Below are positions 1 through 64,000 of a stretch of DNA of 64,000 bases, in pieces. Within the stretch, counting starts at the first letter, position 1, and every line of letters begins with the position of its first letter. Made by a program: the position numbers and the translations under genes. The stretch is from contig NZ_JAOWPS010000001.1 of the NCBI RefSeq assembly GCF_025753795.1, positions 620,001-684,000 on the forward strand, in the 5' to 3' direction. Under the pieces are notes generated by a model that worked only from the letters and a program-made list of their open reading frames with translations, had not been told where the DNA came from and did no database searches. This stretch comes from Mesorhizobium sp. YC-39 (GTDB lineage: Bacteria; Pseudomonadota; Alphaproteobacteria; Rhizobiales; Rhizobiaceae).

Positions 1-1131
1 GAAGCCGCCCGACACCATGGCGGTGAAGGTGGCCGTCATCGCCGGCTCGTTGTTCCAGATGAAGGTGTGATAGTCCAACGGGTTGGCCACTGCGACCAGC
101 GGCCCGAGCGTCGATTTGACATGGGCGCGGTGCTTGTCGGTCAGAACAGGGAAATTCACCCAGCGGCCCTCGGCACTGTCGGCCATGACAGATGCCTCGC
201 CGCCCGAACAGCTCATCGACGACAGCCGGTAGCCGGGCAGCGGGCCGGTGACGTGCAGCAGCTTCAGCGCCTCGATGAAGGCAGGAATGGAATCGACACG
301 CGCAATGCCGAGCCGCTTCAGGAAGGCGCCCGACGCGGCGTCGGAGCCGGCGAGCGACGCGGTATGCGACACCGTCGCCTGCCGCGCCTGCTCGGAGCGG
401 CCGACCTTCATGGCAATGATCGGTTTCTTCAGTTCGCGTGCTCGCGCCGCCAGTCTTTCAAAGCCGGCTACCGAATCGAACGCCTCGATATGCAGGCCGA
501 GCGAAGTGACGCGCTCGTCCTCAATCAGCCCGAGCGCCATCTCTGAAAGCCCGGTCTGCGCCTGGTTGCCGGCGGTCATCAGAAAGGCGATCGGCAGGCC
601 GCGCTTCTGCATCGTCATGTTGATGGCGATGTTGGACGACTGGGTGATGATGGCGACGCCCTTGCCATCCTTGGCCAGCCGGATGCCACCGTGCTGGTCC
701 GGCCACAGCAGCGCGCCGTCGGCATAGTTGATCAGGCCATAGCAGTTCGGCCCGATGATCGGCATCTGGCCCGCAGCCGCGACGAGCTCGGCCTGCAGCC
801 GTTCGCCGTCCTCGTCATAGGCTTCGGTTTCGAGGAAGCCGGCGGCAAAGCAGACGGCGCCGCCGGCGCCGCGTTCGGCCAGCGCCTTGATCACCTCGAT
901 GGTGAGATGCCGGTTGACGCCGACAAAGGCAGCGTCGGGCGCGCCGGGCAGCTCGGCCACGGAACGATAGGCCTTGCGGCCCGCAACCTCGTGCTTGGTT
1001 GGGTGGACCGGCCAGATCTCGCCGGCAAAGCCCATCTTGATCGACTGGGCAACGACGGCAGCCGCCTGCACTCCGCCGAACACGGCGATCGATTTCGGCC
1101 GCAGAAGACGTTCAAGCTTGTGCATGGTCAT
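1..1131 (-). CDS. NDP-forming acyl-CoA synthetase (partial, 3' end off the left edge)
   Basis: My translation from the ATG at 1131 reads MTMHKLERLLRPKSIAVFGG, the start of an NDP-forming acyl-CoA synthetase (acetate-CoA ligase, ADP-forming type). A Rossmann CoA-binding domain comes first. A GPNCYG motif follows near residue 125, and SHTASLAGS near residue 255 carries the His that is phosphorylated in this family. The reading frame is open to base 1, so the ATP-grasp part lies outside the window. A second in-frame ATG at 1125 is possible. The gene is last in the carnitine-type operon, separated from the acyl-CoA dehydrogenase by a palindromic repeat. The enzyme links acyl-CoA cleavage to NTP formation or the reverse; betainyl-CoA or a related trimethylammonium acyl-CoA is an inferred substrate. 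Confidence 0.85.
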   Translation of the reverse strand, partial: MTMHKLERLLRPKSIAVFGGVQAAAVVAQSIKMGFAGEIWPVHPTKHEVAGRKAYRSVAELPGAPDAAFVGVNRHLTIEVIKALAERGAGGAVCFAAGFLETEAYDEDGERLQAELVAAAGQMPIIGPNCYGLINYADGALLWPDQHGGIRLAKDGKGVAIITQSSNIAINMTMQKRGLPIAFLMTAGNQAQTGLSEMALGLIEDERVTSLGLHIEAFDSVAGFERLAARARELKKPIIAMKVGRSEQARQATVSHTASLAGSDAASGAFLKRLGIARVDSIPAFIEALKLLHVTGPLPGYRLSSMSCSGGEASVMADSAEGRWVNFPVLTDKHRAHVKSTLGPLVAVANPLDYHTFIWNNEPAMTATFTAMVSGGF

Positions 1132-1141
1132 CTTTTCGTTT

Positions 1142-1190
1142 GAGCATGATCTTATCCAAAAACCGGATTCCACTTTTTGGGATCATGCTC
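1142..1190. repeat. Palindromic intergenic repeat, copy 1
   Basis: Imperfect palindrome bounded by GAGCATGAT and ATCATGCTC, with an inner pair AAAACCGG/CCACTTTTTGG. The same element occurs at 14392-14438 and 24192-24260, and a sister family at 36540-36588. The outer end sits exactly on the stop codon of the acyl-CoA dehydrogenase gene, whose TAG occupies 1190-1192. Such elements are widespread in rhizobial genomes; their role here (mRNA hairpin in the operon) is inferred. Confidence 0.75.
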
Positions 1191-2353
1191 TAGGCCCCGA
1201 ACGGACGCAGCAGCGCCCGCGAAATGATGTGGCGCTGGATTTCCGACGTGCCTTCCCAGATGCGCTCGACGCGCGCGTCGCGCCAGATGCGCTCTAGCGG
1301 CAAATCGTCCATCAGCCCCATGCCGCCATGGATCTGGATCGCCTCGTCGGCGACGAAGGCGAGCATTTCGGTGGCCTTCAGCTTGGCCATGGCCATGTCC
1401 TGATCGGTGACGGTGCCCTGATCGTACTTCCAGCCGGCTTCGAACACCATCAGGTCGGCGGCCTTCAATTCGGTCGCCATGTCGGCGAGCTTGAACGACA
1501 CGCCCTGGAACTTGCCGATCTGCTGGCCGAACTGCTGGCGCTGCGCGGCATATTCGATGGCGTGGCCAAGCGCTCGCTCGGCGCGGCCGAGACAGGTGGC
1601 GCCGACCTGCAGGCGGGTTGCGCCAAGCCAGGAATTGGCGACTTCAAAGCCCTTGTGAACCTCGCCGAGAACCTGGGCTCCAGGTAGCCGGCAATCATCG
1701 AATTCGAGGATGGCGTTGGTGTATCCGCGATGCGAGACGTTGCGATAGCCGTCGCGCACGGCAAAGCCCTTGGTACCCTTGTCGACAAAGAAGGCGGTGA
1801 TCTTCTTGCGTTTTCCGCGCGAAGTCTCTTCCTCTCCCGAGGCCATGAAGACGATGGCGAAGTCGGCGAGATCGGCGTGGGAAATAAAGTGCTTGGTGCC
1901 GTTCAGCACCCAGTCGTCGCCGTCCTGCACAGCGGTCGCCTTCATGCCGCGCAGGTCGGAACCGGCGCCCGGCTCGGTCATCGCCAGGCAGTCCCATTTC
2001 TCGCCGCGGATGCAGGGGAACAAATACTTCTCGCGCTGCTCCGGTGTGCCGGCGAGAAGAATGTTGGAGGGACGCGCCACGCAGGTCCAGTGCAGCGCGT
2101 AATTGGCCCGGCCGAGTTCTTTCTCGTAGAGCAGCCAGGTTACCGTATCGAGCCCGGCGCCGCCGACATCGGCCGGCATGTTGGCGGCATAGAGCCCTGC
2201 CTCGATCGCCTTGGCCTTTATCTCCTCGATCAGCTCACGGCGCAGCACGCCGGTGCGTTCCACCTCGCGCTCATGCGGGTAAAGCTCATTCTCGACGAAG
2301 GCGCGCGTCGTTTCGACGATGAGTTTTTGCTCTTCCGAAAGACCGAAATCCAT
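1190..2353 (-). CDS. Acyl-CoA dehydrogenase family protein
   Basis: A 387-residue FAD-dependent acyl-CoA dehydrogenase of normal length. Visible motifs are MTEPGAGSD (flavin/substrate loop) and WEGTSEIQRH near the C-terminus, where Glu367 aligns with the catalytic base of the medium-chain enzymes (YEGT motif). It starts five bases after the carnitine dehydrogenase stop, so it is in the same operon. In this context it may oxidise gamma-butyrobetainyl-CoA or a similar trimethylammonium acyl-CoA to feed carnitine metabolism; that substrate is inferred from neighbours, as the family itself is broad. The TAG stop is supplied by the edge of a palindromic repeat. Confidence 0.9.
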   Translation of the reverse strand: MDFGLSEEQKLIVETTRAFVENELYPHEREVERTGVLRRELIEEIKAKAIEAGLYAANMPADVGGAGLDTVTWLLYEKELGRANYALHWTCVARPSNILLAGTPEQREKYLFPCIRGEKWDCLAMTEPGAGSDLRGMKATAVQDGDDWVLNGTKHFISHADLADFAIVFMASGEEETSRGKRKKITAFFVDKGTKGFAVRDGYRNVSHRGYTNAILEFDDCRLPGAQVLGEVHKGFEVANSWLGATRLQVGATCLGRAERALGHAIEYAAQRQQFGQQIGKFQGVSFKLADMATELKAADLMVFEAGWKYDQGTVTDQDMAMAKLKATEMLAFVADEAIQIHGGMGLMDDLPLERIWRDARVERIWEGTSEIQRHIISRALLRPFGA

Positions 2354-2357
2354 CGTC

Positions 2358-3461
2358 TTAGCCTTTCTTCTTGCCAGTCTTTTTCTTTGGCTTTTCAGTC
2401 TTTTTCACCGGCTTGGTCGCCTTGGCCTTCTCGGCCGCCCTGGAGGCTGTTGGTTTCTTCGCCGCCAGCTTGGCCAGCTGCCTAGTATAGTCCTTGTGCA
2501 GCGCGCCGGCGCCCCAGCCCTTGCCTTTGTTCTGCCTCGACAGCGCCTCCATGATCGCGACCAGATTGTCGTCGCGGATCTTTTCCAGCTCGCGGATCGA
2601 CAGGCCATGCGCCTGATCGTCCGACTGGGTGGCGATCAGGTCGACCAGCTCGTCGTTGAACTCCGGCACGTCCATCAGCTTGGTCCATGGCCATTTCAGG
2701 CACGGCCCAAACTGCGCCATGAAGTGGCGCATGCCGGCCTCGCCACCGGCGACCCGGTAGACCTGGAACATGCCCATCTGCGCCCAGCGCAGGCCGAAGC
2801 CATAGCGCATGATGTCGTCGAGTTCCTCGACGGTGCAGATGCCGTCCTTGATCAGCCACAATGCCTCGCGCCACGCCGCTTCCAGCAGGCGGTCACCGAC
2901 GAAGGCCTCGATCTCCTTGCGGATCACCACCGGCTTCATGCCGATCGAGGCGTAGATCTCCTTGGCGACTTCGATCGCTTCGGGGAACGTCTGCTCGCCG
3001 CCGACGATCTCGACCAGCGGCAAGAGATAGACCGGGTTGAACGGATGGCCGACAACCAGCCGCTCCGGATGCTTCTTCATCGCCACCTGCATGTCGGTCG
3101 GCTTGATGCCGGAGGTCGACGAGCCGACGATGGCGTTGGCGGGTGCATAAAGGTCGATCTCGGCCAGCACACGGTGCTTCAGGTCGAGCCGTTCCGGCAC
3201 GCTCTCCTGGATGAAATCGGCGTCCGCCACCGCCTCGGCGATGGTCTTGGCGAAGGTCAGCTTGCCCTCCTTGGGCAGGCCGCCGGGCAGCATCTGCTTG
3301 TAAGCGCGGCGCGCACCCTTCATCACTTCCGAGACTTTGCGCGACGCTTCGGGATCGGGATCGAAGATAGACACGTCGATACCATTCAGGAGCAGACGCG
3401 CCACCCAGCCGGCGCCGATGACACCACCGCCGATGGCGGCTGCCTTGTTGATGATGCTCAT
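2358..3461 (-). CDS. lcdH: L-carnitine dehydrogenase (3-hydroxyacyl-CoA dehydrogenase family)
   Basis: NAD-dependent oxidation of carnitine to 3-dehydrocarnitine is the likely reaction. The N-terminus has the dinucleotide-binding loop GGGVIGAGW followed by an acidic strand end, and the body has VVGHPFNPVYLLPLVE, a signature of the 3-hydroxyacyl-CoA dehydrogenase superfamily to which LcdH belongs. The assignment to carnitine rests on the adjacent BKACE gene and GlxA-type regulator, as in known carnitine loci. The protein is about 45 residues longer than the 320-residue core: it ends in a Lys/Ala/Pro-rich tail with PVKKTEKPKKKTGKKKG. Some rhizobial LcdH proteins carry a C-terminal thioesterase domain; none is present here. 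Its ATG overlaps the stop of the HD-domain gene (ATGA). Confidence 0.85.
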   Translation of the reverse strand: MSIINKAAAIGGGVIGAGWVARLLLNGIDVSIFDPDPEASRKVSEVMKGARRAYKQMLPGGLPKEGKLTFAKTIAEAVADADFIQESVPERLDLKHRVLAEIDLYAPANAIVGSSTSGIKPTDMQVAMKKHPERLVVGHPFNPVYLLPLVEIVGGEQTFPEAIEVAKEIYASIGMKPVVIRKEIEAFVGDRLLEAAWREALWLIKDGICTVEELDDIMRYGFGLRWAQMGMFQVYRVAGGEAGMRHFMAQFGPCLKWPWTKLMDVPEFNDELVDLIATQSDDQAHGLSIRELEKIRDDNLVAIMEALSRQNKGKGWGAGALHKDYTRQLAKLAAKKPTASRAAEKAKATKPVKKTEKPKKKTGKKKG

Positions 3462-4087
3462 GCGGAAGCTCCGGTTCTTTTGTTCGCTATGTCTGGGTCG
3501 GTAAGAGGCACGCGCTCGCCGGCGCGGATCACGGACGCGTCATAGGCCTTGCGCGCGAACACTTCGAGTACGAAGGGCCGGAAGAATTCGATCGGCAGCG
3601 TCTCGTAATCGGAGTCGAAACTCGACTGGTCCCAGCGTTCGCAAAACCCATCGCAATCGTCGAAATAGGGATGGCCGGCGAAGCGGTCGCGGGCATGCGG
3701 ATTGCCGCCGAGATGGTGGGCGTAATAGAGGCGCTGGAAGTCGCCATGCTTCTCCACCACCCAGGTGCATTGCTCGCGCACGAAGGGTTTCAGGATGGCG
3801 GCTGCATATTCGTCGTGATTGTAGGGCGCGTAGATGTCGCCGATGTCGTGCAGCAAGGCGCAGGCGATCCAGTCAGTGTCGGCGCCGTCGCGCCAGGCCC
3901 GCGTCGCCGCCTGCAGCGAATGGCCGAGCCGGGTGATCTTGTAGCCCGACAGGCCCTCGTCGAGCTGCACCAGCGCGTCGAGCAGCCGCTCGCCGGTCCT
4001 GGCCGCGTAATCGATCTCGTGCTCGGTCAGGAAGGCGTAGTCCTCGCGGTCGCCGTCCTTCATGGCAGTGAATTTCACGGTCTTCAT
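3458..4087 (-). CDS. HD-domain protein of the PhnZ/TmpB-like oxygenase type
   Basis: A 209-residue HD-domain protein lying inside the carnitine operon. Metal-ligand candidates in order are His in RLGHSLQ, His-Asp in LLHDIGD, His in YNHDEYA, His in VVEKHGD and Asp in ERWDQSSFD. The last motif resembles the small HD-domain mixed-valent di-iron oxygenases (PhnZ, TmpB) more than classic phosphohydrolases. TmpB acts on a trimethylammonium phosphonate, so an oxygenase acting on a trimethylammonium compound would fit the neighbours, but this is inference; an HD hydrolase remains possible. The start at 4087 follows GGAGGAGCCGCCG. The stop overlaps the lcdH start by four bases. Confidence 0.75.
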   Translation of the reverse strand: MKTVKFTAMKDGDREDYAFLTEHEIDYAARTGERLLDALVQLDEGLSGYKITRLGHSLQAATRAWRDGADTDWIACALLHDIGDIYAPYNHDEYAAAILKPFVREQCTWVVEKHGDFQRLYYAHHLGGNPHARDRFAGHPYFDDCDGFCERWDQSSFDSDYETLPIEFFRPFVLEVFARKAYDASVIRAGERVPLTDPDIANKRTGASA

Positions 4088-4124
4088 CGGCGGCTCCTCC
4101 CAACCGATTCTTGGCTGCCTTGTT

Positions 4125-5036
4125 TCAAAGCGGTGCGCGCTTGGTCAGGTTGAGCTTCTTGCGCACTTCCTCCGGGCCAAGGATCCTGGCGCCGAGATTG
4201 GTGACGATGCTGGCCGCACGTTCGACCAACTGCGCGTTGGTCGCCAGCACGCCCTTGTCGAGCCACAGATTGTCTTCCAGCCCGACGCGCACATTGCCGC
4301 CGGCCAGCACCGCGGCGGCAGCATAGGCCATCTGGTTGCGGCCGATCGAGAAAGCCGACCAGTTCCAGGTCGACGGCACATTGTTGACCATGGCCATGAA
4401 GGTGTTGAGGTCGTCGGGAGCTCCCCATGGCACGCCCATGCAGAGCTGCACCAAGGCATCCGGCTTAAGCACCTGTTCCTCGACCAATTGTTTGGCGAAC
4501 CACAGATGTCCGGTGTCGAAGGCCTCGATCTCCGGCTTGACGCCGAGCGCCGTCATCATGCCGCCCATGGCGCGCAGCATGCCGGGCGTGTTGGTCATGA
4601 CATAGTCGGCCTCGGCGAAGTTCATCGTGCCGCAGTCGAGCGTGCAGATTTCCGGCAGGCACTGGCGCACATGCTCCATGCGGTTGGTGGCGCCGCCCAT
4701 ATCGGTGCCTTTTTCATTCAAGGGCAGCGGCGCTTCGGGTGAACCAAACACCATGTCGCCGCCCATGCCGGCGGTCAGGTTCAACACCACGTCAACGTCT
4801 GCCGCGCGGATGCGCTCGGTCACCTCGCGGTAGAGATGCACGTCGCGCCTGGGCTTGCCGGTCTCGGGATCGCGCACATGGCAATGGACGATCGCTGCAC
4901 CCGCCTTTGCCGCGTCGATGGCGGAATCGGCGATCTGCTTGGGCGAGCGCGGCACATGCGGGCTGCGGTCCTGCGAGCCGCCGGACCCGGTCACGGCACA
5001 GGTAATGAAAACCTCACGGTTCATCGCGAGCGGCAT
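4125..5036 (-). CDS. BKACE family beta-keto acid cleavage enzyme (dehydrocarnitine type)
   Basis: A 303-residue member of the BKACE (formerly DUF849) family, which use a Zn ion to condense a beta-keto acid with acetyl-CoA and release acetoacetate plus a new acyl-CoA. The Zn-binding VHCHVRDPETGKP motif is present near residue 47. With dehydrocarnitine as substrate the products are betainyl-CoA and acetoacetate, the established step after carnitine dehydrogenase. It is first in the operon; the ATG at 5036 follows GGGAGAGACA. Specificity is assigned from the adjacent lcdH, not from active-site residues. Confidence 0.88.
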   Translation of the reverse strand: MPLAMNREVFITCAVTGSGGSQDRSPHVPRSPKQIADSAIDAAKAGAAIVHCHVRDPETGKPRRDVHLYREVTERIRAADVDVVLNLTAGMGGDMVFGSPEAPLPLNEKGTDMGGATNRMEHVRQCLPEICTLDCGTMNFAEADYVMTNTPGMLRAMGGMMTALGVKPEIEAFDTGHLWFAKQLVEEQVLKPDALVQLCMGVPWGAPDDLNTFMAMVNNVPSTWNWSAFSIGRNQMAYAAAAVLAGGNVRVGLEDNLWLDKGVLATNAQLVERAASIVTNLGARILGPEEVRKKLNLTKRAPL

Positions 5037-5113
5037 TGTCTCTCTCCCAAATTCGACCAGATCCCAACAATGCCCGACTTGCCGGAAACTGTTTTGCGTT
5101 TTACGAAGCTCTC

Positions 5114-6094
5114 ATGATTAAAAGCGAAAAACCCGATATCTTTCGCTCTGAGCGCTTGCCGCTCAAGGTGACGTTTCTGGTGTTTTCCGGCTCGTCGATC
5201 ATGTGCGTGGCCTCCGCCGTCGACCCGCTGCGGGCCGCCAATCGCATCTCCGGCGAGACCCTGTTCGACTTCAGGCTGGTCTCGGTGACGGGAGAGGCGC
5301 CGGTCACCACATGCGGCCTGCCGGTTGCGGTCAGCGGCCGCTTCGATGCTGCTGAAGCAACCGATGTGCTTGTCGTGGTTGCCGGTTTCGGCACCCAGAA
5401 TTATGCCACGTCGGCCCTCCTTGCCGGCCTGCGCCGCGCCGCGCGCGCCGCACGCGCCTGTGGCGGCGTCGAAGCTGGCACCTGGCTGGTGGCACGCGCC
5501 GGCCTGCTGGAGGGACGCAGCGCCACCACCCACTGGGAGGACATGGAGGATTTTTCCGCCGCCTTTCCCGGCATCGACGTCCGGCCCGACCGCTACGTCA
5601 TCGACGGTCCGGTCTTCACTTCCGGCGGCGCCTCGCCGACCTTTGACCTGATGCTGCATCTGATCCGCACCCGGCTTGGCATGGCGGTGGCGCTCGATGT
5701 GGCGAGCGTCTTCATCTACGATCAGGCGCGCGCCGCCACCGACGCCCAGCCGCTGGTCTCGCTCGGCCGCCTCGACGGCTACGACCCCCGGCTGGCGCAA
5801 GCGATCCGGCTGATGGAAGCGCATATCGACCAGCCGCTGACCATCGCCGCTGTGGCCAAGCGCGCCGGCGTGACGGCGCGGACCCTGGAGAGCATCTTCC
5901 GCAAGTCGATCGGTGAAACGCCGGGCGCCTACTACCTCAGGCTGCGTCTGGGCGCGGCGCGCCGGCTGGTCGTCGACACGCGCATTGCCATGGCCGATAT
6001 CGCCGGGCGGACGGGGTTCTCGTCCGCCGCGGCATTTTCGAGAGCGTTTTCGAGAGCTTTCGGCGAGGCGCCGGTCAGGCTGCGCCAGGCGTAG
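5114..6094 (+). CDS. GlxA family AraC-type transcriptional regulator
   Basis: 326 residues: an N-terminal DJ-1/PfpI-like domain (LKVTFLVFSGSSIMCVASAVDP onward) and a C-terminal AraC helix-turn-helix (IAAVAKRAGVTARTLESIF, then MADIAGRTGFSSAAAFSRAF). It is divergent from the carnitine operon, as CdhR/GlxA regulators are in carnitine clusters, and probably activates it in response to carnitine. I chose the ATG at 5114. The longer frame opening at 5036 uses TTG and would begin on top of the BKACE start codon. The 77-base gap must hold both promoters. Confidence 0.88.
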   Translation: MIKSEKPDIFRSERLPLKVTFLVFSGSSIMCVASAVDPLRAANRISGETLFDFRLVSVTGEAPVTTCGLPVAVSGRFDAAEATDVLVVVAGFGTQNYATSALLAGLRRAARAARACGGVEAGTWLVARAGLLEGRSATTHWEDMEDFSAAFPGIDVRPDRYVIDGPVFTSGGASPTFDLMLHLIRTRLGMAVALDVASVFIYDQARAATDAQPLVSLGRLDGYDPRLAQAIRLMEAHIDQPLTIAAVAKRAGVTARTLESIFRKSIGETPGAYYLRLRLGAARRLVVDTRIAMADIAGRTGFSSAAAFSRAFSRAFGEAPVRLRQA

Positions 6095-6100
6095 TTCCAG

Positions 6101-6310
6101 CTACGCGGCGTTTTGGCGGCTGCCGGCGCCGTCGATCTGCGAGCGCATCTGTCTCGCCAGATGGGTCTCGAAGCGGCTGGCGACCGCGCGATCCCATTCG
6201 TTCTTGCCGCGCGCACCTTCCTTGGAATGCGGCAGCGCCATCAGCCGGTCGATGATCGATCCGGCCTCGCCAGATGAGAGCAGGGCGTCGATTTCGCGTT
6301 CGTGCTGCAT
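6101..6310 (-). CDS. Small conserved-looking hypothetical protein (69 aa)
   Basis: A 69-residue soluble, charged protein (MQHEREIDALLSSGEAGSII...) with no domain I recognise. A strong ribosome binding site, AAGAAGGAGGCGA, lies directly upstream of the ATG, and codon use looks like that of its neighbours, which is why I keep it as a real gene. It is convergent with the GlxA regulator, only six bases away. It is predicted helical, with no signal peptide or membrane segment. Function is unknown. Confidence 0.6.
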   Translation of the reverse strand: MQHEREIDALLSSGEAGSIIDRLMALPHSKEGARGKNEWDRAVASRFETHLARQMRSQIDGAGSRQNAA

Positions 6311-6512
6311 ATCGGGTCGCCTCCTTCTTCCTGATTCCCGCCATGAGCCACTTTATACGAGGTCCGTGACGGCTGTTTGAAGGCAAGAGCGAGGCGATTG
6401 AGGGGCGATGCGAGGCAGAACCTTGTCGTCGGTCCTGCCTCATGCGCAAAGCCGTTCCGGGCGACCGTTCGGCTATCCGGTCGCCCCTGAAACGGTATGA
6501 AACAGCTTTTTC

Positions 6513-7838
6513 TCAGACGTAGCGATTGACGATGTTTTCGAGCAGTTCCTGGCGTCCGGACCGGGGCTGCGGCTCGATCTTCTTCTTGACCACGCGCTCG
6601 GCAATCTCCTCCAGCGTACGCTTGCCCGCCAGCATCGCTTTGGCTTCCGCGCTGTTCCAGCCGGCATAGCGCTCGGCGAGCGGACCAGACAGGGCCTTGT
6701 CCTCGACCATGCGGACGGCGGCCTTGAGCCCACGCGCGCAAGCGTCCATGCCGCCAATATGGCCAATCAGCAAATCCTGCGGGTCGAGCGACTGGCGTCT
6801 CAGCTTGGCGTCGAAATTGGTACCGCCGGTCTTGAAGCCGCCCGCCAGCAGCACCTGATAGTAGGCCAGCGCCATCTCCGGCACATTGTTGGGGAACTGG
6901 TCGGTGTCCCAGCCCGACTGGTAGTCGTTGCGGTTCATATCGATCGAACCGAAGACGCCGAGCGCATTGGCCAGCGCCAGTTCGTGCTCGAAGGAATGAC
7001 CGGCCAGAATCGCATGACCCTGCTCGATGTTGAGCTTGACCTCCTTCTCCAGCCCGAACCGCTTGAGAAAGCCGTAGACCGTGGCGACATCGTAGTCGTA
7101 CTGATGCTTGGTCGGCTCCTGCGGCTTTGGCTCGATCAGGATCGTGCCCTTGAAGCCGATCCGGTGCTTGTAGTCGACGACGAGATTGAGGAAGCGGCCG
7201 GCCTGCTCCTGCTCGCGGGCAAGGTCGGTGTTGAGCAGCGTTTCATAGCCCTCGCGGCCGCCCCACAGCACATAGTTCTCCCCCTTTAGCCGCTTGGTGA
7301 CGTCGATGCAGCTTTTCACCGTCGCCGCCGCATAGGCGAACACATCCGGATCGGGATTGGTGGCGGCGCCCGACATGAAGCGGCGGTTGGAGAACATGTT
7401 CGCCGTTCCCCACAGCAGCTTGACACCGGTCTGCTTCATCTTTCCCGCAAAGTAGTCGGCGATCTCGTCGAGCCGCGCCGCACTTTCCGAAAAATCCTTC
7501 CCTTCTGGCCTGACATCGGCGTCGTGGAAGCAGAAATAGGGCGCGCCGAGCAGCGAAAACATCTCGAAGGCGACATCGGCCTTGAGCTTGGCCAGTTCCA
7601 TCGTGTCGACGCCGCCGGCCTTGGCGAACCACGGACGATCGAAGGTCTGACCGCCGAAGGGATCGCCACCTTGCCAGGCGAAGGAGTGCCAGTAGGCCAC
7701 CGCAAAGCGCAGATGATCTTCCAGCCGCTTGCCGGCGACAATTTCGTCCGGATTATAGAATCGGTAGGCCAGCGGATTGGTCGAATCCGGCCCCTCGTAT
7801 TTGATCTTGCCGATGTCGCCAAAAAATACGCTGCTCAT
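6513..7838 (-). CDS. xylA: Xylose isomerase
   Basis: Interconverts D-xylose and D-xylulose in the cytoplasm. The 441 residues match class II xylose isomerases. Motifs seen: [12 protein letters not shown] (catalytic His and Asp), [31 protein letters not shown] (metal-binding Glu region) and [19 protein letters not shown] (metal ligands). The ATG at 7838 follows GGAGAGGACAAATC. It is separated from xylB by a convergent small gene, so the two are not in one simple transcript read-through as drawn, although both lie on the minus strand. A xylose-responsive regulator is not present in the window. Confidence 0.97.
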
Positions 7839-7949
7839 GATTTGTCCTCTCCGAGCTAGTTCTGCCTGATTACCTCAGGCGTAATTGGTTTCGTTCTTCC
7901 TTCGGGTGAAAAAGGTCATGTCAAAGCCACCCAACTAAGGAGACAGACC

Positions 7950-8312
7950 ATGACCGACCTCAACACCATCGCCCAAAACTACATCGCCGCCTGGAACGAG
8001 AGTGACGCCGCCCGCCGCCAGGCCGTACTCAAGGCGACCTTCACCGAGGATGTCAGCTACCGCGATCCGATCATGCAGGGCGAGGGCCATGAAGGCGTCG
8101 GCGCGCTGATCGATGGCGTACAGCAACGCTTTGCCGGCTTCCGCTTCTCGCTGAAAGGCCAGCCGGACGGCTTTGCCGACACGATCCGCTTCTCCTGGAA
8201 TCTCGGGCCCGAGGGCACTGAGTCCGTCATCGAAGGCACCGATATCGGCATCATCGAGAACGGCCGCTTGAAAAGCGTCACCGGCTTCCTCGACAAGGTG
8301 CCGGCGCAGTGA
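7950..8312 (+). CDS. SnoaL-like / NTF2-fold protein
   Basis: A 120-residue protein with an NTF2/SnoaL-like pattern: an N-terminal helix NTIAQNYIAAWNESDAARRQAVLKATF, then VSYRDPIMQGEGHEGVGALIDGV and alternating strands ending in GRLKSVTGFLDKVPAQ. The start follows AAGGAGACAGACC. Members of this fold are small isomerases, hydrolases or binding proteins, so no reaction can be assigned. It lies between xylA and xylB on the opposite strand, divergent from xylA over 111 bases, which suggests its own promoter there. Confidence 0.8.
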   Translation: MTDLNTIAQNYIAAWNESDAARRQAVLKATFTEDVSYRDPIMQGEGHEGVGALIDGVQQRFAGFRFSLKGQPDGFADTIRFSWNLGPEGTESVIEGTDIGIIENGRLKSVTGFLDKVPAQ

Positions 8313-8320
8313 GCCGTGAA

Positions 8321-8356
8321 GCCACGGCGTGGGTGAGAAACCGCTCACGCCGTGGC
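8321..8356. terminator. Hairpin between convergent SnoaL-like gene and xylB
   Basis: An 11-bp perfect inverted repeat, GCCACGGCGTG at 8321-8331 and CACGCCGTGGC at 8346-8356. It lies just after the SnoaL-like stop codon and overlaps the xylB stop (8345-8347). Only a short T run (CCTTTG) follows on the plus strand, so it is a plausible two-way terminator rather than a classic one. Confidence 0.55.
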
Positions 8357-9799
8357 GCCTTTGATCGCCGGATAAAGCGCCCGGTAGCGGTGGTAGGCCT
8401 CGGCATAGGCGCCGCCGAGTGCGGTGTCAGGCTCGATCGTGGCATCGGTGTCCGGCGCCGTGCAGACGCTGAGCGGATCAGCACCCGTCGCCGCGATCAG
8501 GCCAAGCCGGGCCGCGCCGAAGGCGGCGCCGAAATCGCCGTCGGCGGGAATGTCGACAGGCAAGCCAAGCGCGGTGGCGATGGCCTTCAGCCAGTAGCGC
8601 GAGCGCGAGCCGCCGCCGATCGCCGTCACCCGCGTCAGCGTCGTGCCGGCTTTTTTCAGCGCTTCGAGACTGTCGCGGAAAGCGAAGGCGACGCCTTCGA
8701 GCACCGCCTGGGTCAGCACCGCGCGGCTGGATTCATGGGCAAGCCCCGTAAATGAGCCGCGAATGGCGGCATCATTGTGCGGCGTGCGCTCGCCAGAGAG
8801 ATAGGGTAGGAAGGAGACGCCGCTCGGCGTCTTCAGCATATCGCCGAGTTCGGCGGTCAGGTCGCCGGCGCTTTTCCCGGTGATCTCAGACAGCCAGTTG
8901 AGCGAGTCGGTCGCCGACAGGATGACGCCCATCTGATGCCAGGTTTTCGGCAGTGCGTGGCAGAATGTATGCACGGCGCTTGCGGGGTTTGGCAGGTAGG
9001 CGGCGTTGGCGGCAAACAGTACACCCGACGTACCGAGTGAGACGAAGGCGTGGCCTTCACCCACCGTACCCATGCCGCAGGCCGAGGCCGCATTGTCGCC
9101 GGCACCGCCGGCAATCGGGATGCCGGCCTGCATCCCCCATTTCGAGGCCAGTTCGCCGCGCAAGGCACCTGCCTTCGCCGTGCCTTCGGTCAGCGACGGC
9201 ATCTGCTTTTCATCGAGCGACGTGGCTGCCAGCAGCTCGCCGGACCAGCGCCGTTCGCCGACATCGAGCCAGGAGGTGCCGGCCGAATCCGACATTTCCG
9301 AAATATGCTCGCCGGTCAGCCAGAGCCGCAGGAAATCCTTCGGCAGCAGCACCTTTGCCACCTTGGCGAAAACGCCTGGCTCGTTGTTCTTCACCCAGAC
9401 GAGCTTCGGCGCGGTGAAGCCGGGAAAGACGATGTTGCCAGTCAGCTCGCGAAAGCGCGGATCGGCGTCGAGCGCTGCAGCTTCAGCATGGCTGCGCGTG
9501 TCGTTCCACAGGATGCAGGGGCGCAGCACCTGGTCGCCGGCATCCAGCAAGGTGGCGCCATGCATCTGGCCGGAAAGGCCTATGCCCTTCACCGCAGCAA
9601 GCTGTTTTGGATGGGAAGCCTTCAGTTCGGCGATTGCTTCTTCGCAGGCGCGGATCCAGGCGTCGGGGTTCTGCTCGGACCAGCCGGGATGCGGCCGCGA
9701 CACTTCGAGCGAACCATGGCCGGAACCGACGATGGTCTGTCCGGCATCGATCAACAGCGCCTTGACGCCCGACGTGCCCAGATCGAGCCCGAGATACAT
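8345..9799 (-). CDS. xylB: Xylulokinase
   Basis: Phosphorylates D-xylulose to xylulose 5-phosphate for the pentose phosphate pathway. A 484-residue FGGY kinase of normal length: MYLGLDLGTSGVKALLID is the N-terminal ATPase phosphate loop, GLSGQMHGATLLD and WNDTRSHAEA are typical of xylulokinases, and AIGGGSRSRYWLKAIA is the C-terminal nucleotide-binding motif. The ATG at 9799 follows GGGAGGAAGTC. An AT-rich inverted repeat lies 22-43 bases upstream of the start. Confidence 0.96.
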   Translation of the reverse strand: MYLGLDLGTSGVKALLIDAGQTIVGSGHGSLEVSRPHPGWSEQNPDAWIRACEEAIAELKASHPKQLAAVKGIGLSGQMHGATLLDAGDQVLRPCILWNDTRSHAEAAALDADPRFRELTGNIVFPGFTAPKLVWVKNNEPGVFAKVAKVLLPKDFLRLWLTGEHISEMSDSAGTSWLDVGERRWSGELLAATSLDEKQMPSLTEGTAKAGALRGELASKWGMQAGIPIAGGAGDNAASACGMGTVGEGHAFVSLGTSGVLFAANAAYLPNPASAVHTFCHALPKTWHQMGVILSATDSLNWLSEITGKSAGDLTAELGDMLKTPSGVSFLPYLSGERTPHNDAAIRGSFTGLAHESSRAVLTQAVLEGVAFAFRDSLEALKKAGTTLTRVTAIGGGSRSRYWLKAIATALGLPVDIPADGDFGAAFGAARLGLIAATGADPLSVCTAPDTDATIEPDTALGGAYAEAYHRYRALYPAIKGATA

Positions 9800-9820
9800 G
9801 ACTTCCTCCCAGCGCCATTA

Positions 9821-9842
9821 ATTTTTTCGGGTCTCGAAAAAT
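9821..9842. promoter_or_regulatory. Inverted repeat upstream of xylB, possible operator
   Basis: Arms ATTTTTTCG (9821-9829) and CGAAAAAT (9835-9842) around GGTCT. It is in the short gap between xylB and the upstream TPR gene, where a sugar-responsive repressor would bind. No copy was found upstream of xylA. It could also be a remnant terminator of the TPR gene. Confidence 0.4.
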
Positions 9843-9880
9843 ATGGCTCGACCAGTTTTTAAGGCAAGATCGGTCGCGGG

Positions 9881-11203
9881 TCAATTCTCGGACAAATCGG
9901 CCGCGCGTCGCGAAAACAACGCCGACAGCGGACTATCAGGCCGCGCCAGCACGCGTTCCGCGGTCAAGGCTCTTGCCAGCGCCCTGTCGCCACAACGCAG
10001 CGCCGCCTCGATCAGCGTCAGATCGATGACGTCACGCTGTGCATGGCTGCCGCCGAAGCGATTGGCGATCGCCCGGATCGGCCGGATCAGGCGCACGGTC
10101 TCGGTATAGTTGCCGTCGCCGAACGCCTTGATGGCGAGTGTCAGCGGATGGCCGACATCCCGGGTGAAGACTGCATTGTCGTCATTGCCACGCATCGCCT
10201 CGCGCTGCGCCTCGAGCAAGCCGCTTGCCCGCGCGTCCAGGCCGGCGCCGACGAAGGCCATCATCGCGTGCGCATCGTTGAAGGCATAGTTGCCACCGCC
10301 GGCCTTGTGCCAATTGGCGGCGAGCGCCGCCCAGCGGTTGCCGACATCGACGCCGCCGAGATAGAGCCGCCACAGGATCGCCGAGGCATCGACCATATTC
10401 AGAGCCAGGGCCGAGCGGTCGCCGTAGATCGGCCCGTCATAAAGCGCCAGCACCTCGTCGGTCTCGCCGAGATCGTAGTGGAACAGCGCCAGATGCCACC
10501 AATTGTGCACTTTGAGGAAACTTTCCCGCGTCCACGCGTCGGGGTTGGCGCGCATCCAGGCAATGCCATCCTTTTGCCGGCTCTGCATTTCCATGACATG
10601 GGCGACGGCATGCTGGGCCCAGCCATCGCGCGGCTCGATCTCGACCGCGGCGCGGCCGAGCTTTTCGGCGTGCGCGTAGTCGCCCATCTCCTCGAGCCCA
10701 AAGGCTTGCATCCCCAGTACGGCATGGTAACCCGGCATGCCGCTCTGCCAGCAGGGCAGCGCGCGGCCGATGCGGTCGCGCAGCATGCGCGAATTGCCGG
10801 TGAAGAAGTCAACCTGGTGCCCGGTCAACAACGCCACCAGGTCGAGCGGGGAGTCGATGGCGATATCTTCGAGGATCCGGGAGGCCTCATGCCAGCGTCC
10901 CCATGCGAGATGGCCAAGCGCTGCGACATGCGCCTGTTCGCGCGTTGTTGCGGCAAGCGGCAATGCGGCCTCATGGCAGGTCCTGGCCACCGTTGTCGCC
11001 TCGCGCTCGGTGGCGAGGCCAAACAGATAGCCCTTGAACACATGCGCCATGACGAAATCAGGATTTGCAGCGATCGCGCGGTCGACAGAGCCGATCGGGT
11101 CGCCGATGAAGCATTGCAGCTCACGGACAGCCTGGCTGTAGGGCGAGAACCCGGCCTCCGTCGCACCTGAAAATCTCAAGCCGAATGCGTCCTTGACTGC
11201 CAT
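9881..11203 (-). CDS. Tetratricopeptide-repeat protein (TTC38-like)
   Basis: A 440-residue helical repeat protein resembling the TTC38-like family: SVDRAIAANPDFVMAHVFKGYLFGLA, AEKLGRAAVEIEPRDGWAQHAVAHVMEMQ and SFLKVHNWWHLALFHYDLGETDEVLALYD are degenerate TPR-like helix pairs. There is no signal peptide. A longer frame opens at 11284, but the ATG at 11203 has CAGAGGGCATCAC before it and begins MAVKDAFGLRFSG, so I chose it. Proteins of this group have no settled function. It is followed by xylB after 81 bases and is divergent from the autotransporter. Confidence 0.82.
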   Translation of the reverse strand: MAVKDAFGLRFSGATEAGFSPYSQAVRELQCFIGDPIGSVDRAIAANPDFVMAHVFKGYLFGLATEREATTVARTCHEAALPLAATTREQAHVAALGHLAWGRWHEASRILEDIAIDSPLDLVALLTGHQVDFFTGNSRMLRDRIGRALPCWQSGMPGYHAVLGMQAFGLEEMGDYAHAEKLGRAAVEIEPRDGWAQHAVAHVMEMQSRQKDGIAWMRANPDAWTRESFLKVHNWWHLALFHYDLGETDEVLALYDGPIYGDRSALALNMVDASAILWRLYLGGVDVGNRWAALAANWHKAGGGNYAFNDAHAMMAFVGAGLDARASGLLEAQREAMRGNDDNAVFTRDVGHPLTLAIKAFGDGNYTETVRLIRPIRAIANRFGGSHAQRDVIDLTLIEAALRCGDRALARALTAERVLARPDSPLSALFSRRAADLSEN

Positions 11204-11544
11204 GTGATGCCCTCTGTCTGGCTTCTCGGACTTTAATGCCTGTCGTGCAAAAGTACGCAGCGCTTTCGGCATAACGAGATTCACAAAACAGGGAAGTAAA
11301 GCGCATCACATAGATACGTTCAAACGTCACGCGCCTCAGGTCCAATGCGATACGCCTTAGGTCCAATACGATCATAAAGCATGTGCCACAGATGTGCCAT
11401 CTTTGCATCGCGCAAGATCTATCCGAGTATCCTTCGCAGTTTATCAACCATGAGACGGAGATTAGCCTTTGTAAAACTGGAGGGATTGTGGCTTCATTGC
11501 GGCTGGGGCGGGGGCTTCGAATCGCGAATTCGGGGAGTCACGCG
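11204..11544. promoter_or_regulatory. Divergent intergenic region with 21-bp tandem direct repeats
   Basis: 341 bases between the TPR gene and the autotransporter. Two adjacent 21-bp units, 11332-11352 and 11353-11373, share CGCCTYAGGTCCAATRCGA. A second short tandem, TGTGCCA twice, lies about 15 bases further on. A 21-bp period puts both sites on one face of the helix, as for paired regulator binding. The remaining bases hold no convincing gene. Confidence 0.5.
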
Positions 11545-14385
11545 ATGCGGCGCCATGAAATCAGGCTTCCAGACAGTTACGCTGGAGGCACCGGAAAGAC
11601 GGTTGCTTCAGACTGGCACAAATCCGCCGTATTTCATCCTTGGCTAATATGTCTTCTCGCCACAACGTCGTTTGCGTGGCTGCCGAACTCTGCGGCCTTC
11701 GCCGCCTGCGTGCTGGTCCCGTCCGCCGGAAATAGCACTTTCGTCTGCGACAGCGGCGATTCAGGCGGCAGCCTTACTGACACTACTGGCGACAACACGC
11801 TGACCTTTCCTGCCGGCGGCACCGGCCAGGTTAGCGGCAGCGTTACCTTTGGCGCCGGCACCGACCGCATCAATATGCAGTCCGGCACCATCACCGGCGC
11901 CGTCGATCAGGGCGACGGCACTGATTTCTTCACCATCGGCGCCGGCACCGTTGCCGGCAACGTCCAGCAGGGCTCTGGCATCGACGATTTCAACATGAGC
12001 GGCGGCCAGATCGGCTCGCTGAACCAGGGCGACGGCCTCGACACCTTCACCATGTCGGCGGGACGCATCGTCGATTTCTTCGACGATGGCGATCATGCGG
12101 TGATGACCGGCGGCCGCATCGGCCGCGTCAACATGAAGCTCGACGACAATTTCTTCGATATGTCGGGCGGTACCATCGACCGCAACCTCGTCACCGGCTT
12201 CGGCAACGATACGATCATCCTTTCCAACGGCACGATCGGTGGCAATATCAGCGTCAGCGGCGGCACCGACAGCGTGACGGTGACCGGCGGCTCGGTCGGC
12301 GGCGATGTGCTGATGAGTTTCGGCACCGACAATTTCGTCTGGAACAATGGCGGCATCATCTACGGTTCTGTGGATCTCGGCGGCGACAACGACACAGCGG
12401 AACTGAGCAATCTGACCAATGCCAATCTTGGCGAGACCAATGCGCTGAACGGCGGTCTCGGCACCGACGCGCTGACCTTCGACAATGTCTCGCTGGACGG
12501 CATCGCCAGGGTCCAGAACTGGGAAAACATCGAGGCCACCAACGACACCGAACTGACGCTGGACGGCAATCTGGTGCTTGGCGACAGCGGCACGGGGACA
12601 GGTTCGCTCAACGTTGACGCGTCGAGCACCTTGTTCGGTGGTGGCTTCAATGCCGCGATCCAGGCCTTCACATCGGGCCAACTGGCTTCGGTGACCAATG
12701 CCGGCCGCATCGACCTGACCAATGGCCCCGCGGGTGCTGCCGATAGCCTGACGATTTCCGGCAATTATGTCGGGTTGGGCGGTCTGCTGCTCATCCAGAC
12801 CGAGCTTGGCGACGACAGCTCCGGCTCCGACAAACTCATCCTGTCGGGCGGAACGGCGTCCGGTTCGACCGGAATTTCCGTTATTAATTTCGGCGGGGCG
12901 GGCGCTTCGACCACGCAGGACGGCATCATGGTCGTCCAGGCGATCGACGGCGCCACGTCAGGCGCCACGACCTTTGCGCTCGACGCGCCGGTCGCGGCCG
13001 GCGCCTTCGAATACTACCTGTTCAAGGGCGGCGTCAGCGCCGGCAGTGAGGAGAACTGGTACCTGCGCTCGACGCTGACGACGCCTGCGCCGCCTGCGCC
13101 TGCGCCGCCGCAGCTCGAACCTACCGATCCACCGCCACCGGTGCCGCCGGAGACCGCGCCGCCGCCGCCGCAGTCGGAGCTGCCGCCGACGCCGCCACCG
13201 ACCGAGGGCGACATCAACAATCCGCCCGTCGATCCGACGCCGCCGGTACAGATCGCTGATCCGGAGCCCGAGGGACCGCCGCCGGCGCCGCCGAGCCCGC
13301 CGGCGGAACCGCCGCCACCGCCGCCGCCGGTGCCAGTCGAAGCGCCCGTTCTTCCGGTGCCAACGCTGCCTGGCCCGCCACCGGTTCAGCCGGCGCCGCC
13401 GACGCCGGGAGCGACGCCGGTGGAGGCAGCCGAGATCCAGCTCTATCGCATCGAGGTGCCGGTCTATTCGGCCGTGCCGCCCATTGCCCAGCATCTGGCC
13501 ATGGCAACGCTTGGCACCTTCCACGAGCGGCGCGGTGAGCAGAGCCTGCTGTCGAACACAGAATTGTCGCCCGTCTGGGGCCGCATCTTCGGACAGGACG
13601 CTGATATGGCATGGTCGGGGACGGTGTCGCCGTCCTTCGACGGCACGTTGTTCGGCATCCAGGCCGGCTTCGACGCGTTCGGCTGGGAAAGCGCGTCAGG
13701 CATCAACCGCGCCGGACTGTTCATTGCCTATGGCCGCATGAATGGCGACGTGCGCGGCCAGGCGCTGGGATGGAACAATCTGTCCGTCGGCGGGATCGAT
13801 CTCGACGGCACCAGCGTCGGCGGCTACTGGACCCATATCGGTCCGAGCGGCTGGTATCTGGACGGTGTCGTGATGGGGACTTTCTTCGGCGGCACGGCGA
13901 ACTCGTCCCGCGACATCGGCATCGATGTCGATGGAACAGGCATCACCGCTTCGCTCGAAGGCGGCTATCCCTTTGCACTGGCCGAGGGCTGGACGCTCGA
14001 ACCGCAGGCGCAACTGGTCTGGCAGCATTTGTCGCTCGACGGTACGCAGGATAGTTTCTCGTCGATCTCCTTCGACCTCGACGACAGCGTCAACGTCCGG
14101 CTGGGGCTGCGGCTGCAAGGCGAGACCGTCATGAACGGCATGGCGCTGCAGCCTTACCTCAAGGCCAATCTCTGGCACGATTTCGGCGGCACCGACCACG
14201 TCAACTTCGACGGCACCGATATCTCGACCGAGGGCGAGTCTACATCGTTCGAGTTCGGCGGCGGCCTCGTCGCCCAAGTGACGGACAAGGTCAGCATCTT
14301 CGCCACCGGCGACTACACCACCAATCTGGGCGGCGACAAGCGGCGCATCCTCGAGGGCAATCTCGGCTTCAGCGTCAAATGGTGA
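11545..14385 (+). CDS. Large autotransporter (type Va secretion) with repetitive passenger
   Basis: 946 residues from the ATG at 11545, which has CGGGGAG eight bases upstream; a longer frame from 11383 is less likely. A long signal peptide of about 53 residues ends at NSAAFA. The passenger has about nine units of 19-20 residues (pattern GTD-F-M-GG-I-G-V-QG) between 11839 and 12400, expected to form a beta-helix. A Pro-rich linker of roughly 120 residues follows (13080-13440). The C-terminal 280 residues form the outer-membrane barrel (PVWGRIFGQDADMAWSG onward), ending in NLGFSVKW with the usual final aromatic. It probably displays or releases an adhesin-like passenger; the ligand is unknown. 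No catalytic motif was seen in the passenger. Confidence 0.9.
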   Translation: MRRHEIRLPDSYAGGTGKTVASDWHKSAVFHPWLICLLATTSFAWLPNSAAFAACVLVPSAGNSTFVCDSGDSGGSLTDTTGDNTLTFPAGGTGQVSGSVTFGAGTDRINMQSGTITGAVDQGDGTDFFTIGAGTVAGNVQQGSGIDDFNMSGGQIGSLNQGDGLDTFTMSAGRIVDFFDDGDHAVMTGGRIGRVNMKLDDNFFDMSGGTIDRNLVTGFGNDTIILSNGTIGGNISVSGGTDSVTVTGGSVGGDVLMSFGTDNFVWNNGGIIYGSVDLGGDNDTAELSNLTNANLGETNALNGGLGTDALTFDNVSLDGIARVQNWENIEATNDTELTLDGNLVLGDSGTGTGSLNVDASSTLFGGGFNAAIQAFTSGQLASVTNAGRIDLTNGPAGAADSLTISGNYVGLGGLLLIQTELGDDSSGSDKLILSGGTASGSTGISVINFGGAGASTTQDGIMVVQAIDGATSGATTFALDAPVAAGAFEYYLFKGGVSAGSEENWYLRSTLTTPAPPAPAPPQLEPTDPPPPVPPETAPPPPQSELPPTPPPTEGDINNPPVDPTPPVQIADPEPEGPPPAPPSPPAEPPPPPPPVPVEAPVLPVPTLPGPPPVQPAPPTPGATPVEAAEIQLYRIEVPVYSAVPPIAQHLAMATLGTFHERRGEQSLLSNTELSPVWGRIFGQDADMAWSGTVSPSFDGTLFGIQAGFDAFGWESASGINRAGLFIAYGRMNGDVRGQALGWNNLSVGGIDLDGTSVGGYWTHIGPSGWYLDGVVMGTFFGGTANSSRDIGIDVDGTGITASLEGGYPFALAEGWTLEPQAQLVWQHLSLDGTQDSFSSISFDLDDSVNVRLGLRLQGETVMNGMALQPYLKANLWHDFGGTDHVNFDGTDISTEGESTSFEFGGGLVAQVTDKVSIFATGDYTTNLGGDKRRILEGNLGFSVKW

Positions 14386-14391
14386 GGCAGG

Positions 14392-14438
14392 CCATGATCC
14401 CGAAAAGTGGGAACCGGTTTTCGGATAAGATCATGGTC
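14392..14438. repeat. Palindromic intergenic repeat, copy 2
   Basis: Reads CCATGATCCCGAAAAGTGGG ... and closes with TCGGATAAGATCATGG, the reverse-orientation equivalent of the element at 1142-1190. It lies six bases after the autotransporter stop, between it and the convergent lysE-type gene, where it could act as a two-way mRNA 3' hairpin. Confidence 0.75.
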
Positions 14439-14454
14439 AAGCAAGAAGATTGCC

Positions 14455-15078
14455 TCAATTGCCCGAGCGCATCGCCACCGTGGCGATGCCGGCGCCGACC
14501 AGCAGCGTGCCGCCGGTGCGGTTGAAGATGCGGATCGCCCGGGGATTGCGCACGAAATTGCGCGCCCTTGCCGCGATCAGCGCGTAGCCGAAGGCATTGG
14601 CGAAGGCGAGCGCCAGGAAGGTCGTCTCGAAGATCAGCATCTGCGTCCAGAAATCGGCATGCCGGTCGAGGAATTGCGGCAGGAAGGCGACGAAGAAGGT
14701 GATGCTCTTGGGGTTGAGCGCGGTGACCAGCCAGGCATGCGCCATCATCTTGGCCGACGACACCGCATCGGTGCGCGGTTCGGCCCGGAGCGCGCCGCCG
14801 GCGCGGAACAGCTTGATGCCGAGATAGATCAGATAGAAGGCGCCGATCACCTTCAGCACCGTGAACACGGTGGCCGAGGCCGCTAGCAGAGCGCCGATGC
14901 CCAGCATCGACAGCGTCATCGCGGTGAAGTCGCCAAGCGCCACGCCGACCGCCATTGGCAGTGCGGTGCGCCAGCCCTGGCCGAGCGCATAAGACACGAC
15001 CAGAAGGATGGTCGGGCCTGGAATGACGAGAAGGATGGTCGAGGCGGCGGCAAAGGCGGCCCAGTTTTCGAAGGACAT
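14455..15078 (-). CDS. LysE/RhtB family exporter
   Basis: A 207-residue inner-membrane protein with about six hydrophobic segments. Family markers are LLVIPGPTILLVVSYALGQG at the first membrane segment and LNPKSITFFVAFLPQF. The family exports amino acids and derivatives such as lysine, threonine or homoserine lactone; the substrate cannot be told. The start at 15078 follows AAGGAGACAAAT and gives the standard MSFENWAAF N-terminus; the longer frame from 15195 adds an unrelated basic stretch. Confidence 0.9.
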   Translation of the reverse strand: MSFENWAAFAAASTILLVIPGPTILLVVSYALGQGWRTALPMAVGVALGDFTAMTLSMLGIGALLAASATVFTVLKVIGAFYLIYLGIKLFRAGGALRAEPRTDAVSSAKMMAHAWLVTALNPKSITFFVAFLPQFLDRHADFWTQMLIFETTFLALAFANAFGYALIAARARNFVRNPRAIRIFNRTGGTLLVGAGIATVAMRSGN

Positions 15079-15306
15079 ATTTGTCTCCTTGAGCGCAAAG
15101 AAAAGGATAAATCCTTGGGCGCGCGAGGATGTAAAGAGGCAATGTCGAAAATCTTCGGCATGCCCGGTTCGGCGTGTCGGGACATGCAACAGCAAACAGC
15201 GTTAAGGCCAGCCAGCACGCCTTCACGCTTTTTCAACCATGATTGGTGAAAATGCCTGCTATCCGGCCGGACCGTGTTTCCCGCCGATAGCGTAGGGTTT
15301 GGGTAG

Positions 15307-16068
15307 ATGCGTGAGTTGCCGCAAAGTCTGACGCCGCCGTTGAAGGGCGACGCAATCGAAACCGAAGTTCAGCTTTCCCGCCGCACGGTGTTGACCGGCG
15401 CCGGCGCCATGGCGCTGCTCGGCGTTGCCGGCTGCAGCCAGACGCTCGATCTGCCGTCGCTCCAGCTTGACGATACGACGACGGGCTCGGTCCCTATCCG
15501 CCCGAGCATCAGCGTCGACAAGAACATCACCAGCCCGGCCGTCATGTATGCCGCGCTCACAGATGGCGGCTTCAACGTGCCGGAAGTGCCCTATCTCAAG
15601 GTCAAGCCGGAATTCCGCCGCCAGATCGTCGTCGATCCGACCGGCGAGGCGCCCGGCACCATCGTCGTCCATCTGCAGGAGCGGTTGCTTTATCTTGTGC
15701 AGCCCGGCGGTGACGCCATTCGCTACGGCGTCGGCATCGGCAAGGACGGTTTCCGCTGGTCCGGCCGCGCCAACATCCAGTACGGCAAGGAATGGCCGGT
15801 CTGGACCCCGCCGCCGGAAATGATCGCCCGCAAGCCGGAACTGGTGAAGTGGCAAGGCGGCCAGCCCGGCGGCCTTGACAATCCGCTCGGCGCGCGTGCG
15901 CTCTACATCTATCAGGACGGCCGCGACACCGGCTACCGCATCCACGGCTCGCCGGAATGGTGGAGCATCGGCCAGGCGATGTCGTCGGGCTGCGTGCGCC
16001 TGATCAACCAGGACATCATCGACCTCTACAGCCGCGTCTCCAAGAAGAACCCGGTCGTCGTCGTCTGA
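15307..16068 (+). CDS. L,D-transpeptidase (YkuD family), Tat/lipoprotein-type signal
   Basis: 253 residues. Residues 24-43 read as a twin-arginine signal (SRRTVLTGAG) followed by a lipobox-like LLGVAGC with Cys43, so the protein is probably exported folded and lipid-anchored. The catalytic YkuD domain carries YRIHG (His213) and SSGCVRL (Cys229, Arg231), the invariant catalytic set. Such enzymes make 3-3 cross-links in peptidoglycan or link outer-membrane proteins to it. It is monocistronic: neighbours are on the other strand or 98 bases downstream. Confidence 0.92.
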   Translation: MRELPQSLTPPLKGDAIETEVQLSRRTVLTGAGAMALLGVAGCSQTLDLPSLQLDDTTTGSVPIRPSISVDKNITSPAVMYAALTDGGFNVPEVPYLKVKPEFRRQIVVDPTGEAPGTIVVHLQERLLYLVQPGGDAIRYGVGIGKDGFRWSGRANIQYGKEWPVWTPPPEMIARKPELVKWQGGQPGGLDNPLGARALYIYQDGRDTGYRIHGSPEWWSIGQAMSSGCVRLINQDIIDLYSRVSKKNPVVVV

Positions 16069-16166
16069 TCCTCCGACCGCAGCTGCGGCCGATCGACTCT
16101 CCCGTTGCGTGATCCAGCAAGACAGGCGAATGTGCCTGCGAGACCAATGCTGGGGAGAAACGAAGA

Positions 16167-17333
16167 ATGTCAGGAACGTTTGTGATCGCGCAGGGCGGCG
16201 GCCCGACCGCCGTCATCAACCAGACCATGGTTGGCGCCGCGCTCGAGATCCGCAAGCGGCATCCCGGCGCCAAGGTTCTGGGCTCCATCCACGGCGTGCG
16301 CGGCATTCGTGATGGCAACTATGCCGATCTTTCGGCCATACCCGAGGACCGGCTGCGGCTGATCGCGGCAACGCCGAGCGCCGCGCTGGGATCGACGCGC
16401 GACAAGCCGGATGCCGCCTATTGCGAGATCATCCTCAATGGCCTGAAGAAGGCCGGTGCCGACGCCTTCATCTATATCGGCGGCAACGACACGTCGGGCA
16501 CGCAGCAGATCCTGACCGATGCCGCCGGCGGCAAGATGGCCTTCGTCCATGCGCCGAAGACCATCGACAATGATCTCGAGGAGAACGACCACACGCCGGG
16601 CTTCATCTCCGCGGCCGAGTTCGTCGCCGGCGCCTTTCTTTCTGTCGATCTCGATTTCCGCGCGCTGCCCGGCATCTATGTCGGCATCGTCATGGGCCGG
16701 CATGCCGGCTTCCTCACCGCTGCCGCCGCCGCCTGGCAGCTGGATCCCGACAGCGGCCCGCATCTGGTTTATGTGCCCGAGCGGCCGTTCTCGGCCGCCG
16801 CTTTCATCGACGACGTGCGCGCCACGCTCGACCGCCACAAGCGCTGCATCGTCGCCGTCTCCGAAGGCGTCAGCACCGCCGACGGCAAGGCGCTGGTCGA
16901 AAGCCTGGTGCCGCCGGAGAAGCTGGAGCGCGACGCGCATGGCAACGTCAAGCTTTCAGGCAGCGACCTGCCGGCTGCGCTCGAGCGCGCATTGGCCGAA
17001 GGGTTGCCGGGCAAGCGGGCGCGTGTCGATGCGCTCGGCTACATGCCGCGCGGCTACGTCGGCGCCATCAGTGCCGTTGACGCGCAGGAAGCCTTTGACG
17101 CTGGCGCTTTCGCTGTCGAGGTGGCGGAAGAGGGCGGCGGCTCGGTGGCGCTGCAATATGACGGCAAAAAAACCGTGTTGAAGAAAGTGCCGCTGAAGAA
17201 TGTCGCGGGGAAGACGCGCCACATGCCGGACGATTTCATGAAGCCTGACGTCAACCAGCTTTCGGACGCGGGCATGGCCTATCTCAGACGACTGGTCCCG
17301 GAAAAGTACAGGGTCGGAAAGCCCTTCGTTTGA
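16167..17333 (+). CDS. pfp: Pyrophosphate-type 6-phosphofructokinase
   Basis: 388 residues of the phosphofructokinase fold: YIGGNDTSGTQQIL (105-109), APKTIDNDLEEND (Lys131) and GIVMGRHAGFLTA. ATP-using enzymes have Gly at both discriminating positions (GGDG and PGTIDND); here they are Asp108 and Lys131, the pattern of PPi-dependent enzymes. The reaction is fructose 6-phosphate plus PPi to fructose 1,6-bisphosphate, reversible. The start follows GGGGAGAAACGAAG. It overlaps the next gene by four bases (ATGA). Many rhizobia lack ATP-PFK, so this may be the only PFK activity; that is inference. Confidence 0.9.
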   Translation: MSGTFVIAQGGGPTAVINQTMVGAALEIRKRHPGAKVLGSIHGVRGIRDGNYADLSAIPEDRLRLIAATPSAALGSTRDKPDAAYCEIILNGLKKAGADAFIYIGGNDTSGTQQILTDAAGGKMAFVHAPKTIDNDLEENDHTPGFISAAEFVAGAFLSVDLDFRALPGIYVGIVMGRHAGFLTAAAAAWQLDPDSGPHLVYVPERPFSAAAFIDDVRATLDRHKRCIVAVSEGVSTADGKALVESLVPPEKLERDAHGNVKLSGSDLPAALERALAEGLPGKRARVDALGYMPRGYVGAISAVDAQEAFDAGAFAVEVAEEGGGSVALQYDGKKTVLKKVPLKNVAGKTRHMPDDFMKPDVNQLSDAGMAYLRRLVPEKYRVGKPFV

Positions 17334-18052
17334 TGATCGACTGGTTCAGCAAGAGTATCGTCGACGCCCACACGACGATGCTCACCGAGCCGTTCGTGCA
17401 TGATTTCGTGCGCGCCAACATCTGGCATTTCAGCGGCCGCGACGCCGACCTGCTCGTGGATACCGGCATGGGGATTTGCCCGCTGGCGCCACAGATCGAA
17501 ATGCCTGATGGCAAGCCGCTCATCGTCGTCGCCACCCATATCCACCTGGACCATGTCGGCTCGCTGCACGAATTCCCGTTGCGGGCAGGACCGAGGATGA
17601 GTGCCGCCACGTTCGAAACCATGGATGAGGCGGTCACCTACGCCTACATGTTCCACAATCTCGAAGGCGCCGTCTCGAAATTGCCCGAGCCGGGCTGGAA
17701 AGCCGCCGATTACAAAATTCCGTCGGCGCCGCTGACGCGCACGCTCGACGAGGGCGACGTCGTCGATCTCGGCGATCGGCAATTCCGCGTGTTGCATCTG
17801 CCCGGCCACTCTCCCGACTCGATCGCTTTGTTCGATGAGGCGGACGGCCTGTTCTTCGCCGGCGATGCCATCTACGACGCCATGCTGATCGACGACCTGC
17901 CGGATTCCGACCGCGCCGCCTATCGCCGGACGATGCAGCGGCTGCTCGACCTGCCTGTCAGCATCGGCCATGGCGGCCACGGGCCAAGCTTCGACGGCAA
18001 GCGGATGCGCGAGATCGCCACGGCTTACTTGCGCCGGACCGGCGATGCCTAA
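17330..18052 (+). CDS. Metallo-beta-lactamase-fold hydrolase
   Basis: 240 residues with the Zn motif THIHLDHVG (HxHxDH), a third His in LPGHSPDS, and an Asp ligand in FFAGDAIYD. The fold includes glyoxalase II, lactonases and other hydrolases; substrate cannot be assigned. The ATG overlaps the pfp stop by four bases, so the two are translationally coupled and probably functionally linked, though no established pathway joins them. There is no signal peptide. Confidence 0.88.
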   Translation: MMIDWFSKSIVDAHTTMLTEPFVHDFVRANIWHFSGRDADLLVDTGMGICPLAPQIEMPDGKPLIVVATHIHLDHVGSLHEFPLRAGPRMSAATFETMDEAVTYAYMFHNLEGAVSKLPEPGWKAADYKIPSAPLTRTLDEGDVVDLGDRQFRVLHLPGHSPDSIALFDEADGLFFAGDAIYDAMLIDDLPDSDRAAYRRTMQRLLDLPVSIGHGGHGPSFDGKRMREIATAYLRRTGDA

Positions 18053-18250
18053 CGGCTCTTCCGGATATTAAATCTTCGTAAGGTCGCCCTGAAACCCTAA
18101 TTCGGGCCGATCCGAGCCCTAGATGGTGGGCTGTCGATCGGTCGGCTGCCATGCCAGGCGAGACGGGCAACCGCGACCGTCGACACGCCGATGGCGATTC
18201 CTGGAGAACCGGCCGCGGCGCCAGATCAACTCTCGCCCGGACAAACGACC

Positions 18251-19789
18251 ATGTCAGACATTCTTCGCAGACATCGCGTCGCGGCCTTGCTGGGCGCTGC
18301 GCTGATCATATCCCCCTTCGTCATGTCTTTCGCAGAGAGTGCGAACAACATGGGCGCGAGCAACGCCGTTGCGACAACCCAGACACCTGTCGCTGGGATA
18401 ACAGCTCCAAACGGCTCGTTCGCCCCGATCGTAGCCGCTGACAAGCCGGCGGTGGTGACCGTTACCACGGTCATGAAGGCGCAGCCGGAGACGATGAGCG
18501 ATGGCTCGCCTTTCGATGGCGGCTCGCCCTTCGACGACTATTTCCGCCAATTCTTCGGCGATCAGGGGATACCCATGCCGAAATCGCCGCCGCAGCAGGC
18601 GCAGCGCGCCGAGGCGCTCGGCTCCGGGTTCATCGTCGGCGCCGACGGCACCATCGTCACCAACAATCACGTGATCGACGGCGCTACCTCCATCAAGGTG
18701 ACGCTCGACGACGGCACCGAACTTCCCGCCAGGCTGGTCGGTCGCGACGCCAAGAACGACCTCGCCGTCCTCAAGGTCAAGGCGGGCAAATCCTTGCCGA
18801 CCGTCAAATGGGGCGATTCCGACAGACTGATGCCGGGCGACCAGGTGCTCGCTTTCGGCAATCCGTTCGGCATCGGCACCACGGTCACGTCAGGCATCGT
18901 CTCGGCGCGCGGCCGCGACCTCAACAGCGGCCCGTTTGACGATTTCATCCAGATCGATGCGCCGATCAACCACGGCAATTCCGGCGGTCCGCTGGTCGAT
19001 GTCGCCGGCAATGTCGTCGGCATCAACACGGCGATCTATTCGCCGAATGGCGGCAGCGTCGGCGTCGGTTTCGCCATCCCGTCCGACCAGGCTGAAAAGG
19101 TGGTCGCCAAGCTGATGAAGGGCGGCTCCATCCAGTACGGCTATCTCGGCGTTCAGATCCAGCCGGTGACGCCGGACGTGGCAAGCGCCGTCGGCCTCGA
19201 TCATCCCAGCGGCGCGCTGGTTTCCGAGGTCACTGAAGGCTCTCCGGCCGCCCAGGCCGGGATCGAGACCGGCGATGTCATCACCAGCTTCGCCAGCCAC
19301 GAGATAAAGGACCCCAAGGACCTGTCGCGTGCCGTCGCCGACGTTTCGCCCGGCGCCAGGGAAGAACTCAATGTCTGGCGCAAGGGCAAGACCATGGAAA
19401 TCTCCGTCGATGTCGGACGCAACGGCGACGATGTGAAGACGGCATCGGCGGGCGGCGATGACGGCGCGCCCTCCACGCAGGGCCTGCGCGCGCCGGCGAT
19501 CGGCCTCGGCCTGATGGATATCACCCCTGATGTCCGCCAGGCCATGAACCTGCCGCTCAACCAGCGTGGCGCCCTGGTTGAACGGGTCAATCCGGACAAG
19601 GCGGCTTCGGCTTCCGGTATCCAGCCCGGCGACATCATCGTCGCGGTCAATCAGGCGCCGGTGCGGAGCGCCAGGCAGGCGAACCAGGCGATCGCGCAGG
19701 CCGGCAGGTCGGGCAAGAAATCGGTGCTCCTGCTTGTCGAACGCGGCGACGCGCAGATCTTCGTTGCCGTGCCCTTCGCTGCGGGCTGA
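18251..19789 (+). CDS. Do/DegP-family periplasmic serine protease
   Basis: 512 residues from the ATG at 18251. The upstream ATG at 18191 would place 20 polar residues before the signal peptide (RRHRVAALLGAALIISPFVM), so I prefer the shorter form. The trypsin-like triad is His140 (TNNHVIDG), Asp170 (KNDLAVLKV) and Ser244 (HGNSGGPL). Two PDZ domains follow (YLGVQIQPVT and the segment from GLMDITPDVRQAM to the end). It should act as a periplasmic quality-control protease and chaperone. It is separated from the hydrolase upstream by about 200 bases with no recognisable gene. Confidence 0.93.
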   Translation: MSDILRRHRVAALLGAALIISPFVMSFAESANNMGASNAVATTQTPVAGITAPNGSFAPIVAADKPAVVTVTTVMKAQPETMSDGSPFDGGSPFDDYFRQFFGDQGIPMPKSPPQQAQRAEALGSGFIVGADGTIVTNNHVIDGATSIKVTLDDGTELPARLVGRDAKNDLAVLKVKAGKSLPTVKWGDSDRLMPGDQVLAFGNPFGIGTTVTSGIVSARGRDLNSGPFDDFIQIDAPINHGNSGGPLVDVAGNVVGINTAIYSPNGGSVGVGFAIPSDQAEKVVAKLMKGGSIQYGYLGVQIQPVTPDVASAVGLDHPSGALVSEVTEGSPAAQAGIETGDVITSFASHEIKDPKDLSRAVADVSPGAREELNVWRKGKTMEISVDVGRNGDDVKTASAGGDDGAPSTQGLRAPAIGLGLMDITPDVRQAMNLPLNQRGALVERVNPDKAASASGIQPGDIIVAVNQAPVRSARQANQAIAQAGRSGKKSVLLLVERGDAQIFVAVPFAAG

Positions 19790-19880
19790 AGCGCATTGCC
19801 GCGGGGTCACGGCCAAGATTTCGGTTGCCCGTCAGAGCATCTTCGAGAAGACTGGCGCAGGTCGATTTCAACCTGCGCAC

Positions 19881-20504
19881 ATGGATTGCTCGATGGTCAC
19901 CCGCGGCTTCTTTTCAGGACGAAAGCCTCCGACAGATACTGACGCGCGCATCCCGCCCGGGCAGTATCTCGAACAGGGTTTCCCGGTTCTGTCGGCCGGG
20001 CCGACGCCGCGCGTGCGCACCGAGGAGTGGTCGTTCACGCTGAAACACGGACCGCGACCGATCAAGAAGTGGAATTGGGCTGAATTCAACGCCTTGCCCA
20101 TGAGCAAGATGACCCGCGACATCCATTGCGTCACCGCCTGGACCAAATTCGACACGGCCTGGCAGGGCGTGCTGGTCGACGACATTCTGGCCGATGCCGG
20201 CCTCGAGCCGCCGACCGCCTTCACGCTGGCGCTGTCCTTCGACGGCTATACAACCAATGTGCCGACAAAGGATCTCACCACCGGCAAGGCGATGGTGGCG
20301 CTGCTTTACGAAGGCAAGCCGATCACCGCGGACCATGGCGGCCCGGCGCGGCTGCTGGTTCCGCATCTCTATTTCTGGAAATCGGCCAAATGGCTGAACG
20401 GGCTGCAGTTCACCGAGCGCGACGAGCCGGGGTTCTGGGAATTGCGCGGCTACCACATCTATGGCGATCCGTGGCGCGAGCAGCGCTACACAGGCGACCC
20501 ATGA
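19881..20504 (+). CDS. Sulfite-oxidase-like molybdopterin oxidoreductase
   Basis: About 207 residues matching the small sulfite-oxidase-fold proteins (YedY-like core without the signal): RIPPGQYLEQGFPVLSAGP, DIHCVTAWTKFDTAWQGV with the Mo-coordinating Cys, and HGGPARLLVPHLYFWKSAKW. The start is uncertain: ATGs at 19881 and 19893 (MVTRGFF) are both possible and neither has a strong ribosome site. There is no Tat signal, so it is probably cytoplasmic. It overlaps the following flavin reductase gene by four bases, which suggests a two-component enzyme. Substrate is unknown. Confidence 0.87.
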   Translation: MDCSMVTRGFFSGRKPPTDTDARIPPGQYLEQGFPVLSAGPTPRVRTEEWSFTLKHGPRPIKKWNWAEFNALPMSKMTRDIHCVTAWTKFDTAWQGVLVDDILADAGLEPPTAFTLALSFDGYTTNVPTKDLTTGKAMVALLYEGKPITADHGGPARLLVPHLYFWKSAKWLNGLQFTERDEPGFWELRGYHIYGDPWREQRYTGDP

Positions 20505-21247
20505 GCGAGGCAGCGGCGGCGCAGTCGCCCTGGCAGACGGTCACCATCAATCGCATCGAAAAGCGCACGCCGCGCGTCACCAGCTTTTTCCTGCAGCCGT
20601 CGCAGCCCTTTGCCTATCGCGCCGGGCAGCATGTCGATGTCAGGCTGACGGCGCCGGACGGCTACCAGGCGCGCCGCTCCTACTCCATCGCCTCGGCGCC
20701 GGAAACCGGCGAGACGATCGAGCTGGCGATCGAAAAACTCGACGACGGCGAGGTCTCGCCGTTCTTCCATGAAGTGGCGGCGGTCGGCGACGAGGTCGAG
20801 TTGCGCGGACCGCTCGGCGGCCATTTCGTCTGGTCCGACAGCGACGGTGGGCCTCTGCTCCTGGTCGGTGGCGGGTCGGGCGTGGTGCCGCTGATGGCGA
20901 TGATCCGCCATCGCGCCGCGCGCAAATCATTGGTGCCCGCGGCACTGGTGTTTTCCGCGCGGGTCTGGGACGAGGTCATCTTTCGCGACGAGCTGATCGG
21001 CCTCGACGAGCGCCAGGACGGCTTCGATCTGGTGCTAACCCTGACGCGCGAACCGGCCCGGCGTCCGCAGGACTATGCGCGGCGGGTCGACGCCCGGATG
21101 ATGGTGCAATCGATGATGCGTCTGCCCGAGCCGCCACGCCTGGCCTTCGTCTGTGGTTCGAACGCCTTCGTGTCGAGCGCCGCCCAGGCGCTGATCGATG
21201 CCGGCGTTCCGGCAGGCCTCATCCGCACCGAACGCTACGGTGTCTGA
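20501..21247 (+). CDS. FAD/NAD(P)-binding ferredoxin-reductase-type protein
   Basis: 248 residues of the ferredoxin-NADP reductase fold: RRSYSIASAPE (flavin-binding RxYS), LLVGGGSGVVPLMAMIR (NAD(P) loop) and FVCGSNAFVSSAAQALI near the C-terminus. It carries no 2Fe-2S domain. The ATG lies inside the stop of the sulfite-oxidase-like gene (ATGA), which sets the start despite a longer open frame. It is the obvious electron partner of that molybdoenzyme. Confidence 0.9.
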   Translation: MSEAAAAQSPWQTVTINRIEKRTPRVTSFFLQPSQPFAYRAGQHVDVRLTAPDGYQARRSYSIASAPETGETIELAIEKLDDGEVSPFFHEVAAVGDEVELRGPLGGHFVWSDSDGGPLLLVGGGSGVVPLMAMIRHRAARKSLVPAALVFSARVWDEVIFRDELIGLDERQDGFDLVLTLTREPARRPQDYARRVDARMMVQSMMRLPEPPRLAFVCGSNAFVSSAAQALIDAGVPAGLIRTERYGV

Positions 21248-21278
21248 GCGGGCAATCGGAGCGGTAACCACATCGTCT

Positions 21279-21947
21279 TCAGCGGGGGACCGCCTTTTCC
21301 CGCTCGCCCTCATCAAACGTGTCCTTCATCGCCCGCAGGATGATGACGGCCGAGGCCGCGCCCGGATCCATGTGGCCAAGCGATCGTTCCCCCAGCCTCG
21401 CCGCCCTGCCGCGGGCGGCGACCATCGATCGTGTCGAATTCGCCCCGGCCTCGGCGGCCGCCAATATGCTGTTCCACATCTCCGCACCTCCGGCAGCGCG
21501 GGCGCGCGCGTTGACAGCCGCTTCCGTTGCGGGGACCCAGGCGTCGAGCATCGTCTTGTCGCCGCGCTGGCCCTTGCCGCGCTCCTTGATGCCAGTCGTC
21601 ATCGCCTCGACGATCGCCGCCTGGTCGGCGAGTGACAGGCATTCGTCCTTTTTAAGGGCTTGCGCAGCCCTGCGGAACGCGGTCGCATAGAGTGGCCCAG
21701 TGGATGCGCCGACGGCATCGAGAAAGGCCGACGCGGCAACAGCGAAAACCTCAGACGGCAGCGTTTCGTCGAGGTTGAGTTTGGCGAGTTCGGCATTCAC
21801 CGCCATGAAGCCGAGCGACATGGTGATGCCATGGTCGGCGTCGCCGATGGCGCCGTCCAGGTCCGAGAGGTGGTCCTTTCCCGCCTCGATCGCAATGGAT
21901 ATGCGATAGAACATCCTGCTCAGGCGTCGCGCCGCATTGTCCGACAT
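21279..21947 (-). CDS. dhaL: Dihydroxyacetone kinase L subunit (second copy, paired with the fusion)
   Basis: 222 residues of the ATP-binding DhaL fold. The Mg-nucleotide motif is DGAIGDADHGITMS; TGPLYATAFRR and RSMVAARGRAARLGERSLGHMDPGA are family signatures. It follows the SorC-DhaK fusion after 62 bases with ribosome site CGGGAGGAACACC, so it most likely supplies the ATP-binding half for that DhaK domain. No DhaM phosphotransferase subunit is present, so ATP rather than PEP is the expected donor. It ends the locus. Confidence 0.92.
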   Translation of the reverse strand: MSDNAARRLSRMFYRISIAIEAGKDHLSDLDGAIGDADHGITMSLGFMAVNAELAKLNLDETLPSEVFAVAASAFLDAVGASTGPLYATAFRRAAQALKKDECLSLADQAAIVEAMTTGIKERGKGQRGDKTMLDAWVPATEAAVNARARAAGGAEMWNSILAAAEAGANSTRSMVAARGRAARLGERSLGHMDPGAASAVIILRAMKDTFDEGEREKAVPR

Positions 21948-22009
21948 GGTGTTCCTCCCGGTTCAAGCAGAATGCCCCCGTCTTTCACGGAGACGCCCGT
22001 CTTTCATCC

Positions 22010-24100
22010 TCAGCCGATCCGCAGCACGGCCGTATCGCAGGGATGATGCAACAGTTCCATCAACTCGTTGTCGAGATGCAGGACCGATATGGATGCACCG
22101 ACCATGTCGAGCGAGGTGCAGTAATGCCCCACCCAGTTCGCTTCTATCTTGATATCCTTGGCGCTCAGCCGCTGCTCGACACGCCTGAACAGAATGTAGA
22201 GTTCCATCAGTGGCGTTGCGCCGAATGAGTTGACCAGCACCGCAACACGATCTCCCGGCGCCGCCTGCATCTCCGAAAAGATGCGGTCCATCACCCGGTC
22301 GGTGATCTCGTCGGCAGTCATCATCTTGTCGCGGATGACACCGCGCTCTCCATGGATGCCCATGCCGATCTCGATATCGTCCGGGCCGATCTCGAAATTG
22401 TGGCGGCGGGTCTGCGGCAACGAGCAAGGCTCCAGCGCGACGCCCATTGTGAAGGTTCGTGCATTGGCCTTGCGGGTCGCGGCCTCGCAGGCGTCGAGCG
22501 ACAATCCGCGGTCGCAGGCCGCCCCGGCGACCTTGAACATGAAGAAGTTGCCGGCAACGCCGCGCCGGCCTTCCCGGTCCTCGAGCGGAGACGAGGCGAT
22601 ATCGTCCGTCGTCACCACCGTGCGAACCTCGATATTGTGTTCAGCCGCCATTTCGGCCGCCATGTCGAAATTCATCACGTCGCCGGCATAATTGCCGTAG
22701 ACGAAGAGCACGCCTTGGCCGCCCGATGCGGCATTGGCGCACTGAAGGATCGTGCCGGGAGGCGGTGACGAAAAGATGTTGCCGACGGCAACGGCGTCGG
22801 CAAGTCCTTTTCCGACATAGCCGAGAAAGCACGGCTCATGCCCGGTGCCGCCTCCGATCACAAGCCCGACCTTGCCCGGCCTCGGCCCGGTGCGGGCGAC
22901 GAGGGCGCGATGCGAACCTTTGATCGGCCTGAGATAGGCGGCATGGGCCTTCACCACGCCGTCGAGCATCTCCTCGACGACGTCATTGGGGTCATTGAGG
23001 AATTTCTTGATATGGGTGCGGAAGTTGCTGGGCAGGGTCGCGCGGTGGTCGATCTTCGGGCGTTGCGAGAGCTTCTGGTCAAGCTCCGTCACGCCGTCGG
23101 CATTGAGGATGCCGCGACCGGTCGCGGCGTCGGTGATGAGCACATTGACATAGCCGCCGCGCAGCGCCGCAAGGATTGCCGGAACCTTGTCGAAACCGCC
23201 GGCAACCGCGATGCGCAGGCCGATGGCTCTCAGCATGTCGAGCGAGATGCCGATGGTGCGGTCGTCGAGCGGGCCGGCCACCGGATGGCCTTGACCGTCG
23301 ATGAAGCGGCCGGCGACCACGCCCACCGCATTCCTGGCGAGATATTGCTGCAGCGAAACCGATTCGAAGAAGCCGCTGGTATGGATCGTCGAATTGGGCC
23401 GCAGCGACGAGATCCCGAACAGCGCCTTGTTGGCTTTGGCAAGCGCATCGAACTGGCTTTCGATCAGCGTCTCGCGCAACAGCATGTCGCGTATCTCGGC
23501 CGTGGAAACGACCGCCGGCGCCGTGATGTTGACCAGCCTTGCACTGATCGCGCCGGCCATGGCTGATGCGCAGAGTTCCGGTGTATAGGCAAAGTTGGCG
23601 GCGGTTCCGCCGGTGGCCTGCACGACGGTGACGTCCTGAAGGCCGGGCACCGAAGCCTGCTCCGCGATCGCCAGCACCGTTCGCCCCCAGGCGACGGCGA
23701 GTGTGTCACCGGATTTCAGCAGCTTGGCAAGCGCCTGCGCCGCCGCTCCGCCAAGGCGATCGATCAGCGGCCGCGTATTGTCGTCGCTCGGCACGACCAG
23801 ACAGTCATGCAGGCCGAAATGCCGTTTGAGTTCCTGCGCGATCGACAGCGAGCTCAGCCGTGACGGCTCAAGCGAGATGTTGACGATGCCGCGGGCGCGG
23901 GCATCGGCCAGATAGCTGTTCACTGTCGCCCGCGAGATGCCCATGATCTCGGCGATGTCGCCTTGCGTCATGTGATCTTCATAGTAGAGCCAGCAGGCCC
24001 AGACATACGGGTCGTCGCCGTAGCGCAGCGGAATGGGTTCGGTGCCGGCCTCGGCCCGCGCTGTTCCATTCTTCCGCGCCGATAATGTCTTGACCGTCAT
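22010..24100 (-). CDS. Fusion: SorC-family sugar-responsive regulator + DhaK kinase subunit
   Basis: 696 residues. The first about 330 form a SorC-type regulator: winged HTH with YYEDHMTQGDIAEIMGISRA, then a sugar-binding domain with VAWGRTVLAIAEQ, VVQATGGTAANF and IAVAGGFDKVPAILAALRGG. The rest is a complete DhaK: FLNDPNDVVEEMLDGVVKAH, IGGGTGHEPCFLGYVGKGLADA, YGNYAGDVMNFDMAAEMA, and GMGIHGERGV holding the His that forms the covalent hemiaminal with the substrate in DhaK. Both halves look intact. I took the ATG at 24100; a TTG at 24148 would add 16 residues. There is no frameshift at the junction. It probably senses a sugar or sugar phosphate, controls the locus and phosphorylates the same class of ketose. 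Confidence 0.92.
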   Translation of the reverse strand: MTVKTLSARKNGTARAEAGTEPIPLRYGDDPYVWACWLYYEDHMTQGDIAEIMGISRATVNSYLADARARGIVNISLEPSRLSSLSIAQELKRHFGLHDCLVVPSDDNTRPLIDRLGGAAAQALAKLLKSGDTLAVAWGRTVLAIAEQASVPGLQDVTVVQATGGTAANFAYTPELCASAMAGAISARLVNITAPAVVSTAEIRDMLLRETLIESQFDALAKANKALFGISSLRPNSTIHTSGFFESVSLQQYLARNAVGVVAGRFIDGQGHPVAGPLDDRTIGISLDMLRAIGLRIAVAGGFDKVPAILAALRGGYVNVLITDAATGRGILNADGVTELDQKLSQRPKIDHRATLPSNFRTHIKKFLNDPNDVVEEMLDGVVKAHAAYLRPIKGSHRALVARTGPRPGKVGLVIGGGTGHEPCFLGYVGKGLADAVAVGNIFSSPPPGTILQCANAASGGQGVLFVYGNYAGDVMNFDMAAEMAAEHNIEVRTVVTTDDIASSPLEDREGRRGVAGNFFMFKVAGAACDRGLSLDACEAATRKANARTFTMGVALEPCSLPQTRRHNFEIGPDDIEIGMGIHGERGVIRDKMMTADEITDRVMDRIFSEMQAAPGDRVAVLVNSFGATPLMELYILFRRVEQRLSAKDIKIEANWVGHYCTSLDMVGASISVLHLDNELMELLHHPCDTAVLRIG

Positions 24101-24191
24101 GCTGCCCGGTTTCCCCGAATCCAAGATCGATCGCCAAGATGAGCGCAAATGGAAGAACTCTCAATCTTGGTCGGATTCCATCCTATTGTTT

Positions 24192-24260
24192 GAGCATGAT
24201 CTTTTCCGAAAACCGGCTTCCACTTTTTGCTTTGCTGACCTTCGGTTCGGGATCATGCTC
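24192..24260. repeat. Palindromic intergenic repeat, copy 3 (with internal insertion)
   Basis: Begins GAGCATGATCTTTTCCGAAA and ends GATCATGCTC, like the element at 1142-1190, but has about 18 extra bases (CTTTGCTGACCTTCGGTT) before the closing arm. It lies between dhaL and the SorC-DhaK gene. Confidence 0.7.
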
Positions 24261-24266
24261 CAACGC

Positions 24267-24294
24267 GCTCCCGGCTGGAAGGTCAGCCGGGAGC
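24267..24294. other. Strong intercistronic hairpin in the dha locus
   Basis: A 10-bp perfect stem, GCTCCCGGCT at 24267-24276 and AGCCGGGAGC at 24285-24294, with an 8-base loop. It is 30 bases after the dhaL stop on the minus strand and has no following T run in that direction. It may attenuate or protect mRNA between the dhaKL part and the SorC-DhaK part. Confidence 0.5.
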
Positions 24295-24323
24295 CTTTGC
24301 TCGGGAGGAGCATACTTCACAAT

Positions 24324-24986
24324 TCAGCGACCGGCGGTCGCCGATATCAGCAGTTTCTGCTTGGCGCCGAGCGCCAGGGCTTTCAGGATCAGCGCACAGG
24401 ATGTGGCCCCGGCATCGAGGACGCCGACCGAGCGTTCGCCGAGGCGGCTGGCGCGGCCGATCCTGGCCACGAGATCCCTGGTGCTGTCGCGGCCTTTTTC
24501 AGCCGCGACGACGAGCGCATCCAGGGCTTCCGGGAACGGCTTGCCGTCGGTATTGGCGGCGTCGAAGGCCTCAATGGCCGGGACGAGTGTGTCGAGCAGC
24601 GTCTTGTCGCCGACCTTGGCCGAGCCGATCGACTGGATGCCGTCGAGACCATTGCTGAGCATCGCGCTGAATGTCCGGGCGTCGATGGCAGAGGATTTCT
24701 CGATCGTCTCCGCGAATTGCGTGAACATGACGCCGTAGAGCGGACCCATCGAGCCGCCGATCTCGGTCATCAGCACGGTGCCCAGCGTGTCGAAGGCCTC
24801 GGCCAGCGACATGTCGTTGCCTCGGATCCTGTCCGCCGCCATGCCAAAACCCTTGGCCATGTTGACGCCGTGGTCGCCGTCGCCGATCTTGCCGTCGATC
24901 TCGCTCAGATACGCCCGGTTTTCGATGATCCGGTCGGCGATCGAAAGCACGATGTCGCCAGCGGAAGCGTTTTCAAACTGCTGCAT
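24324..24986 (-). CDS. dhaL: Dihydroxyacetone kinase L subunit (first copy)
   Basis: 220 residues from the ATG at 24986 (ribosome site AGGAAACAGGCGA); a TTG at 25016 would overlap dhaK. The Mg-ADP motif is DGKIGDGDHGVNMAKG, followed by MTEIGGSMGPLYG and RIGRASRLGERSVGVLDAGATS. It starts 11 bases after dhaK and forms with it an ATP-dependent ketose kinase. It differs clearly from the second DhaL of this locus (GDGDHG against GDADHG), so the two are paralogues rather than a recent duplication. Confidence 0.93.
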   Translation of the reverse strand: MQQFENASAGDIVLSIADRIIENRAYLSEIDGKIGDGDHGVNMAKGFGMAADRIRGNDMSLAEAFDTLGTVLMTEIGGSMGPLYGVMFTQFAETIEKSSAIDARTFSAMLSNGLDGIQSIGSAKVGDKTLLDTLVPAIEAFDAANTDGKPFPEALDALVVAAEKGRDSTRDLVARIGRASRLGERSVGVLDAGATSCALILKALALGAKQKLLISATAGR

Positions 24987-24997
24987 TCGCCTGTTTC

Positions 24998-25990
24998 CTA
25001 AAGCCTTGCCGGACAATCGACAGCCACATCCAGCAGCCGTTTCAGCTCGGCGTCGAGCGCCATCACCGTGAGCGTCGCGCCGACCATTTCCAGCGAGGTG
25101 AAATAGTTGCCGATATAGGTCTTGTGGATGGTCAAGCCGCGTCCGGCGATCTCCTGTTCGAACGTGTCGTTGAGGATGTAGAGCTCGTTGACCGGCGTGG
25201 CGCCGAGGCCGGACACCAGCACCGCAACTTCGGTTCCAGCCGCCAGATCGTGATCATCGAGAACGATCTTGACCATGTCCCGCGCGATCTCGGCGGCGGG
25301 CTTCAGCGGCTCGACCCGCACCCCAGGTTCGCCGTGATGACCGATGCCGACTTCCATCGTGCCCGGCTCGATCAGGAAATTGGGATGTCCGACCGCCGGC
25401 AGCGTGCAGGGGCCGAGGCCGACGCCGATCGAACGGCAATTGTCGATAGCCCTTTGCGCCACCGCCTGTACGGCCTCGAGGCCAGCGCCTTCCCCGGCCA
25501 GGGCGCCGGCGCATTTCCACATGAAGATCTCGCCGGCGACGCCCCGGCGCTTTTCTCGCTCGTCCGGTCCTGCCGAGCAGACATCGTCATTGGCGACGAC
25601 GGTTGCGATCTCGATGCCTTCCTTGGCGGCGAGCTTGATGGCCATTTTCACGTTCATGTTGTCGCCGGCATAATTGCCATAGAGGCAAACGACGCCCCTG
25701 CCGCCATTAGCCTCCCGGGCAGCGTCGAGGAAGCTCTTTGCCGTCGGTGACGAGAAGAGCTCGCCGACCGCGACCGCGTCCAGCATGTTGCGGCCGGTGT
25801 AGCCGATGAAGGCCGGCTCATGGCCGGAACCGCCGCCGGTGATCACGCCGACCTTGCCGCCGACCGGCGCATGGCGGGCAGCGATGACGCGGGGATTGCT
25901 GGCGAGCCTGACGATGTCGGCATGCGCCTTGACGAAGCCCCTGACCGTATCCTCGACGACCTCGTCGGGATTGTTGATGAACCGCTGCAT
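24998..25990 (-). CDS. dhaK: Dihydroxyacetone kinase K subunit
   Basis: 330 residues, the normal length of a free-standing DhaK. MQRFINNPDEVVEDTVRGF is the typical start, with GGAGCAACA before the ATG at 25990. GGGSGHEPAFIGYTGRNMLDA, YGNYAGDNMNVKMAIKLA and GIGHHGEPGV (substrate-binding His) are all present. It phosphorylates dihydroxyacetone or a related ketose such as erythrulose once paired with DhaL. It lies between the SDR gene and dhaL in the operon driven from about 30.5 kb. Confidence 0.94.
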   Translation of the reverse strand: MQRFINNPDEVVEDTVRGFVKAHADIVRLASNPRVIAARHAPVGGKVGVITGGGSGHEPAFIGYTGRNMLDAVAVGELFSSPTAKSFLDAAREANGGRGVVCLYGNYAGDNMNVKMAIKLAAKEGIEIATVVANDDVCSAGPDEREKRRGVAGEIFMWKCAGALAGEGAGLEAVQAVAQRAIDNCRSIGVGLGPCTLPAVGHPNFLIEPGTMEVGIGHHGEPGVRVEPLKPAAEIARDMVKIVLDDHDLAAGTEVAVLVSGLGATPVNELYILNDTFEQEIAGRGLTIHKTYIGNYFTSLEMVGATLTVMALDAELKRLLDVAVDCPARL

Positions 25991-26012
25991 TGTTGCTCCA
26001 ATCTTGCGCCGG

Positions 26013-26783
26013 TCAGACAATGGTGTAGCCGCCATCGACCAGCAGGTCGGCGCCGTTGATCATGTCGGCGCCGTTCGATGCCAGGAACACGGCGGCGGCG
26101 GCGATCTCCTGCGGGAAGGCAAAGCGGCCGGTCGGAATGCGCTGCTTCAGCGCCTCGCCGCGCGGGTTGTCCCAGGCCTTTCGGCCGAGATCGGTCAAGA
26201 CCACGGTCGGCGAAATCGTATTGACCGTGATGCCGTGCTTGCCCCATTCGGCGGCGAGCGTCTTGGACAGGCCGATGACGCCGAATTTCGAGGCGCAATA
26301 GGCGACGTGCTGGTCGATCGCGACGGTGCCTGCCTGCGAGGCCATGTTGATGATCTTGCCGCCCTTGCCGGCTTTGATCATGGCGCGTCCAGCAGCCTGG
26401 GAGACCAGAAACGTTCCCTTGAGATTGATATCGATGGTCTTGTCCCAGGCATCGAGGCTGAGTTCCTCGGCGGGAGCAAGAACGGCGACGCCGGCGCTGT
26501 TGACGACGATGTCGATATGGCCGAAGGCCGCTTGCGCCGCCGCGAACACGGCGTCCACGGATCGTGGATCGGACACGTCGCAGACGAAGGATTTCGCGCC
26601 GTTGCCGAGCTCGTCGGCCTTCGACCGCGCAACCGATTCATTGATATCGATCACCCCGACAGTGGCGCCCTTCGTGGCGAATGCCGATGCTATGGCGCTG
26701 CCGATGCCAGAGGCGCCGCCGGTGACCAGGGCGACTTTGCCGCCCAGCGAAAAATTGAGATCAACCTGGATTGAATCAGTCAT
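26013..26783 (-). CDS. SDR-family polyol dehydrogenase
   Basis: 256 residues of a classical short-chain dehydrogenase: TGGASGIGSAIA (cofactor loop), Asp at the end of strand 2 (VGVIDINES, favouring NAD), NSAG, MASQAG with the catalytic Ser region, and YCASKFG with catalytic Tyr and Lys. The ATG at 26783 follows GAGAAGAGAGCC. Its place between an importer and a ketose kinase suggests it oxidises the imported polyol to the ketose that DhaKL phosphorylates. Overall it resembles threitol/arabitol-type dehydrogenases, but the exact substrate is inference. Confidence 0.88.
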   Translation of the reverse strand: MTDSIQVDLNFSLGGKVALVTGGASGIGSAIASAFATKGATVGVIDINESVARSKADELGNGAKSFVCDVSDPRSVDAVFAAAQAAFGHIDIVVNSAGVAVLAPAEELSLDAWDKTIDINLKGTFLVSQAAGRAMIKAGKGGKIINMASQAGTVAIDQHVAYCASKFGVIGLSKTLAAEWGKHGITVNTISPTVVLTDLGRKAWDNPRGEALKQRIPTGRFAFPQEIAAAAVFLASNGADMINGADLLVDGGYTIV

Positions 26784-26840
26784 GGCTCTCTTCTCTGTTG
26801 GAACGTGGGATGCGCCAGGAGAGCCCACCCCACGACCGGA

Positions 26841-27827
26841 TCACTTGCGCGTCGCCAGGAGTTGGTCGACGTTTTCCGCCGTCACTGGCGTCCACGGCAC
26901 ATTGTAGATCTTCTCCTTGCCGTCTTTCCACGGCATGTCCTTGTAGGTTGCCCAGATGTCGGACTGCGGCTTGTAGTCACCCTTCTTGGCCGCGAAGATG
27001 GCAAGGTCGAGCGCGCCTTGAGCCTGGGCGCGCGCGTCCTGCAGGATCGAGGTCATCTCACCGGCCTTGACGGCGTGAAGCGCATCGGTGATGCCGTCGA
27101 TGCCGGCAATGGTGAAGCTCTTCAGGTCGAGGCCGGCGGCCTTGATCGCCTCGATGGCGCCAAGGGCCATTTCGTCGTTCTGGCCGATCACGCCATTGAT
27201 CTGGTTCGGGTGGGCGGTGAGCCAGTTTTCCATCAGCGTCTGGGCTTCGGCGCGCGACCAGTTTGCGGTCTGGTCCTCGAGGATCTTGACATCCGGGCAC
27301 TCGGCAAGCGCCTTCTTGTTGCCTTCGAGACGGGAAATCTGCGCCGACTGGCCGATCGGCCCTTCGAGGATGACCACATTGCCCTTGCAGCCGATCTTGT
27401 CGAGCACGGTCTTGGCCTCCATGTAGCCCGAGATCGTGTCGTCGGAGCCGACATAGGAGGTCAGCAGATCGGAATTGACGCGGGTGTTCGAGCCGATGAC
27501 CGGAATGCCGGCATCGGCCGCCGTCTGCACCGCCGCGGCGCCGGCGTCGACGTCGATCGGAGCGAAGATGATAGCGTTGTATTTCTGCGTCGCCATCGTT
27601 TTGAACTGATCCTGCTGGACCAGGGCGTCATAGCGGCCGTCGAAGACCGTCAGTTCGACTTCACCGCTCTTGACGGCCGGATGCTCCTGGAGCGCTGCCG
27701 CCCAGATCTGCATGAACTCGGCGTTCAACCCGTAAGGTGCCGCGCCGATCTTGATCTTCTCCTGCGCCATGGCCGACGAGGCCAGCAGAGCGGTCGCGGA
27801 TGCGAGCGCAATCATCAATCTTTTCAT
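26841..27827 (-). CDS. CUT2-type sugar ABC transporter substrate-binding protein
   Basis: 328 residues beginning MKRLMIALASATALLASSAMAQ, a clear signal peptide, after the strong ribosome site GGAGGTAACGAA. The mature protein has the ribose-binding fold: YNAIIFAPIDVDAGAAAVQTA, GIPVIGSNTRVNSD, GVIGQNDEMALGAIEAIKAAG and IAGIDGITDALHAV. It should bind a small sugar or polyol in the periplasm. It follows the permease gene in the operon; the longer frame from 27956 is rejected because it hides the signal peptide. Confidence 0.93.
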   Translation of the reverse strand: MKRLMIALASATALLASSAMAQEKIKIGAAPYGLNAEFMQIWAAALQEHPAVKSGEVELTVFDGRYDALVQQDQFKTMATQKYNAIIFAPIDVDAGAAAVQTAADAGIPVIGSNTRVNSDLLTSYVGSDDTISGYMEAKTVLDKIGCKGNVVILEGPIGQSAQISRLEGNKKALAECPDVKILEDQTANWSRAEAQTLMENWLTAHPNQINGVIGQNDEMALGAIEAIKAAGLDLKSFTIAGIDGITDALHAVKAGEMTSILQDARAQAQGALDLAIFAAKKGDYKPQSDIWATYKDMPWKDGKEKIYNVPWTPVTAENVDQLLATRK

Positions 27828-27927
27828 TTCGTTACCTCCACTTGAGCGAGCGACCGACATGGTTCGCCATTCACGGACGCGCGTGTTGCAGGTCCGGTAC
27901 CGGAAGGAGGCCTTTGGGTCCGATGCC

Positions 27928-28932
27928 CTAGGCCCCGTAGTTTCTTTTCTGATCAAGCATCACGGCGCCAACGATGAGCGCGCCCTTGAGGACTTGCTGG
28001 TAGTAGGATTGGATCCCCATCAGATCGAGGCCGTTGTTCATGACGCCGATGATCAGCGCGCCGATCAGCGTGCCGGTCACCCGGCCGACGCCTCCAGAAA
28101 GGCTGGTTCCGCCGATCACCACCGCCGCGATCGCGTCCAGCTCATAGGCAATGCCGGCCTGGGGCAGGGCGGAACCGGTGCGGGCGCTGAGCAGCATTCC
28201 GGCGAGACCGGCAAGACTGCCGGAGATGACATAGACGGCGAACTGCGTGCGGGTGATGTTGATGCCCGAGGTCCTGGCCGCGTGAGGGTTGCCGCCGACG
28301 GCATAGATGTAGCGGCCAAAGCGGGTCCGGTTGAGGATCCACCAGGAGACGGCGAACACGACTGCGAGAATGACGACCGGCGCGGGTATGCCAAGGATGT
28401 TGCCTGTGCCGATCCAGCGGAAGGCCGGCGTCAGTGCGGGGACGGGACGGCCTCCGCCATAGATGAGGGTCATTCCGCGTGCCGCCGACAGCATGCCCAG
28501 CGTCGCCACGAAGGCCGGCACCGAAAACCGCGACACGATCACGCCGGAAACGGCGCCGCAGGCAATGCCGACCAGCAGGCCGATACCAAGGCCGAGGGCG
28601 ACCGGATAGGGCGCGCCGGAAATTCCCGCGGTCGCGGAACTGGTCACGAAGCTCGCGCTGACGATGCCGGCAAGTGCTACGACGGAGCCGACCGAGAGAT
28701 CGATGCCGCGCGTCAGGATGACGAAAGTCATGCCGATGGCGAGAACGCCGTTGATCGAGGTCTGCAGCAGCACGTTCGAGATGTTGCCGGCCGTCAGGAA
28801 GAACTCGTTGGAGACTGACAGAACCGCCACCAGGATCACGAAGGCAAGGAAGATGCCGTATTCCTGAATCAACAGCCGGCGCTGCTCCGAACCGAACCAG
28901 CCGTTTGCACTCTTGTTGTCGCCAACCGACAT
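27928..28932 (-). CDS. CUT2-type sugar ABC transporter permease
   Basis: About 334 residues and some ten membrane segments, like RbsC. ILTRGIDLSVGSVVALAGI and AVVIGGTSLSGGVGRVTGTLIGALIIGVMNNGL are signature segments. The ATG at 28932 follows AGAGGAATCAGTG; an ATG at 28950 is an alternative that adds six residues. It lies between the ATPase and the binding protein and completes the importer. Confidence 0.92.
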   Translation of the reverse strand: MSVGDNKSANGWFGSEQRRLLIQEYGIFLAFVILVAVLSVSNEFFLTAGNISNVLLQTSINGVLAIGMTFVILTRGIDLSVGSVVALAGIVSASFVTSSATAGISGAPYPVALGLGIGLLVGIACGAVSGVIVSRFSVPAFVATLGMLSAARGMTLIYGGGRPVPALTPAFRWIGTGNILGIPAPVVILAVVFAVSWWILNRTRFGRYIYAVGGNPHAARTSGINITRTQFAVYVISGSLAGLAGMLLSARTGSALPQAGIAYELDAIAAVVIGGTSLSGGVGRVTGTLIGALIIGVMNNGLDLMGIQSYYQQVLKGALIVGAVMLDQKRNYGA

Positions 28933-28972
28933 CACTGATTCCTCTGCCATTGAGCGAACACCCTTGCCCTCT

Positions 28973-30451
28973 TCAGGTTGATAGATGGACGAGCGACTGG
29001 GCATCCGTTTCCTCCCGGCTGAAGGTTCCGGCACTTCTGCCGGCCCGCATCACCATGATCCGGTCCGACATGCCGAGAACCTCGTCGATTTCCGACGAGA
29101 TCATCACCACCGTGCCGCCGGAGGAGGCGAAGTCGCTGATGATCCGGTAGATTTCACGCTTGGCGCCGACATCGACACCGCGGGTCGGCTCGTCCAGAAG
29201 CAGCACCTTCGGATTGCGAAGGAACCATTTGCCGAGCACCACCTTCTGCTGGTTGCCGCCTGAAAGGCCGGAAACCGGCATCGTGTCGCGGGCCGCCTTG
29301 ATCTGGAATTTTTCCCGCATGCCGCGGCTTGCGTCCGCCTCCCGCGCCCGATCCATGGCGAAGGCGGGGCTCATTTCAGGCAGGCTCGCCATGCAGATGT
29401 TCGCGCGCACGGAATCGGCGAGATTGAGACCGGTCAGCTTGCGGTCTTCGGTGACCAGCGCCAGCCCGTGCGCCATGGCATCCGCCGGCTTTGCAATGCT
29501 GACCTCGGTGCCGTCGACCTTGATGCTTCCCGCCGAAGGCCTGTCGAGCCCGAACAGGCAGTTGAAGATCTCCGTCCGACCGGCTCCCATCAGGCCGTAA
29601 ATGCCGAAAATCTCTCCCTTGCGCACCGAAAACGAGATGTCCTCGATTTTGTTCGGGCAAGAGAGCGCGGCAACCTCGATGCCTGGTTGCGATGTCGGCG
29701 TGTTGGTCTTGGCGAATTCCTCCGACAGTTCGCGGCCGACGATCATGCGGATCAGGCCGGGTCGATCGATGTCAGCAAGCGCGCCGCTGCCGACATAGGC
29801 GCCGTCGCGAAAGACCGTGTAGGAATCGGCGATCTGGAAGATCTCCGACAGGCGGTGGGAAACATAGACGATGCCGCGCCCTTGCGCCTGCAAGCGGCGG
29901 ATAGCGGCGAACAGATGCTGTGCTTCCCGCTCGCCGATCGCCGAGGTCGGCTCATCCATGAAGATGACCTCGGCGTCGTGGCTGAGCGCCTTGGCGATCT
30001 CGACGAGCTGCATCTGTGCGACCGAGAGGTTCATCATGTACTGCGTGGCGCGAATATCGAATTCGAGATCGTCCAGCAGTCTTTGCGCGGACCGGTTCAT
30101 CGCGCGGAAATCGATGCCGCCGAACCGCGCCTTGGGCTCGCGGCCGAGATAGATGTTCTCGGCAACCGTCATGTGGGGAACGGGGCTGAGTTCCTGCTCG
30201 ATGATGGCGATGCCTGAGGCCAGTGCATCGGCTGGGTTTGCGAATTCCACCTCCTTGCCGCGGCGGCGGATCGAGCCGGCATCGCGGCTGAAGATGCCCA
30301 TCAGTATCTTGAGAAAGGTCGATTTGCCGGCGCCGTTGCCGCCGCAGAGCGCGTGAACCGTGCCGGCGCGAAGTTGAAAGCGGCCGTCGCGCAAGGCGGC
30401 GACGCCACCAAAGGACTTTTTCAGCCCTTCAACCTCGAGCAAAAGCTCCAC
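28973..30451 (-). CDS. CUT2-type sugar ABC transporter ATP-binding protein (two cassettes)
   Basis: 492 residues. The first cassette has Walker A GGNGAGKST and LSVAQMQLVEIAKAL; the second has a degenerate Walker A (GLMGAGRTEIF), LSGGNQQKVVLGKWF and LLLDEPTRGVDVGAK, the normal RbsA/XylG asymmetry. I chose the GTG at 30451 because GGGAGGAGAGAAG sits just before it; upstream ATG (30520) and TTG (30559) starts fall inside the predicted promoter and have no ribosome site. It is first in the eight-gene locus. Confidence 0.92.
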   Translation of the reverse strand: MELLLEVEGLKKSFGGVAALRDGRFQLRAGTVHALCGGNGAGKSTFLKILMGIFSRDAGSIRRRGKEVEFANPADALASGIAIIEQELSPVPHMTVAENIYLGREPKARFGGIDFRAMNRSAQRLLDDLEFDIRATQYMMNLSVAQMQLVEIAKALSHDAEVIFMDEPTSAIGEREAQHLFAAIRRLQAQGRGIVYVSHRLSEIFQIADSYTVFRDGAYVGSGALADIDRPGLIRMIVGRELSEEFAKTNTPTSQPGIEVAALSCPNKIEDISFSVRKGEIFGIYGLMGAGRTEIFNCLFGLDRPSAGSIKVDGTEVSIAKPADAMAHGLALVTEDRKLTGLNLADSVRANICMASLPEMSPAFAMDRAREADASRGMREKFQIKAARDTMPVSGLSGGNQQKVVLGKWFLRNPKVLLLDEPTRGVDVGAKREIYRIISDFASSGGTVVMISSEIDEVLGMSDRIMVMRAGRSAGTFSREETDAQSLVHLST

Positions 30452-30525
30452 CTTCTCTCCTCCCGTGTGTTCGGCAATTTCTTGGAGCCGATCGACGCTG
30501 GTGACCTCCGCCCAAGGCATCGAAG

Positions 30526-30559
30526 TGACAATAGTCAATTTAAGGTCGACAAATGTCAA
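30526..30559 (-). promoter_or_regulatory. Promoter with two overlapping operator-like repeats for the dha/ABC locus
   Basis: On the minus strand a -35 TTGACA (30559-30554), a 17-base spacer and a -10 GACTAT (30536-30531) form a good sigma-70-type promoter. On the plus strand the near-identical 12-mers GACAATAGTCAA (30527-30538) and GACAAATGTCAA (30548-30559), each containing an inverted repeat and 21 bases apart, cover the -10 and -35. This is the layout of repressor sites; the SorC half of the 22010-24100 protein is the best candidate binder. Confidence 0.65.
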
Positions 30560-30800
30560 GCCGTGTTGGAAATTTTAGAGCATGACCCATCGAGATGAAG
30601 CGCAATTTTCAGAAAAATCCATTGAAAAACAAATAGATATGGCCGCAACGATCGTATCTGAACGGGATCAGGCCATGATCAGATCGTACTATTGGAAGTC
30701 AGGATCAAAGGGCCGCATCAGCGTTTTGCAGGGCCGCTTGCCACGCGGATGCCGGGTCACCCGGCCACTTGGCTGTACCTGCGGTTCCCGCGGGGCGGCT
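30560..30800. other. Intergenic stretch without a recognised gene
   Basis: 241 bases between the promoter of the ABC/dha locus and the 3' end of the nucleotidyltransferase gene. It contains a GC-rich hairpin (GCCGGG-TCA-CCCGGC, near 30752) that lacks a T run and may be a weak terminator for the cluster to its right. AGAGCATGAC near 30576 may be a decayed end of the palindromic repeat family. No credible small gene was seen. Confidence 0.5.
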
Positions 30801-32291
30801 TCAGTCGAGTGGCGAAAAATGCGCCGACAGCAACTGGAACGGCAGCGCGCCATAGGTGGCGACAGTCGCCTCATTGTCCCATTGCCGGAACTGGCGGGAC
30901 GGCCGTGCCTCAAGCACCAAAGCCTGGCTTGCACCGTCCAGCGTCACCTTGCCGCGAAAGTGCAGCACCCTTTCCCCACCGGAGCGGCTGATCGCCACGG
31001 ACCGCAAGCGGGCGATATGCCGCCCAGCGGCGTTGATCTCCATTTCGATGCGGCGCCGGACCGGCGGAACGGCGATCTTGACGGTCACCTCAAGCATCAG
31101 GTCGCCAGTCATTTCCAAATAGGGAGTCGTCTCGGGATAGGGAATCGTCTGTGAAAGCACGAATGGTGCTGGCGCCGTCTTCGTCTTATTCGTCGCCGAT
31201 TTGCCGCGCCAGACGACATCAGGCGCGGATTGCCGCAACCGGCCTCTCTTGCGTTTCAAGCGCAGCTGCTTGGCAAATCCGCGCGACAGCCAGACGAGGC
31301 CGCCGAAATCGGTGCGCGGCTTGGCTTGCAGCACCGAGGACCAGCGCGACAGGCCGGCGCGATCCGCCATCTCCACTGTCCTTGCCAGCGGCGCCTCGGG
31401 CACGGCAATGCCGATCTCCAGCGCGAGATAGGAGAGCGCCACCGCTGCCGCCACGGCAAGGCCGCGTCTGGCGGCAATATCGAGGAAGACATCCCAGTCG
31501 ACATCGCCGCCATCGATGGCCACAGCACAATCGACCAGCCAGTCGCTGTGGGTGTGGGCGTCAAGACCGCCATGCGCGATGGCGAGCGCGATGCGATCGG
31601 CCGGCGAGGGAACAAAGACACTGACGCCGCTGAATTCGGCCGCTATCGCCCGCTGCCAGATCGCCAGATCGTCCTCCGCGCTGGATTGTGACCCGTCATA
31701 GCCGAACTGGTGCAGGTCGATATCGCCGAAACTGCCCTTGAAGAAGTTCATCGACCGCACGGACGACAGTCTGGTCCTGAGATATTGCGGGCTGACGCCG
31801 GTGGCGACCTGCCAGTCGCGATCGCGCAGCACGTCGAAGGCGGCGAGCATGTCCTGCGGGCGCACCAATATGTCGATGTCATGCGCCACCCGGCCGCGCT
31901 GCGCCGACGCATCGACGGCAACGCGGCTGGCCCCCTTGATCAACATGACCGCCGATCCGGCCTCCACCATCGCCTTAAGCGCCGGCTCGGCCTCGCGCAT
32001 CGCCATCCGCGATTTGGTCCACAGCATCTTTTGCAGGCCGACAAGGCGCGGGTAGGCGGCATGGACGGCAAGCTTCCTGCCGAACCTGTCGGAAATTGCG
32101 GCGAGCAGCCGGTGCTCGCGAAACGAGACGAGGTCGATGTCGTTTTCGTCAAGCCAGCGCATGGCGCATTGGCCGGCCGCTTCCTCATCGGGAAGAAGCG
32201 CCGCCTTGAGCAATTGGTCGAGCTTGCCGGTCGGCCACGACCAGCCATAGTCCGGAAACCGGCGACCGATACGCCGGATCGCCGTGGCCAT
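30801..32291 (-). CDS. Nucleotidyltransferase-family protein (NTP_transf_5-like) with C-terminal beta-rich extension
   Basis: 496 residues. The nucleotidyltransferase core has MLIKGASRVAVDASAQRGRV followed by HDIDILVRP (two Asp of the metal site) and GDIDLHQFGYD (third acidic site). From about residue 395 there is an extra beta-rich domain (MLEVTVKIAVPPVRRRIEMEI...) that I do not recognise. Related uncharacterised nucleotidyltransferases occur with HprK-like kinases in peptide-tailoring clusters such as that of paeninodin. Its ATG shares one base with the upstream glycosyltransferase stop (TGATG). Last gene of the five-gene cluster; target unknown. Confidence 0.8.
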   Translation of the reverse strand: MATAIRRIGRRFPDYGWSWPTGKLDQLLKAALLPDEEAAGQCAMRWLDENDIDLVSFREHRLLAAISDRFGRKLAVHAAYPRLVGLQKMLWTKSRMAMREAEPALKAMVEAGSAVMLIKGASRVAVDASAQRGRVAHDIDILVRPQDMLAAFDVLRDRDWQVATGVSPQYLRTRLSSVRSMNFFKGSFGDIDLHQFGYDGSQSSAEDDLAIWQRAIAAEFSGVSVFVPSPADRIALAIAHGGLDAHTHSDWLVDCAVAIDGGDVDWDVFLDIAARRGLAVAAAVALSYLALEIGIAVPEAPLARTVEMADRAGLSRWSSVLQAKPRTDFGGLVWLSRGFAKQLRLKRKRGRLRQSAPDVVWRGKSATNKTKTAPAPFVLSQTIPYPETTPYLEMTGDLMLEVTVKIAVPPVRRRIEMEINAAGRHIARLRSVAISRSGGERVLHFRGKVTLDGASQALVLEARPSRQFRQWDNEATVATYGALPFQLLSAHFSPLD

Positions 32292-32968
32292 CAGCTGGAT
32301 TCCGTCCTGTTTCGCGCCCGACGCTGCATGGCGAGCCGGGCGACCTCGAGATAGCCACGGTCGCGCGTGGCATCGCGACCATAGGACAGGCTGCCAGGCC
32401 TGATGCGACGCAATGTCAGCGCTTCGTCCAGCATGTCGAGAGCGAGGCCCGCCTCCCGTGCCCGGGCGATCCAGTCGATCATTTCGCCGCGGCCACCCGG
32501 CGGATCGACAATTGGCCCGACGGCATCAAAGACCTCGCGACGGATCATCATTGTCGAACGCGACCAGCCGGGTACGGCGCCTGCGTCCGGCGCATCGGGC
32601 CGGTCATGGCGGAAGTTGCGCCAATGCGTAAACACGCCCGCCACCTGTGCAAACCGCCTAAAATGCGCAAGCTGCTCTTCGATCTTGGTCGGCAACCACA
32701 AATCGTCGGCGTCGAGCGTTGCGATGAATGGCGTCGACAGCGCGGCGATGCCTCTGGTCGTGGCGCTGCCCGGCCCCGCGTTTTCCTGGCGCAGCAGCCG
32801 CACCTTCAGGTCCAGCGCATTGATCACGGCCGCCATGTCATCGGTCGAGCCGTCGTCGACGACGACGATGTCGTCAGGCTTGATCGACTGAGCCACGACC
32901 GATCTCAACGTCTCGGCGATGGTGGTGGCCGCATTGAAGGCTGGAATAACGACGCTGTAGCCGGACAT
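32291..32968 (-). CDS. Family 2 glycosyltransferase (second of pair)
   Basis: 225 residues with the GT-A fold: YSVVIPAFNAATTIAETLRSV, VVDDGSTDDMAAVI and the DxD-type TLDADDLWLP. It has no membrane segment and is shorter than polysaccharide synthases. The ATG overlaps the upstream stop by one base (TAATG); the TTG opening at 32983 is rejected. Coupling to the kinase and PqqD-like genes suggests it glycosylates a small peptide or a cell-surface product of the cluster; donor and acceptor are unknown. Confidence 0.87.
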   Translation of the reverse strand: MSGYSVVIPAFNAATTIAETLRSVVAQSIKPDDIVVVDDGSTDDMAAVINALDLKVRLLRQENAGPGSATTRGIAALSTPFIATLDADDLWLPTKIEEQLAHFRRFAQVAGVFTHWRNFRHDRPDAPDAGAVPGWSRSTMMIRREVFDAVGPIVDPPGGRGEMIDWIARAREAGLALDMLDEALTLRRIRPGSLSYGRDATRDRGYLEVARLAMQRRARNRTESS

Positions 32969-33720
32969 TAGAGGAAACGCCAATGCGCGAGGTCTTTGAA
33001 ATCGAATATACCGTCGACGGCGTGCAGGGAAGGATTGGCCTTGCGCCGTTTTATCGATTTGTGGATAGCGCGCATGAATTCGCGAAACGGCACATTCTTT
33101 TCCTTGGTCATGTTGCCGGGATGGCGTCGGTAGTAGAGGGCAACAGTATCGGGCATGAGGAATCTCGGACCGCTCTCGAAGACGCGCAGCAGGTAGTCGG
33201 TGTCCTCGGCCTGATTGAAGTCCTCATCGAAGCCACCGATCCGCTCGACAAGATTTCGGGCGAAGATGCCGGCGGACAGATGAATCCCGCGAACGGTTAT
33301 GGAATGGCTGTCGGCGGCCGGTTCCAGCGTCTCGTCGTCTATACTGTCTATAAGCGTCATCCGCGAATAGGTCAGATCAAGGTCGGGATCGGCCGCGAAA
33401 CAGGCAAGATCGGCCCTGAAGCGGCCGATGGGCGAGATGTCGTCCGAATCGAGAAACGATACGAACTGCGTTTCCGGCAGCAATTGCTGCAGCCCGGCGT
33501 TGCGCGCCTTGGTGACACCCATATTGGCTTGCTGGAACAGCCGGATGCATGGAGCCTGCTCGCTCAGTGAGCGCACCGCCGCTGCCGAAGCATCTGTAGA
33601 ACCGTCGTCGACCACGATGATGTCGAGATCGGCGTCATCGCATTGCCTGAGCAGCGAACGCAGCGCTGAACCGACATAGTGTTCGCGGTTGTAGACAGGC
33701 ATGATCACGCTCAGCTTCAT
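32968..33720 (-). CDS. Family 2 glycosyltransferase (first of pair)
   Basis: 250 residues from the ATG at 33720, which overlaps the HprK-related stop (ATGA). KLSVIMPVYNREHYVGSALRS, IVVDDGSTDASAAAV and VSFLDSDDISPIGR define a GT-A enzyme; GFDEDFNQAEDTDYLLRV is the usual acceptor-side acidic motif. Soluble. It differs from the second glycosyltransferase enough that two sugars or two steps are likely. Confidence 0.87.
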   Translation of the reverse strand: MKLSVIMPVYNREHYVGSALRSLLRQCDDADLDIIVVDDGSTDASAAAVRSLSEQAPCIRLFQQANMGVTKARNAGLQQLLPETQFVSFLDSDDISPIGRFRADLACFAADPDLDLTYSRMTLIDSIDDETLEPAADSHSITVRGIHLSAGIFARNLVERIGGFDEDFNQAEDTDYLLRVFESGPRFLMPDTVALYYRRHPGNMTKEKNVPFREFMRAIHKSIKRRKANPSLHAVDGIFDFKDLAHWRFL

Positions 33721-34775
33721 AACGTGCTCCGCGCGAGAAACGCTGAAATCGTCTCGGCGATCTCCTCCGGCCGCGTCCCCAGCGACAGACGGTAGCATGG
33801 CAACAGGCGCGTGAGGTCGCTGAAGAAGCGAAAGCCGCTTTCCCGCTCGCCCGGCATCTGAGCGATTCCGGACGGTGCCAATGCAATCATGGCGTCCTTG
33901 CGCGAAACGGGCATGATCGAGCTTGCTTCACCTCCGCCGATATGTGGCACCAGCAGCGCGACGATGTCCAGACTTGCGGGCACTGGCCGCGCCGCGATGT
34001 CATCGATGCGGAACTGATGCTTGCCTTGCCAGTTCAGCGGACCATAGGACGTCAATTTGTGCTTTAGCCCGAGCCGCTGGAAGCCTTTGGGATCCTGTTT
34101 CAGCGTGGCAAACAGCGGGTGGGCTTTCACGCCCTTGGCCGCATCGATCAGCACATAGTCGTCGCCGACGCTGTCCAGTCCGTTGAGCAGGCCGGCAACG
34201 ACCGTTCCCGATTTCCCGGCTCCGCCCGAGCCGGCCAGCAGAATGCCTTTGCCATCGATGCCCAGCGTGCCGGCATGGGCCAGCCGCATGCCGCGCGCCG
34301 CATACTCCCAATGCAGGAAGGCGCGCAGCGGCGCGCCGGGCTCCCATGGTGGAAAGGCCTCGGGCGATGCCATCAACTGCACGCCGACGCGGCGTTCGGG
34401 ATCGTAGAACTGCCAGAAATCCAGGTCGTGATAGTGGTTGCCGCGCAGTCCGGCATCGGCCAGGCTGGTGGCAAAGGCATGATGCGTGAAATAGGCTTGG
34501 CCCCAACTCGCCGGGACGGGAATGCCTTCAATGTCGGGGTCGGCAACAAAAATGCGGCAGTCGCCTCTTGCGGTTCGATCATCCCGAGCCTGGACAAAAG
34601 CGTGATCGATGGCCGCAGCCAGCGGGCCAGGGCTCAGATGCGTCGTCAGTTCCAGCTGTGGCAAGTCGACCTTCGTGGTGACGGCATAGCCCGCGGCAGC
34701 GCCTTCCGCCGCAGCCAGCACATAGCGGGCATAGTCCGGCAGGGATTGGAGGGTGACTCGCGGCATGGCTGGCAT
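33717..34775 (-). CDS. HprK-related kinase (HprK-rel-A type)
   Basis: 352 residues. The C-terminal half has GILLAGSGGAGKSGTVVAGLLN (P-loop) and SVGDDYVLIDAAKG, as in HPr kinase/phosphorylase relatives, but the protein is not a normal HprK: it has a 180-residue N-terminal part with no PTS connection. Relatives are known beside PqqD-like genes, and a homologous kinase phosphorylates the lasso peptide paeninodin. The start is uncertain (ATG at 34775 or 34766); the frame opening at 35036 overlaps the PqqD gene in a shadow frame and is rejected. It overlaps the following glycosyltransferase by four bases. Confidence 0.83.
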   Translation of the reverse strand: MPAMPRVTLQSLPDYARYVLAAAEGAAAGYAVTTKVDLPQLELTTHLSPGPLAAAIDHAFVQARDDRTARGDCRIFVADPDIEGIPVPASWGQAYFTHHAFATSLADAGLRGNHYHDLDFWQFYDPERRVGVQLMASPEAFPPWEPGAPLRAFLHWEYAARGMRLAHAGTLGIDGKGILLAGSGGAGKSGTVVAGLLNGLDSVGDDYVLIDAAKGVKAHPLFATLKQDPKGFQRLGLKHKLTSYGPLNWQGKHQFRIDDIAARPVPASLDIVALLVPHIGGGEASSIMPVSRKDAMIALAPSGIAQMPGERESGFRFFSDLTRLLPCYRLSLGTRPEEIAETISAFLARSTL

Positions 34776-34827
34776 ATTCCAGTATCGCCCGATATGGCGA
34801 AGGGGCGACCGGGCCGCTCCTTCTGTT

Positions 34828-35256
34828 TCAGGACGCCTGTTTGACCGCCGGCCAGCCGCGAGGTTCCTCGACCTCATGGATCGGGTCGACCACGATGAGA
34901 TCGGCAAGGTCGTCATGGATATCGACCTTGAGCGGCTCGCTGGTGCCGGCGAGTTCTGCCAGAAGGGCGCCCGAAATGGGTTGCGCGGGCGTATCGGCCG
35001 CGGGCACGAGCAGACCGAATTCGAGCAGTTGTGCAATGAAGCTCTCGAGCTCGGCCAATCTTATCGTTGAGGTGCCTGCCGTCTGCCCGACCAACGCATG
35101 GGCGGCAACGCCGGACGACAGCGCTTCCCAGACCCTGCTGCCCGAATCGGAGAAGCCGAAATATTTTCCTGTCGAAAGGTCGAGGACGACAGCTTCGCCG
35201 TCGAAGGACTCAAAAACAATGTCCTTGCTCGCCACCGCGTAGACCAATTGTTGCAT
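34828..35256 (-). CDS. PqqD-like protein with long acidic C-terminal tail
   Basis: 142 residues from the ATG at 35256 (GGGGAAGAACG upstream). The first about 80 residues are a PqqD/RRE fold: VVLDLSTGKYFGFSDSGSRVWEAL and a C-terminal helix ESFIAQLLEFGLLVPA. The remaining about 55 are not part of that fold: a low-complexity stretch, then LKVDIHDDLADLIVVDPIHE and EEPRGWPAVKQAS. PqqD-type domains bind leader peptides of ribosomally made peptides. No separate precursor gene was found near it, so the tail itself may be the modified part. First gene of the cluster. Confidence 0.82.
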   Translation of the reverse strand: MQQLVYAVASKDIVFESFDGEAVVLDLSTGKYFGFSDSGSRVWEALSSGVAAHALVGQTAGTSTIRLAELESFIAQLLEFGLLVPAADTPAQPISGALLAELAGTSEPLKVDIHDDLADLIVVDPIHEVEEPRGWPAVKQAS

Positions 35257-35409
35257 CGTTCTTCCCCACCTCGGACGCGGCGGAAACGATCGCCGGTCGT
35301 CGCGGTCCGCCCGGCCGCTGGTAAAGCATCTAGCCAGTTGGCCCTTTCTTGGCAAGAAAGAACGCCGGCCAAGGAACAGGCGCGCTGGGACAGATGGTCG
35401 AAAGACCCT

Positions 35410-36519
35410 TCAAGCTTCGATCTCGATCGCCGTCAGCGGCTTCGAACAGCAGGCCAGGATGAAGCCGTCGTCGATCTCGTGGTCGAGGATACCACCATTA
35501 TGGCTCATCTCGACGTTGCCTGAGATCTTCTTCACCTTGCAGGTTCCGCACAGGCCGAACTCGCAGGCGGCGGGGATCCTCACGCCCGAGGCGCGTGCCG
35601 TCTGCAGCACGGTCTGGCCGGCAAGGCATTCGGCATCGACATCCGAAAGCGAAAATCGGATCGGCGTTGCGGCTGCGGCGGGCATCTCCACCTCGCCTCC
35701 TGCCGGCGACGCAAAGGGAGCCGGTACTTCCTCCACGACGGGTGCGGCAAAGCTCTCCTGGTGGTATTTCGCCATGTCGAAGCCTGCGGCGTCCAGCATC
35801 TGCCGTACCGCGCGCATGAACGGATCGGGGCCGCAGCAGAAGATCTCGCGCTCGCGGAAATCGGGCGCCAGCAGTGGCAGCCTGATCGCGTCGATCCGGC
35901 CCATATGGCCGAACCAGCCTTCGCGGCTGGAGCGCTCCTCGATCATGAACCCGAGCGTGAGACCCGGCATGCGGCTACCCAGCAGTTCGAGCTCCTTGCG
36001 GAAGATGATCTCTTCCGCGCGCCGCGCGCAGTTGACGAAGCCGACATCGGTCCATGGCGCGCAGTCGTTCAGCCAGCGCAGCATCGACATCATCGGCGTC
36101 ACGCCGGAGCCTGCCGAAATGAACAAGTATTTGGCCGCCGGATGGCTGTGCAGCGAAAAATCGCCCGCCGGCCCATAGGCCTTCACATGAACGCCTGGTT
36201 TCAGATTGTCGAACATCCAACGCGTGCCGACGCTGCCGGCCTGCGCTTTCACCGTCACCGCGATCGAGAACGGCCGCGACGGCGAGGACGACAGCGTGTA
36301 GGTGCGCATCAGCGGCCCATCGGCGGTCGGCAGTTCCAGCGTCACGAACTGCCCCGGCTTGTAGCGGAACCAGGTCTGGTTGTCGGAGCGGAAGGTGAAA
36401 GTCTTCACGTCAGGCGCCTCGTCGCTGACGCCAATCACCTCCAGCACCTGCAGCCGGTCGTTCCAAGGCGCCATCTCGTCGAGATGGCGGTAGAGGCCAA
36501 GGTCGGTCATCGCATTCAT
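35410..36519 (-). CDS. gbcB: Ferredoxin reductase of a Rieske oxygenase (glycine betaine demethylase GbcB type)
   Basis: 369 residues: FAD-binding (RTYTLSSSPSRP), NAD-binding (FISAGSGVTPMMSMLRW, FCCGPDPFM) and a C-terminal plant-type 2Fe-2S ferredoxin domain with CEFGLCGTCKVKKISG and a fourth Cys in ILACCSKP. It passes electrons from NADH to the Rieske oxygenase encoded just upstream. The ATG at 36519 follows GGATCGGGGG; the earlier frame is rejected because it covers the intergenic repeat. The GbcB assignment follows from the GbcA-like partner. Confidence 0.87.
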   Translation of the reverse strand: MNAMTDLGLYRHLDEMAPWNDRLQVLEVIGVSDEAPDVKTFTFRSDNQTWFRYKPGQFVTLELPTADGPLMRTYTLSSSPSRPFSIAVTVKAQAGSVGTRWMFDNLKPGVHVKAYGPAGDFSLHSHPAAKYLFISAGSGVTPMMSMLRWLNDCAPWTDVGFVNCARRAEEIIFRKELELLGSRMPGLTLGFMIEERSSREGWFGHMGRIDAIRLPLLAPDFREREIFCCGPDPFMRAVRQMLDAAGFDMAKYHQESFAAPVVEEVPAPFASPAGGEVEMPAAAATPIRFSLSDVDAECLAGQTVLQTARASGVRIPAACEFGLCGTCKVKKISGNVEMSHNGGILDHEIDDGFILACCSKPLTAIEIEA

Positions 36520-36539
36520 CCCCCGATCCTTTTTGTGTT

Positions 36540-36588
36540 GTGCATTTCGTGATCCCAAAACCGCTGCCCACTTTTGGGCGACATGCAC
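36540..36588. repeat. Palindromic intergenic repeat, second family
   Basis: Bounded by GTGCAT (36540) and ATGCAC (36588), with inner CCCAAAACCGCTGCCCACTT. It has the same architecture as the GAGCATGAT elements but different outer arms. It abuts the TAG stop of the Rieske gene (36588-36590), just as copy 1 abuts a TAG stop at 1190, and sits between two genes of one operon. Confidence 0.7.
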
Positions 36589-37835
36589 TAGGCGACGCTG
36601 CGCAGCGCTGGCCGGCCACCTTCGGCCAGGCGTGGCCCGATGAAGGAGGCGTACCATTCGACAAACTGGATGACGCCGCCTTCATGCAATTCCGAATAGG
36701 GGCCGGGCTCGTAGGCCGGCGACAGGATGCCGAAGGCGTTCTCTTCGACGATGCGGCGGTCCTGGTCGTTGGTCTCGGTCCAGACATGGGTGAGCTCGGC
36801 GAGATCGTAGTCGACGCCTTCGACCGCATCCTTGTGGACCAGCCATTTGGTGGTAACGGCGGTTTCCGTGGCGCTGATCGGCAGCACGCGGAAAGTGACG
36901 GCGTGATCGCCGAGGATATGATTCCAGGTCGTCGGATAGTGGTAGAGCAGCAGCGAGCCGATGCGGTCCGTGGCAACGCTGTCGGAAAGGTTCTTCTTCA
37001 CGGCGCGCTTGCCCGTCATCGTGTAGCTGATGGCGTCGCGCAGCAGCGGCGCGCGGGTGGCGCGATACTGCCCGGCCGGATCGATGCGGAATTTGCTTGG
37101 CAGGCCCGCCGCCTCGCATTTCGCCCAGTGCGCCAGCATCTCCGGATCGTTGTCGGCGCCTTGCACGCCGGTCACCGTCGGCGCTTCCGGGAATGTCTTG
37201 CACAGTTCCGGATGGTTGCCGGCGCAATGATAGCACTCGCGGTTGTTTTCCCAGACGAGCTTCCAGTTGCCCTTCTCGACGATGGTCGATTCAAAGGCGA
37301 CCTTTGTTTCCCGGAGCCGGTGCGGCAACAGATAGGGTTCGATCATCGCCCGCATCGGCGCGAAATCCGCCGGCTCCTTGGCCAGGCAGATGAAGATGTA
37401 GCCGCCGACGCTTTCGCAGGCGACCGGTTTCAGGCCGAACTGGCTCTTGTCGAAACCGTCCGCCATCTGGCGGGCGAACAGCAGCCTTCCGTCCAGCTCA
37501 TAGGTCCACTGGTGATAGGGGCAGACGAGCTTGGCCGCGGTACCCTTGTCAGCGTTGCAGACGCGGCTGCCGCGATGCCGGCAGGAATTGTGGAAGGCGT
37601 TGATCTTGCCTTGCTGGTCGCGCACCAGCACGATCGGATAGTCGCCGATCTGGGCGGTGAGGTAGCTGCCCGGCTTCGGCAATTCGCAGTCATGGCCGAT
37701 GAACAGCCAGTCACGATACCAGATCAGCTCCATGTCGAGCCTGAAGAAATCAGGATCGGTGTAGAAGGGCTGTTCGAGCGAAAAGCCTTCCCTGCGGCTT
37801 TGCAAGAGCCTCAGCATATCGTTGCGCGCATCCAT
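36588..37835 (-). CDS. gbcA: Rieske oxygenase alpha subunit (glycine betaine demethylase GbcA type)
   Basis: 415 residues. The Rieske cluster ligands are in CRHRGSRVC and CPYHQWTYELDG. The mononuclear iron site is in WENNRECYHCAGNHPELC. EYSSFEPGPYS-like SPAYEPGPYSELHEGGVIQF near the C-terminus matches the GbcA group that demethylates glycine betaine to dimethylglycine with release of formaldehyde. Related enzymes act on stachydrine or carnitine, so substrate is likely but not certain. The start follows GAGGACAGGAC. A cobalamin riboswitch lies in the leader, which is unusual for this enzyme. Confidence 0.88.
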   Translation of the reverse strand: MDARNDMLRLLQSRREGFSLEQPFYTDPDFFRLDMELIWYRDWLFIGHDCELPKPGSYLTAQIGDYPIVLVRDQQGKINAFHNSCRHRGSRVCNADKGTAAKLVCPYHQWTYELDGRLLFARQMADGFDKSQFGLKPVACESVGGYIFICLAKEPADFAPMRAMIEPYLLPHRLRETKVAFESTIVEKGNWKLVWENNRECYHCAGNHPELCKTFPEAPTVTGVQGADNDPEMLAHWAKCEAAGLPSKFRIDPAGQYRATRAPLLRDAISYTMTGKRAVKKNLSDSVATDRIGSLLLYHYPTTWNHILGDHAVTFRVLPISATETAVTTKWLVHKDAVEGVDYDLAELTHVWTETNDQDRRIVEENAFGILSPAYEPGPYSELHEGGVIQFVEWYASFIGPRLAEGGRPALRSVA

Positions 37836-37954
37836 GTCCTGTCCTCATAGTTAAGGACTGAACTGGTGGTGATGGAGGAAGGATCGCTTGCAGGCCGACG
37901 ACGGGCCGGACATGCATCATCCACCTCTTGACCGCCCACCGCGATCAGTCGAGT

Positions 37955-38137
37955 TCAACCACCTCGGGCTGGTTTCCGGGCTCTGGAGTTGTCCTTGCGG
38001 ACTCATCGCGACACCTTCCCAGGCTTGTAGGCCCAGTGGTCTCCCGTTGCGACTTGAACTCCACCACCGTTGCGGGGGCAGCGCCGGACTTTGACCGGCT
38101 TCCCAATTCTCCGCCTCGTCGTCACGAGACGGCACCT
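37955..38137 (-). ncRNA. Cobalamin riboswitch
   Basis: Read on the minus strand, all conserved blocks of the cobalamin riboswitch appear in order: AGGTGCC (38137-38131), GGGAAGCCGGTCAAAGTCCGG, the invariant CGCTGCCCCCGCAACGGT, GACCACTGGG, GCCTGGGAAGGTG, GATGAGTCCG and the closing AGCCCGGAAACCAGCC. It ends about 120 bases before the gbcA start. The leader between them has an anti-ribosome-site-like CCTTCCTCC near 37885, so control could be at translation. Binding of cobalamin normally turns the gene off. Confidence 0.92.
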
Positions 38138-38140
38138 GAG

Positions 38141-38666
38141 ATGCCATGATCTAATCACGACGGCCGGCTGACTGTCGGCATGAAAGCGACATCGTATCCA
38201 TGCGGCGCGACACGGCCGGAGAAACCCTGCAAGCTGGTAACTGCAGGGCTGAAACCCCATTTGCCGGCTGCCATTGTCGGCTTCCGTCATCGTAGAATCC
38301 GACCCGCGGCGGGGGCAAAAAAGGTTAACAGTTTCCAAAAGTGACTATTAGCTGTTTCTAAAATCGAACCGAACGGTTCGTTTCTGTTGACGGTGCGTGC
38401 AGGACGGTGTGAACACTGGCGCTCCGACACACTTGGTGATGCACGGGTCAATTTAAGACAACCGGTTGATAATATTGATAAAAAATTCGGTGGTAGAAGG
38501 CCGTGGCACAATTACAAGATGTAGAGTCATGGTCCACGCGGAACAACTTCGTGATTGGAAACCGCCGGATGGCTTTCCCACATCGGGGCTGTCCGAACGA
38601 CGCGAAATCCTCCCAGAGGCACGCCGCTAGATGGACAGCAAACTAAGATATCTGGAGTACCAAAAA
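38141..38666. promoter_or_regulatory. Intergenic region with a palindrome upstream of the DUF680 genes
   Basis: About 525 bases between the riboswitch and the first DUF680 gene. A near-perfect palindrome, CGAACCG-AA-CGGTTCG (38365-38380), has the look of a TetR-family operator, but no TetR gene is in the window. A second inverted repeat, CCCTGCA near 38227 with TGCAGGG about 10 bases later, is closer to the riboswitch. A possible small minus-strand frame at 38287-38511 is not convincing. Nothing else was seen. Confidence 0.4.
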
Positions 38667-38873
38667 ATGAAAAAGATCGCTCTTACTGCCGCCGCCTTTC
38701 TGGCCATCACCGGCAGCGCCTTCGCTGGTAGCGACAACTATGGTTCCAATGGTGCAAACCAGCCTGCCGCCGCAGTTGACAGCACCTACACGGCTTCCAC
38801 CCAGAAGTCGGCGCATGCTGATCAGCAGCCCATCGTTCAGGGCAGCGACCGCAACCTGTTCGGCAACCGCTAA
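38667..38873 (+). CDS. Small secreted DUF680-type protein, copy 1 (68 aa)
   Basis: MKKIALTAAAFLAITGSAFAG is a textbook signal peptide; the mature part is about 48 polar residues with GSDNYGSNGANQPAAAVD and the C-terminus QGSDRNLFGNR. The ATG at 38667 follows GGAGTACC. It is the first of three tandem paralogues sharing the final GSDRNLFG. The DUF680 family has no known function; a periplasmic or surface role is likely from the signal peptide. No Cys is present in the mature part. Confidence 0.88.
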   Translation: MKKIALTAAAFLAITGSAFAGSDNYGSNGANQPAAAVDSTYTASTQKSAHADQQPIVQGSDRNLFGNR

Positions 38874-38945
38874 CAGCCCAGACAGCAGGGCGGCAGGATT
38901 GCCTGCCGCTCCGGATCTCGGGCCCAAAAATTCTGGAGTATTAGA

Positions 38946-39152
38946 ATGAAAAAGATCGTTCTTGCTGCCGCCGCCGTTCTGGCCATTTCGGGCAGCGCCT
39001 TCGCCGGTAGCGACAACTATGGTTCCAACGGTGCCAACCAGCCTGCCGCCGCAGTTGACAGCTCATACACGGCTTCCGTCAAGAAGTCGGAGCCTGCTGC
39101 CGAGAAGCCTGTCACGCATGGCAGCGACCGTAACCTCTTCGGCAACAACTAA
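38946..39152 (+). CDS. Small secreted DUF680-type protein, copy 2 (68 aa)
   Basis: 68 residues, very similar to copy 1: the stretch SAFAGSDNYGSNGANQPAAA is identical, and it ends HGSDRNLFGNN. Divergence is concentrated just before the tail (KKSEPAAEKPVT against QKSAHADQQPIV). It has the same upstream TTCTGGAGTA ribosome-site context, so the duplication unit included the leader. A recent tandem duplication is the simplest reading. Confidence 0.88.
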   Translation: MKKIVLAAAAVLAISGSAFAGSDNYGSNGANQPAAAVDSSYTASVKKSEPAAEKPVTHGSDRNLFGNN

Positions 39153-39264
39153 GCCGATTCAGACCATGATCCCGAACATTCGGTTCGGAAAAGGGAGTGG
39201 TCAAATCAGAGAATGGAGGCGGCGGGCAAGCCTGCCGCTCTATTGGAATTCAGGAGTACCAAAA

Positions 39265-39510
39265 ATGAAGAAGATTGTTCTTACTGCCGCCGCTCTTTTG
39301 ATCGCTGCCGGCAGCGCCTATGCCGCCAACGACAATGTTGGCGGGACCGACATCAACAAGCAGGCGACCGTCAACGTCGACAACACCCAGACGTCTTCGA
39401 CGTCCTCGGTGCGCAACACGAGCTCGCCGATCTACAAGCTGCTCAATTCGTCGGGCGACGTACAGAAGTCCGCTCCGCAGGGCAGCGACCGGAATCTCTT
39501 CGGCCGCTAA
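39265..39510 (+). CDS. Small secreted DUF680-type protein, copy 3 (81 aa)
   Basis: 81 residues, more diverged: MKKIVLTAAALLIAAGSAYAA signal, then NDNVGGTDINKQATVNVDNTQ, a Ser/Thr-rich middle, and the shared end QGSDRNLFGR. The start follows CAGGAGTACCAAAA, again like copies 1 and 2. It is the last gene before a strong terminator. Conservation of only the signal peptide and the GSDRNLFG tail across the three suggests those are the functional parts. Confidence 0.87.
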   Translation: MKKIVLTAAALLIAAGSAYAANDNVGGTDINKQATVNVDNTQTSSTSSVRNTSSPIYKLLNSSGDVQKSAPQGSDRNLFGR

Positions 39511-39526
39511 CAGTCGATTTGCTTCT

Positions 39527-39567
39527 AAAACTAGAGCGGCTGGCCTTGCCCGCCGCTCTAGTTTTTT
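39527..39567 (+). terminator. Rho-independent terminator after the DUF680 cluster
   Basis: AAAACTAGAGCGG, a loop of about 13 bases, then CCGCTCTAGTTTTTT: a 10-bp or longer perfect stem followed by six T. It closes the three-gene cluster. With AAAA on the other side it can also stop aglK transcripts coming from the opposite strand. Confidence 0.85.
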
Positions 39568-39587
39568 GCCTCGCAGATTGAACTGTC

Positions 39588-40700
39588 TCAGGCCGCCTTT
39601 GCTTCCGCTTTGTGGAGTGTGAAGGAATGGCCGTCGGCGTCGAAGATATGCAGGTCGCCGGCATCCGCGCTCAGCCTCAGCTTCGCTCCGCGCTTGACCT
39701 CGACATTGCCGGGCAGCTTGGTCACCAGCGGCAGGTCGGCACGGCCGATGTCGACATAGACCAGTTGCACCTCGCCGAGCTGCTCGACATAGTCCACCGT
39801 TCCCTCGAACAGATAATCCGCGCCGGTGGCGATCATCAGATCTTCCGGCCGCACGCCGAAACTCACCGATGCCCCCTTCGCCGACGCCGGCGTGGTGATC
39901 GGCACCGTCGCCTTGCGTCCGCCGACATGGCTGACGATGGTTGGATTGCCTGATTTGTCGATGGTGGCCGGCAGGATGTTCATGGCCGGTGAGCCGATGA
40001 ACTGCGCGACGAACAGATTGCCGGGTTTCTTGTAGAGTTCCATCGGTGTGCCGACCTGTTCGATATGGCCCTCCTTGAGCACCACGATGCGGTCGGCCAG
40101 CGTCATCGCCTCGACCTGGTCGTGGGTGACGTAGATCATCGTTGTGGCAGGCATCGATTCCTTGAGCTTGGCGATCTCGATGCGGGTCGCGACGCGCAGC
40201 GCCGCGTCAAGGTTCGACAGCGGTTCGTCGAACAGGAAGACTTTCGGATTGCGCACGATGGCGCGGCCGATGGCGACACGCTGGCGTTGGCCGCCCGACA
40301 TCGCCTTGGGCAAGCGGTCGAGATATTTGGTGAGTTGCAGGATCTCAGCCGCCTGGCGCACCCGCTTGTCTATCTCAGCCTTGCTCTCCTTGCCGATCTT
40401 CATCGAGAACGCCATGTTGTCGTAGACGGTCATGTGCGGGTAGAGCGCATAGGACTGGAACACCATGGCGATGCCGCGCTTCGACGGCGGCACGTCGTTC
40501 ACCACCTCGCCATCGATCTTGAGCTCGCCCGAGGTGATCTCCTCAAGTCCGGCGATGGACCTCAGCAAGGTCGACTTGCCGCAACCCGAAGGGCCGACGA
40601 AGACGATGAACTCGCCCGACTTAATGTCGAGGTCGATGCCATGGAGAATGTTCAGACTGCCATATGATTTCTTCACTTGCCTTAGCGTGACATCGGCCAT
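39588..40700 (-). CDS. aglK: Alpha-glucoside ABC transporter ATP-binding protein
   Basis: 370 residues of the MalK/UgpC type: FVGPSGCGKSTLLRSIAG (Walker A), AMSGGQRQRVAIGRAIVR (signature), VFLFDEPLSNLD (Walker B), THDQVEAMTLADRI (His loop), and a C-terminal regulatory domain from about residue 240 (SFGVRPEDL). It energises AglEFG. The ATG at 40700 follows GGAGGGAATC. Last gene of the agl operon. Confidence 0.93.
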   Translation of the reverse strand: MADVTLRQVKKSYGSLNILHGIDLDIKSGEFIVFVGPSGCGKSTLLRSIAGLEEITSGELKIDGEVVNDVPPSKRGIAMVFQSYALYPHMTVYDNMAFSMKIGKESKAEIDKRVRQAAEILQLTKYLDRLPKAMSGGQRQRVAIGRAIVRNPKVFLFDEPLSNLDAALRVATRIEIAKLKESMPATTMIYVTHDQVEAMTLADRIVVLKEGHIEQVGTPMELYKKPGNLFVAQFIGSPAMNILPATIDKSGNPTIVSHVGGRKATVPITTPASAKGASVSFGVRPEDLMIATGADYLFEGTVDYVEQLGEVQLVYVDIGRADLPLVTKLPGNVEVKRGAKLRLSADAGDLHIFDADGHSFTLHKAEAKAA

Positions 40701-40726
40701 GATTCCCTCCAGTGATTCCTGCAAAT

Positions 40727-42391
<1,665 letters not shown>

Positions 42392-42395
42392 GGTC

Positions 42396-43550
42396 TCAGC
42401 CTCCTTTCACCGAGCCGGCGAGCAGCCCGCGGACGAAATAGCGCTGCAGCGAGAAGAACACGATCAGCGGCACGATGATGGTCACGAAAGCCGATGTCGT
42501 CAGGATCTCCCAGTCGCCGCCGCGCGAACCGAGCAACGCATTGAGCTTGGCGGTCAGCACGATCTGGTCGCCCTCGGTACCCAGGAAAACCATTGCCACC
42601 AGCAGATCGTTCCATACCCAGAGAAATTGGAAGATGGCGAAGGAGGCCAGCACCGGGAACGACAGCGGCAACACGATCTTGACGAAGATCTCGAAATCGC
42701 TGGCGCCGTCGATGCGCGCCGATTCCATGATTTCACGCGGCAGGCCGGCAATGTAGCTGCGCAAGAGATAGATGGCGAAGGGCAGGCCGAACCCGGTATG
42801 CGCCAGCCAGATGCCAAGATAGGTTTTTGACGGCACGCCGAAGAAGGAGCCGACGCCGTTGTAGAGCTTCAACAGCGGGATCAGTGACATCTGCAGCGGC
42901 ACCACCAGCAGGCCGATGATGACGGCGATCAGCAGCGCCCGGCCGGGAAAGCGCATCCAGGCCAGCGCATAGGCGGCGAAGGCCGCGATCAGGATCGGGA
43001 TGACGGTCGCCGGAATGGTGACGGTGAGCGAGTTCATGAAGGACCGGCCGATGCCCTCCGAAAAAAGCACGGTCTTGTAGTTGTCGGTGGTGAATTTCGG
43101 CGGCGCTGAAGATGCGTAGTAGACGCGCTGGCCGCGCTCGCCCTCGAAAGCCTTCGGGGACTGCATGACGAAGCTGCCGTCGGCGTTGAGCTGCAAGGTG
43201 ACGCCGTCGCCAAGGTCGGCTGTCGTGCCGGCGGTATACTGCGTCGGCGCGGCCGACTTGACGCCGAAGGCGCTGATGTTGCGGGCGGCACCATCGCCGA
43301 AAATGTTGCCCTCGAGCACGAACTTGCCGTCCTTCTCGACCTGCGCCGAGGCAGGCGGCAGCCGGCCCGCTTCCGTCTGGCTGGAGCTGGCGAACGAATT
43401 CCACCAGCCCGAAGCGATAATCTGGTCCTTGTCGCGCAAGGACGAGACGAGAATGCCGAGCGTCGGCACGGTCCAGATCGCGACGAAGATCAGCACGGCG
43501 ATATGGACGCCGAAGCGGCCGACAAAGGACTTTCCGGTCGTGACAGCCAT
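42396..43550 (-). CDS. aglG: Alpha-glucoside ABC transporter permease AglG
   Basis: 384 residues, MalG-like: one N-terminal membrane segment (FGVHIAVLIFVAIWTVPTLGI), a periplasmic loop of about 110 residues (longer than in most sugar permeases, as in AglG), then five segments with the EAA-type loop ESARIDGASDFEIFVKIVLPLS that docks on the ATPase. It ends one base before aglF in the reverse order (spacing about one base), so the two are coupled. Confidence 0.92.
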   Translation of the reverse strand: MAVTTGKSFVGRFGVHIAVLIFVAIWTVPTLGILVSSLRDKDQIIASGWWNSFASSSQTEAGRLPPASAQVEKDGKFVLEGNIFGDGAARNISAFGVKSAAPTQYTAGTTADLGDGVTLQLNADGSFVMQSPKAFEGERGQRVYYASSAPPKFTTDNYKTVLFSEGIGRSFMNSLTVTIPATVIPILIAAFAAYALAWMRFPGRALLIAVIIGLLVVPLQMSLIPLLKLYNGVGSFFGVPSKTYLGIWLAHTGFGLPFAIYLLRSYIAGLPREIMESARIDGASDFEIFVKIVLPLSFPVLASFAIFQFLWVWNDLLVAMVFLGTEGDQIVLTAKLNALLGSRGGDWEILTTSAFVTIIVPLIVFFSLQRYFVRGLLAGSVKGG

Positions 43551-43551
43551 C

Positions 43552-44565
43552 TCAATGCCCTCCCGTCTCTTTGTTCGCCTGGCGGATGTTCCAGACCATG
43601 ATCGGAATGACCGCGATCATGATGATGATGGCTATGGTGGCGCCGCGGCCGAAATCGCCGCCGCCGCGGAACATCCAGTCGAACATCAGATTGGCCAGAA
43701 CCTGGCTGTTCCATTGGCCATTGGTCATGGTCAGCACGATGTCGAAGACCTTCAGCACCAGGATGGTGATCGTCGTCCAGACCACGGCGATCGTGCCCCA
43801 TATCTGCGGCACCATGATCTTCCAGAAGATCTGGAACGGATTGGCGCCGTCGATGACGGCCGCTTCCAGTGTCTCTTCGGGAATACCGCGCAAGGCGGAC
43901 GACAGGATGACCATGGCAAAGCCGGTCTGGATCCAGATCAGGATGATCATCAGGAAGAAATTGTTCCAGAACGGCAGTGATATCCAGACCTGCGGCTGGC
44001 CGCCGAAATACTGGATGATGGCGTTGAGCAGGCCGATCTGCGTCTGACCCTCGCCGCGATATTCGTAGATGAATTTCCAGATGACGCTGGCGCCGACGAA
44101 GGAGATGGCCAGCGGCAGGAAGATCAGGCTCTTGGCGATGGTGCCCCACCAGATCTTGTCGGTGAGTACGGCGATGATCAGCCCGAGGAAAGTGCAGGCC
44201 GCCGGCACGACCGCCAGCCAGATGATGTTGTTGAGGATCGAGTTGCGGAACTCGCGGTCGCCGAACGCCCATTGATAATTGGCGAGGCCGACGAAATTGG
44301 CGCCACCGCGATCGAGGAACGATAGCCGCAGCGTCTCTATCACCGGGTAGATCAGGTAGATGGTGAGGATGATCATGGCCGGGCCAACGAACAGCCAGGG
44401 GCGGATCATTCCTTGCCGGCGCAGATTGTCGATGGCTGCTGCACCCTTGACGCCGCGCGACGGGAAAACAATGTCCACCAGCTTGTTGGCGCCCCAGAAA
44501 TAGGCGACGCAGCCGCCGACGCCGATGATGATGACGAATATGGCCGAAAAAATCTGAGCCGCCAT
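43552..44565 (-). CDS. aglF: Alpha-glucoside ABC transporter permease AglF
   Basis: 337 residues from the ATG at 44565 (GGGAGAGGGACCC before it). About eight membrane segments, with the cytoplasmic EAA loop EAAVIDGANPFQIFWKIMVPQI. It pairs with AglG. The gap of 226 bases to aglE holds two hairpins, which would set the permease genes to lower expression than the binding protein. Confidence 0.92.
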   Translation of the reverse strand: MAAQIFSAIFVIIIGVGGCVAYFWGANKLVDIVFPSRGVKGAAAIDNLRRQGMIRPWLFVGPAMIILTIYLIYPVIETLRLSFLDRGGANFVGLANYQWAFGDREFRNSILNNIIWLAVVPAACTFLGLIIAVLTDKIWWGTIAKSLIFLPLAISFVGASVIWKFIYEYRGEGQTQIGLLNAIIQYFGGQPQVWISLPFWNNFFLMIILIWIQTGFAMVILSSALRGIPEETLEAAVIDGANPFQIFWKIMVPQIWGTIAVVWTTITILVLKVFDIVLTMTNGQWNSQVLANLMFDWMFRGGGDFGRGATIAIIIMIAVIPIMVWNIRQANKETGGH

Positions 44566-44741
44566 GGGTCCCTCTCCCTGCGTATGATCCGCCAATCGGG
44601 AATGGCTTTGTCGACGGGATCGTGCGCCGATTTAAGTTGTGAAGCGCGAGCGGGTGCCAGGCAGGTTTCCGCCTTGGCCGGCCACGCTTCATGCCGGAAT
44701 TCTATGCTTCACGAAAAATACAGTTGGGCCGACGGGCGGAG

Positions 44742-44795
44742 CCGGGCCTCAAGGCCCGGATCCAGTAAGGCGGGTAAGCCGAACGATCGGCTTAC
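44742..44795. other. Two consecutive hairpins at the 3' end of aglE
   Basis: GTAAGCCGA-ACGA-TCGGCTTAC (44774-44795) is a perfect 9-bp stem overlapping the aglE stop codon; CCGGGCC-TCAA-GGCCCGG (44742-44759) is a perfect 7-bp GC stem 15 bases further downstream in the minus direction. Neither is followed by a T run. They probably protect the aglE message or cause partial termination, as with the malE-malF gap of enteric bacteria. Confidence 0.6.
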
Positions 44796-46147
44796 TTGAT
44801 AGCGTCCCAGCTCTTCTGGATGTCGGTCGCGACATCCTGGGCGGACTTGCCGCCGACGAGATCGATCATGCCGGTCCAGAAGGCGCCGGCACCGATCTTG
44901 CCCGGCATCAGATCCGACCCATCGAAGCGGAAGGTCGAGGCGTTGGCCAGGATCTCGCCCTGCTTCTTCAGTGCGTCGCTGGCATAGGCGTCCTTGTTGA
45001 CCGACTTGAGCGGCGTCACGAAGCCACCCTCGGCCATCCAGATCTCGTGGGCGAGCGGCATCTTCAGGAATTCGATGAACGCGCGGGCACTCTTGCTGTC
45101 CTTGGTGATCATGGCCAGCGTGCCGGCGCCGAGAACAGGTGTGCCGAGATCAGGCTTGGAGGCGTAGGGCGGATAGTAGAAGAAGTCGGCGTCCTCGCCG
45201 ACTTTCGTGCCTTCCGGGAAGAAGGTCGGAATGAACGACGCCTGGTGATGCAGATAGCATTTCGGCGGCACCGAGAAGAGGCCCTTCGGGCTGTCGCGGA
45301 AGTCGGTCGCGGCAACCGCCTTGGCGCCGCCATCGACCATCTTGTCGTCGGTAGCGATCTTGCCGAAAATGTCGATGGCGTTGACCACCGCGGGATCGTT
45401 GAACGGGATCTCGTTCTTCACCCATTTGTCGTAGGTCTCGGGCGATTGGGTGCGCAGCATGATGTCTTCGACCCAGTCGGTCGCCGGCCAGCCCGTCGCG
45501 CCGCCGGAACCGAGCCCGATGCACCACGGCGTGCCGCCGTCGGCAATGATCTTCTTTTCAAGCTCGGTGAGCTCCTCCTGCGTCTTCGGGACCTTGTAGC
45601 CGGCTTCCTCGAAATTGTCCGGCGAGTACCAGACCAGTGACTTCACGTCGGCCTTGTAGGGGAAGGCGAAGAAGCCCGGCTTGCCGTCCTTGTCCTTGAA
45701 GGTGCCGAGATCGACCCAGGACTGGCCGGCGCCATAGTTTTCCTTGACCCAGTTGGCGGTGTCGTCGCCAAGCGGCGTCAGCAGGCCCTTCGATGCCAGG
45801 TCCTGGATCAGGCCGGGCTGCGGTAGCACGGCAATGTTCGGCGGGCTGCCGGCCTGCGTGTCGATGACGATCTGCTGTTCGTAATTCTCCGAGGAGGAAT
45901 ATTTGAGATCGACGCCGGTGGCTTCCGAGAAATAGTCGAGAACGCCGCGCACCAGGCCCTCGTCTTCGCCGCGCCATGGCCCGAAGATCGTCAGCGTCTC
46001 GCCCTTGAGGTCGACCTTCTTGAGCTCTTCGTAGTTCGCCCAGTTGAAGCGGGGGTCTTCGCCCGGCTTGAACTTCAGTTCGGCTTGCGCCGGTGCGCCC
46101 AGTGCAAGCGTGGCAAAAGCGGCGCTCAGCAGAAGCATTTTCTTCAT
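44792..46147 (-). CDS. aglE: Alpha-glucoside ABC transporter substrate-binding protein
   Basis: 451 residues starting MKKMLLLSAAFATLALGAPAQA, a signal peptide, after CTGGGAGGAAATACCG. The mature protein is a cluster-B-type sugar binding protein (FGPWRGEDEGLVRGVLDYFS, YKADVKSLVWYSPDNFEEAG, CYLHHQASFIPTFFPEG). It is first in the operon; the frame opening at 46354 would run across the operator and is rejected. It binds sucrose/trehalose/maltose-type sugars in known AglE systems. Confidence 0.93.
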   Translation of the reverse strand: MKKMLLLSAAFATLALGAPAQAELKFKPGEDPRFNWANYEELKKVDLKGETLTIFGPWRGEDEGLVRGVLDYFSEATGVDLKYSSSENYEQQIVIDTQAGSPPNIAVLPQPGLIQDLASKGLLTPLGDDTANWVKENYGAGQSWVDLGTFKDKDGKPGFFAFPYKADVKSLVWYSPDNFEEAGYKVPKTQEELTELEKKIIADGGTPWCIGLGSGGATGWPATDWVEDIMLRTQSPETYDKWVKNEIPFNDPAVVNAIDIFGKIATDDKMVDGGAKAVAATDFRDSPKGLFSVPPKCYLHHQASFIPTFFPEGTKVGEDADFFYYPPYASKPDLGTPVLGAGTLAMITKDSKSARAFIEFLKMPLAHEIWMAEGGFVTPLKSVNKDAYASDALKKQGEILANASTFRFDGSDLMPGKIGAGAFWTGMIDLVGGKSAQDVATDIQKSWDAIK

Positions 46148-46258
46148 CGGTATTTCCTCCCAGTGGTGACAGACACCGGACGAAACCTCCATTCCGCCCG
46201 CCGGCGCTGCAGGACTGTGACTCAGTCGGGAGGGAACCGCAACCTTCCGCAAAGTCTT

Positions 46259-46272
46259 CCAAAGCGCTTTGG
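46259..46272. promoter_or_regulatory. AglR-type LacI operator, aglE side
   Basis: Perfect 14-bp palindrome CCAAAGCGCTTTGG, 112 bases upstream of aglE. The core AAAGCGCTTT with a central CG is typical of LacI-family operators and recurs on the aglR side. AglR encoded next door is the obvious binder. Confidence 0.7.
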
Positions 46273-46481
46273 CTTTCATGATCACGCCATTTAATTGACC
46301 AGGAGTCAAGAGGGTTGGCAGCCTAATCGATTTAGTTTTCACAGTGAAGAGCACAAAATGTGCGCTGCAGCATGCTTTTTTGGCGGTGCAGCAGCAATTT
46401 TTGCTGCAACTGGTGCCAACACTGCCTATGGTTGTCGGATGCCGGCTCCGCCGCTTTTATTGCAGGCGGAATTCAAAATTG

Positions 46482-46491
46482 AAAGCGCTTT
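46482..46491. promoter_or_regulatory. AglR-type LacI operator, aglR side
   Basis: AAAGCGCTTT, 19 bases before the aglR start codon, identical in its core to the site at 46259-46272; flanks are TG and GA. It would give autoregulation. Between the two sites (46273-46481) lies the divergent promoter region, including the inverted repeat GCAGCAA-TTT-TTGCTGC near 46388. No gene was seen in this 362-base gap. Confidence 0.65.
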
Positions 46492-46509
46492 GAGGCATGG
46501 AGGCCTCCC

Positions 46510-47532
46510 GTGAACCTCAAACAGCTCTCCCACATGCTGTCGCTTTCGCAGACCACGGTGAGCCGCGCGCTGAACGGCTACCCCGAGGTCAACGAGGAAA
46601 CGCGTCGCCGGGTGATGGACGCCGCCAAGCGCCATGGCTACCGCCCCAATCCGAGCGCGCGCCGGCTGGCGACCGGCAAGACCGGGATGATCGGCTATGT
46701 CTTGCCGACCGGAACCAGCGTCGACATCGATCCGCATTTCGTCGAATTCCTGTCCGGCCTTGGCGACTATGCCCGTTCGCACGAGCTCGACCTGGTGCTG
46801 TCGCCGGCCGACGCCGATGACCAGGAGACCACCTACCGGCGCATCGTCGCCAACCGGCAGGTCGACGCCGTCTACATCTCCTCGCCGCGGCCAGCCGACC
46901 GGCGGGTGGCGCTGGTCAATACGCTGGGCATTCCCTTCATCGTCCATGGCCGCAGCGAAGGCTTCGATTTCGACTACCCCTTCACCGACATCGACAATGA
47001 GGGCGCCTTCCATGAGGCGGCCCGGCTGCTGGTCCAGCTCGGCCACCGCCGGCTGGCGCTGATCAACGGCGACGACCGCGAGACCTTCGCCATCCATCGC
47101 GAGCGCGGCGTGCGCCGGGCACTTGCCGCCAGTGGTCTGACGCTCGGCGAACGTCATGTCTGCTCCCTCGTCATGACCGAGGAGAACGGCTACCGCGCGA
47201 CCAGACGCCTGCTCGAGCAGAGCGATGCGCCGACGGCGATCGCCTGCTCCAGCCTGATCATGGCGCTCGGCGTCGTGCGCGCGGTGCGCGACCTCGGCCT
47301 GACCATTCCGGGCGACCTGTCGCTGATCGCCCATGACGACGTCTTCCCCTGGCTGAAGCCGGAGAATTTTTCCGTGCCGCTGTCGACGACCCGCTCGTCG
47401 ATCCGCCTGGCCGGCGCGCGCGTCGCCGAACGCCTGGCGGCGCGGATATCGGGCCTGGAAGAGGGAGCGCGCGGCGAAGTCTGGCCGGTCGACCTGGTGG
47501 TCAGGGGATCGGTCGCCGGCGCGCCGGGCTAG
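46510..47532 (+). CDS. aglR: LacI-family repressor of the agl operon
   Basis: 340 residues with an N-terminal LacI HTH (LKQLSHMLSLSQTTVSRALN, then EVNEETRRRVMDAAKRHGY) and a ribose-binding-like sensor domain (RQVDAVYISSPRPADRRVAL, CSSLIMALGVVRAVRDLG, LIAHDDVFPWL). The GTG at 46510 follows GGAGGCC. It is divergent from aglEFGAK and should repress it in the absence of alpha-glucosides via the AAAGCGCTTT sites. Confidence 0.92.
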   Translation: MNLKQLSHMLSLSQTTVSRALNGYPEVNEETRRRVMDAAKRHGYRPNPSARRLATGKTGMIGYVLPTGTSVDIDPHFVEFLSGLGDYARSHELDLVLSPADADDQETTYRRIVANRQVDAVYISSPRPADRRVALVNTLGIPFIVHGRSEGFDFDYPFTDIDNEGAFHEAARLLVQLGHRRLALINGDDRETFAIHRERGVRRALAASGLTLGERHVCSLVMTEENGYRATRRLLEQSDAPTAIACSSLIMALGVVRAVRDLGLTIPGDLSLIAHDDVFPWLKPENFSVPLSTTRSSIRLAGARVAERLAARISGLEEGARGEVWPVDLVVRGSVAGAPG

Positions 47533-47552
47533 GACCTCCTTCCCCCGATCGT

Positions 47553-47708
47553 TTAGCGGCGCATGCGGCGAACAACAGTTACGGCCACAACCGCAAAAAT
47601 CAAGGCAAGCGTAAACCACGGCGCAATATCGAACAGTATTCGAAGGCCACCCCACATCTGCGTCCGGACCTTTGATTTGATCAACAACTTAGAGAATCGG
47701 CTGTCCAC
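47553..47708 (-). CDS. Possible 51-residue single-pass membrane protein
   Basis: A frame I read directly from the sequence: GTG start at 47708, TAA at 47553. It translates to VDSRFSKLLIKSKVRTQMWG, then a hydrophobic segment (FDIAPWFTLALIFAVVAVTVV) and a basic end RRMRR. The hydrophobic segment flanked by basic residues looks like a real small inner-membrane protein. Against it: no clear ribosome site before the GTG, and an inner ATG at 47657 would leave only 34 residues. It lies just downstream of the S8 protease gene on the same strand. Confidence 0.4.
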   Translation of the reverse strand: MDSRFSKLLIKSKVRTQMWGGLRILFDIAPWFTLALIFAVVAVTVVRRMRR

Positions 47709-47742
47709 TTGACACGCATAAAAGCAGAAGTTTCAACCAGGC

Positions 47743-49191
47743 TTATTCCTTGGCCGCCTCAGCCGCCTTGATGTCCAGCAGCCCATAACCGAAATCGTTG
47801 TCGCGACCCTTGGGGCCGAGATCCTTGGCGGTGTCGGCCAGCGCCTTCTCGATCTCGTCGGCGGAACGGTCGGGCGCGGCATGGAAGAGATTGGCGATCG
47901 CGCCGGTCACGATCGCAGCAGCAAATGAGGTGCCGGTGACCACATCCGAGCCGGCGCCGCTCGGCGCTACCATTTCGACGCCGGGGGCGGAGAGGAAGAC
48001 ATAGGCGCCCCGATTGGCCTGCGGCATCAGCCCGTTCCTGGCATCGGTGGCGGTCACCGCGATGACGCCGTCGAAGGCGGCCGGATAGCCATAGGGTGCC
48101 TTCGGCCCGTTATTCCCCGCGGCGGCTACCAGCACGATGCCGAGCGCCCTTGCGTTGCGGCAGGCGATGCCGAGAAGGTCGTTCTTGGGTCCGACAAAGC
48201 TCATATTGATGATGCGGACATCTTGGCCTGCCGCCCAGTCCAGCGCCGACAGGATGACGTCCATGGTCGACTTGCCATCCTCGAAAGCGCGGGCGTGGTA
48301 GATCTTGGCACCCGGCGCCATGCCCTTCAGCGCGCCGACCCCGGCGATCAGCCCGTCGATTGAGGTACCATGATCGCGCTTTTCGATCGGCACGTTGGGC
48401 ATGGCGTCGAACTGGTCGGCGATGACGCCGGACAGCGCCGGATTGGTGTCGTCGATGCCGGTGTCGATAACGGCGATGCGCACATTCTCGCCGCTGGCTT
48501 CTTTCTCATCGAGCGCGATGCGCTCGAAGGCATAGTTGACGATGGTGGCGGCCTGCTGCAGCGAATAGACATGGTTGGGCTCTCGCCGCAAGGTGCGGCC
48601 GTCGGCGGCAAGCTGCGCCAGCACGACACCGACCGGTCTTCCGTCGGGAATGCCGAAGCGCACCAGCGTGGTGCCGAGCAGTCGCGACTGGCGTTCGGAG
48701 CGCACTTCGAGGCCGAAGGAGGCGGCGATCTGCTGGACGGCGCCGGCATCGCCATCGACCGTCACCAGCACCTCGTCAGGTACGAAATCGCCGATGACGG
48801 CGCGTGGTGGCTCAGTCGCGACCAGATCGGTCGGCGAAACGATCGGACCGCCCGGCGCGGCCACTTGCACCGCTTGCGCATCGGTGGGCTGGACTGGCGG
48901 CGGCAGCGCGCCGCTGGCCGGGTCGCGGCGCGGATCGGGGGTCGGCAAGGGAGTACCTCCCGCCGGATTGGGGAATAGATCGACGATCAGCGCAGGAAGA
49001 AAGACTGCGCCTGTCGCGGTGGTATCTGCACCGGGCTTGCCAGTACCGTCCTTGGCGCAGTCGGCGCCGGCCGCCCGCTCGAGACAGTCGGGTTTCGTCG
49101 GCGGCGGGTTCGTGTTCTGCGCAAAAACAGGCGTGGCGGCGATCGCCGCCGCAAGGATTGCCGCAAATCGAATGACCGCCTCAGCTGCCAC
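47743..49191 (-). CDS. Secreted S8 (subtilisin-like) serine protease
   Basis: 482 residues with a signal peptide (IRFAAILAAAIAATPVFAQ), a Pro-rich N-terminal stretch, a prodomain-like region (DEVLVTVDGDAGAVQQIAAS...) and a subtilisin domain with the full triad Asp243 (IAVIDTGI), His274 (RDHGTSIDG) and Ser422 (GTSFAAAI), plus Asn in AAAGNNGP for the oxyanion hole. The GTG start at 49191 overlaps the anti-sigma stop by 11 bases, so it is translated with the sigma/anti-sigma pair. It may be an output or a signal-processing part of that system. Confidence 0.92.
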   Translation of the reverse strand: MAAEAVIRFAAILAAAIAATPVFAQNTNPPPTKPDCLERAAGADCAKDGTGKPGADTTATGAVFLPALIVDLFPNPAGGTPLPTPDPRRDPASGALPPPVQPTDAQAVQVAAPGGPIVSPTDLVATEPPRAVIGDFVPDEVLVTVDGDAGAVQQIAASFGLEVRSERQSRLLGTTLVRFGIPDGRPVGVVLAQLAADGRTLRREPNHVYSLQQAATIVNYAFERIALDEKEASGENVRIAVIDTGIDDTNPALSGVIADQFDAMPNVPIEKRDHGTSIDGLIAGVGALKGMAPGAKIYHARAFEDGKSTMDVILSALDWAAGQDVRIINMSFVGPKNDLLGIACRNARALGIVLVAAAGNNGPKAPYGYPAAFDGVIAVTATDARNGLMPQANRGAYVFLSAPGVEMVAPSGAGSDVVTGTSFAAAIVTGAIANLFHAAPDRSADEIEKALADTAKDLGPKGRDNDFGYGLLDIKAAEAAKE

Positions 49192-49849
49192 TGGCCGGTT
49201 TCCTTCCCTCGATCACAGCATCCGCGAAAGGCTGGGCGGCAATAAGGCCGAGCACCTTGCCATAGTCGGCGGCGGTCGTGGCCGGGATGGCGACGCGGAA
49301 GACGCCGTCCGCGGTCGGCCCGCCTGATATTTTCAGCTCGTTCTGGCCGAGAAAGGCCGAGATGTCGGACATTTTCGCGTCCGGCTTGAACTTGACCAGC
49401 GCGAACGGCATTTTCGCCAGATCGTCTTGCGCGCCGGCGATCTCGAAATCGCTGCCCTTGCCGCCGGGCTGCACAAGCGATTGCACCATGACCAAAGCAA
49501 GCAGAGCCGCCGCCGCAGCCCAGGCGACGCCGGCGGGCACCGCCATGAAGCGGGCCCACAACTGGGCGAGGAAAGACGATGAGGCTGGCTGGCGCGCCGG
49601 CCCGGCCTCGGCATCCAGTGTCTTGGCGAAGCGGCTCAGCGCATCGGCCGGCGGGCGGATCGCCTCATTGGCGGCGGCGGTGCTGGAGAATTCGGCTTCC
49701 GCCTCGCCCAGTGCTGCAAGTGCTGCCGGATCGCTCGCCAGCCATTCCTCGACGGCTTCGAGCTCCGAGCCTTCCAGCGAGCCGTTCAGGTAGAACGGCA
49801 GCAGCGTTTCCATCTCGTCGCGGCGCGACATCTTTTCAGCGGCGCTCAT
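49181..49849 (-). CDS. Anti-sigma factor with one membrane segment
   Basis: 222 residues. The cytoplasmic N-terminus (LLPFYLNGSLEGSELEAVEEWLASD) matches the anti-sigma helical domain but lacks the HxxxCxxC zinc motif. A single membrane helix follows (VPAGVAWAAAAALLALVMVQ), then a periplasmic domain of about 90 residues (FKPDAKMSDISAFLGQNELK) of unknown fold. The ATG overlaps the sigma gene stop (ATGA). It should hold the ECF factor inactive at the membrane. Confidence 0.87.
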   Translation of the reverse strand: MSAAEKMSRRDEMETLLPFYLNGSLEGSELEAVEEWLASDPAALAALGEAEAEFSSTAAANEAIRPPADALSRFAKTLDAEAGPARQPASSSFLAQLWARFMAVPAGVAWAAAAALLALVMVQSLVQPGGKGSDFEIAGAQDDLAKMPFALVKFKPDAKMSDISAFLGQNELKISGGPTADGVFRVAIPATTAADYGKVLGLIAAQPFADAVIEGRKPASGS

Positions 49850-50472
49850 GGCCACCCCCTGTCGTAACCGGCGGCCTTCAAGGCTTCGCCGAGTTTCTTG
49901 CGGGCATAGAACATTCGGGTCTTGACGGTGGCTACCGGAATGCCGAGCACCTCGCCGATCTCGGCCACCGACTGTCCGTGGTAGTAGGCGAGGTCGATCA
50001 CCGTGCGGTGTTCTTCCGGCAAGGCATCGACGAAGCTTCGCAAGGCGGCGCCCTTGTCTTGCTTCATGGTGACGACTTCCGGCGTATCGGCGCTATCCGG
50101 CACCTGGGCCGCGTCATCGTCGTCGATCCAGGCCTCCTTCTTCTTGCGCAGGACCGACAGCGCCTTGAAGCGCGCAATGCCGAGCAGCCATGTCGAGACT
50201 TCCGAGCGCCCCTCGAAGCCGGGCGCCTGGCGCCAGAGTTCGAGAAAGACCTCGTTCGCGATGTCGTCGGCCATCATTTCCGATCCCGTCTGGCGCACCA
50301 CGAAGCGGTAGACCCGCGCGTGGTGGCGCATGAACAGGAGCCGCACGGCGGCACGGTCGCCCTTCGCGACCCGGTCGACAAGCACGCGATCGGTCTCCGT
50401 CGCTGCCGTCATGGCCGGTCGAGCCGCCTGGCTCCTGCTTGCTTTGTCGCCGATCGGTCCAAAAAGGTTCAT
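49846..50472 (-). CDS. ECF-type RNA polymerase sigma factor
   Basis: 208 residues: region 2 (LFMRHHARVYRFVVRQTGS, MADDIANEVFLELWRQAPGF) and region 4 with the HTH (AYYHGQSVAEIGEVLGIPVATVKTRMFYARKKL). The start is ambiguous between ATG 50472 and ATG 50412. It is followed without a gap by its anti-sigma and the S8 protease, a three-gene unit. The inducing signal is unknown. Confidence 0.93.
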   Translation of the reverse strand: MNLFGPIGDKASRSQAARPAMTAATETDRVLVDRVAKGDRAAVRLLFMRHHARVYRFVVRQTGSEMMADDIANEVFLELWRQAPGFEGRSEVSTWLLGIARFKALSVLRKKKEAWIDDDDAAQVPDSADTPEVVTMKQDKGAALRSFVDALPEEHRTVIDLAYYHGQSVAEIGEVLGIPVATVKTRMFYARKKLGEALKAAGYDRGWP

Positions 50473-50672
50473 CCTCCGCCAAGGAATTTTCGAAAGCTAA
50501 CCGAAGAGCGGAGGCGTTGCCAGAGTGTACCGTTCTCCCCGTTTTTAGGGGGATCACGGATGGCGCGCGTCAGCAGTGCAGGAATTCCCGACAGTTTTGT
50601 AACTCACCGGTCCGCCGCCGGGCGAATAAGGTCCCGCTCGCAACCACAACCCGGCCTGAAGGAGTGAGTGTC

Positions 50673-51119
50673 ATGGCCAGCAACAGCTTTACAACAGCGA
50701 TTCTCGTGGATCAGCCGCCAATGGCGGCGTTCGACGCGATCAATCGTCCACGCAACTGGTGGGGTAAGGAGATCGAGGGTCGTACCGACCGTCTGGGCGA
50801 GGAATGGACCTATCGCTACAAGGACATGCACGTCAGCAAGCAGAGGACGACGGAGTTCGTGCCGGGTCGAAGAGTCGTCTGGCACGTCATCGACGCCCAG
50901 ATGAATTTCCTCAAGGACAAGAGCGAATGGAAGAATACGGACCTGATTTTCGACATCGCCAGGAAGGGTGACAAGACCGAAATCCGGTTCACCCATGCTG
51001 GCCTCGTTCCCGAGGTCGAGTGTTTCGACGTCTGCACGAATGCCTGGACCGGCCTGATTGCCGACAGCCTCAAGGGATTGATCGAGAGCGAGCAAGGGCT
51101 TCCTGACACCGTGGAATGA
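50673..51119 (+). CDS. SRPBCC-family (AHSA1-like) protein
   Basis: 148 residues of the START/Bet v1 fold: FTTAILVDQPPMAAFDAINR, NWWGKEIEGRTDRLGEEWTYRY and FTHAGLVPEVECFDVCTNAW. The ATG follows GAAGGAGTGAGTGTC. Members bind hydrophobic ligands or act as small cyclases; no reaction can be given. Monocistronic or co-transcribed with the dehydrogenase 84 bases downstream. Confidence 0.87.
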   Translation: MASNSFTTAILVDQPPMAAFDAINRPRNWWGKEIEGRTDRLGEEWTYRYKDMHVSKQRTTEFVPGRRVVWHVIDAQMNFLKDKSEWKNTDLIFDIARKGDKTEIRFTHAGLVPEVECFDVCTNAWTGLIADSLKGLIESEQGLPDTVE

Positions 51120-51203
51120 GTTCATGCCCATTGGCCTTTGACACAAATTCGGCGATCCCGAAGCGACCGTGCATGAGCCTTGCACGGTTGGAAGGAGTTC
51201 CTC

Positions 51204-52208
51204 ATGAGACTGATTAGGCTGAAAGCGCCGGGAGGCTTGGAAAATCTCAAGCTGGTCGAGGAAGATTGTCCGCAACCAGGGCCGGGTGAGTTGCTGGTCA
51301 GGATCCGGGCGTGTTCGTTGAATTTCCACGACAGCATGGTGGCGCTGGGGACGAAACCCTCCGCCGATGGCCGTATCCCGCTGTCCGATGGCGCCGGGGA
51401 GGTGATTGCGGTCGCAGATGATGTCCACGAGTTCAAGGTCGGGGATGCCGTCGTCAGCACATATTGGCCCGATTGGCTGGCCGGCGATCCGACGCCGGCC
51501 AACAAGAAGGGTGAATTGGGAGATGATGTCGACGGCTATGCCCGCGAATATGTGTGCATGCCCTCGCATGCCTTCACAAAGGCGCCAGCAGGCTTCACGC
51601 ATGGGGAGGCGGCAACGCTTACCTGTGCCGGGGTCACCGCCTGGAGAGCCCTCATGGTATGCGGCCAGGTGAAATCAGGAGATACGGTGCTGGTGCTTGG
51701 CACGGGCAGTGTATCGCTGTTTGCGCTGCAATTCGCAAAAATTTCCGGCGCTCGAATTATCGCCACCTCTTCATCGCAGGAGAAGCTGGAAAGGCTCAAG
51801 CAGCTTGGAGCCGACATTGTCATCAATTACAGGGCAGTGCCGGATTGGGGCCAGAAGGCAAGGGAGCTGACGGACGGACGCGGCGTCGACCACGTCATCG
51901 AGGTTGGCGGGCCGGGCACGTTGGCGCAGTCGATAACAGCTTGCAGGATGGGCGGCCACATCGCCCTGATCGGCGTCTTGACGGGTTTTGCCGGACAAGT
52001 GTCGATCCCAGCCCTCTTTTCCAATCAGATCAGGATCAGCGGTATCTCCATCGGTAGCAGGACAGACCAGGAGGACATGATTCGGGCGATAGAGGCCAAT
52101 CGTTTGAAGCCTGTTGTCGACCGCACTTTTCCGCTGCAGGAAATCGCCGATGCCTTCAGCTATTACGAATCCCAAAAGCACTTCGGCAAGGTTTGCGTCG
52201 ACCTTTGA
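51204..52208 (+). CDS. Medium-chain dehydrogenase/reductase, quinone-oxidoreductase-like
   Basis: 334 residues from the ATG at 51204 (GAAGGAGTTCCTC). MDR core: SLNFHDSMVALGTKP in place of the CGxD zinc motif, AATLTCAGVTAWRAL, and the cofactor loop VLVLGTGSVSLFALQFAK. The usual catalytic zinc ligands are not visible, so it is closer to NADPH:quinone-type reductases than to true alcohol dehydrogenases. Substrate unknown. Confidence 0.88.
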   Translation: MRLIRLKAPGGLENLKLVEEDCPQPGPGELLVRIRACSLNFHDSMVALGTKPSADGRIPLSDGAGEVIAVADDVHEFKVGDAVVSTYWPDWLAGDPTPANKKGELGDDVDGYAREYVCMPSHAFTKAPAGFTHGEAATLTCAGVTAWRALMVCGQVKSGDTVLVLGTGSVSLFALQFAKISGARIIATSSSQEKLERLKQLGADIVINYRAVPDWGQKARELTDGRGVDHVIEVGGPGTLAQSITACRMGGHIALIGVLTGFAGQVSIPALFSNQIRISGISIGSRTDQEDMIRAIEANRLKPVVDRTFPLQEIADAFSYYESQKHFGKVCVDL

Positions 52209-52262
52209 TAAGCCATATGCGCGTCGCCGGGCGCCTGCAGGAGAGAATGCAAGCAGCCCCGA

Positions 52263-53114
52263 TCAGTCGAGAAACGGCTTGGCCTTCATCGTTGCCGGCA
52301 CCGGCACGCCGAGACGCTTCAGCACTGCCGGCGCCAGCTGCAATTGGTCGAGCAGCGTACCGGCTTCCGGCCCTTTGCCGGCTCCGAAATAATACAGGGC
52401 AAAATCCTGCATCTCATCGTCATGGCCGCCATGGTGGCCACGATCCGTCTGGCCGTGATCGGCGGTGACGATCACTTCATAGCCGGCTGCTCGCCAGCCC
52501 GGCAGGAAGGCGGCCAGCATGCCGTCCATCGCATAGCAGGCGTGATCCATCTCGTGGCAATCATGGCCGAAGCGGTGGCCCATGGAGTCCAGCGTGCAGG
52601 TGTGCAGGATGCCGTAGTCGATGCCGTGGCGCCTGGTCAGCATAGTCAGCGTCGCGAACAGGTCGACGTCGCTCGGCGTCATCTGGTTGCGCAGATTGTA
52701 GCCGGTCATGGTGTGAAAGCGGCCATGCGTGATCGGCCCACCCGGCTCTTCGAACTCCATGTCTTCGACCAGGTCGAACGGAAAGGCCCGGAAGAATTCC
52801 GACCAGTAGGAATGGGTGACAGCGCCGGTCTTGCCGCCGGCCTTGACGACTTCTGAAAAGATATCCGGCTGTTCGACGCGAAACCGGTTCTCATTGGACA
52901 GAATGCCGTGCACTTGCGGCGCAACTCCGGTGTGGATCGAGGCATAGCAGCAGGCCGAGGTCGACGGCAGCACCGAACGCATCTTCCACACGCGCGCCTC
53001 GCCCGATTGAACCCAGCCTTCGAGATTGCCCATCAGTCGTCGCCAGTTCCGATAGGGCACGCCGTCAAGGATGATGAGCAGGAGTTTGGTCTCAAGCGCC
53101 ACGGGCTGCTCCAT
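52263..53114 (-). CDS. Alkaline-phosphatase-superfamily phosphodiesterase/nucleotide pyrophosphatase
   Basis: 283 residues: LLIILDGVPYRNW (first metal Asp), LPSTSACCYASIHTG (nucleophile Ser/Thr region), CTLDSMGHRFGHD and VIVTADHGQTDRGHHGGHD (remaining metal ligands). This is the type I phosphodiesterase/nucleotide pyrophosphatase pattern. No signal peptide, so cytoplasmic. It is 80 bases downstream of the peptide-type ABC operon on the same strand and may be co-transcribed with it. Confidence 0.87.
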   Translation of the reverse strand: MEQPVALETKLLLIILDGVPYRNWRRLMGNLEGWVQSGEARVWKMRSVLPSTSACCYASIHTGVAPQVHGILSNENRFRVEQPDIFSEVVKAGGKTGAVTHSYWSEFFRAFPFDLVEDMEFEEPGGPITHGRFHTMTGYNLRNQMTPSDVDLFATLTMLTRRHGIDYGILHTCTLDSMGHRFGHDCHEMDHACYAMDGMLAAFLPGWRAAGYEVIVTADHGQTDRGHHGGHDDEMQDFALYYFGAGKGPEAGTLLDQLQLAPAVLKRLGVPVPATMKAKPFLD

Positions 53115-53194
53115 GCGATCTTGCAGAGATCAGTGCCTGGGAGCAGGCCGATCCGGCAGCCCCAAACGTGATGAGAGAAAAGGAGGCCGCCGCC

Positions 53195-54850
53195 CTAATT
53201 CCCCGCACTCGCCATGCGCCGTCCCTTGATCGCCTTTTCCAGCCAGCCGATCTCCATTTCGGGAACGGAGGACAGGAGAAGGTCGGTATAGGCGTCGAAG
53301 GGCGGCGTCAGCACCTTGCTCTTGGCGCCATAGCGCACCACCTCGCCGCGATACATCACCGCGATCGAATCGGCGATCGACTTCACCGTCGCCAGGTCAT
53401 GGGTGATGAACAGGTAGGCGACGCTTTCCTCCTTCTGCAGTTCGAGCAGTAGTTCGAGGATGCCATGGGCCACCAGCGGGTCGAGCGCCGAAGTCACCTC
53501 GTCGCAGATGATCAGTTTCGGCTTGGCGGCGAGCGAGCGGGCGATGCAAACGCGCTGCTTCTGGCCGCCGGACAGCTCCGCTGGATAGCGGTCGATGAAA
53601 CCCTTGCCCATCTCGATCTTGTCGAGCAGGTCGGCGACGCGTCTGTCGCGCTCGCGGCCGCGTATGCCGAAATAGAATTCGAGCGGCCGGCCGATGATGG
53701 TGCCGACGGTCTGGCGCGGATTCATCGCCACGTCGGCCATCTGGTAGATCATCTGCAGCTGGCGCAGATCCTCCTTGGGCCGGTCGGCAAGCTTGTTGGC
53801 AAGCGGCCTGCCGTCGAAAGTGACGGTGCCTTCTTCCGGCGGCAACAGCCCGGTGATGGCGCGCGCCAGCGTCGACTTGCCGGAGCCGGACTCGCCGACG
53901 ACGGCCAGCGTCTGGCCGGGATAGATGTCGACGGAAACGTTCTTCAGCACCTTGATATGGCTGCGGCCATAGGCGGCGGTCACGTTCTTGACCGACAGGA
54001 ACGGCGTCGTGCCGGGCTTTTGCTCCTGGTGTTCGATCTCGTGCACCGACACCAGCGCATTGGTGTATTCCTGGCGCGGTTCCTTGATAATCTGGCGCGT
54101 GCCGCCCCATTCGACCAGCCGGCCATGGCGCAGCACCATGATCTCGTCCGAGACCTGGGCGACGACTGCAAGGTCATGGGTGATGTAAAGCGCCGCCACA
54201 TGGGTATCGCGGATCGCGTCCTTGATCGCCGCCAGCACATCGATCTGCGTCGTCACGTCGAGCGCCGTGGTCGGCTCGTCGAAGACGATCAGGTCGGGCT
54301 CCGAGCAGAGCGCCATGGCTGTCATCACGCGTTGCAGCTGGCCGCCGGACACTTGGTGCGGAAAGCGCTCGCCGATGGTTTCCGGGTTCGGCAGGCTGAG
54401 TTTCTTGAACAGCGCCACGGCGCGTTTTTCGGCCTCGGCCCGCGTCGCCGTGCCATGCAGCAGAGTGGCTTCGACAACCTGGTCCATCAATCTATGCGCC
54501 GGGTTGAAGGCCGCCGCCGCCGATTGCGCGACATAGCAGACCTCGCGGCCGCGCAATTTGCGAAAACCCTCCTTGCCGCCCTTGAGAATGTCGCGGCCGT
54601 TGAGGATCACTTCGCCGCCGGTGATGCGCACGCCGCCGCGGCCATAGCCCATCGACGACAGGCCAATCGTCGATTTGCCAGCGCCGGACTCGCCGATCAG
54701 GCCGAGCACCTTGCCTTTCTCGAGCGTCAGCGAGACGTCGTGGACAAGCACGATGTTCTTCGGCGCTTCACCCGGCGGGAACACCGTGGCTTCGATGCGC
54801 AGATTGCGGATATCGAGGAGGATACCGGATTTCGCTTTGCTGTCAGCCAT
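53195..54850 (-). CDS. Peptide-type ABC transporter ATP-binding protein (fused two-cassette)
   Basis: 551 residues, a DppD-DppF-like fusion. Cassette 1: GLIGESGAGKSTIGLSSMG, SGGQLQRVMTAMAL, LIVFDEPTTALD. Cassette 2: AVVGESGSGKSTLARAITG, LSGGQKQRVCIARSLAAKP, IICDEVTSALD. The ATG at 54850 shares a base with the permease stop (TGATG); the GTG at 54853 is an alternative. It powers uptake through the two permeases upstream. Confidence 0.93.
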   Translation of the reverse strand: MADSKAKSGILLDIRNLRIEATVFPPGEAPKNIVLVHDVSLTLEKGKVLGLIGESGAGKSTIGLSSMGYGRGGVRITGGEVILNGRDILKGGKEGFRKLRGREVCYVAQSAAAAFNPAHRLMDQVVEATLLHGTATRAEAEKRAVALFKKLSLPNPETIGERFPHQVSGGQLQRVMTAMALCSEPDLIVFDEPTTALDVTTQIDVLAAIKDAIRDTHVAALYITHDLAVVAQVSDEIMVLRHGRLVEWGGTRQIIKEPRQEYTNALVSVHEIEHQEQKPGTTPFLSVKNVTAAYGRSHIKVLKNVSVDIYPGQTLAVVGESGSGKSTLARAITGLLPPEEGTVTFDGRPLANKLADRPKEDLRQLQMIYQMADVAMNPRQTVGTIIGRPLEFYFGIRGRERDRRVADLLDKIEMGKGFIDRYPAELSGGQKQRVCIARSLAAKPKLIICDEVTSALDPLVAHGILELLLELQKEESVAYLFITHDLATVKSIADSIAVMYRGEVVRYGAKSKVLTPPFDAYTDLLLSSVPEMEIGWLEKAIKGRRMASAGN

Positions 54851-55674
54851 CACCCGCGTCCTCCCTTCAGGCTTGTCGTGCGGTTAAGCACCCAGTCGGC
54901 GACCAGGTTGACCGAGATCGCAAGTGCCGCGATCGCCGCCGCCGGGATGAGGGCTGCCGCTATACCGAAGACGATGCCGTCCTTGTTCTCCTTGACCATG
55001 CCGCCCCAGTCGGCGTCAGGCGGCTGTACGCCAAGGCCGAGGAAGGACAGCGTCGACAGGAACAGCACCGCATAGATGAAGCGCAGCCCGAGTTCCGAGA
55101 CCAGCGGCGACAGCGCATTGGGCAGGATCTCGCGGAAGATGATCCAGGCCTCGTTTTCGCCGCGCAGCTTCGCCGCCTCGACATAATCCATGACGTTGAT
55201 GTCGACGGCGACCGCCCGCGACAGGCGGTAGACGCGGGTCGAGTCGAGAACGCCCATGACCAGGATCAGCGTTACCAGATTGGTTGGCAGCACAGAGAGC
55301 ACGACAAGAGCCATGATCAGCGTCGGGATCGACATCAGGAGATCGACAAGGCGCGACAAAAGCGTGTCGAACCAGCCGCCGAAAACCGCCGCCGAGAAAC
55401 CGAGGATGGCGCCAAGCGAGAACGACAGCGCGGTGGCGAGCACGGCAATGAACAGGGTGATGCGGGCGCCATAGATCATGCGCGACAACAGATCGCGGCC
55501 GAGATTGTCGGTGCCCAGCCAATGGGTTGCCGACATCGGTTCCCAGACATCGCCGACGATCTCGCCATTGCCGTGCGGCGCGATCCATGGCGCGAAGATC
55601 GCCGCCAGCACGAACAGCGCCGTCAGCACGATGCCGATCAGTGCGGGGATGGGGATGCGTTTTATATCGAGCAT
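54850..55674 (-). CDS. Peptide-type ABC transporter permease (DppC-like)
   Basis: 274 residues, about six membrane segments: IPALIGIVLTALFVLAAIFAPWIAP at the N-terminus, MSATHWLGTDNLGRDLLSRMIYGAR (the DppC signature) and the EAA loop EAAKLRGENEAWIIFREILPN. It overlaps the ATPase by one base and starts 11 bases after the other permease. Confidence 0.93.
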   Translation of the reverse strand: MLDIKRIPIPALIGIVLTALFVLAAIFAPWIAPHGNGEIVGDVWEPMSATHWLGTDNLGRDLLSRMIYGARITLFIAVLATALSFSLGAILGFSAAVFGGWFDTLLSRLVDLLMSIPTLIMALVVLSVLPTNLVTLILVMGVLDSTRVYRLSRAVAVDINVMDYVEAAKLRGENEAWIIFREILPNALSPLVSELGLRFIYAVLFLSTLSFLGLGVQPPDADWGGMVKENKDGIVFGIAAALIPAAAIAALAISVNLVADWVLNRTTSLKGGRG

Positions 55675-55684
55675 GCCCGCCCCC

Positions 55685-56644
55685 TCACTTCGGATGTCTG
55701 AGACGCGGATTGGCGATGATGGCCGCTATGTCCGCGATGATGTTCAGGCTGATATAGACGGCGGCAAAGATCAGGCCGACCGCCTGCACCACCGGCACGT
55801 CGCGCTTGGTGACGTGGTCGACGAGATATTGCCCCATGCCGGGGTAGACGAAGATAACCTCGACCACGACGACGCCTACGATCAGATAGGCGAGGTTGAG
55901 CATGACGACATTGATGATTGGCGCAATGGCGTTGGGAAAGGCATGCTTGCGGATGACATTGAAGGCCGACAGGCCCTTCAATTCCGCCGTCTCGACATAG
56001 GCCGACTGCATGACGTTGAGGATCGCGGCGCGCGTCATGCGCATCATGTGCGCGAGCACCACCAGCGTCAGGGCTGTGGCAGGCAGGGCGATCGCCTGCA
56101 TGCGCTCGCCAAAGGGCATGCCGTCATAGACGGTCGAGATGCCGGGGAAGATCTGCCACTTCACCGCGAAGAAATAGACGAGCACATAGCCGATGAAGAA
56201 TTCGGGAAACGAGGTCGAGGCGAGCGCCAGGCCGGAGATCAGCTTGTCGACCCAGCCATTGCGGTAGCGCACCGCGATCAATCCTAGGATGATCGCCAGC
56301 GGCACGGCCACGATCGCCGCCCAGAAGGCGAGGAACAGCGTGTTCCACAGCCGTCCCTTGATCGATGTCGCAATGTCCTGCCCGCTCGACATGGCGGTGC
56401 CGAGATCGCCGGTCAGCACGCCACCGAGCCATTGGAAGTACCGGACATAAGCTGGCTGATTAAGCCCAAGTTGCTCGCGCAGATTGGCGAGCGACTCCGG
56501 CGTCGCCGACTGTCCGAGAATGGCTTGCGCGACGTCGCCCGGCAGGATCTGTGTGCCGGCGAAGATCAGGACCGAAACGGCCAACAGGAGAACGATGCCC
56601 AGCGCAACGCGCTGGGCCACCAGTTTCACGATGGGTGAGGACAT
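55685..56644 (-). CDS. Peptide-type ABC transporter permease (DppB-like)
   Basis: 319 residues, six membrane segments: VAQRVALGIVLLLAVSVLIF, PGDVAQAILGQSATPESLANL (typical DppB extracytoplasmic motif) and the EAA loop ETAELKGLSAFNVIRKHAFPN. It lies 17 bases after the binding-protein gene. Partner of the DppC-like permease. Confidence 0.93.
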   Translation of the reverse strand: MSSPIVKLVAQRVALGIVLLLAVSVLIFAGTQILPGDVAQAILGQSATPESLANLREQLGLNQPAYVRYFQWLGGVLTGDLGTAMSSGQDIATSIKGRLWNTLFLAFWAAIVAVPLAIILGLIAVRYRNGWVDKLISGLALASTSFPEFFIGYVLVYFFAVKWQIFPGISTVYDGMPFGERMQAIALPATALTLVVLAHMMRMTRAAILNVMQSAYVETAELKGLSAFNVIRKHAFPNAIAPIINVVMLNLAYLIVGVVVVEVIFVYPGMGQYLVDHVTKRDVPVVQAVGLIFAAVYISLNIIADIAAIIANPRLRHPK

Positions 56645-56660
56645 ATCCGCAAGGCCAGGC

Positions 56661-58247
56661 TCAGGCTTCGAGCCAGCACTTCGCCAAAGCGTAGCCGTTC
56701 ATCAGTTCCTGATGCGGGTCGTCGACCCAGCCGCCGACCTTGGCACCCGTCGCGTCGATGAACTGGTTGAACATCGGCAGGATGAGGCCACCCTCGTCGC
56801 GCACCATGACAGCCATGTCGTGATACATCTGCTTGCGCTTGGTCTCATCGAGTTCGGCGCGCGCCGCCAGCACCATCTTGTCGAAGTCCGGGCGCTTGAA
56901 ACGCGTGTCGTTCCAATCGGCCGTCGACAGATAGGCGGTCGAATACATCTGGTCCTGGGTCGAGCGGCCGCCCCAATAAGAGGCGGAGAAGGGCTGCTTG
57001 TTCCAGACCTCGTTCCAGTAACCGTCGCCGGGCTCGCGCTTGAGCTCGATCTTGATGCCAGCCTTGGCCGCGCTCTGCTGGAAGAGCTGGGAGGCGTCGA
57101 CGGCGCCAGGGAAGGCGACATCCGAGGTCCGCAGCAGCACGGTGCCGTCGTGCCCCGACTTCTTGTAGTGGAACTTGGCCTTGTCGGGGTCGTACTTGCG
57201 CTGCTCGATCTCGGTGAACAGCGGATAGGACGCGTTGATCGGAAAGTCGTTGCCGAGCGAGCCGTAGCCACGCAGGATCTTGTCCAGCATCTCCTCGCGG
57301 TCGATCGCCAGCTTCAGCGCCATGCGCAGATCGTTGTTGTCGAACGGCGCGGTGTTGCAATGCATGATAAACACGTAGTGGCCGGGGCCGGCATGGTTGC
57401 GGATGGTGACACCGGGCAGACGCTTGATCAGGTCGACGATCTTCGGCTCGACGCGGTTGATCATGTTGACCTGGCCGCCCTGCAAGGCTGACGTGCGTGC
57501 CGTGGCATCGTTGATGACGATGACCTCGATCTGGTCGGCATGGCCCATCTTGTCGCCCTGCCAGTAATTGGCGAAACGCTCGCCGCCATGGCGCACGCCA
57601 GGCTCGTTGGTCACGATCTTGTACGGGCCGGCGCCGATGCCGGCATCGGGCTTGTCCTTGCCGCCATTCGGCTGGACGATCAGGTGGTAGTCACTGAGCA
57701 GGTATGGCAGGTCGGCGTTCGCCTCCTTCAAGGTTAGCACCACTTCCTTGCCGCTGGCCTTGATGGTCTCGATGCCCTTCATGTAGCCGAGTGCGCCGGA
57801 TTTCGACTTCTCGTCGGAATGGCGTTCAAGCGTGGCGGCGACGTCCTCGGCGGTCACCGTCTTGCCATTGTGGAATTCGACGCCGTCGCGGATCTTGAGC
57901 GTCCATACCTTGGCGTCGTCAGACGAGCCGATCTCCTCGGCGATGCGGTTCTCGAGCTTGCCGTCGGGGGACAGCTCGACGATCATTTCGCCCCAGCATT
58001 TGCCGAACGCGAACGGCACCTGCGTCATCATCAGCGCCGGGTCGAGGCTGTTGGTGGATTCGCCGCCGACGAGGCCGGCCTTCAGCGTGCCGCCCTTGAC
58101 CGGGCCGGCGGCGCGAGCTGCGCTTGAAAGCAGCGAATTGGCAAAGGTGGCGGAGACGCCGAGTGCGGCGGCGCGGCCGAGAAAGTCGCGACGGCTGAGC
58201 TTGCCGAACGCGACGCGACGGCTGAGATAGTCCAGTTCATTCGACAT
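56661..58247 (-). CDS. Peptide-type ABC transporter substrate-binding protein with Tat signal
   Basis: 528 residues of the family-5 (DppA/OppA) binding proteins. The N-terminus has KLSRRDFLGRAAALGVSATF, a twin-arginine signal, ending near AARAAG. Further motifs: IVELSPDGKLENRIAEEIGS, NGKTVTAEDVAATLERH, LRMALKLAIDREEMLDKIL. It captures peptides or other small substrates in the periplasm. First gene of the ABC operon; a CocE-type hydrolase is encoded just upstream on the same strand. Confidence 0.92.
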   Translation of the reverse strand: MSNELDYLSRRVAFGKLSRRDFLGRAAALGVSATFANSLLSSAARAAGPVKGGTLKAGLVGGESTNSLDPALMMTQVPFAFGKCWGEMIVELSPDGKLENRIAEEIGSSDDAKVWTLKIRDGVEFHNGKTVTAEDVAATLERHSDEKSKSGALGYMKGIETIKASGKEVVLTLKEANADLPYLLSDYHLIVQPNGGKDKPDAGIGAGPYKIVTNEPGVRHGGERFANYWQGDKMGHADQIEVIVINDATARTSALQGGQVNMINRVEPKIVDLIKRLPGVTIRNHAGPGHYVFIMHCNTAPFDNNDLRMALKLAIDREEMLDKILRGYGSLGNDFPINASYPLFTEIEQRKYDPDKAKFHYKKSGHDGTVLLRTSDVAFPGAVDASQLFQQSAAKAGIKIELKREPGDGYWNEVWNKQPFSASYWGGRSTQDQMYSTAYLSTADWNDTRFKRPDFDKMVLAARAELDETKRKQMYHDMAVMVRDEGGLILPMFNQFIDATGAKVGGWVDDPHQELMNGYALAKCWLEA

Positions 58248-58402
58248 GTTGAGTTCCTCACTCTGGTTGGTACGACCTTACGGTCGTTTTTCTTGTTTCT
58301 TGTGAGGAGAATAATGACCGCAAGGGAAAGCGGTAAGCAAGACCGAATGCGACATGCCGTGGCGTAAATCGTACGTCGCAATTGGACCAATATGATCAAC
58401 GC
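58248..58402. promoter_or_regulatory. Promoter region of the peptide-type ABC operon with two palindromes
   Basis: 155 bases between the CocE gene stop and the binding-protein start. ACGACC-TTAC-GGTCGT (58272-58287) lies 25 bases before the ATG, and ATTGGACCAAT (58381-58391) further upstream resembles a GntR-type operator. No GntR gene is adjacent, so the regulator is unknown. Confidence 0.4.
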
Positions 58403-60397
58403 TCAGACGAGGGCGCGCGGAATTTTCTCCTCGAAATTGCGTTCGAAAACCAAAATCTCACCCTCATAGGCCAGGATTCTGGCGCTCACGACAAAGTTTT
58501 CCGCATCGGAGCGCATTTCGGCCGATGTTTCGGTTCGTACCGACCATCCATTTCGCGACAGGGTCTGCGTCCAATGGGTTTTGCCTGATGCTGACAAGGG
58601 ATCGTCAGGATGGATCGCCCAGGTCTCGCGTGCGACGCTGCCATGGACGAGGCCATGTTCCAGGTCGCGCACCTCGCCGAAATCGTCCGTTATGGCAAGC
58701 GTGACGATCCCGGTCTTTTCGTCGCGATCGACGTGACGCTCGGAATTGGCGGGTCGAACCGTCTCCGTCGCCCAAGGTGTCGCTCCTTCGGGTGTCGGGA
58801 ACGAGACCTCGTCCCCTTTGGCCAGCGGGCGCAGCGGCAACATCAGCGTCGCGGCCTTGATCTCGAGCCAGACCGGCTCCGGCGAAGGCCAGATCATCGG
58901 CCAATAAGCGTTGGAGACGGCGATGCGCAACCGGTGGCCGGCCGGCACGCGGTAGCCGCACTGGTCGAGCACGACCCGCGCCGAAACCGTCTCGCCCGGC
59001 ACCAGTGCCTGCGGAAATTCATGCGAGTCGCGGTGCGTCAGGTTGAGCACGCCGTAGGAGATCAGCTCTGAAGCGCCGTCGGGATGCACGTCGCACAGCC
59101 GCACAGCGATGTTTGCCTGGCGCCGGTCGGAGGCAACCCTGACCAGAACCTCCGGCGCGCCCAAAATGTCGATCGCCTCGCTCAACGCCGGTTGGTCGAA
59201 ACACACCGATAGTGCATCGTCGGGTCGCTGGTCGCCTGGCAGTTCCGGGCCGAAGGTGAAGGGGAAATATTCGCCGCCGGCGAGGCCGCAGAACTGCGGC
59301 GAGGCGACGATCGCGGGCTTGTCGCTTTCGGGGATGATCTCGATCTTCTGCATTTTTATGGCGGGCGACGGCCATGCCGCTTCAGCTACCCAGCGGCCCG
59401 GTCGCTCCGGGTGCCAGCGCGTTGGGCGCACGCTGTCCATCACATAGGCGCGGTAGCCCGGGTCGGCCTCGACGCCGGTGTCGAGGCCCTTCAGCCAGCG
59501 GTCCCACCAGCGCAGGGCTTCCTGCAGGAAGCCGATGGCGGGCTTGGGTGCGGCGTAATGCGGGTATTTGTGGATCCAGGGGCCGACAATGCCCTTGACC
59601 GGCGCCTCGATGTTGCCGACGAGGTGGGAAATGGTGTTGCGGTAACCGTCATGCCAGCCGCCGATCGACAGCACTGCAGCCTTGACCGCGGAAAAATCTT
59701 CGCAGATCGAGCCGCGCTTCCAATAGGCGTCGCGATGCTGGTGCTTCAGCCATAGCGGCGCCAGGAAGGACTGGTTCTCCAGCCGGGTCAGCCAGAGGTC
59801 GCGCCAGCGGTTGTCGCCGACGAGCAGCGGGTCCGGTGGCCGCGACGAATAGGACAGCATCGTCGAGGCCCAGCCGAAATTCTCGATCAAGAGGCAGCCG
59901 CCCTTGTAGTGGATATCGTCGGCATAGCGGTCGACGGTCGAGCACAGGCTGATCACCGCCTTCAGCGCCGGCGGCTGCTTGGCCGCCACCTGCAGGCAGT
60001 TGAAGCCGCCCCAGGAGATACCCATCATGCCGACATTGCCGTTGCACCAGGGCTGGGCGGCCGCCCAGGCGATGACATCGCCGGCGTCCTGCAATTCCTG
60101 CTCGGAATATTCGTCGTCCATCAGCCCTTCGGAATCGCCATTGCCGCGCATGTCGACGCGGATCGAGGCATAGCCGTGGCCGGCGAAATAAGGATGCGTC
60201 AGTTGATCGCGAAAGATCGTGCCGTCGCGCTTGCGGTAGGGCAGGTGCTCGAGGATCGCCGGCACCGGATCCTCGCCGGCGTCTTCCGGCATCCACACCC
60301 GCGCTGACAGCCGGCAGCCATCTGGCATGACGATGCCCATATCGGGAAATTCGACGACCCTGCGGGGAAATTCGGTGACGGTTTTCATGGCAGGCAT
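58403..60397 (-). CDS. CocE/NonD-family alpha/beta hydrolase
   Basis: 664 residues: an alpha/beta-hydrolase core with nucleophile motif GMMGISWGGFNCLQV (GxSxGG), VDMRGNGDSEG, KGIVGPWIHKYPH (catalytic His region), and a C-terminal jelly-roll domain (from about residue 350, ...YRVPAGHRLRIAVSNAYWP). The family includes cocaine esterase, X-prolyl dipeptidyl peptidase and glutaryl-acylase types. No signal peptide. The ATG at 60397 follows AAGGCGTT; 60388 is possible. Its position before a peptide-type importer suggests it cleaves the imported compound. Confidence 0.9.
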   Translation of the reverse strand: MPAMKTVTEFPRRVVEFPDMGIVMPDGCRLSARVWMPEDAGEDPVPAILEHLPYRKRDGTIFRDQLTHPYFAGHGYASIRVDMRGNGDSEGLMDDEYSEQELQDAGDVIAWAAAQPWCNGNVGMMGISWGGFNCLQVAAKQPPALKAVISLCSTVDRYADDIHYKGGCLLIENFGWASTMLSYSSRPPDPLLVGDNRWRDLWLTRLENQSFLAPLWLKHQHRDAYWKRGSICEDFSAVKAAVLSIGGWHDGYRNTISHLVGNIEAPVKGIVGPWIHKYPHYAAPKPAIGFLQEALRWWDRWLKGLDTGVEADPGYRAYVMDSVRPTRWHPERPGRWVAEAAWPSPAIKMQKIEIIPESDKPAIVASPQFCGLAGGEYFPFTFGPELPGDQRPDDALSVCFDQPALSEAIDILGAPEVLVRVASDRRQANIAVRLCDVHPDGASELISYGVLNLTHRDSHEFPQALVPGETVSARVVLDQCGYRVPAGHRLRIAVSNAYWPMIWPSPEPVWLEIKAATLMLPLRPLAKGDEVSFPTPEGATPWATETVRPANSERHVDRDEKTGIVTLAITDDFGEVRDLEHGLVHGSVARETWAIHPDDPLSASGKTHWTQTLSRNGWSVRTETSAEMRSDAENFVVSARILAYEGEILVFERNFEEKIPRALV

Positions 60398-60477
60398 AAC
60401 GCCTTGCACCGAGGCGACTTTCAATCGCTATTCGCGACTGGTGCAGCAGAATATGCGACCTGTCATGGATCCGGAGG

Positions 60478-60903
60478 TCAGCGCAACTCGTCCAGCAATT
60501 CGGGATGTTTTTCCAACAGCGTCATCAACTGGATGGTCGGGCCGCTTGGCTCGATCAAGCCTCGTTCGTATTTGTCGAACGCGTTCTCACCGACCTTGAA
60601 CAGGGATCCCGCCTCGCGCTGCGACAGCTTGAGCTTTGTGCGCACACGCCGGATAGTGGCCGGGGCAGGGACGCCGTCGATCTTTTCCTTGAGGAGGCGC
60701 AGAGCCGCATCGACGGCAAGCATGTCGTCTCCCACATGTACGCCCTCGCCTCCAGATGACGGGTAGTAGCCAGGCAGGTCGACGGTCACGCTCTCGCCCT
60801 TATAGTTCACGATGAACGGACGCACTCCACGCGTCAGCGTCTCTCCTGTCTCGGGGGAGATCATTGTGCTTGCTTTGATGGTTTCTCTCGTCACCATAGT
60901 CAT
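60478..60903 (-). CDS. mqsA: MqsA-family antitoxin (HTH)
   Basis: 141 residues. N-terminal part ISPETGETLTRGVRPFIVNY replaces the zinc-binding CxxC of E. coli MqsA; the C-terminal part is an XRE-type HTH (RRVRTKLKLSQREAGSLFKVGENAFDKYERG). It should neutralise MqsR and repress the promoter. The ATG overlaps the toxin stop by four bases (ATGA), so it is translated behind the toxin gene. Confidence 0.88.
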   Translation of the reverse strand: MTMVTRETIKASTMISPETGETLTRGVRPFIVNYKGESVTVDLPGYYPSSGGEGVHVGDDMLAVDAALRLLKEKIDGVPAPATIRRVRTKLKLSQREAGSLFKVGENAFDKYERGLIEPSGPTIQLMTLLEKHPELLDELR

Positions 60904-61205
60904 TTTTCCTTGAATGACATGATCGTGAATTCGGTCACGATATCTGCCTGGAATTTCACGTAGAGGATCAGGTCGCGCGCCGGGACATTGTAGACGTCTT
61001 GCCAGACCCGGTGATCGGCGAATGTCGTCATCGATTTTACGAACATCTTCCGCGTCATGCTGCCGACCACCTCGACCACACCAGCGCGATCGAAGCCGAG
61101 GCCAACGGCGTCGCGCAGGGCGGAGGTTGTGATTGCCAACGTATCGACAGACCCAAATGTCGTCTTGATTGCATCAAGATCGTAAGTGGGTCTGCGTTTC
61201 TCGAT
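60900..61205 (-). CDS. mqsR: MqsR-family toxin without a standard start codon
   Basis: Read on the minus strand, the full MqsR sequence is present: EKRRPTYDLDAIKTTFGSVD, then MTRKMFVKSMTTFADHRVWQ and DLILYVKFQADIVTEFTIMS, about 101 residues. MqsR cleaves mRNA, mostly at GCN/GCU sites, off the ribosome. At the place where homologues begin (Met before EKR) this sequence has ATC (61205-61203), and an in-frame TGA lies two codons further up. Without a change the next start-like codon is a TTG at 61139, which would drop 22 residues. Either translation starts at ATC at low level or the toxin is damaged. Confidence 0.8.
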   Translation of the reverse strand: MEKRRPTYDLDAIKTTFGSVDTLAITTSALRDAVGLGFDRAGVVEVVGSMTRKMFVKSMTTFADHRVWQDVYNVPARDLILYVKFQADIVTEFTIMSFKEK

Positions 61206-61214
61206 AGCTCAATA

Positions 61215-61233
61215 TGCCACCATAAAGGTGGCA
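61215..61233. promoter_or_regulatory. Palindromic operator upstream of mqsRA
   Basis: Perfect inverted repeat TGCCACC-N5-GGTGGCA, ten bases before the ATC codon of mqsR. MqsA-type antitoxins bind palindromes overlapping their own promoter, and this is the only one in the gap. Confidence 0.6.
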
Positions 61234-61269
61234 ATTCAAGAAGCGTTGATCAAGGAAACTTCGGAAAGC

Positions 61270-61863
61270 TCAATTCAGCGGAATGTCGTTCTCGGCCTTG
61301 CTTGCCTGATAGGCGCCGGACAATTCGTCATAGCGGGCGGAAATCCTGCCGATCCGCGCTTCCAGCCGATGGCGTTCGGCCTCCGGCAGCGACCGCACGA
61401 GTTTGCGAATGGAAAAACTCTTCCAATAGGCATTCTCGGCATTATAGCCGCCGGGGTCGAGGGTGAAGACCTCCTTCAGGATCTTCAAATCATGCGGGAT
61501 GGCGAAGCTGTCGCGCGAATCCTCATGGCTGAAGAGGTAGTAGAAATTGTCGAAGCCGGTCCAGGTGATGGCCGACAGGCAGAGCGAGCACGGCTCGTGC
61601 GTGGCGAGAAAAATGGCGTCCTTGGTGTCGACGCGCTCGGCCTTGGGCATCTCATAAAAGCGCTTCAGGCAGTGCACCTCTCCGTGCCAGAGCGGGTTTT
61701 CGATCTCGTTGTTGGTTTCTGCGAGCACCAGCGAGCGATCGTCCTTCCTCAGGATCGCCGCGCCGAACAGCTTGTTGCCATGGGCGACGCCTGCGGCCGT
61801 CTTGGGCACGATGTCATGCTCGATCACATCGAGCAGGCGGTCGATCAGCGAAATGTCGGTCAT
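61270..61863 (-). CDS. Nucleoside/cytidine-deaminase-fold hydrolase
   Basis: 197 residues with the zinc motifs of the deaminase fold: WHGEVHCLKRF (HGE where most members have HAE) and EPCSLCLSAITWTG (PCxxC). The ATG at 61863 overlaps the allA stop by one base, so it belongs to the ureide operon. A purine or related deaminase fits, for example on guanine or an allantoin-pathway amine, but the long C-terminal part (after residue 110) is not typical of guanine deaminases. Substrate unknown. Confidence 0.83.
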   Translation of the reverse strand: MTDISLIDRLLDVIEHDIVPKTAAGVAHGNKLFGAAILRKDDRSLVLAETNNEIENPLWHGEVHCLKRFYEMPKAERVDTKDAIFLATHEPCSLCLSAITWTGFDNFYYLFSHEDSRDSFAIPHDLKILKEVFTLDPGGYNAENAYWKSFSIRKLVRSLPEAERHRLEARIGRISARYDELSGAYQASKAENDIPLN

Positions 61864-62366
61864 TACCTGTTTCCGTCGGGAAGATGGATCTCGTAAGGGT
61901 GCGAGAAATGGCACTCCTCGAGGTTGGAGCCATCGCCGCCACGGTCGACGATCAGGAAATCCTGGGACTCGCCGATCGGCGTCAGCACGCCGTGCCAGAG
62001 GTTGCGAGGATAGTTGATGCCTTGCCCGGGCGCGGTGATGAAAGCGTGCGGCTCGCCGGGGCCGTCCTTGCCGTCATGGCAGACGATAACCAGGAACGGG
62101 CGCGGCGAAAGCGGGATGAAAGCCTGGCTGCCGAACGGATGGCGCTCGACCATGGTCAGCTTCAGCGGCAATTCGTAAGGCGTGCCGCGCACCATGGAGA
62201 TCAGCACGCGCGCATTCGGGCCCTGGGCTTCGGCGGTGGCGAGATCGTGGTAGCGCTCGGCCTTGCCGCCATTGATCGGGTAGTGGTTGTCGCCGCCCAT
62301 GTCGATGACGTCGCCGAATTCGGCAAAGCTTTCGCGGGTCAGCGGCCGGGCGACGATGCGGGTCAC
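61863..62366 (-). CDS. allA: Ureidoglycolate lyase
   Basis: 167 residues: ARPLTRESFAEFGDVIDMGG, VERHPFGSQAFIPLSPRPFL and PRNLWHGVLTPIGESQDFLI are hallmarks of AllA, which splits ureidoglycolate into glyoxylate and urea. I chose the GTG at 62366, which overlaps the upstream allE stop by four bases (GTGA); the longer frame starting at 62492 is a shadow. Confidence 0.93.
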   Translation of the reverse strand: MTRIVARPLTRESFAEFGDVIDMGGDNHYPINGGKAERYHDLATAEAQGPNARVLISMVRGTPYELPLKLTMVERHPFGSQAFIPLSPRPFLVIVCHDGKDGPGEPHAFITAPGQGINYPRNLWHGVLTPIGESQDFLIVDRGGDGSNLEECHFSHPYEIHLPDGNR

Positions 62367-63226
62367 CGCGTGTGACCCCCAACGCCCGCCCCGCCGAGCC
62401 TGGCGTGCCGGTTGACGTCCTTGTAGAGCAGGTAACGGAATTTTCCGGGGCCACCGGCGTAGCAGGCCTGCGGGCAGAAGGCGCGCAGCCACATATAGTC
62501 ACCGGCCTCGACCTCGACCCAGTCCTGGTTGAGCCGGTAGACCGCCTTGCCTTCCAGCACATAGAGGCCGTGCTCCATGACATGCGTCTCGGCGAAGGGG
62601 ATAACGGCGCCGGGCTCCAGCGTGACGATGGTGACATGCATGTCGTGGCGCATGTCTTCGGGATCGACGAAGCGTGTCGTCGCCCAGCGGCCCTCGGTGC
62701 CGGGCATCGGGCTCGGCGCAACATCCTGCTCATTGGTGAAGAAGGCTTGCGGCGTATCGAGGCCCGCGACCGCCTCATAGGCTTTGCGGATCCAGTGGAA
62801 GCGCACAGCCGCCCCGCTTTCATTGCGCACTGTCCAGCCGCTTGCCGGCGGCAGGAAGGCAAAGCCGCCGGGCCTAAGCACGTGCCTTTTACCGGCAAGC
62901 GAGACGCTGAGCTCGCCCTCGACCACGAACAGCACGCCTTCGGCGCCGGCATCCGGTTCCGGCCGCTCGCTGCCGCCGCCGGGCGCGACCTCGACGATAT
63001 ATTGCGAGAACGTCTCGGCAAATCCCGACAGCGGCCGCGCGATGACCCAGACCCTGGTCTTGTCCCAGAACGGCAAGGCGCTGGTGACGATATCCTGCAT
63101 CACCCCCCTGGGAATGACGGCATAGGCCTCGGTGAAGACGGCGCGGCCGGTCAAAAGCTCGCTCTGGCCGGGATGGCCGCCATGCGGCGCATAATAGGTT
63201 CGCTCGGGCATCCTGATCGTATCCAT
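62363..63226 (-). CDS. allE: (S)-ureidoglycine aminohydrolase (bicupin)
   Basis: 287 residues with two cupin domains: the first from about 70 (YIVEVAPGGGSERPEPDAGAEGVLFVVEG...), the second from about 195 (VTIVTLEPGAVIPFAETHVMEHGLYVLEG) carrying the Mn-binding Glu/His/Gln pattern. It converts ureidoglycine to ureidoglycolate and ammonia, directly before AllA. The ATG follows the PuuE-UraD gene after 10 bases. Confidence 0.93.
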   Translation of the reverse strand: MDTIRMPERTYYAPHGGHPGQSELLTGRAVFTEAYAVIPRGVMQDIVTSALPFWDKTRVWVIARPLSGFAETFSQYIVEVAPGGGSERPEPDAGAEGVLFVVEGELSVSLAGKRHVLRPGGFAFLPPASGWTVRNESGAAVRFHWIRKAYEAVAGLDTPQAFFTNEQDVAPSPMPGTEGRWATTRFVDPEDMRHDMHVTIVTLEPGAVIPFAETHVMEHGLYVLEGKAVYRLNQDWVEVEAGDYMWLRAFCPQACYAGGPGKFRYLLYKDVNRHARLGGAGVGGHTR

Positions 63227-63236
63227 GGTTTCAAAC

Positions 63237-64000
63237 CTATTGCGGCAGCATGTCTCTCAGCCGAAGCAGCGCAATGCGCTCGACCTGTTTGCAGGCGGCA
63301 TCGAATTCGGCGCCGCGGCTGTTGCCGATGCGCGTCTCGAATTCCGCCAGGATTTCTTGCTTGGTCTTTCCCTTCACCGCGATGATGAAGGGAAAGCCGA
63401 AAGTGGTGACGTAGGCGGCGTTGAGCTTGGAGAACAGTTCGCGCTCCTTGTCGGTCAGCGCATCGAGCCCGGCGGATGCTTGCTCTTTCGCCGACTCTGC
63501 CGTCAACCGCTTGGCCTTTGCCAGCTTGCCGGCAAGGTCCGGATGGGCGTTGAGCACCGCGAGCCGCTCTGCCTCTGTAGCCGCGCGGAAGACCCGGCAG
63601 AGCGCATTGTGCAGACCGCCGGCGCTGTCATGCGCCGGGCCGAGTTCCAGCTCATAGGCGCGCTCGGCGATCCAGGGCGAATGCTCGAACACACCACCGA
63701 AAGCATGGACGAAGGCCTCGAATTCCATTTTCGACGGGCGCAATGCCGCGGGCCGGTACGGATGCATCTCGCGCCAATGCCTGGCGATGTCGATGCGTCG
63801 CGCCAGCCACACCTTGTCGTGCGATTTGACGTAATCGACGAAGCGCTTCAGCGCCGCGACCCGACCCGGACGGCCGACGAGCCGGCAGTGCAGCCCGATA
63901 TTCATCATGCGCGGCCGCCCTTCTTTGCCCTCGGCATAGAGCGTGTCGAAACTGTCCTTCAGATAGGCAAAGAACTGGTCGCCAGAGTTGAAGCCTTGCG
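63237..64000 (-). CDS. PuuE-UraD fusion: allantoinase C-terminus + OHCU decarboxylase (partial, 5' end off the right edge)
   Basis: The frame is open to the right edge. It begins (in the window) with GFNSGDQFFAYLKDSFDTLY and MMNIGLHCRLVGRPGRVAAL, the C-terminal part of a PuuE-type polysaccharide-deacetylase-fold allantoinase, and continues without stop into a complete UraD: FEAFVHAFGGVFEHSPWIAE, NAHPDLAGKLA (catalytic His), EQASAGLDAL and FGFPFIIAVKGKTKQEIL. UraD decarboxylates OHCU to S-allantoin; PuuE opens allantoin. Two consecutive steps are therefore on one protein. Confidence 0.9.
   Translation of the reverse strand, partial: QGFNSGDQFFAYLKDSFDTLYAEGKEGRPRMMNIGLHCRLVGRPGRVAALKRFVDYVKSHDKVWLARRIDIARHWREMHPYRPAALRPSKMEFEAFVHAFGGVFEHSPWIAERAYELELGPAHDSAGGLHNALCRVFRAATEAERLAVLNAHPDLAGKLAKAKRLTAESAKEQASAGLDALTDKERELFSKLNAAYVTTFGFPFIIAVKGKTKQEILAEFETRIGNSRGAEFDAACKQVERIALLRLRDMLPQ

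Follow-up and report, generated by a model that had tools for sequence, protein, structure and literature searches.

A SorC-type regulator joined to a dihydroxyacetone kinase subunit: a candidate trigger enzyme in Mesorhizobium and related Alphaproteobacteria

In the stretch of Mesorhizobium sp. YC-39 DNA analysed here (64,000 nucleotides; the window), an uninterrupted frame on the minus strand, running from ATG 24100 to a stop at 22010, encodes a 696-aa protein in which a SorC-type transcriptional regulator continues into a DhaK subunit, raising the question of whether one chain serves both as repressor and as kinase subunit and how the two roles might be coupled. Trigger enzymes such as NadR, BirA and PutA unite repressor and enzyme in one chain, catalysing a step and repressing its genes; to our knowledge, none of the three joins SorC to DhaK or acts as a ketose kinase dependent on a second subunit. 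In the DhaR-DhaK-DhaL system of E. coli and the DhaQ-DhaS system of L. lactis, a Dha kinase subunit or its paralogue takes part in operon control. The regulators DhaR and DhaS are separate proteins of another family, whereas the regulator of the fusion is covalently attached and has its own effector domain.

A SorC regulator and a DhaK subunit in one frame

The frame remains stop-free over 712 codons to TTG 24148 (22010–24148, minus strand), and in this 712-aa version Pfam places the sugar-binding domain PF04198 at residues 100–349 (E 3.3e-63; 213.7 bits, cut-off 27), Dak1 PF02733 at residues 397–707 (E 2.2e-117) and general HTH models at about residues 54–90. Counted from ATG 24100, the protein (22010–24100; ORF and Pfam) comprises a SorC-type HTH DNA-binding domain (residues 31–75; 23876–24010), assigned from Pfam, alignment and model, a SorC effector-binding domain (residues 79–334; 23099–23866), assigned from Pfam, conservation and fold match, a variable linker of 24–32 aa (23012–23098), placed by model and alignment, and a DhaK domain (residues 364–696; 22013–23011), assigned from Pfam, catalytic residues and fold match, all on the minus strand.

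An AlphaFold2 model made with 37 aligned fusions (mean pLDDT 80.0, pTM 0.68) contained two confident parts. The modelled DhaK half matched the DhaK chain of the E. coli DhaK-DhaL complex (3pnl) with a Z score of 45.3 and an rmsd of 1.9 over 329 residues, its structural matches including DhaQ (2iu4, Z 41.4) and DhaR-bound DhaK (4lrx, Z 45.2), while the SorC half matched K. pneumoniae SorC (2w48) with a Z score of 34.8 and an rmsd of 2.1 over 256 residues, and DeoR (4oqp) with a Z score of 32.9. The linker fell below pLDDT 50 at residues 342–362; being variable and modelled with low confidence, it gives no sign of a rigid coupling path, and crosstalk between the halves may therefore be absent.

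The fused frame is genuine and no sequencing artefact. The preliminary description had read the sequence as a complete regulator and a complete DhaK, with its substrate-binding His intact, in a single chain open at the junction, a reading borne out by the Pfam domains, the open frame and the invariant residues, and 62 distinct full-length fusions read through the junction without a break. H421, D474 and H583 (437, 490 and 599 counted from TTG 24148) are invariant in 65 of 65 aligned rows, comprising the 62 fusions and three unfused pairs, and in the computed alignment they fall on residues that we take to be H56, D109 and H218 of E. coli DhaK, with their catalytic roles. In the effector domain, W138, G139, R140, G164, R281, G302, K305 and D324 are invariant in all 37 fusions compared and, by analogy with the family, would line the effector pocket. 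The GIHGERG motif that the earlier reading had singled out is present and its His is invariant, but its Arg is not a fixed feature, being Pro in 54 of the 65 rows and Arg in 11.

Alignments to B. subtilis DeoR, E. coli LsrR and K. pneumoniae SorC span nearly the whole SorC half, and these proteins resemble the fusion in sequence and fold, with an HTH and a sugar-binding effector domain. However, they end after the effector domain, whereas the fusion continues into a whole DhaK. DeoR also has a Schiff-base lysine, which we take to be Lys141, whereas the fusion has Thr at the aligned position.

The 62 fusions were found among the fetched loci and belong to Alphaproteobacteria wherever the record names a lineage; three loci (L040, L072 and L108) hold unfused SorC-DhaK tandem pairs. 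A full-length, stop-free fusion occurred in 22 of 397 genomes of the order sample, a count that leaves aside one genome with internal stops (G103) and one with the frame split over two contigs (G310), in 1 of 385 genomes of the class sample, namely the window's own, and in 5 of 398 genomes of the phylum sample, all of the same class. The named-genome search covered the best 80 of 579 related stretches, giving 79 loci, and in the plasmid collection 109 records contained a single match spanning 80% or more of the query.

Given that the product name in RefSeq and plasmid records is 'bifunctional sugar-binding transcriptional regulator/dihydroxyacetone kinase subunit DhaK', the architecture is already named by annotation and the fusion is not a new type of protein, as had been recognised at the outset. 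A functional description of it, whether of function, operator, distribution or genomes in which it is the sole kinase, was not found among the matches listed in a search of open-licence literature, again in line with the earlier view, and passages of PMC5017801, PMC12780249 and PMC4777399 contained nothing bearing on the fusion. As far as could be seen, a SorC-ketose kinase chain is uncharacterised.

The kinase half and its operon

The fusion is the seventh of eight genes lying in the same orientation on the minus strand. From upstream to downstream, these encode an ABC ATPase (28973–30451; ORF and Pfam), whose likely start is GTG 30451 behind GGGAGGAG and whose frame is open to 30559; an ABC permease of the PF02653 type (27928–29034; profile matches); a sugar/polyol ABC transporter substrate-binding protein (26841–27956; Pfam and structure-sequence match), with 4rsm as its nearest solved chain; an SDR dehydrogenase of the GolD/DthD family (26013–26828; NF005309, 395.6 bits, cut-off 286); a separate DhaK of a lineage distinct from the fused one (DhaK-b, 24998–26035; Pfam and tree); a second DhaL (DhaL-b, 24324–25016; profile matches); the fusion; and, directly downstream of it, DhaL-a (21279–21947; TIGR02365, 181.9 bits, cut-off 138.3), with an intact D-x4-D-x-DHG motif. 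Between DhaL-b and the fusion lies an intergenic stretch (24190–24262; GAGCATGATCTTTTCCGAAAACCGG...CGGGATCATGCTC), probably a dispersed repeat since a similar translation ends the frame 14375–15226.

The same gene order recurs in the closest relatives (L005–L015, L021 and L036). Elsewhere, a DhaL-a-like gene precedes the fusion instead of following it (L019, L023 and L031), the DhaK/DhaL/fusion block lies beside a different ABC transporter on the opposite strand (S. meliloti L084 and L085, and L024 and L029), or a separate DhaK of the same kind as the fused one precedes the fusion (L017, L018, L041, L080 and L083); two of these last (L018 and L041) have only one DhaL within about 22 kb, upstream with the separate DhaK and shared. 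Five further loci (L022, L026, L027, L028 and L164) have the fusion with one DhaL but lack a second DhaK in the vicinity, and the transporter beside it is of another type, annotated only for L022. A DhaL adjoins the fusion in nearly all loci examined for synteny, a point that the first reading of the locus had proposed to check, and the DhaL motif D-x4-D-x-DHG is kept at all 86 and all 31 places in the loci up to L085. From this arrangement, DhaL-a is the likely partner of the fused DhaK.

No DhaM/PTS gene was found among the eight operon genes scanned, so ATP is presumed to be the phosphoryl donor. The substrate is probably a small, threitol/erythrulose-like ketose derived from a polyol, a guess from the dehydrogenase and the transporter, 4rsm being what we take to be a D-threitol protein; a literature search for a clue to the sugar or polyol returned nothing on the locus. 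In another Mesorhizobium locus (L064:6746–16177), a separate DhaK-DhaL pair, whose DhaK is about 66% identical to the fused DhaK, is flanked by mtnK/mtnA, which encode the kinase and the isomerase of methylthioribose, and by a gene for a class II fructose-bisphosphate aldolase; two unnamed frames also lie in this interval.

The fused DhaK shares its fold, its catalytic residues and a neighbouring DhaL with E. coli DhaK (3pnl/1oi2), but it carries an N-terminal repressor and scores 372.6 bits against the NCBIfam DhaK equivalog TIGR02363, below the cut-off of 406.25, and is therefore filed as a Dak1-domain kinase subunit rather than as a member of that equivalog. Against the DhaQ equivalog TIGR02362 it reaches 203.2 bits (cut-off 413.25). 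Across 37 fusions, the DhaK halves are on average more alike than the SorC halves (mean pairwise identity 0.652 against 0.605), as also holds in 547 of 666 individual pairs.

Dak1 places were counted in 39 genome rows (23 plus 16), two of which, G349 and G779, share an identical place and so probably represent a single genome, G349 apparently being the L027 genome; the 16 rows were chosen rather than sampled, from fusion and tandem loci including those with no second DhaK nearby, and others such as L005–L015 stand outside the count. In four distinct genomes, of Aurantimonas, Aureimonas and Jiella (L022, L026, L027 and L028), the fusion is the only Dak1 match found and adjoins the only Dak2 match. 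One genome with an unfused pair (G103) also has a single Dak1, and the remaining counted genomes have 2 to 8. Draft assemblies could hide further DhaK copies, but this would need to happen four times. As the sole DhaK beside the sole DhaL, the fusion should be a working kinase subunit in these four genomes, where any DhaK-DhaL kinase of the cell would have to use it as its K subunit. In the window genome, which has four Dak1 places (the fusion and three others) and five Dak2 places, redundancy is possible and the fused DhaK need not be the working kinase.

A predicted bipartite operator

Passages of PMC11229326 describe SorC repressors as tetramers on two half-operators, their effector domain as a phosphosugar-binding domain, and CggR as released by DHAP (KD 3.34 uM) and FBP; by our own count from the operators printed there, the half-site centres are 21 bp apart for DeoR and 20 bp apart for CggR. 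Ahead of the operon in the window lie two palindromes, TTGACATTTGTCGA-N7-TTGACTATTGTCA (30526–30559, minus strand), that form a predicted bipartite operator with half-sites 21 bp apart, as in the B. subtilis DeoR operator, so that at the level of sequence pattern the site has the SorC-family trait of two half-sites about 20–21 bp apart. With up to three mismatches allowed, the bipartite pattern occurs once in the 7.36-Mb genome, at 30526–30558 of the window, and a reversed control gives no match. A single half-site is weak evidence, with four matches in the window at up to two mismatches, one of them exact, against 0.95 expected.

TTGACA-NN-TGTCG-N occurs upstream of the ATPase gene in the window and in 13 rhizobial relatives, and from these 14 sites a weight matrix was built for scanning further loci. 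Of 29 loci outside the matrix, many of them related and hence not fully independent, 22 had the best partner of the top site exactly 21 bp away, with a mean partner score of +2.3 at this offset and −16.4 to −27.4 at 36 others; for 10 loci the search range was hand-set to the region before the operon. The 29 leave out two loci scanned earlier, L020, which gave no pair in the pair search, and L085, a near copy of L084; short-flank fusion loci (L087–L107, L165 and L166) lay outside the scan, and two such genomes were scanned with longer flanks as L163 and L164. Among the seven loci with the best partner elsewhere, the miss in L022 is due to a decoy top site, its pair at 9818/9839 also being 21 bp apart. 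A stricter pair test in 30 loci gave 21 bp as the best spacing in 14, another spacing in 7 and no pair in 9. Of 300 dinucleotide shuffles, 9 gave any pair and none a 21-bp best pair.

In loci such as L026–L029, L033, L034, L039, L163 and L164, the pair immediately precedes the DhaK/DhaL/SorC block; in L017, L018, L041, L080 and L083 it sits about 7 kb ahead of the block, and there we take it to head a long operon. Of 30 control loci fetched for a separate DhaK (L042–L071), 10 showed a pair at 19 bp, one showed a pair at 40 bp and the other 19 showed none; the 19-bp pairs count as roughly one event because the Mesorhizobium sites are nearly identical. These 19-bp palindrome pairs (L045:6686–6719 and nine other Mesorhizobium loci) apparently precede an ABC transporter unrelated to the fusion and are perhaps the operator of another regulator. 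Among ten loci with a related unfused SorC, eight (L145–L149, L151, L152 and L156), whose SorC is 39–46% identical to the fused SorC half, have a palindrome pair of the same kind at 20 bp, seven just before an ABC ATPase gene and one before the SorC gene, and two (L150 and L157) have no pair.

The left half-site contains TTGACA, a perfect −35 hexamer, so part of the pattern is itself a promoter element. The idea that the site is just a shared promoter was rejected: neither TGTCG/A nor the second palindrome belongs to the promoter consensus, and a promoter scan found no sigma-70-like promoter over threshold at the site, the −10 element being weak.

Possible coupling of the two halves

Taking these observations together, we propose that the fusion acts as a trigger enzyme with two functions. 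Together with a DhaL, probably DhaL-a, its DhaK half would form the ketose-binding subunit of a presumably ATP-dependent ketose kinase, while its SorC half, probably as a dimer of dimers, would bind the two palindromes over the operon promoter and repress the ABC-transporter/dehydrogenase/DhaK/DhaL operon that encodes it. Lacking a phosphoketose, the fusion would stay on the promoter; when a ketose enters, basal fusion-DhaL or DhaK-b/DhaL-b would phosphorylate it, and the product would bind the SorC effector domain and open the operon, the enzyme and the sensor of the same step then residing on one chain. That both halves work and that the protein represses its own operon we consider probable. 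Whether the inducer is the phosphoketose that the kinase makes is a closer call, and we put this at slightly less than an even chance by analogy with known SorC regulators. DHAP is the product of dihydroxyacetone kinase. A tighter form of coupling, in which DhaL docks and phosphorylation takes place on the operator, so that the tethered SorC domain receives the phosphoketose directly and the operon responds to flux through the repressor rather than to the bulk metabolite, is speculative and in our judgement unlikely.

The readings that compete with this proposal are not mutually exclusive. The DhaK half might serve chiefly to sense a ligand or to coregulate, in the manner of DhaK and DhaL with E. 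coli DhaR and of DhaQ with L. lactis DhaS. Site occupancy or DhaL docking, as the preliminary description had suggested, would then change DNA binding while a neighbouring DhaK-DhaL pair does the catalysis. The second such pair in the window operon and in many relatives would leave the fused DhaK free for sensing, and DhaQ and DhaR-bound DhaK are among its structural matches; nevertheless, the catalytic residues are invariant, four genomes were found with no other DhaK, the DhaQ model falls far below its cut-off, and a conserved effector domain is already present in the SorC half, making this reading quite unlikely in our view. Because that domain is retained and known SorC regulators are induced by phosphosugars, product sensing by the SorC domain would suffice without coregulation and explains as much as a DhaR-like scheme. 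It is very improbable that the SorC half no longer regulates and survives as a relic on a kinase subunit: its annotation does rest on similarity, but the HTH is the best-conserved part of the 37 fusions (mean column conservation 0.805; DhaK, 0.741; effector domain, 0.703), and the 21-bp-spaced palindrome pair accompanies the fusion in most loci of the 29-locus test.

A normal repressor and a normal kinase subunit might also simply be operon neighbours that became joined and are tethered without functional coupling, a reading compatible with the core of our proposal. In its favour, SorC and DhaK also occur as unfused tandem pairs, the linker varies and is poorly modelled, and each half looks complete by itself; yet the fusion has persisted in many alphaproteobacterial genera while the transporter and the gene order changed around it, which points to an advantage of the joint chain without proving one, and we regard an uncoupled tether as somewhat unlikely. 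In a SorC tree, all 43 fused SorC halves form one clade (support 99/98) next to the three unfused tandem SorCs. In the free DhaK tree the fusions are scattered, but the AU test leaves a single clade of fused DhaKs unrejected (p-AU 0.671), the tree so constrained being 3.2 log units better than the free one, while a clade uniting the fused DhaKs with two unfused tandem DhaKs is rejected (p 0.016, AU test). Two independent fusions had been considered when fusions of Aurantimonas and Jiella fell among separate DhaKs in the first DhaK tree, an idea dropped because of this AU result and the single SorC clade, and one event joining neighbouring genes is the simplest history.

If the trigger-enzyme proposal holds, the fusion would be a compact natural feedback device, with enzyme subunit, metabolite sensor and repressor in one chain, and its lineage includes many plant-associated bacteria. 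With four single-DhaK genomes and a single predicted operator in the window genome, the question of coupling can be addressed using just one protein, its one partner and a single DNA site. Other joined frames occur in the loci analysed: in two of them (L153:8550–11291 and L154:6138–8864) a distant SorC (27%) adjoins one frame carrying both DhaK and DhaL (611 and 589 aa), and in L163 (6539–8299) DhaK-b and DhaL-b form a single 638-aa frame beside the SorC-DhaK fusion.
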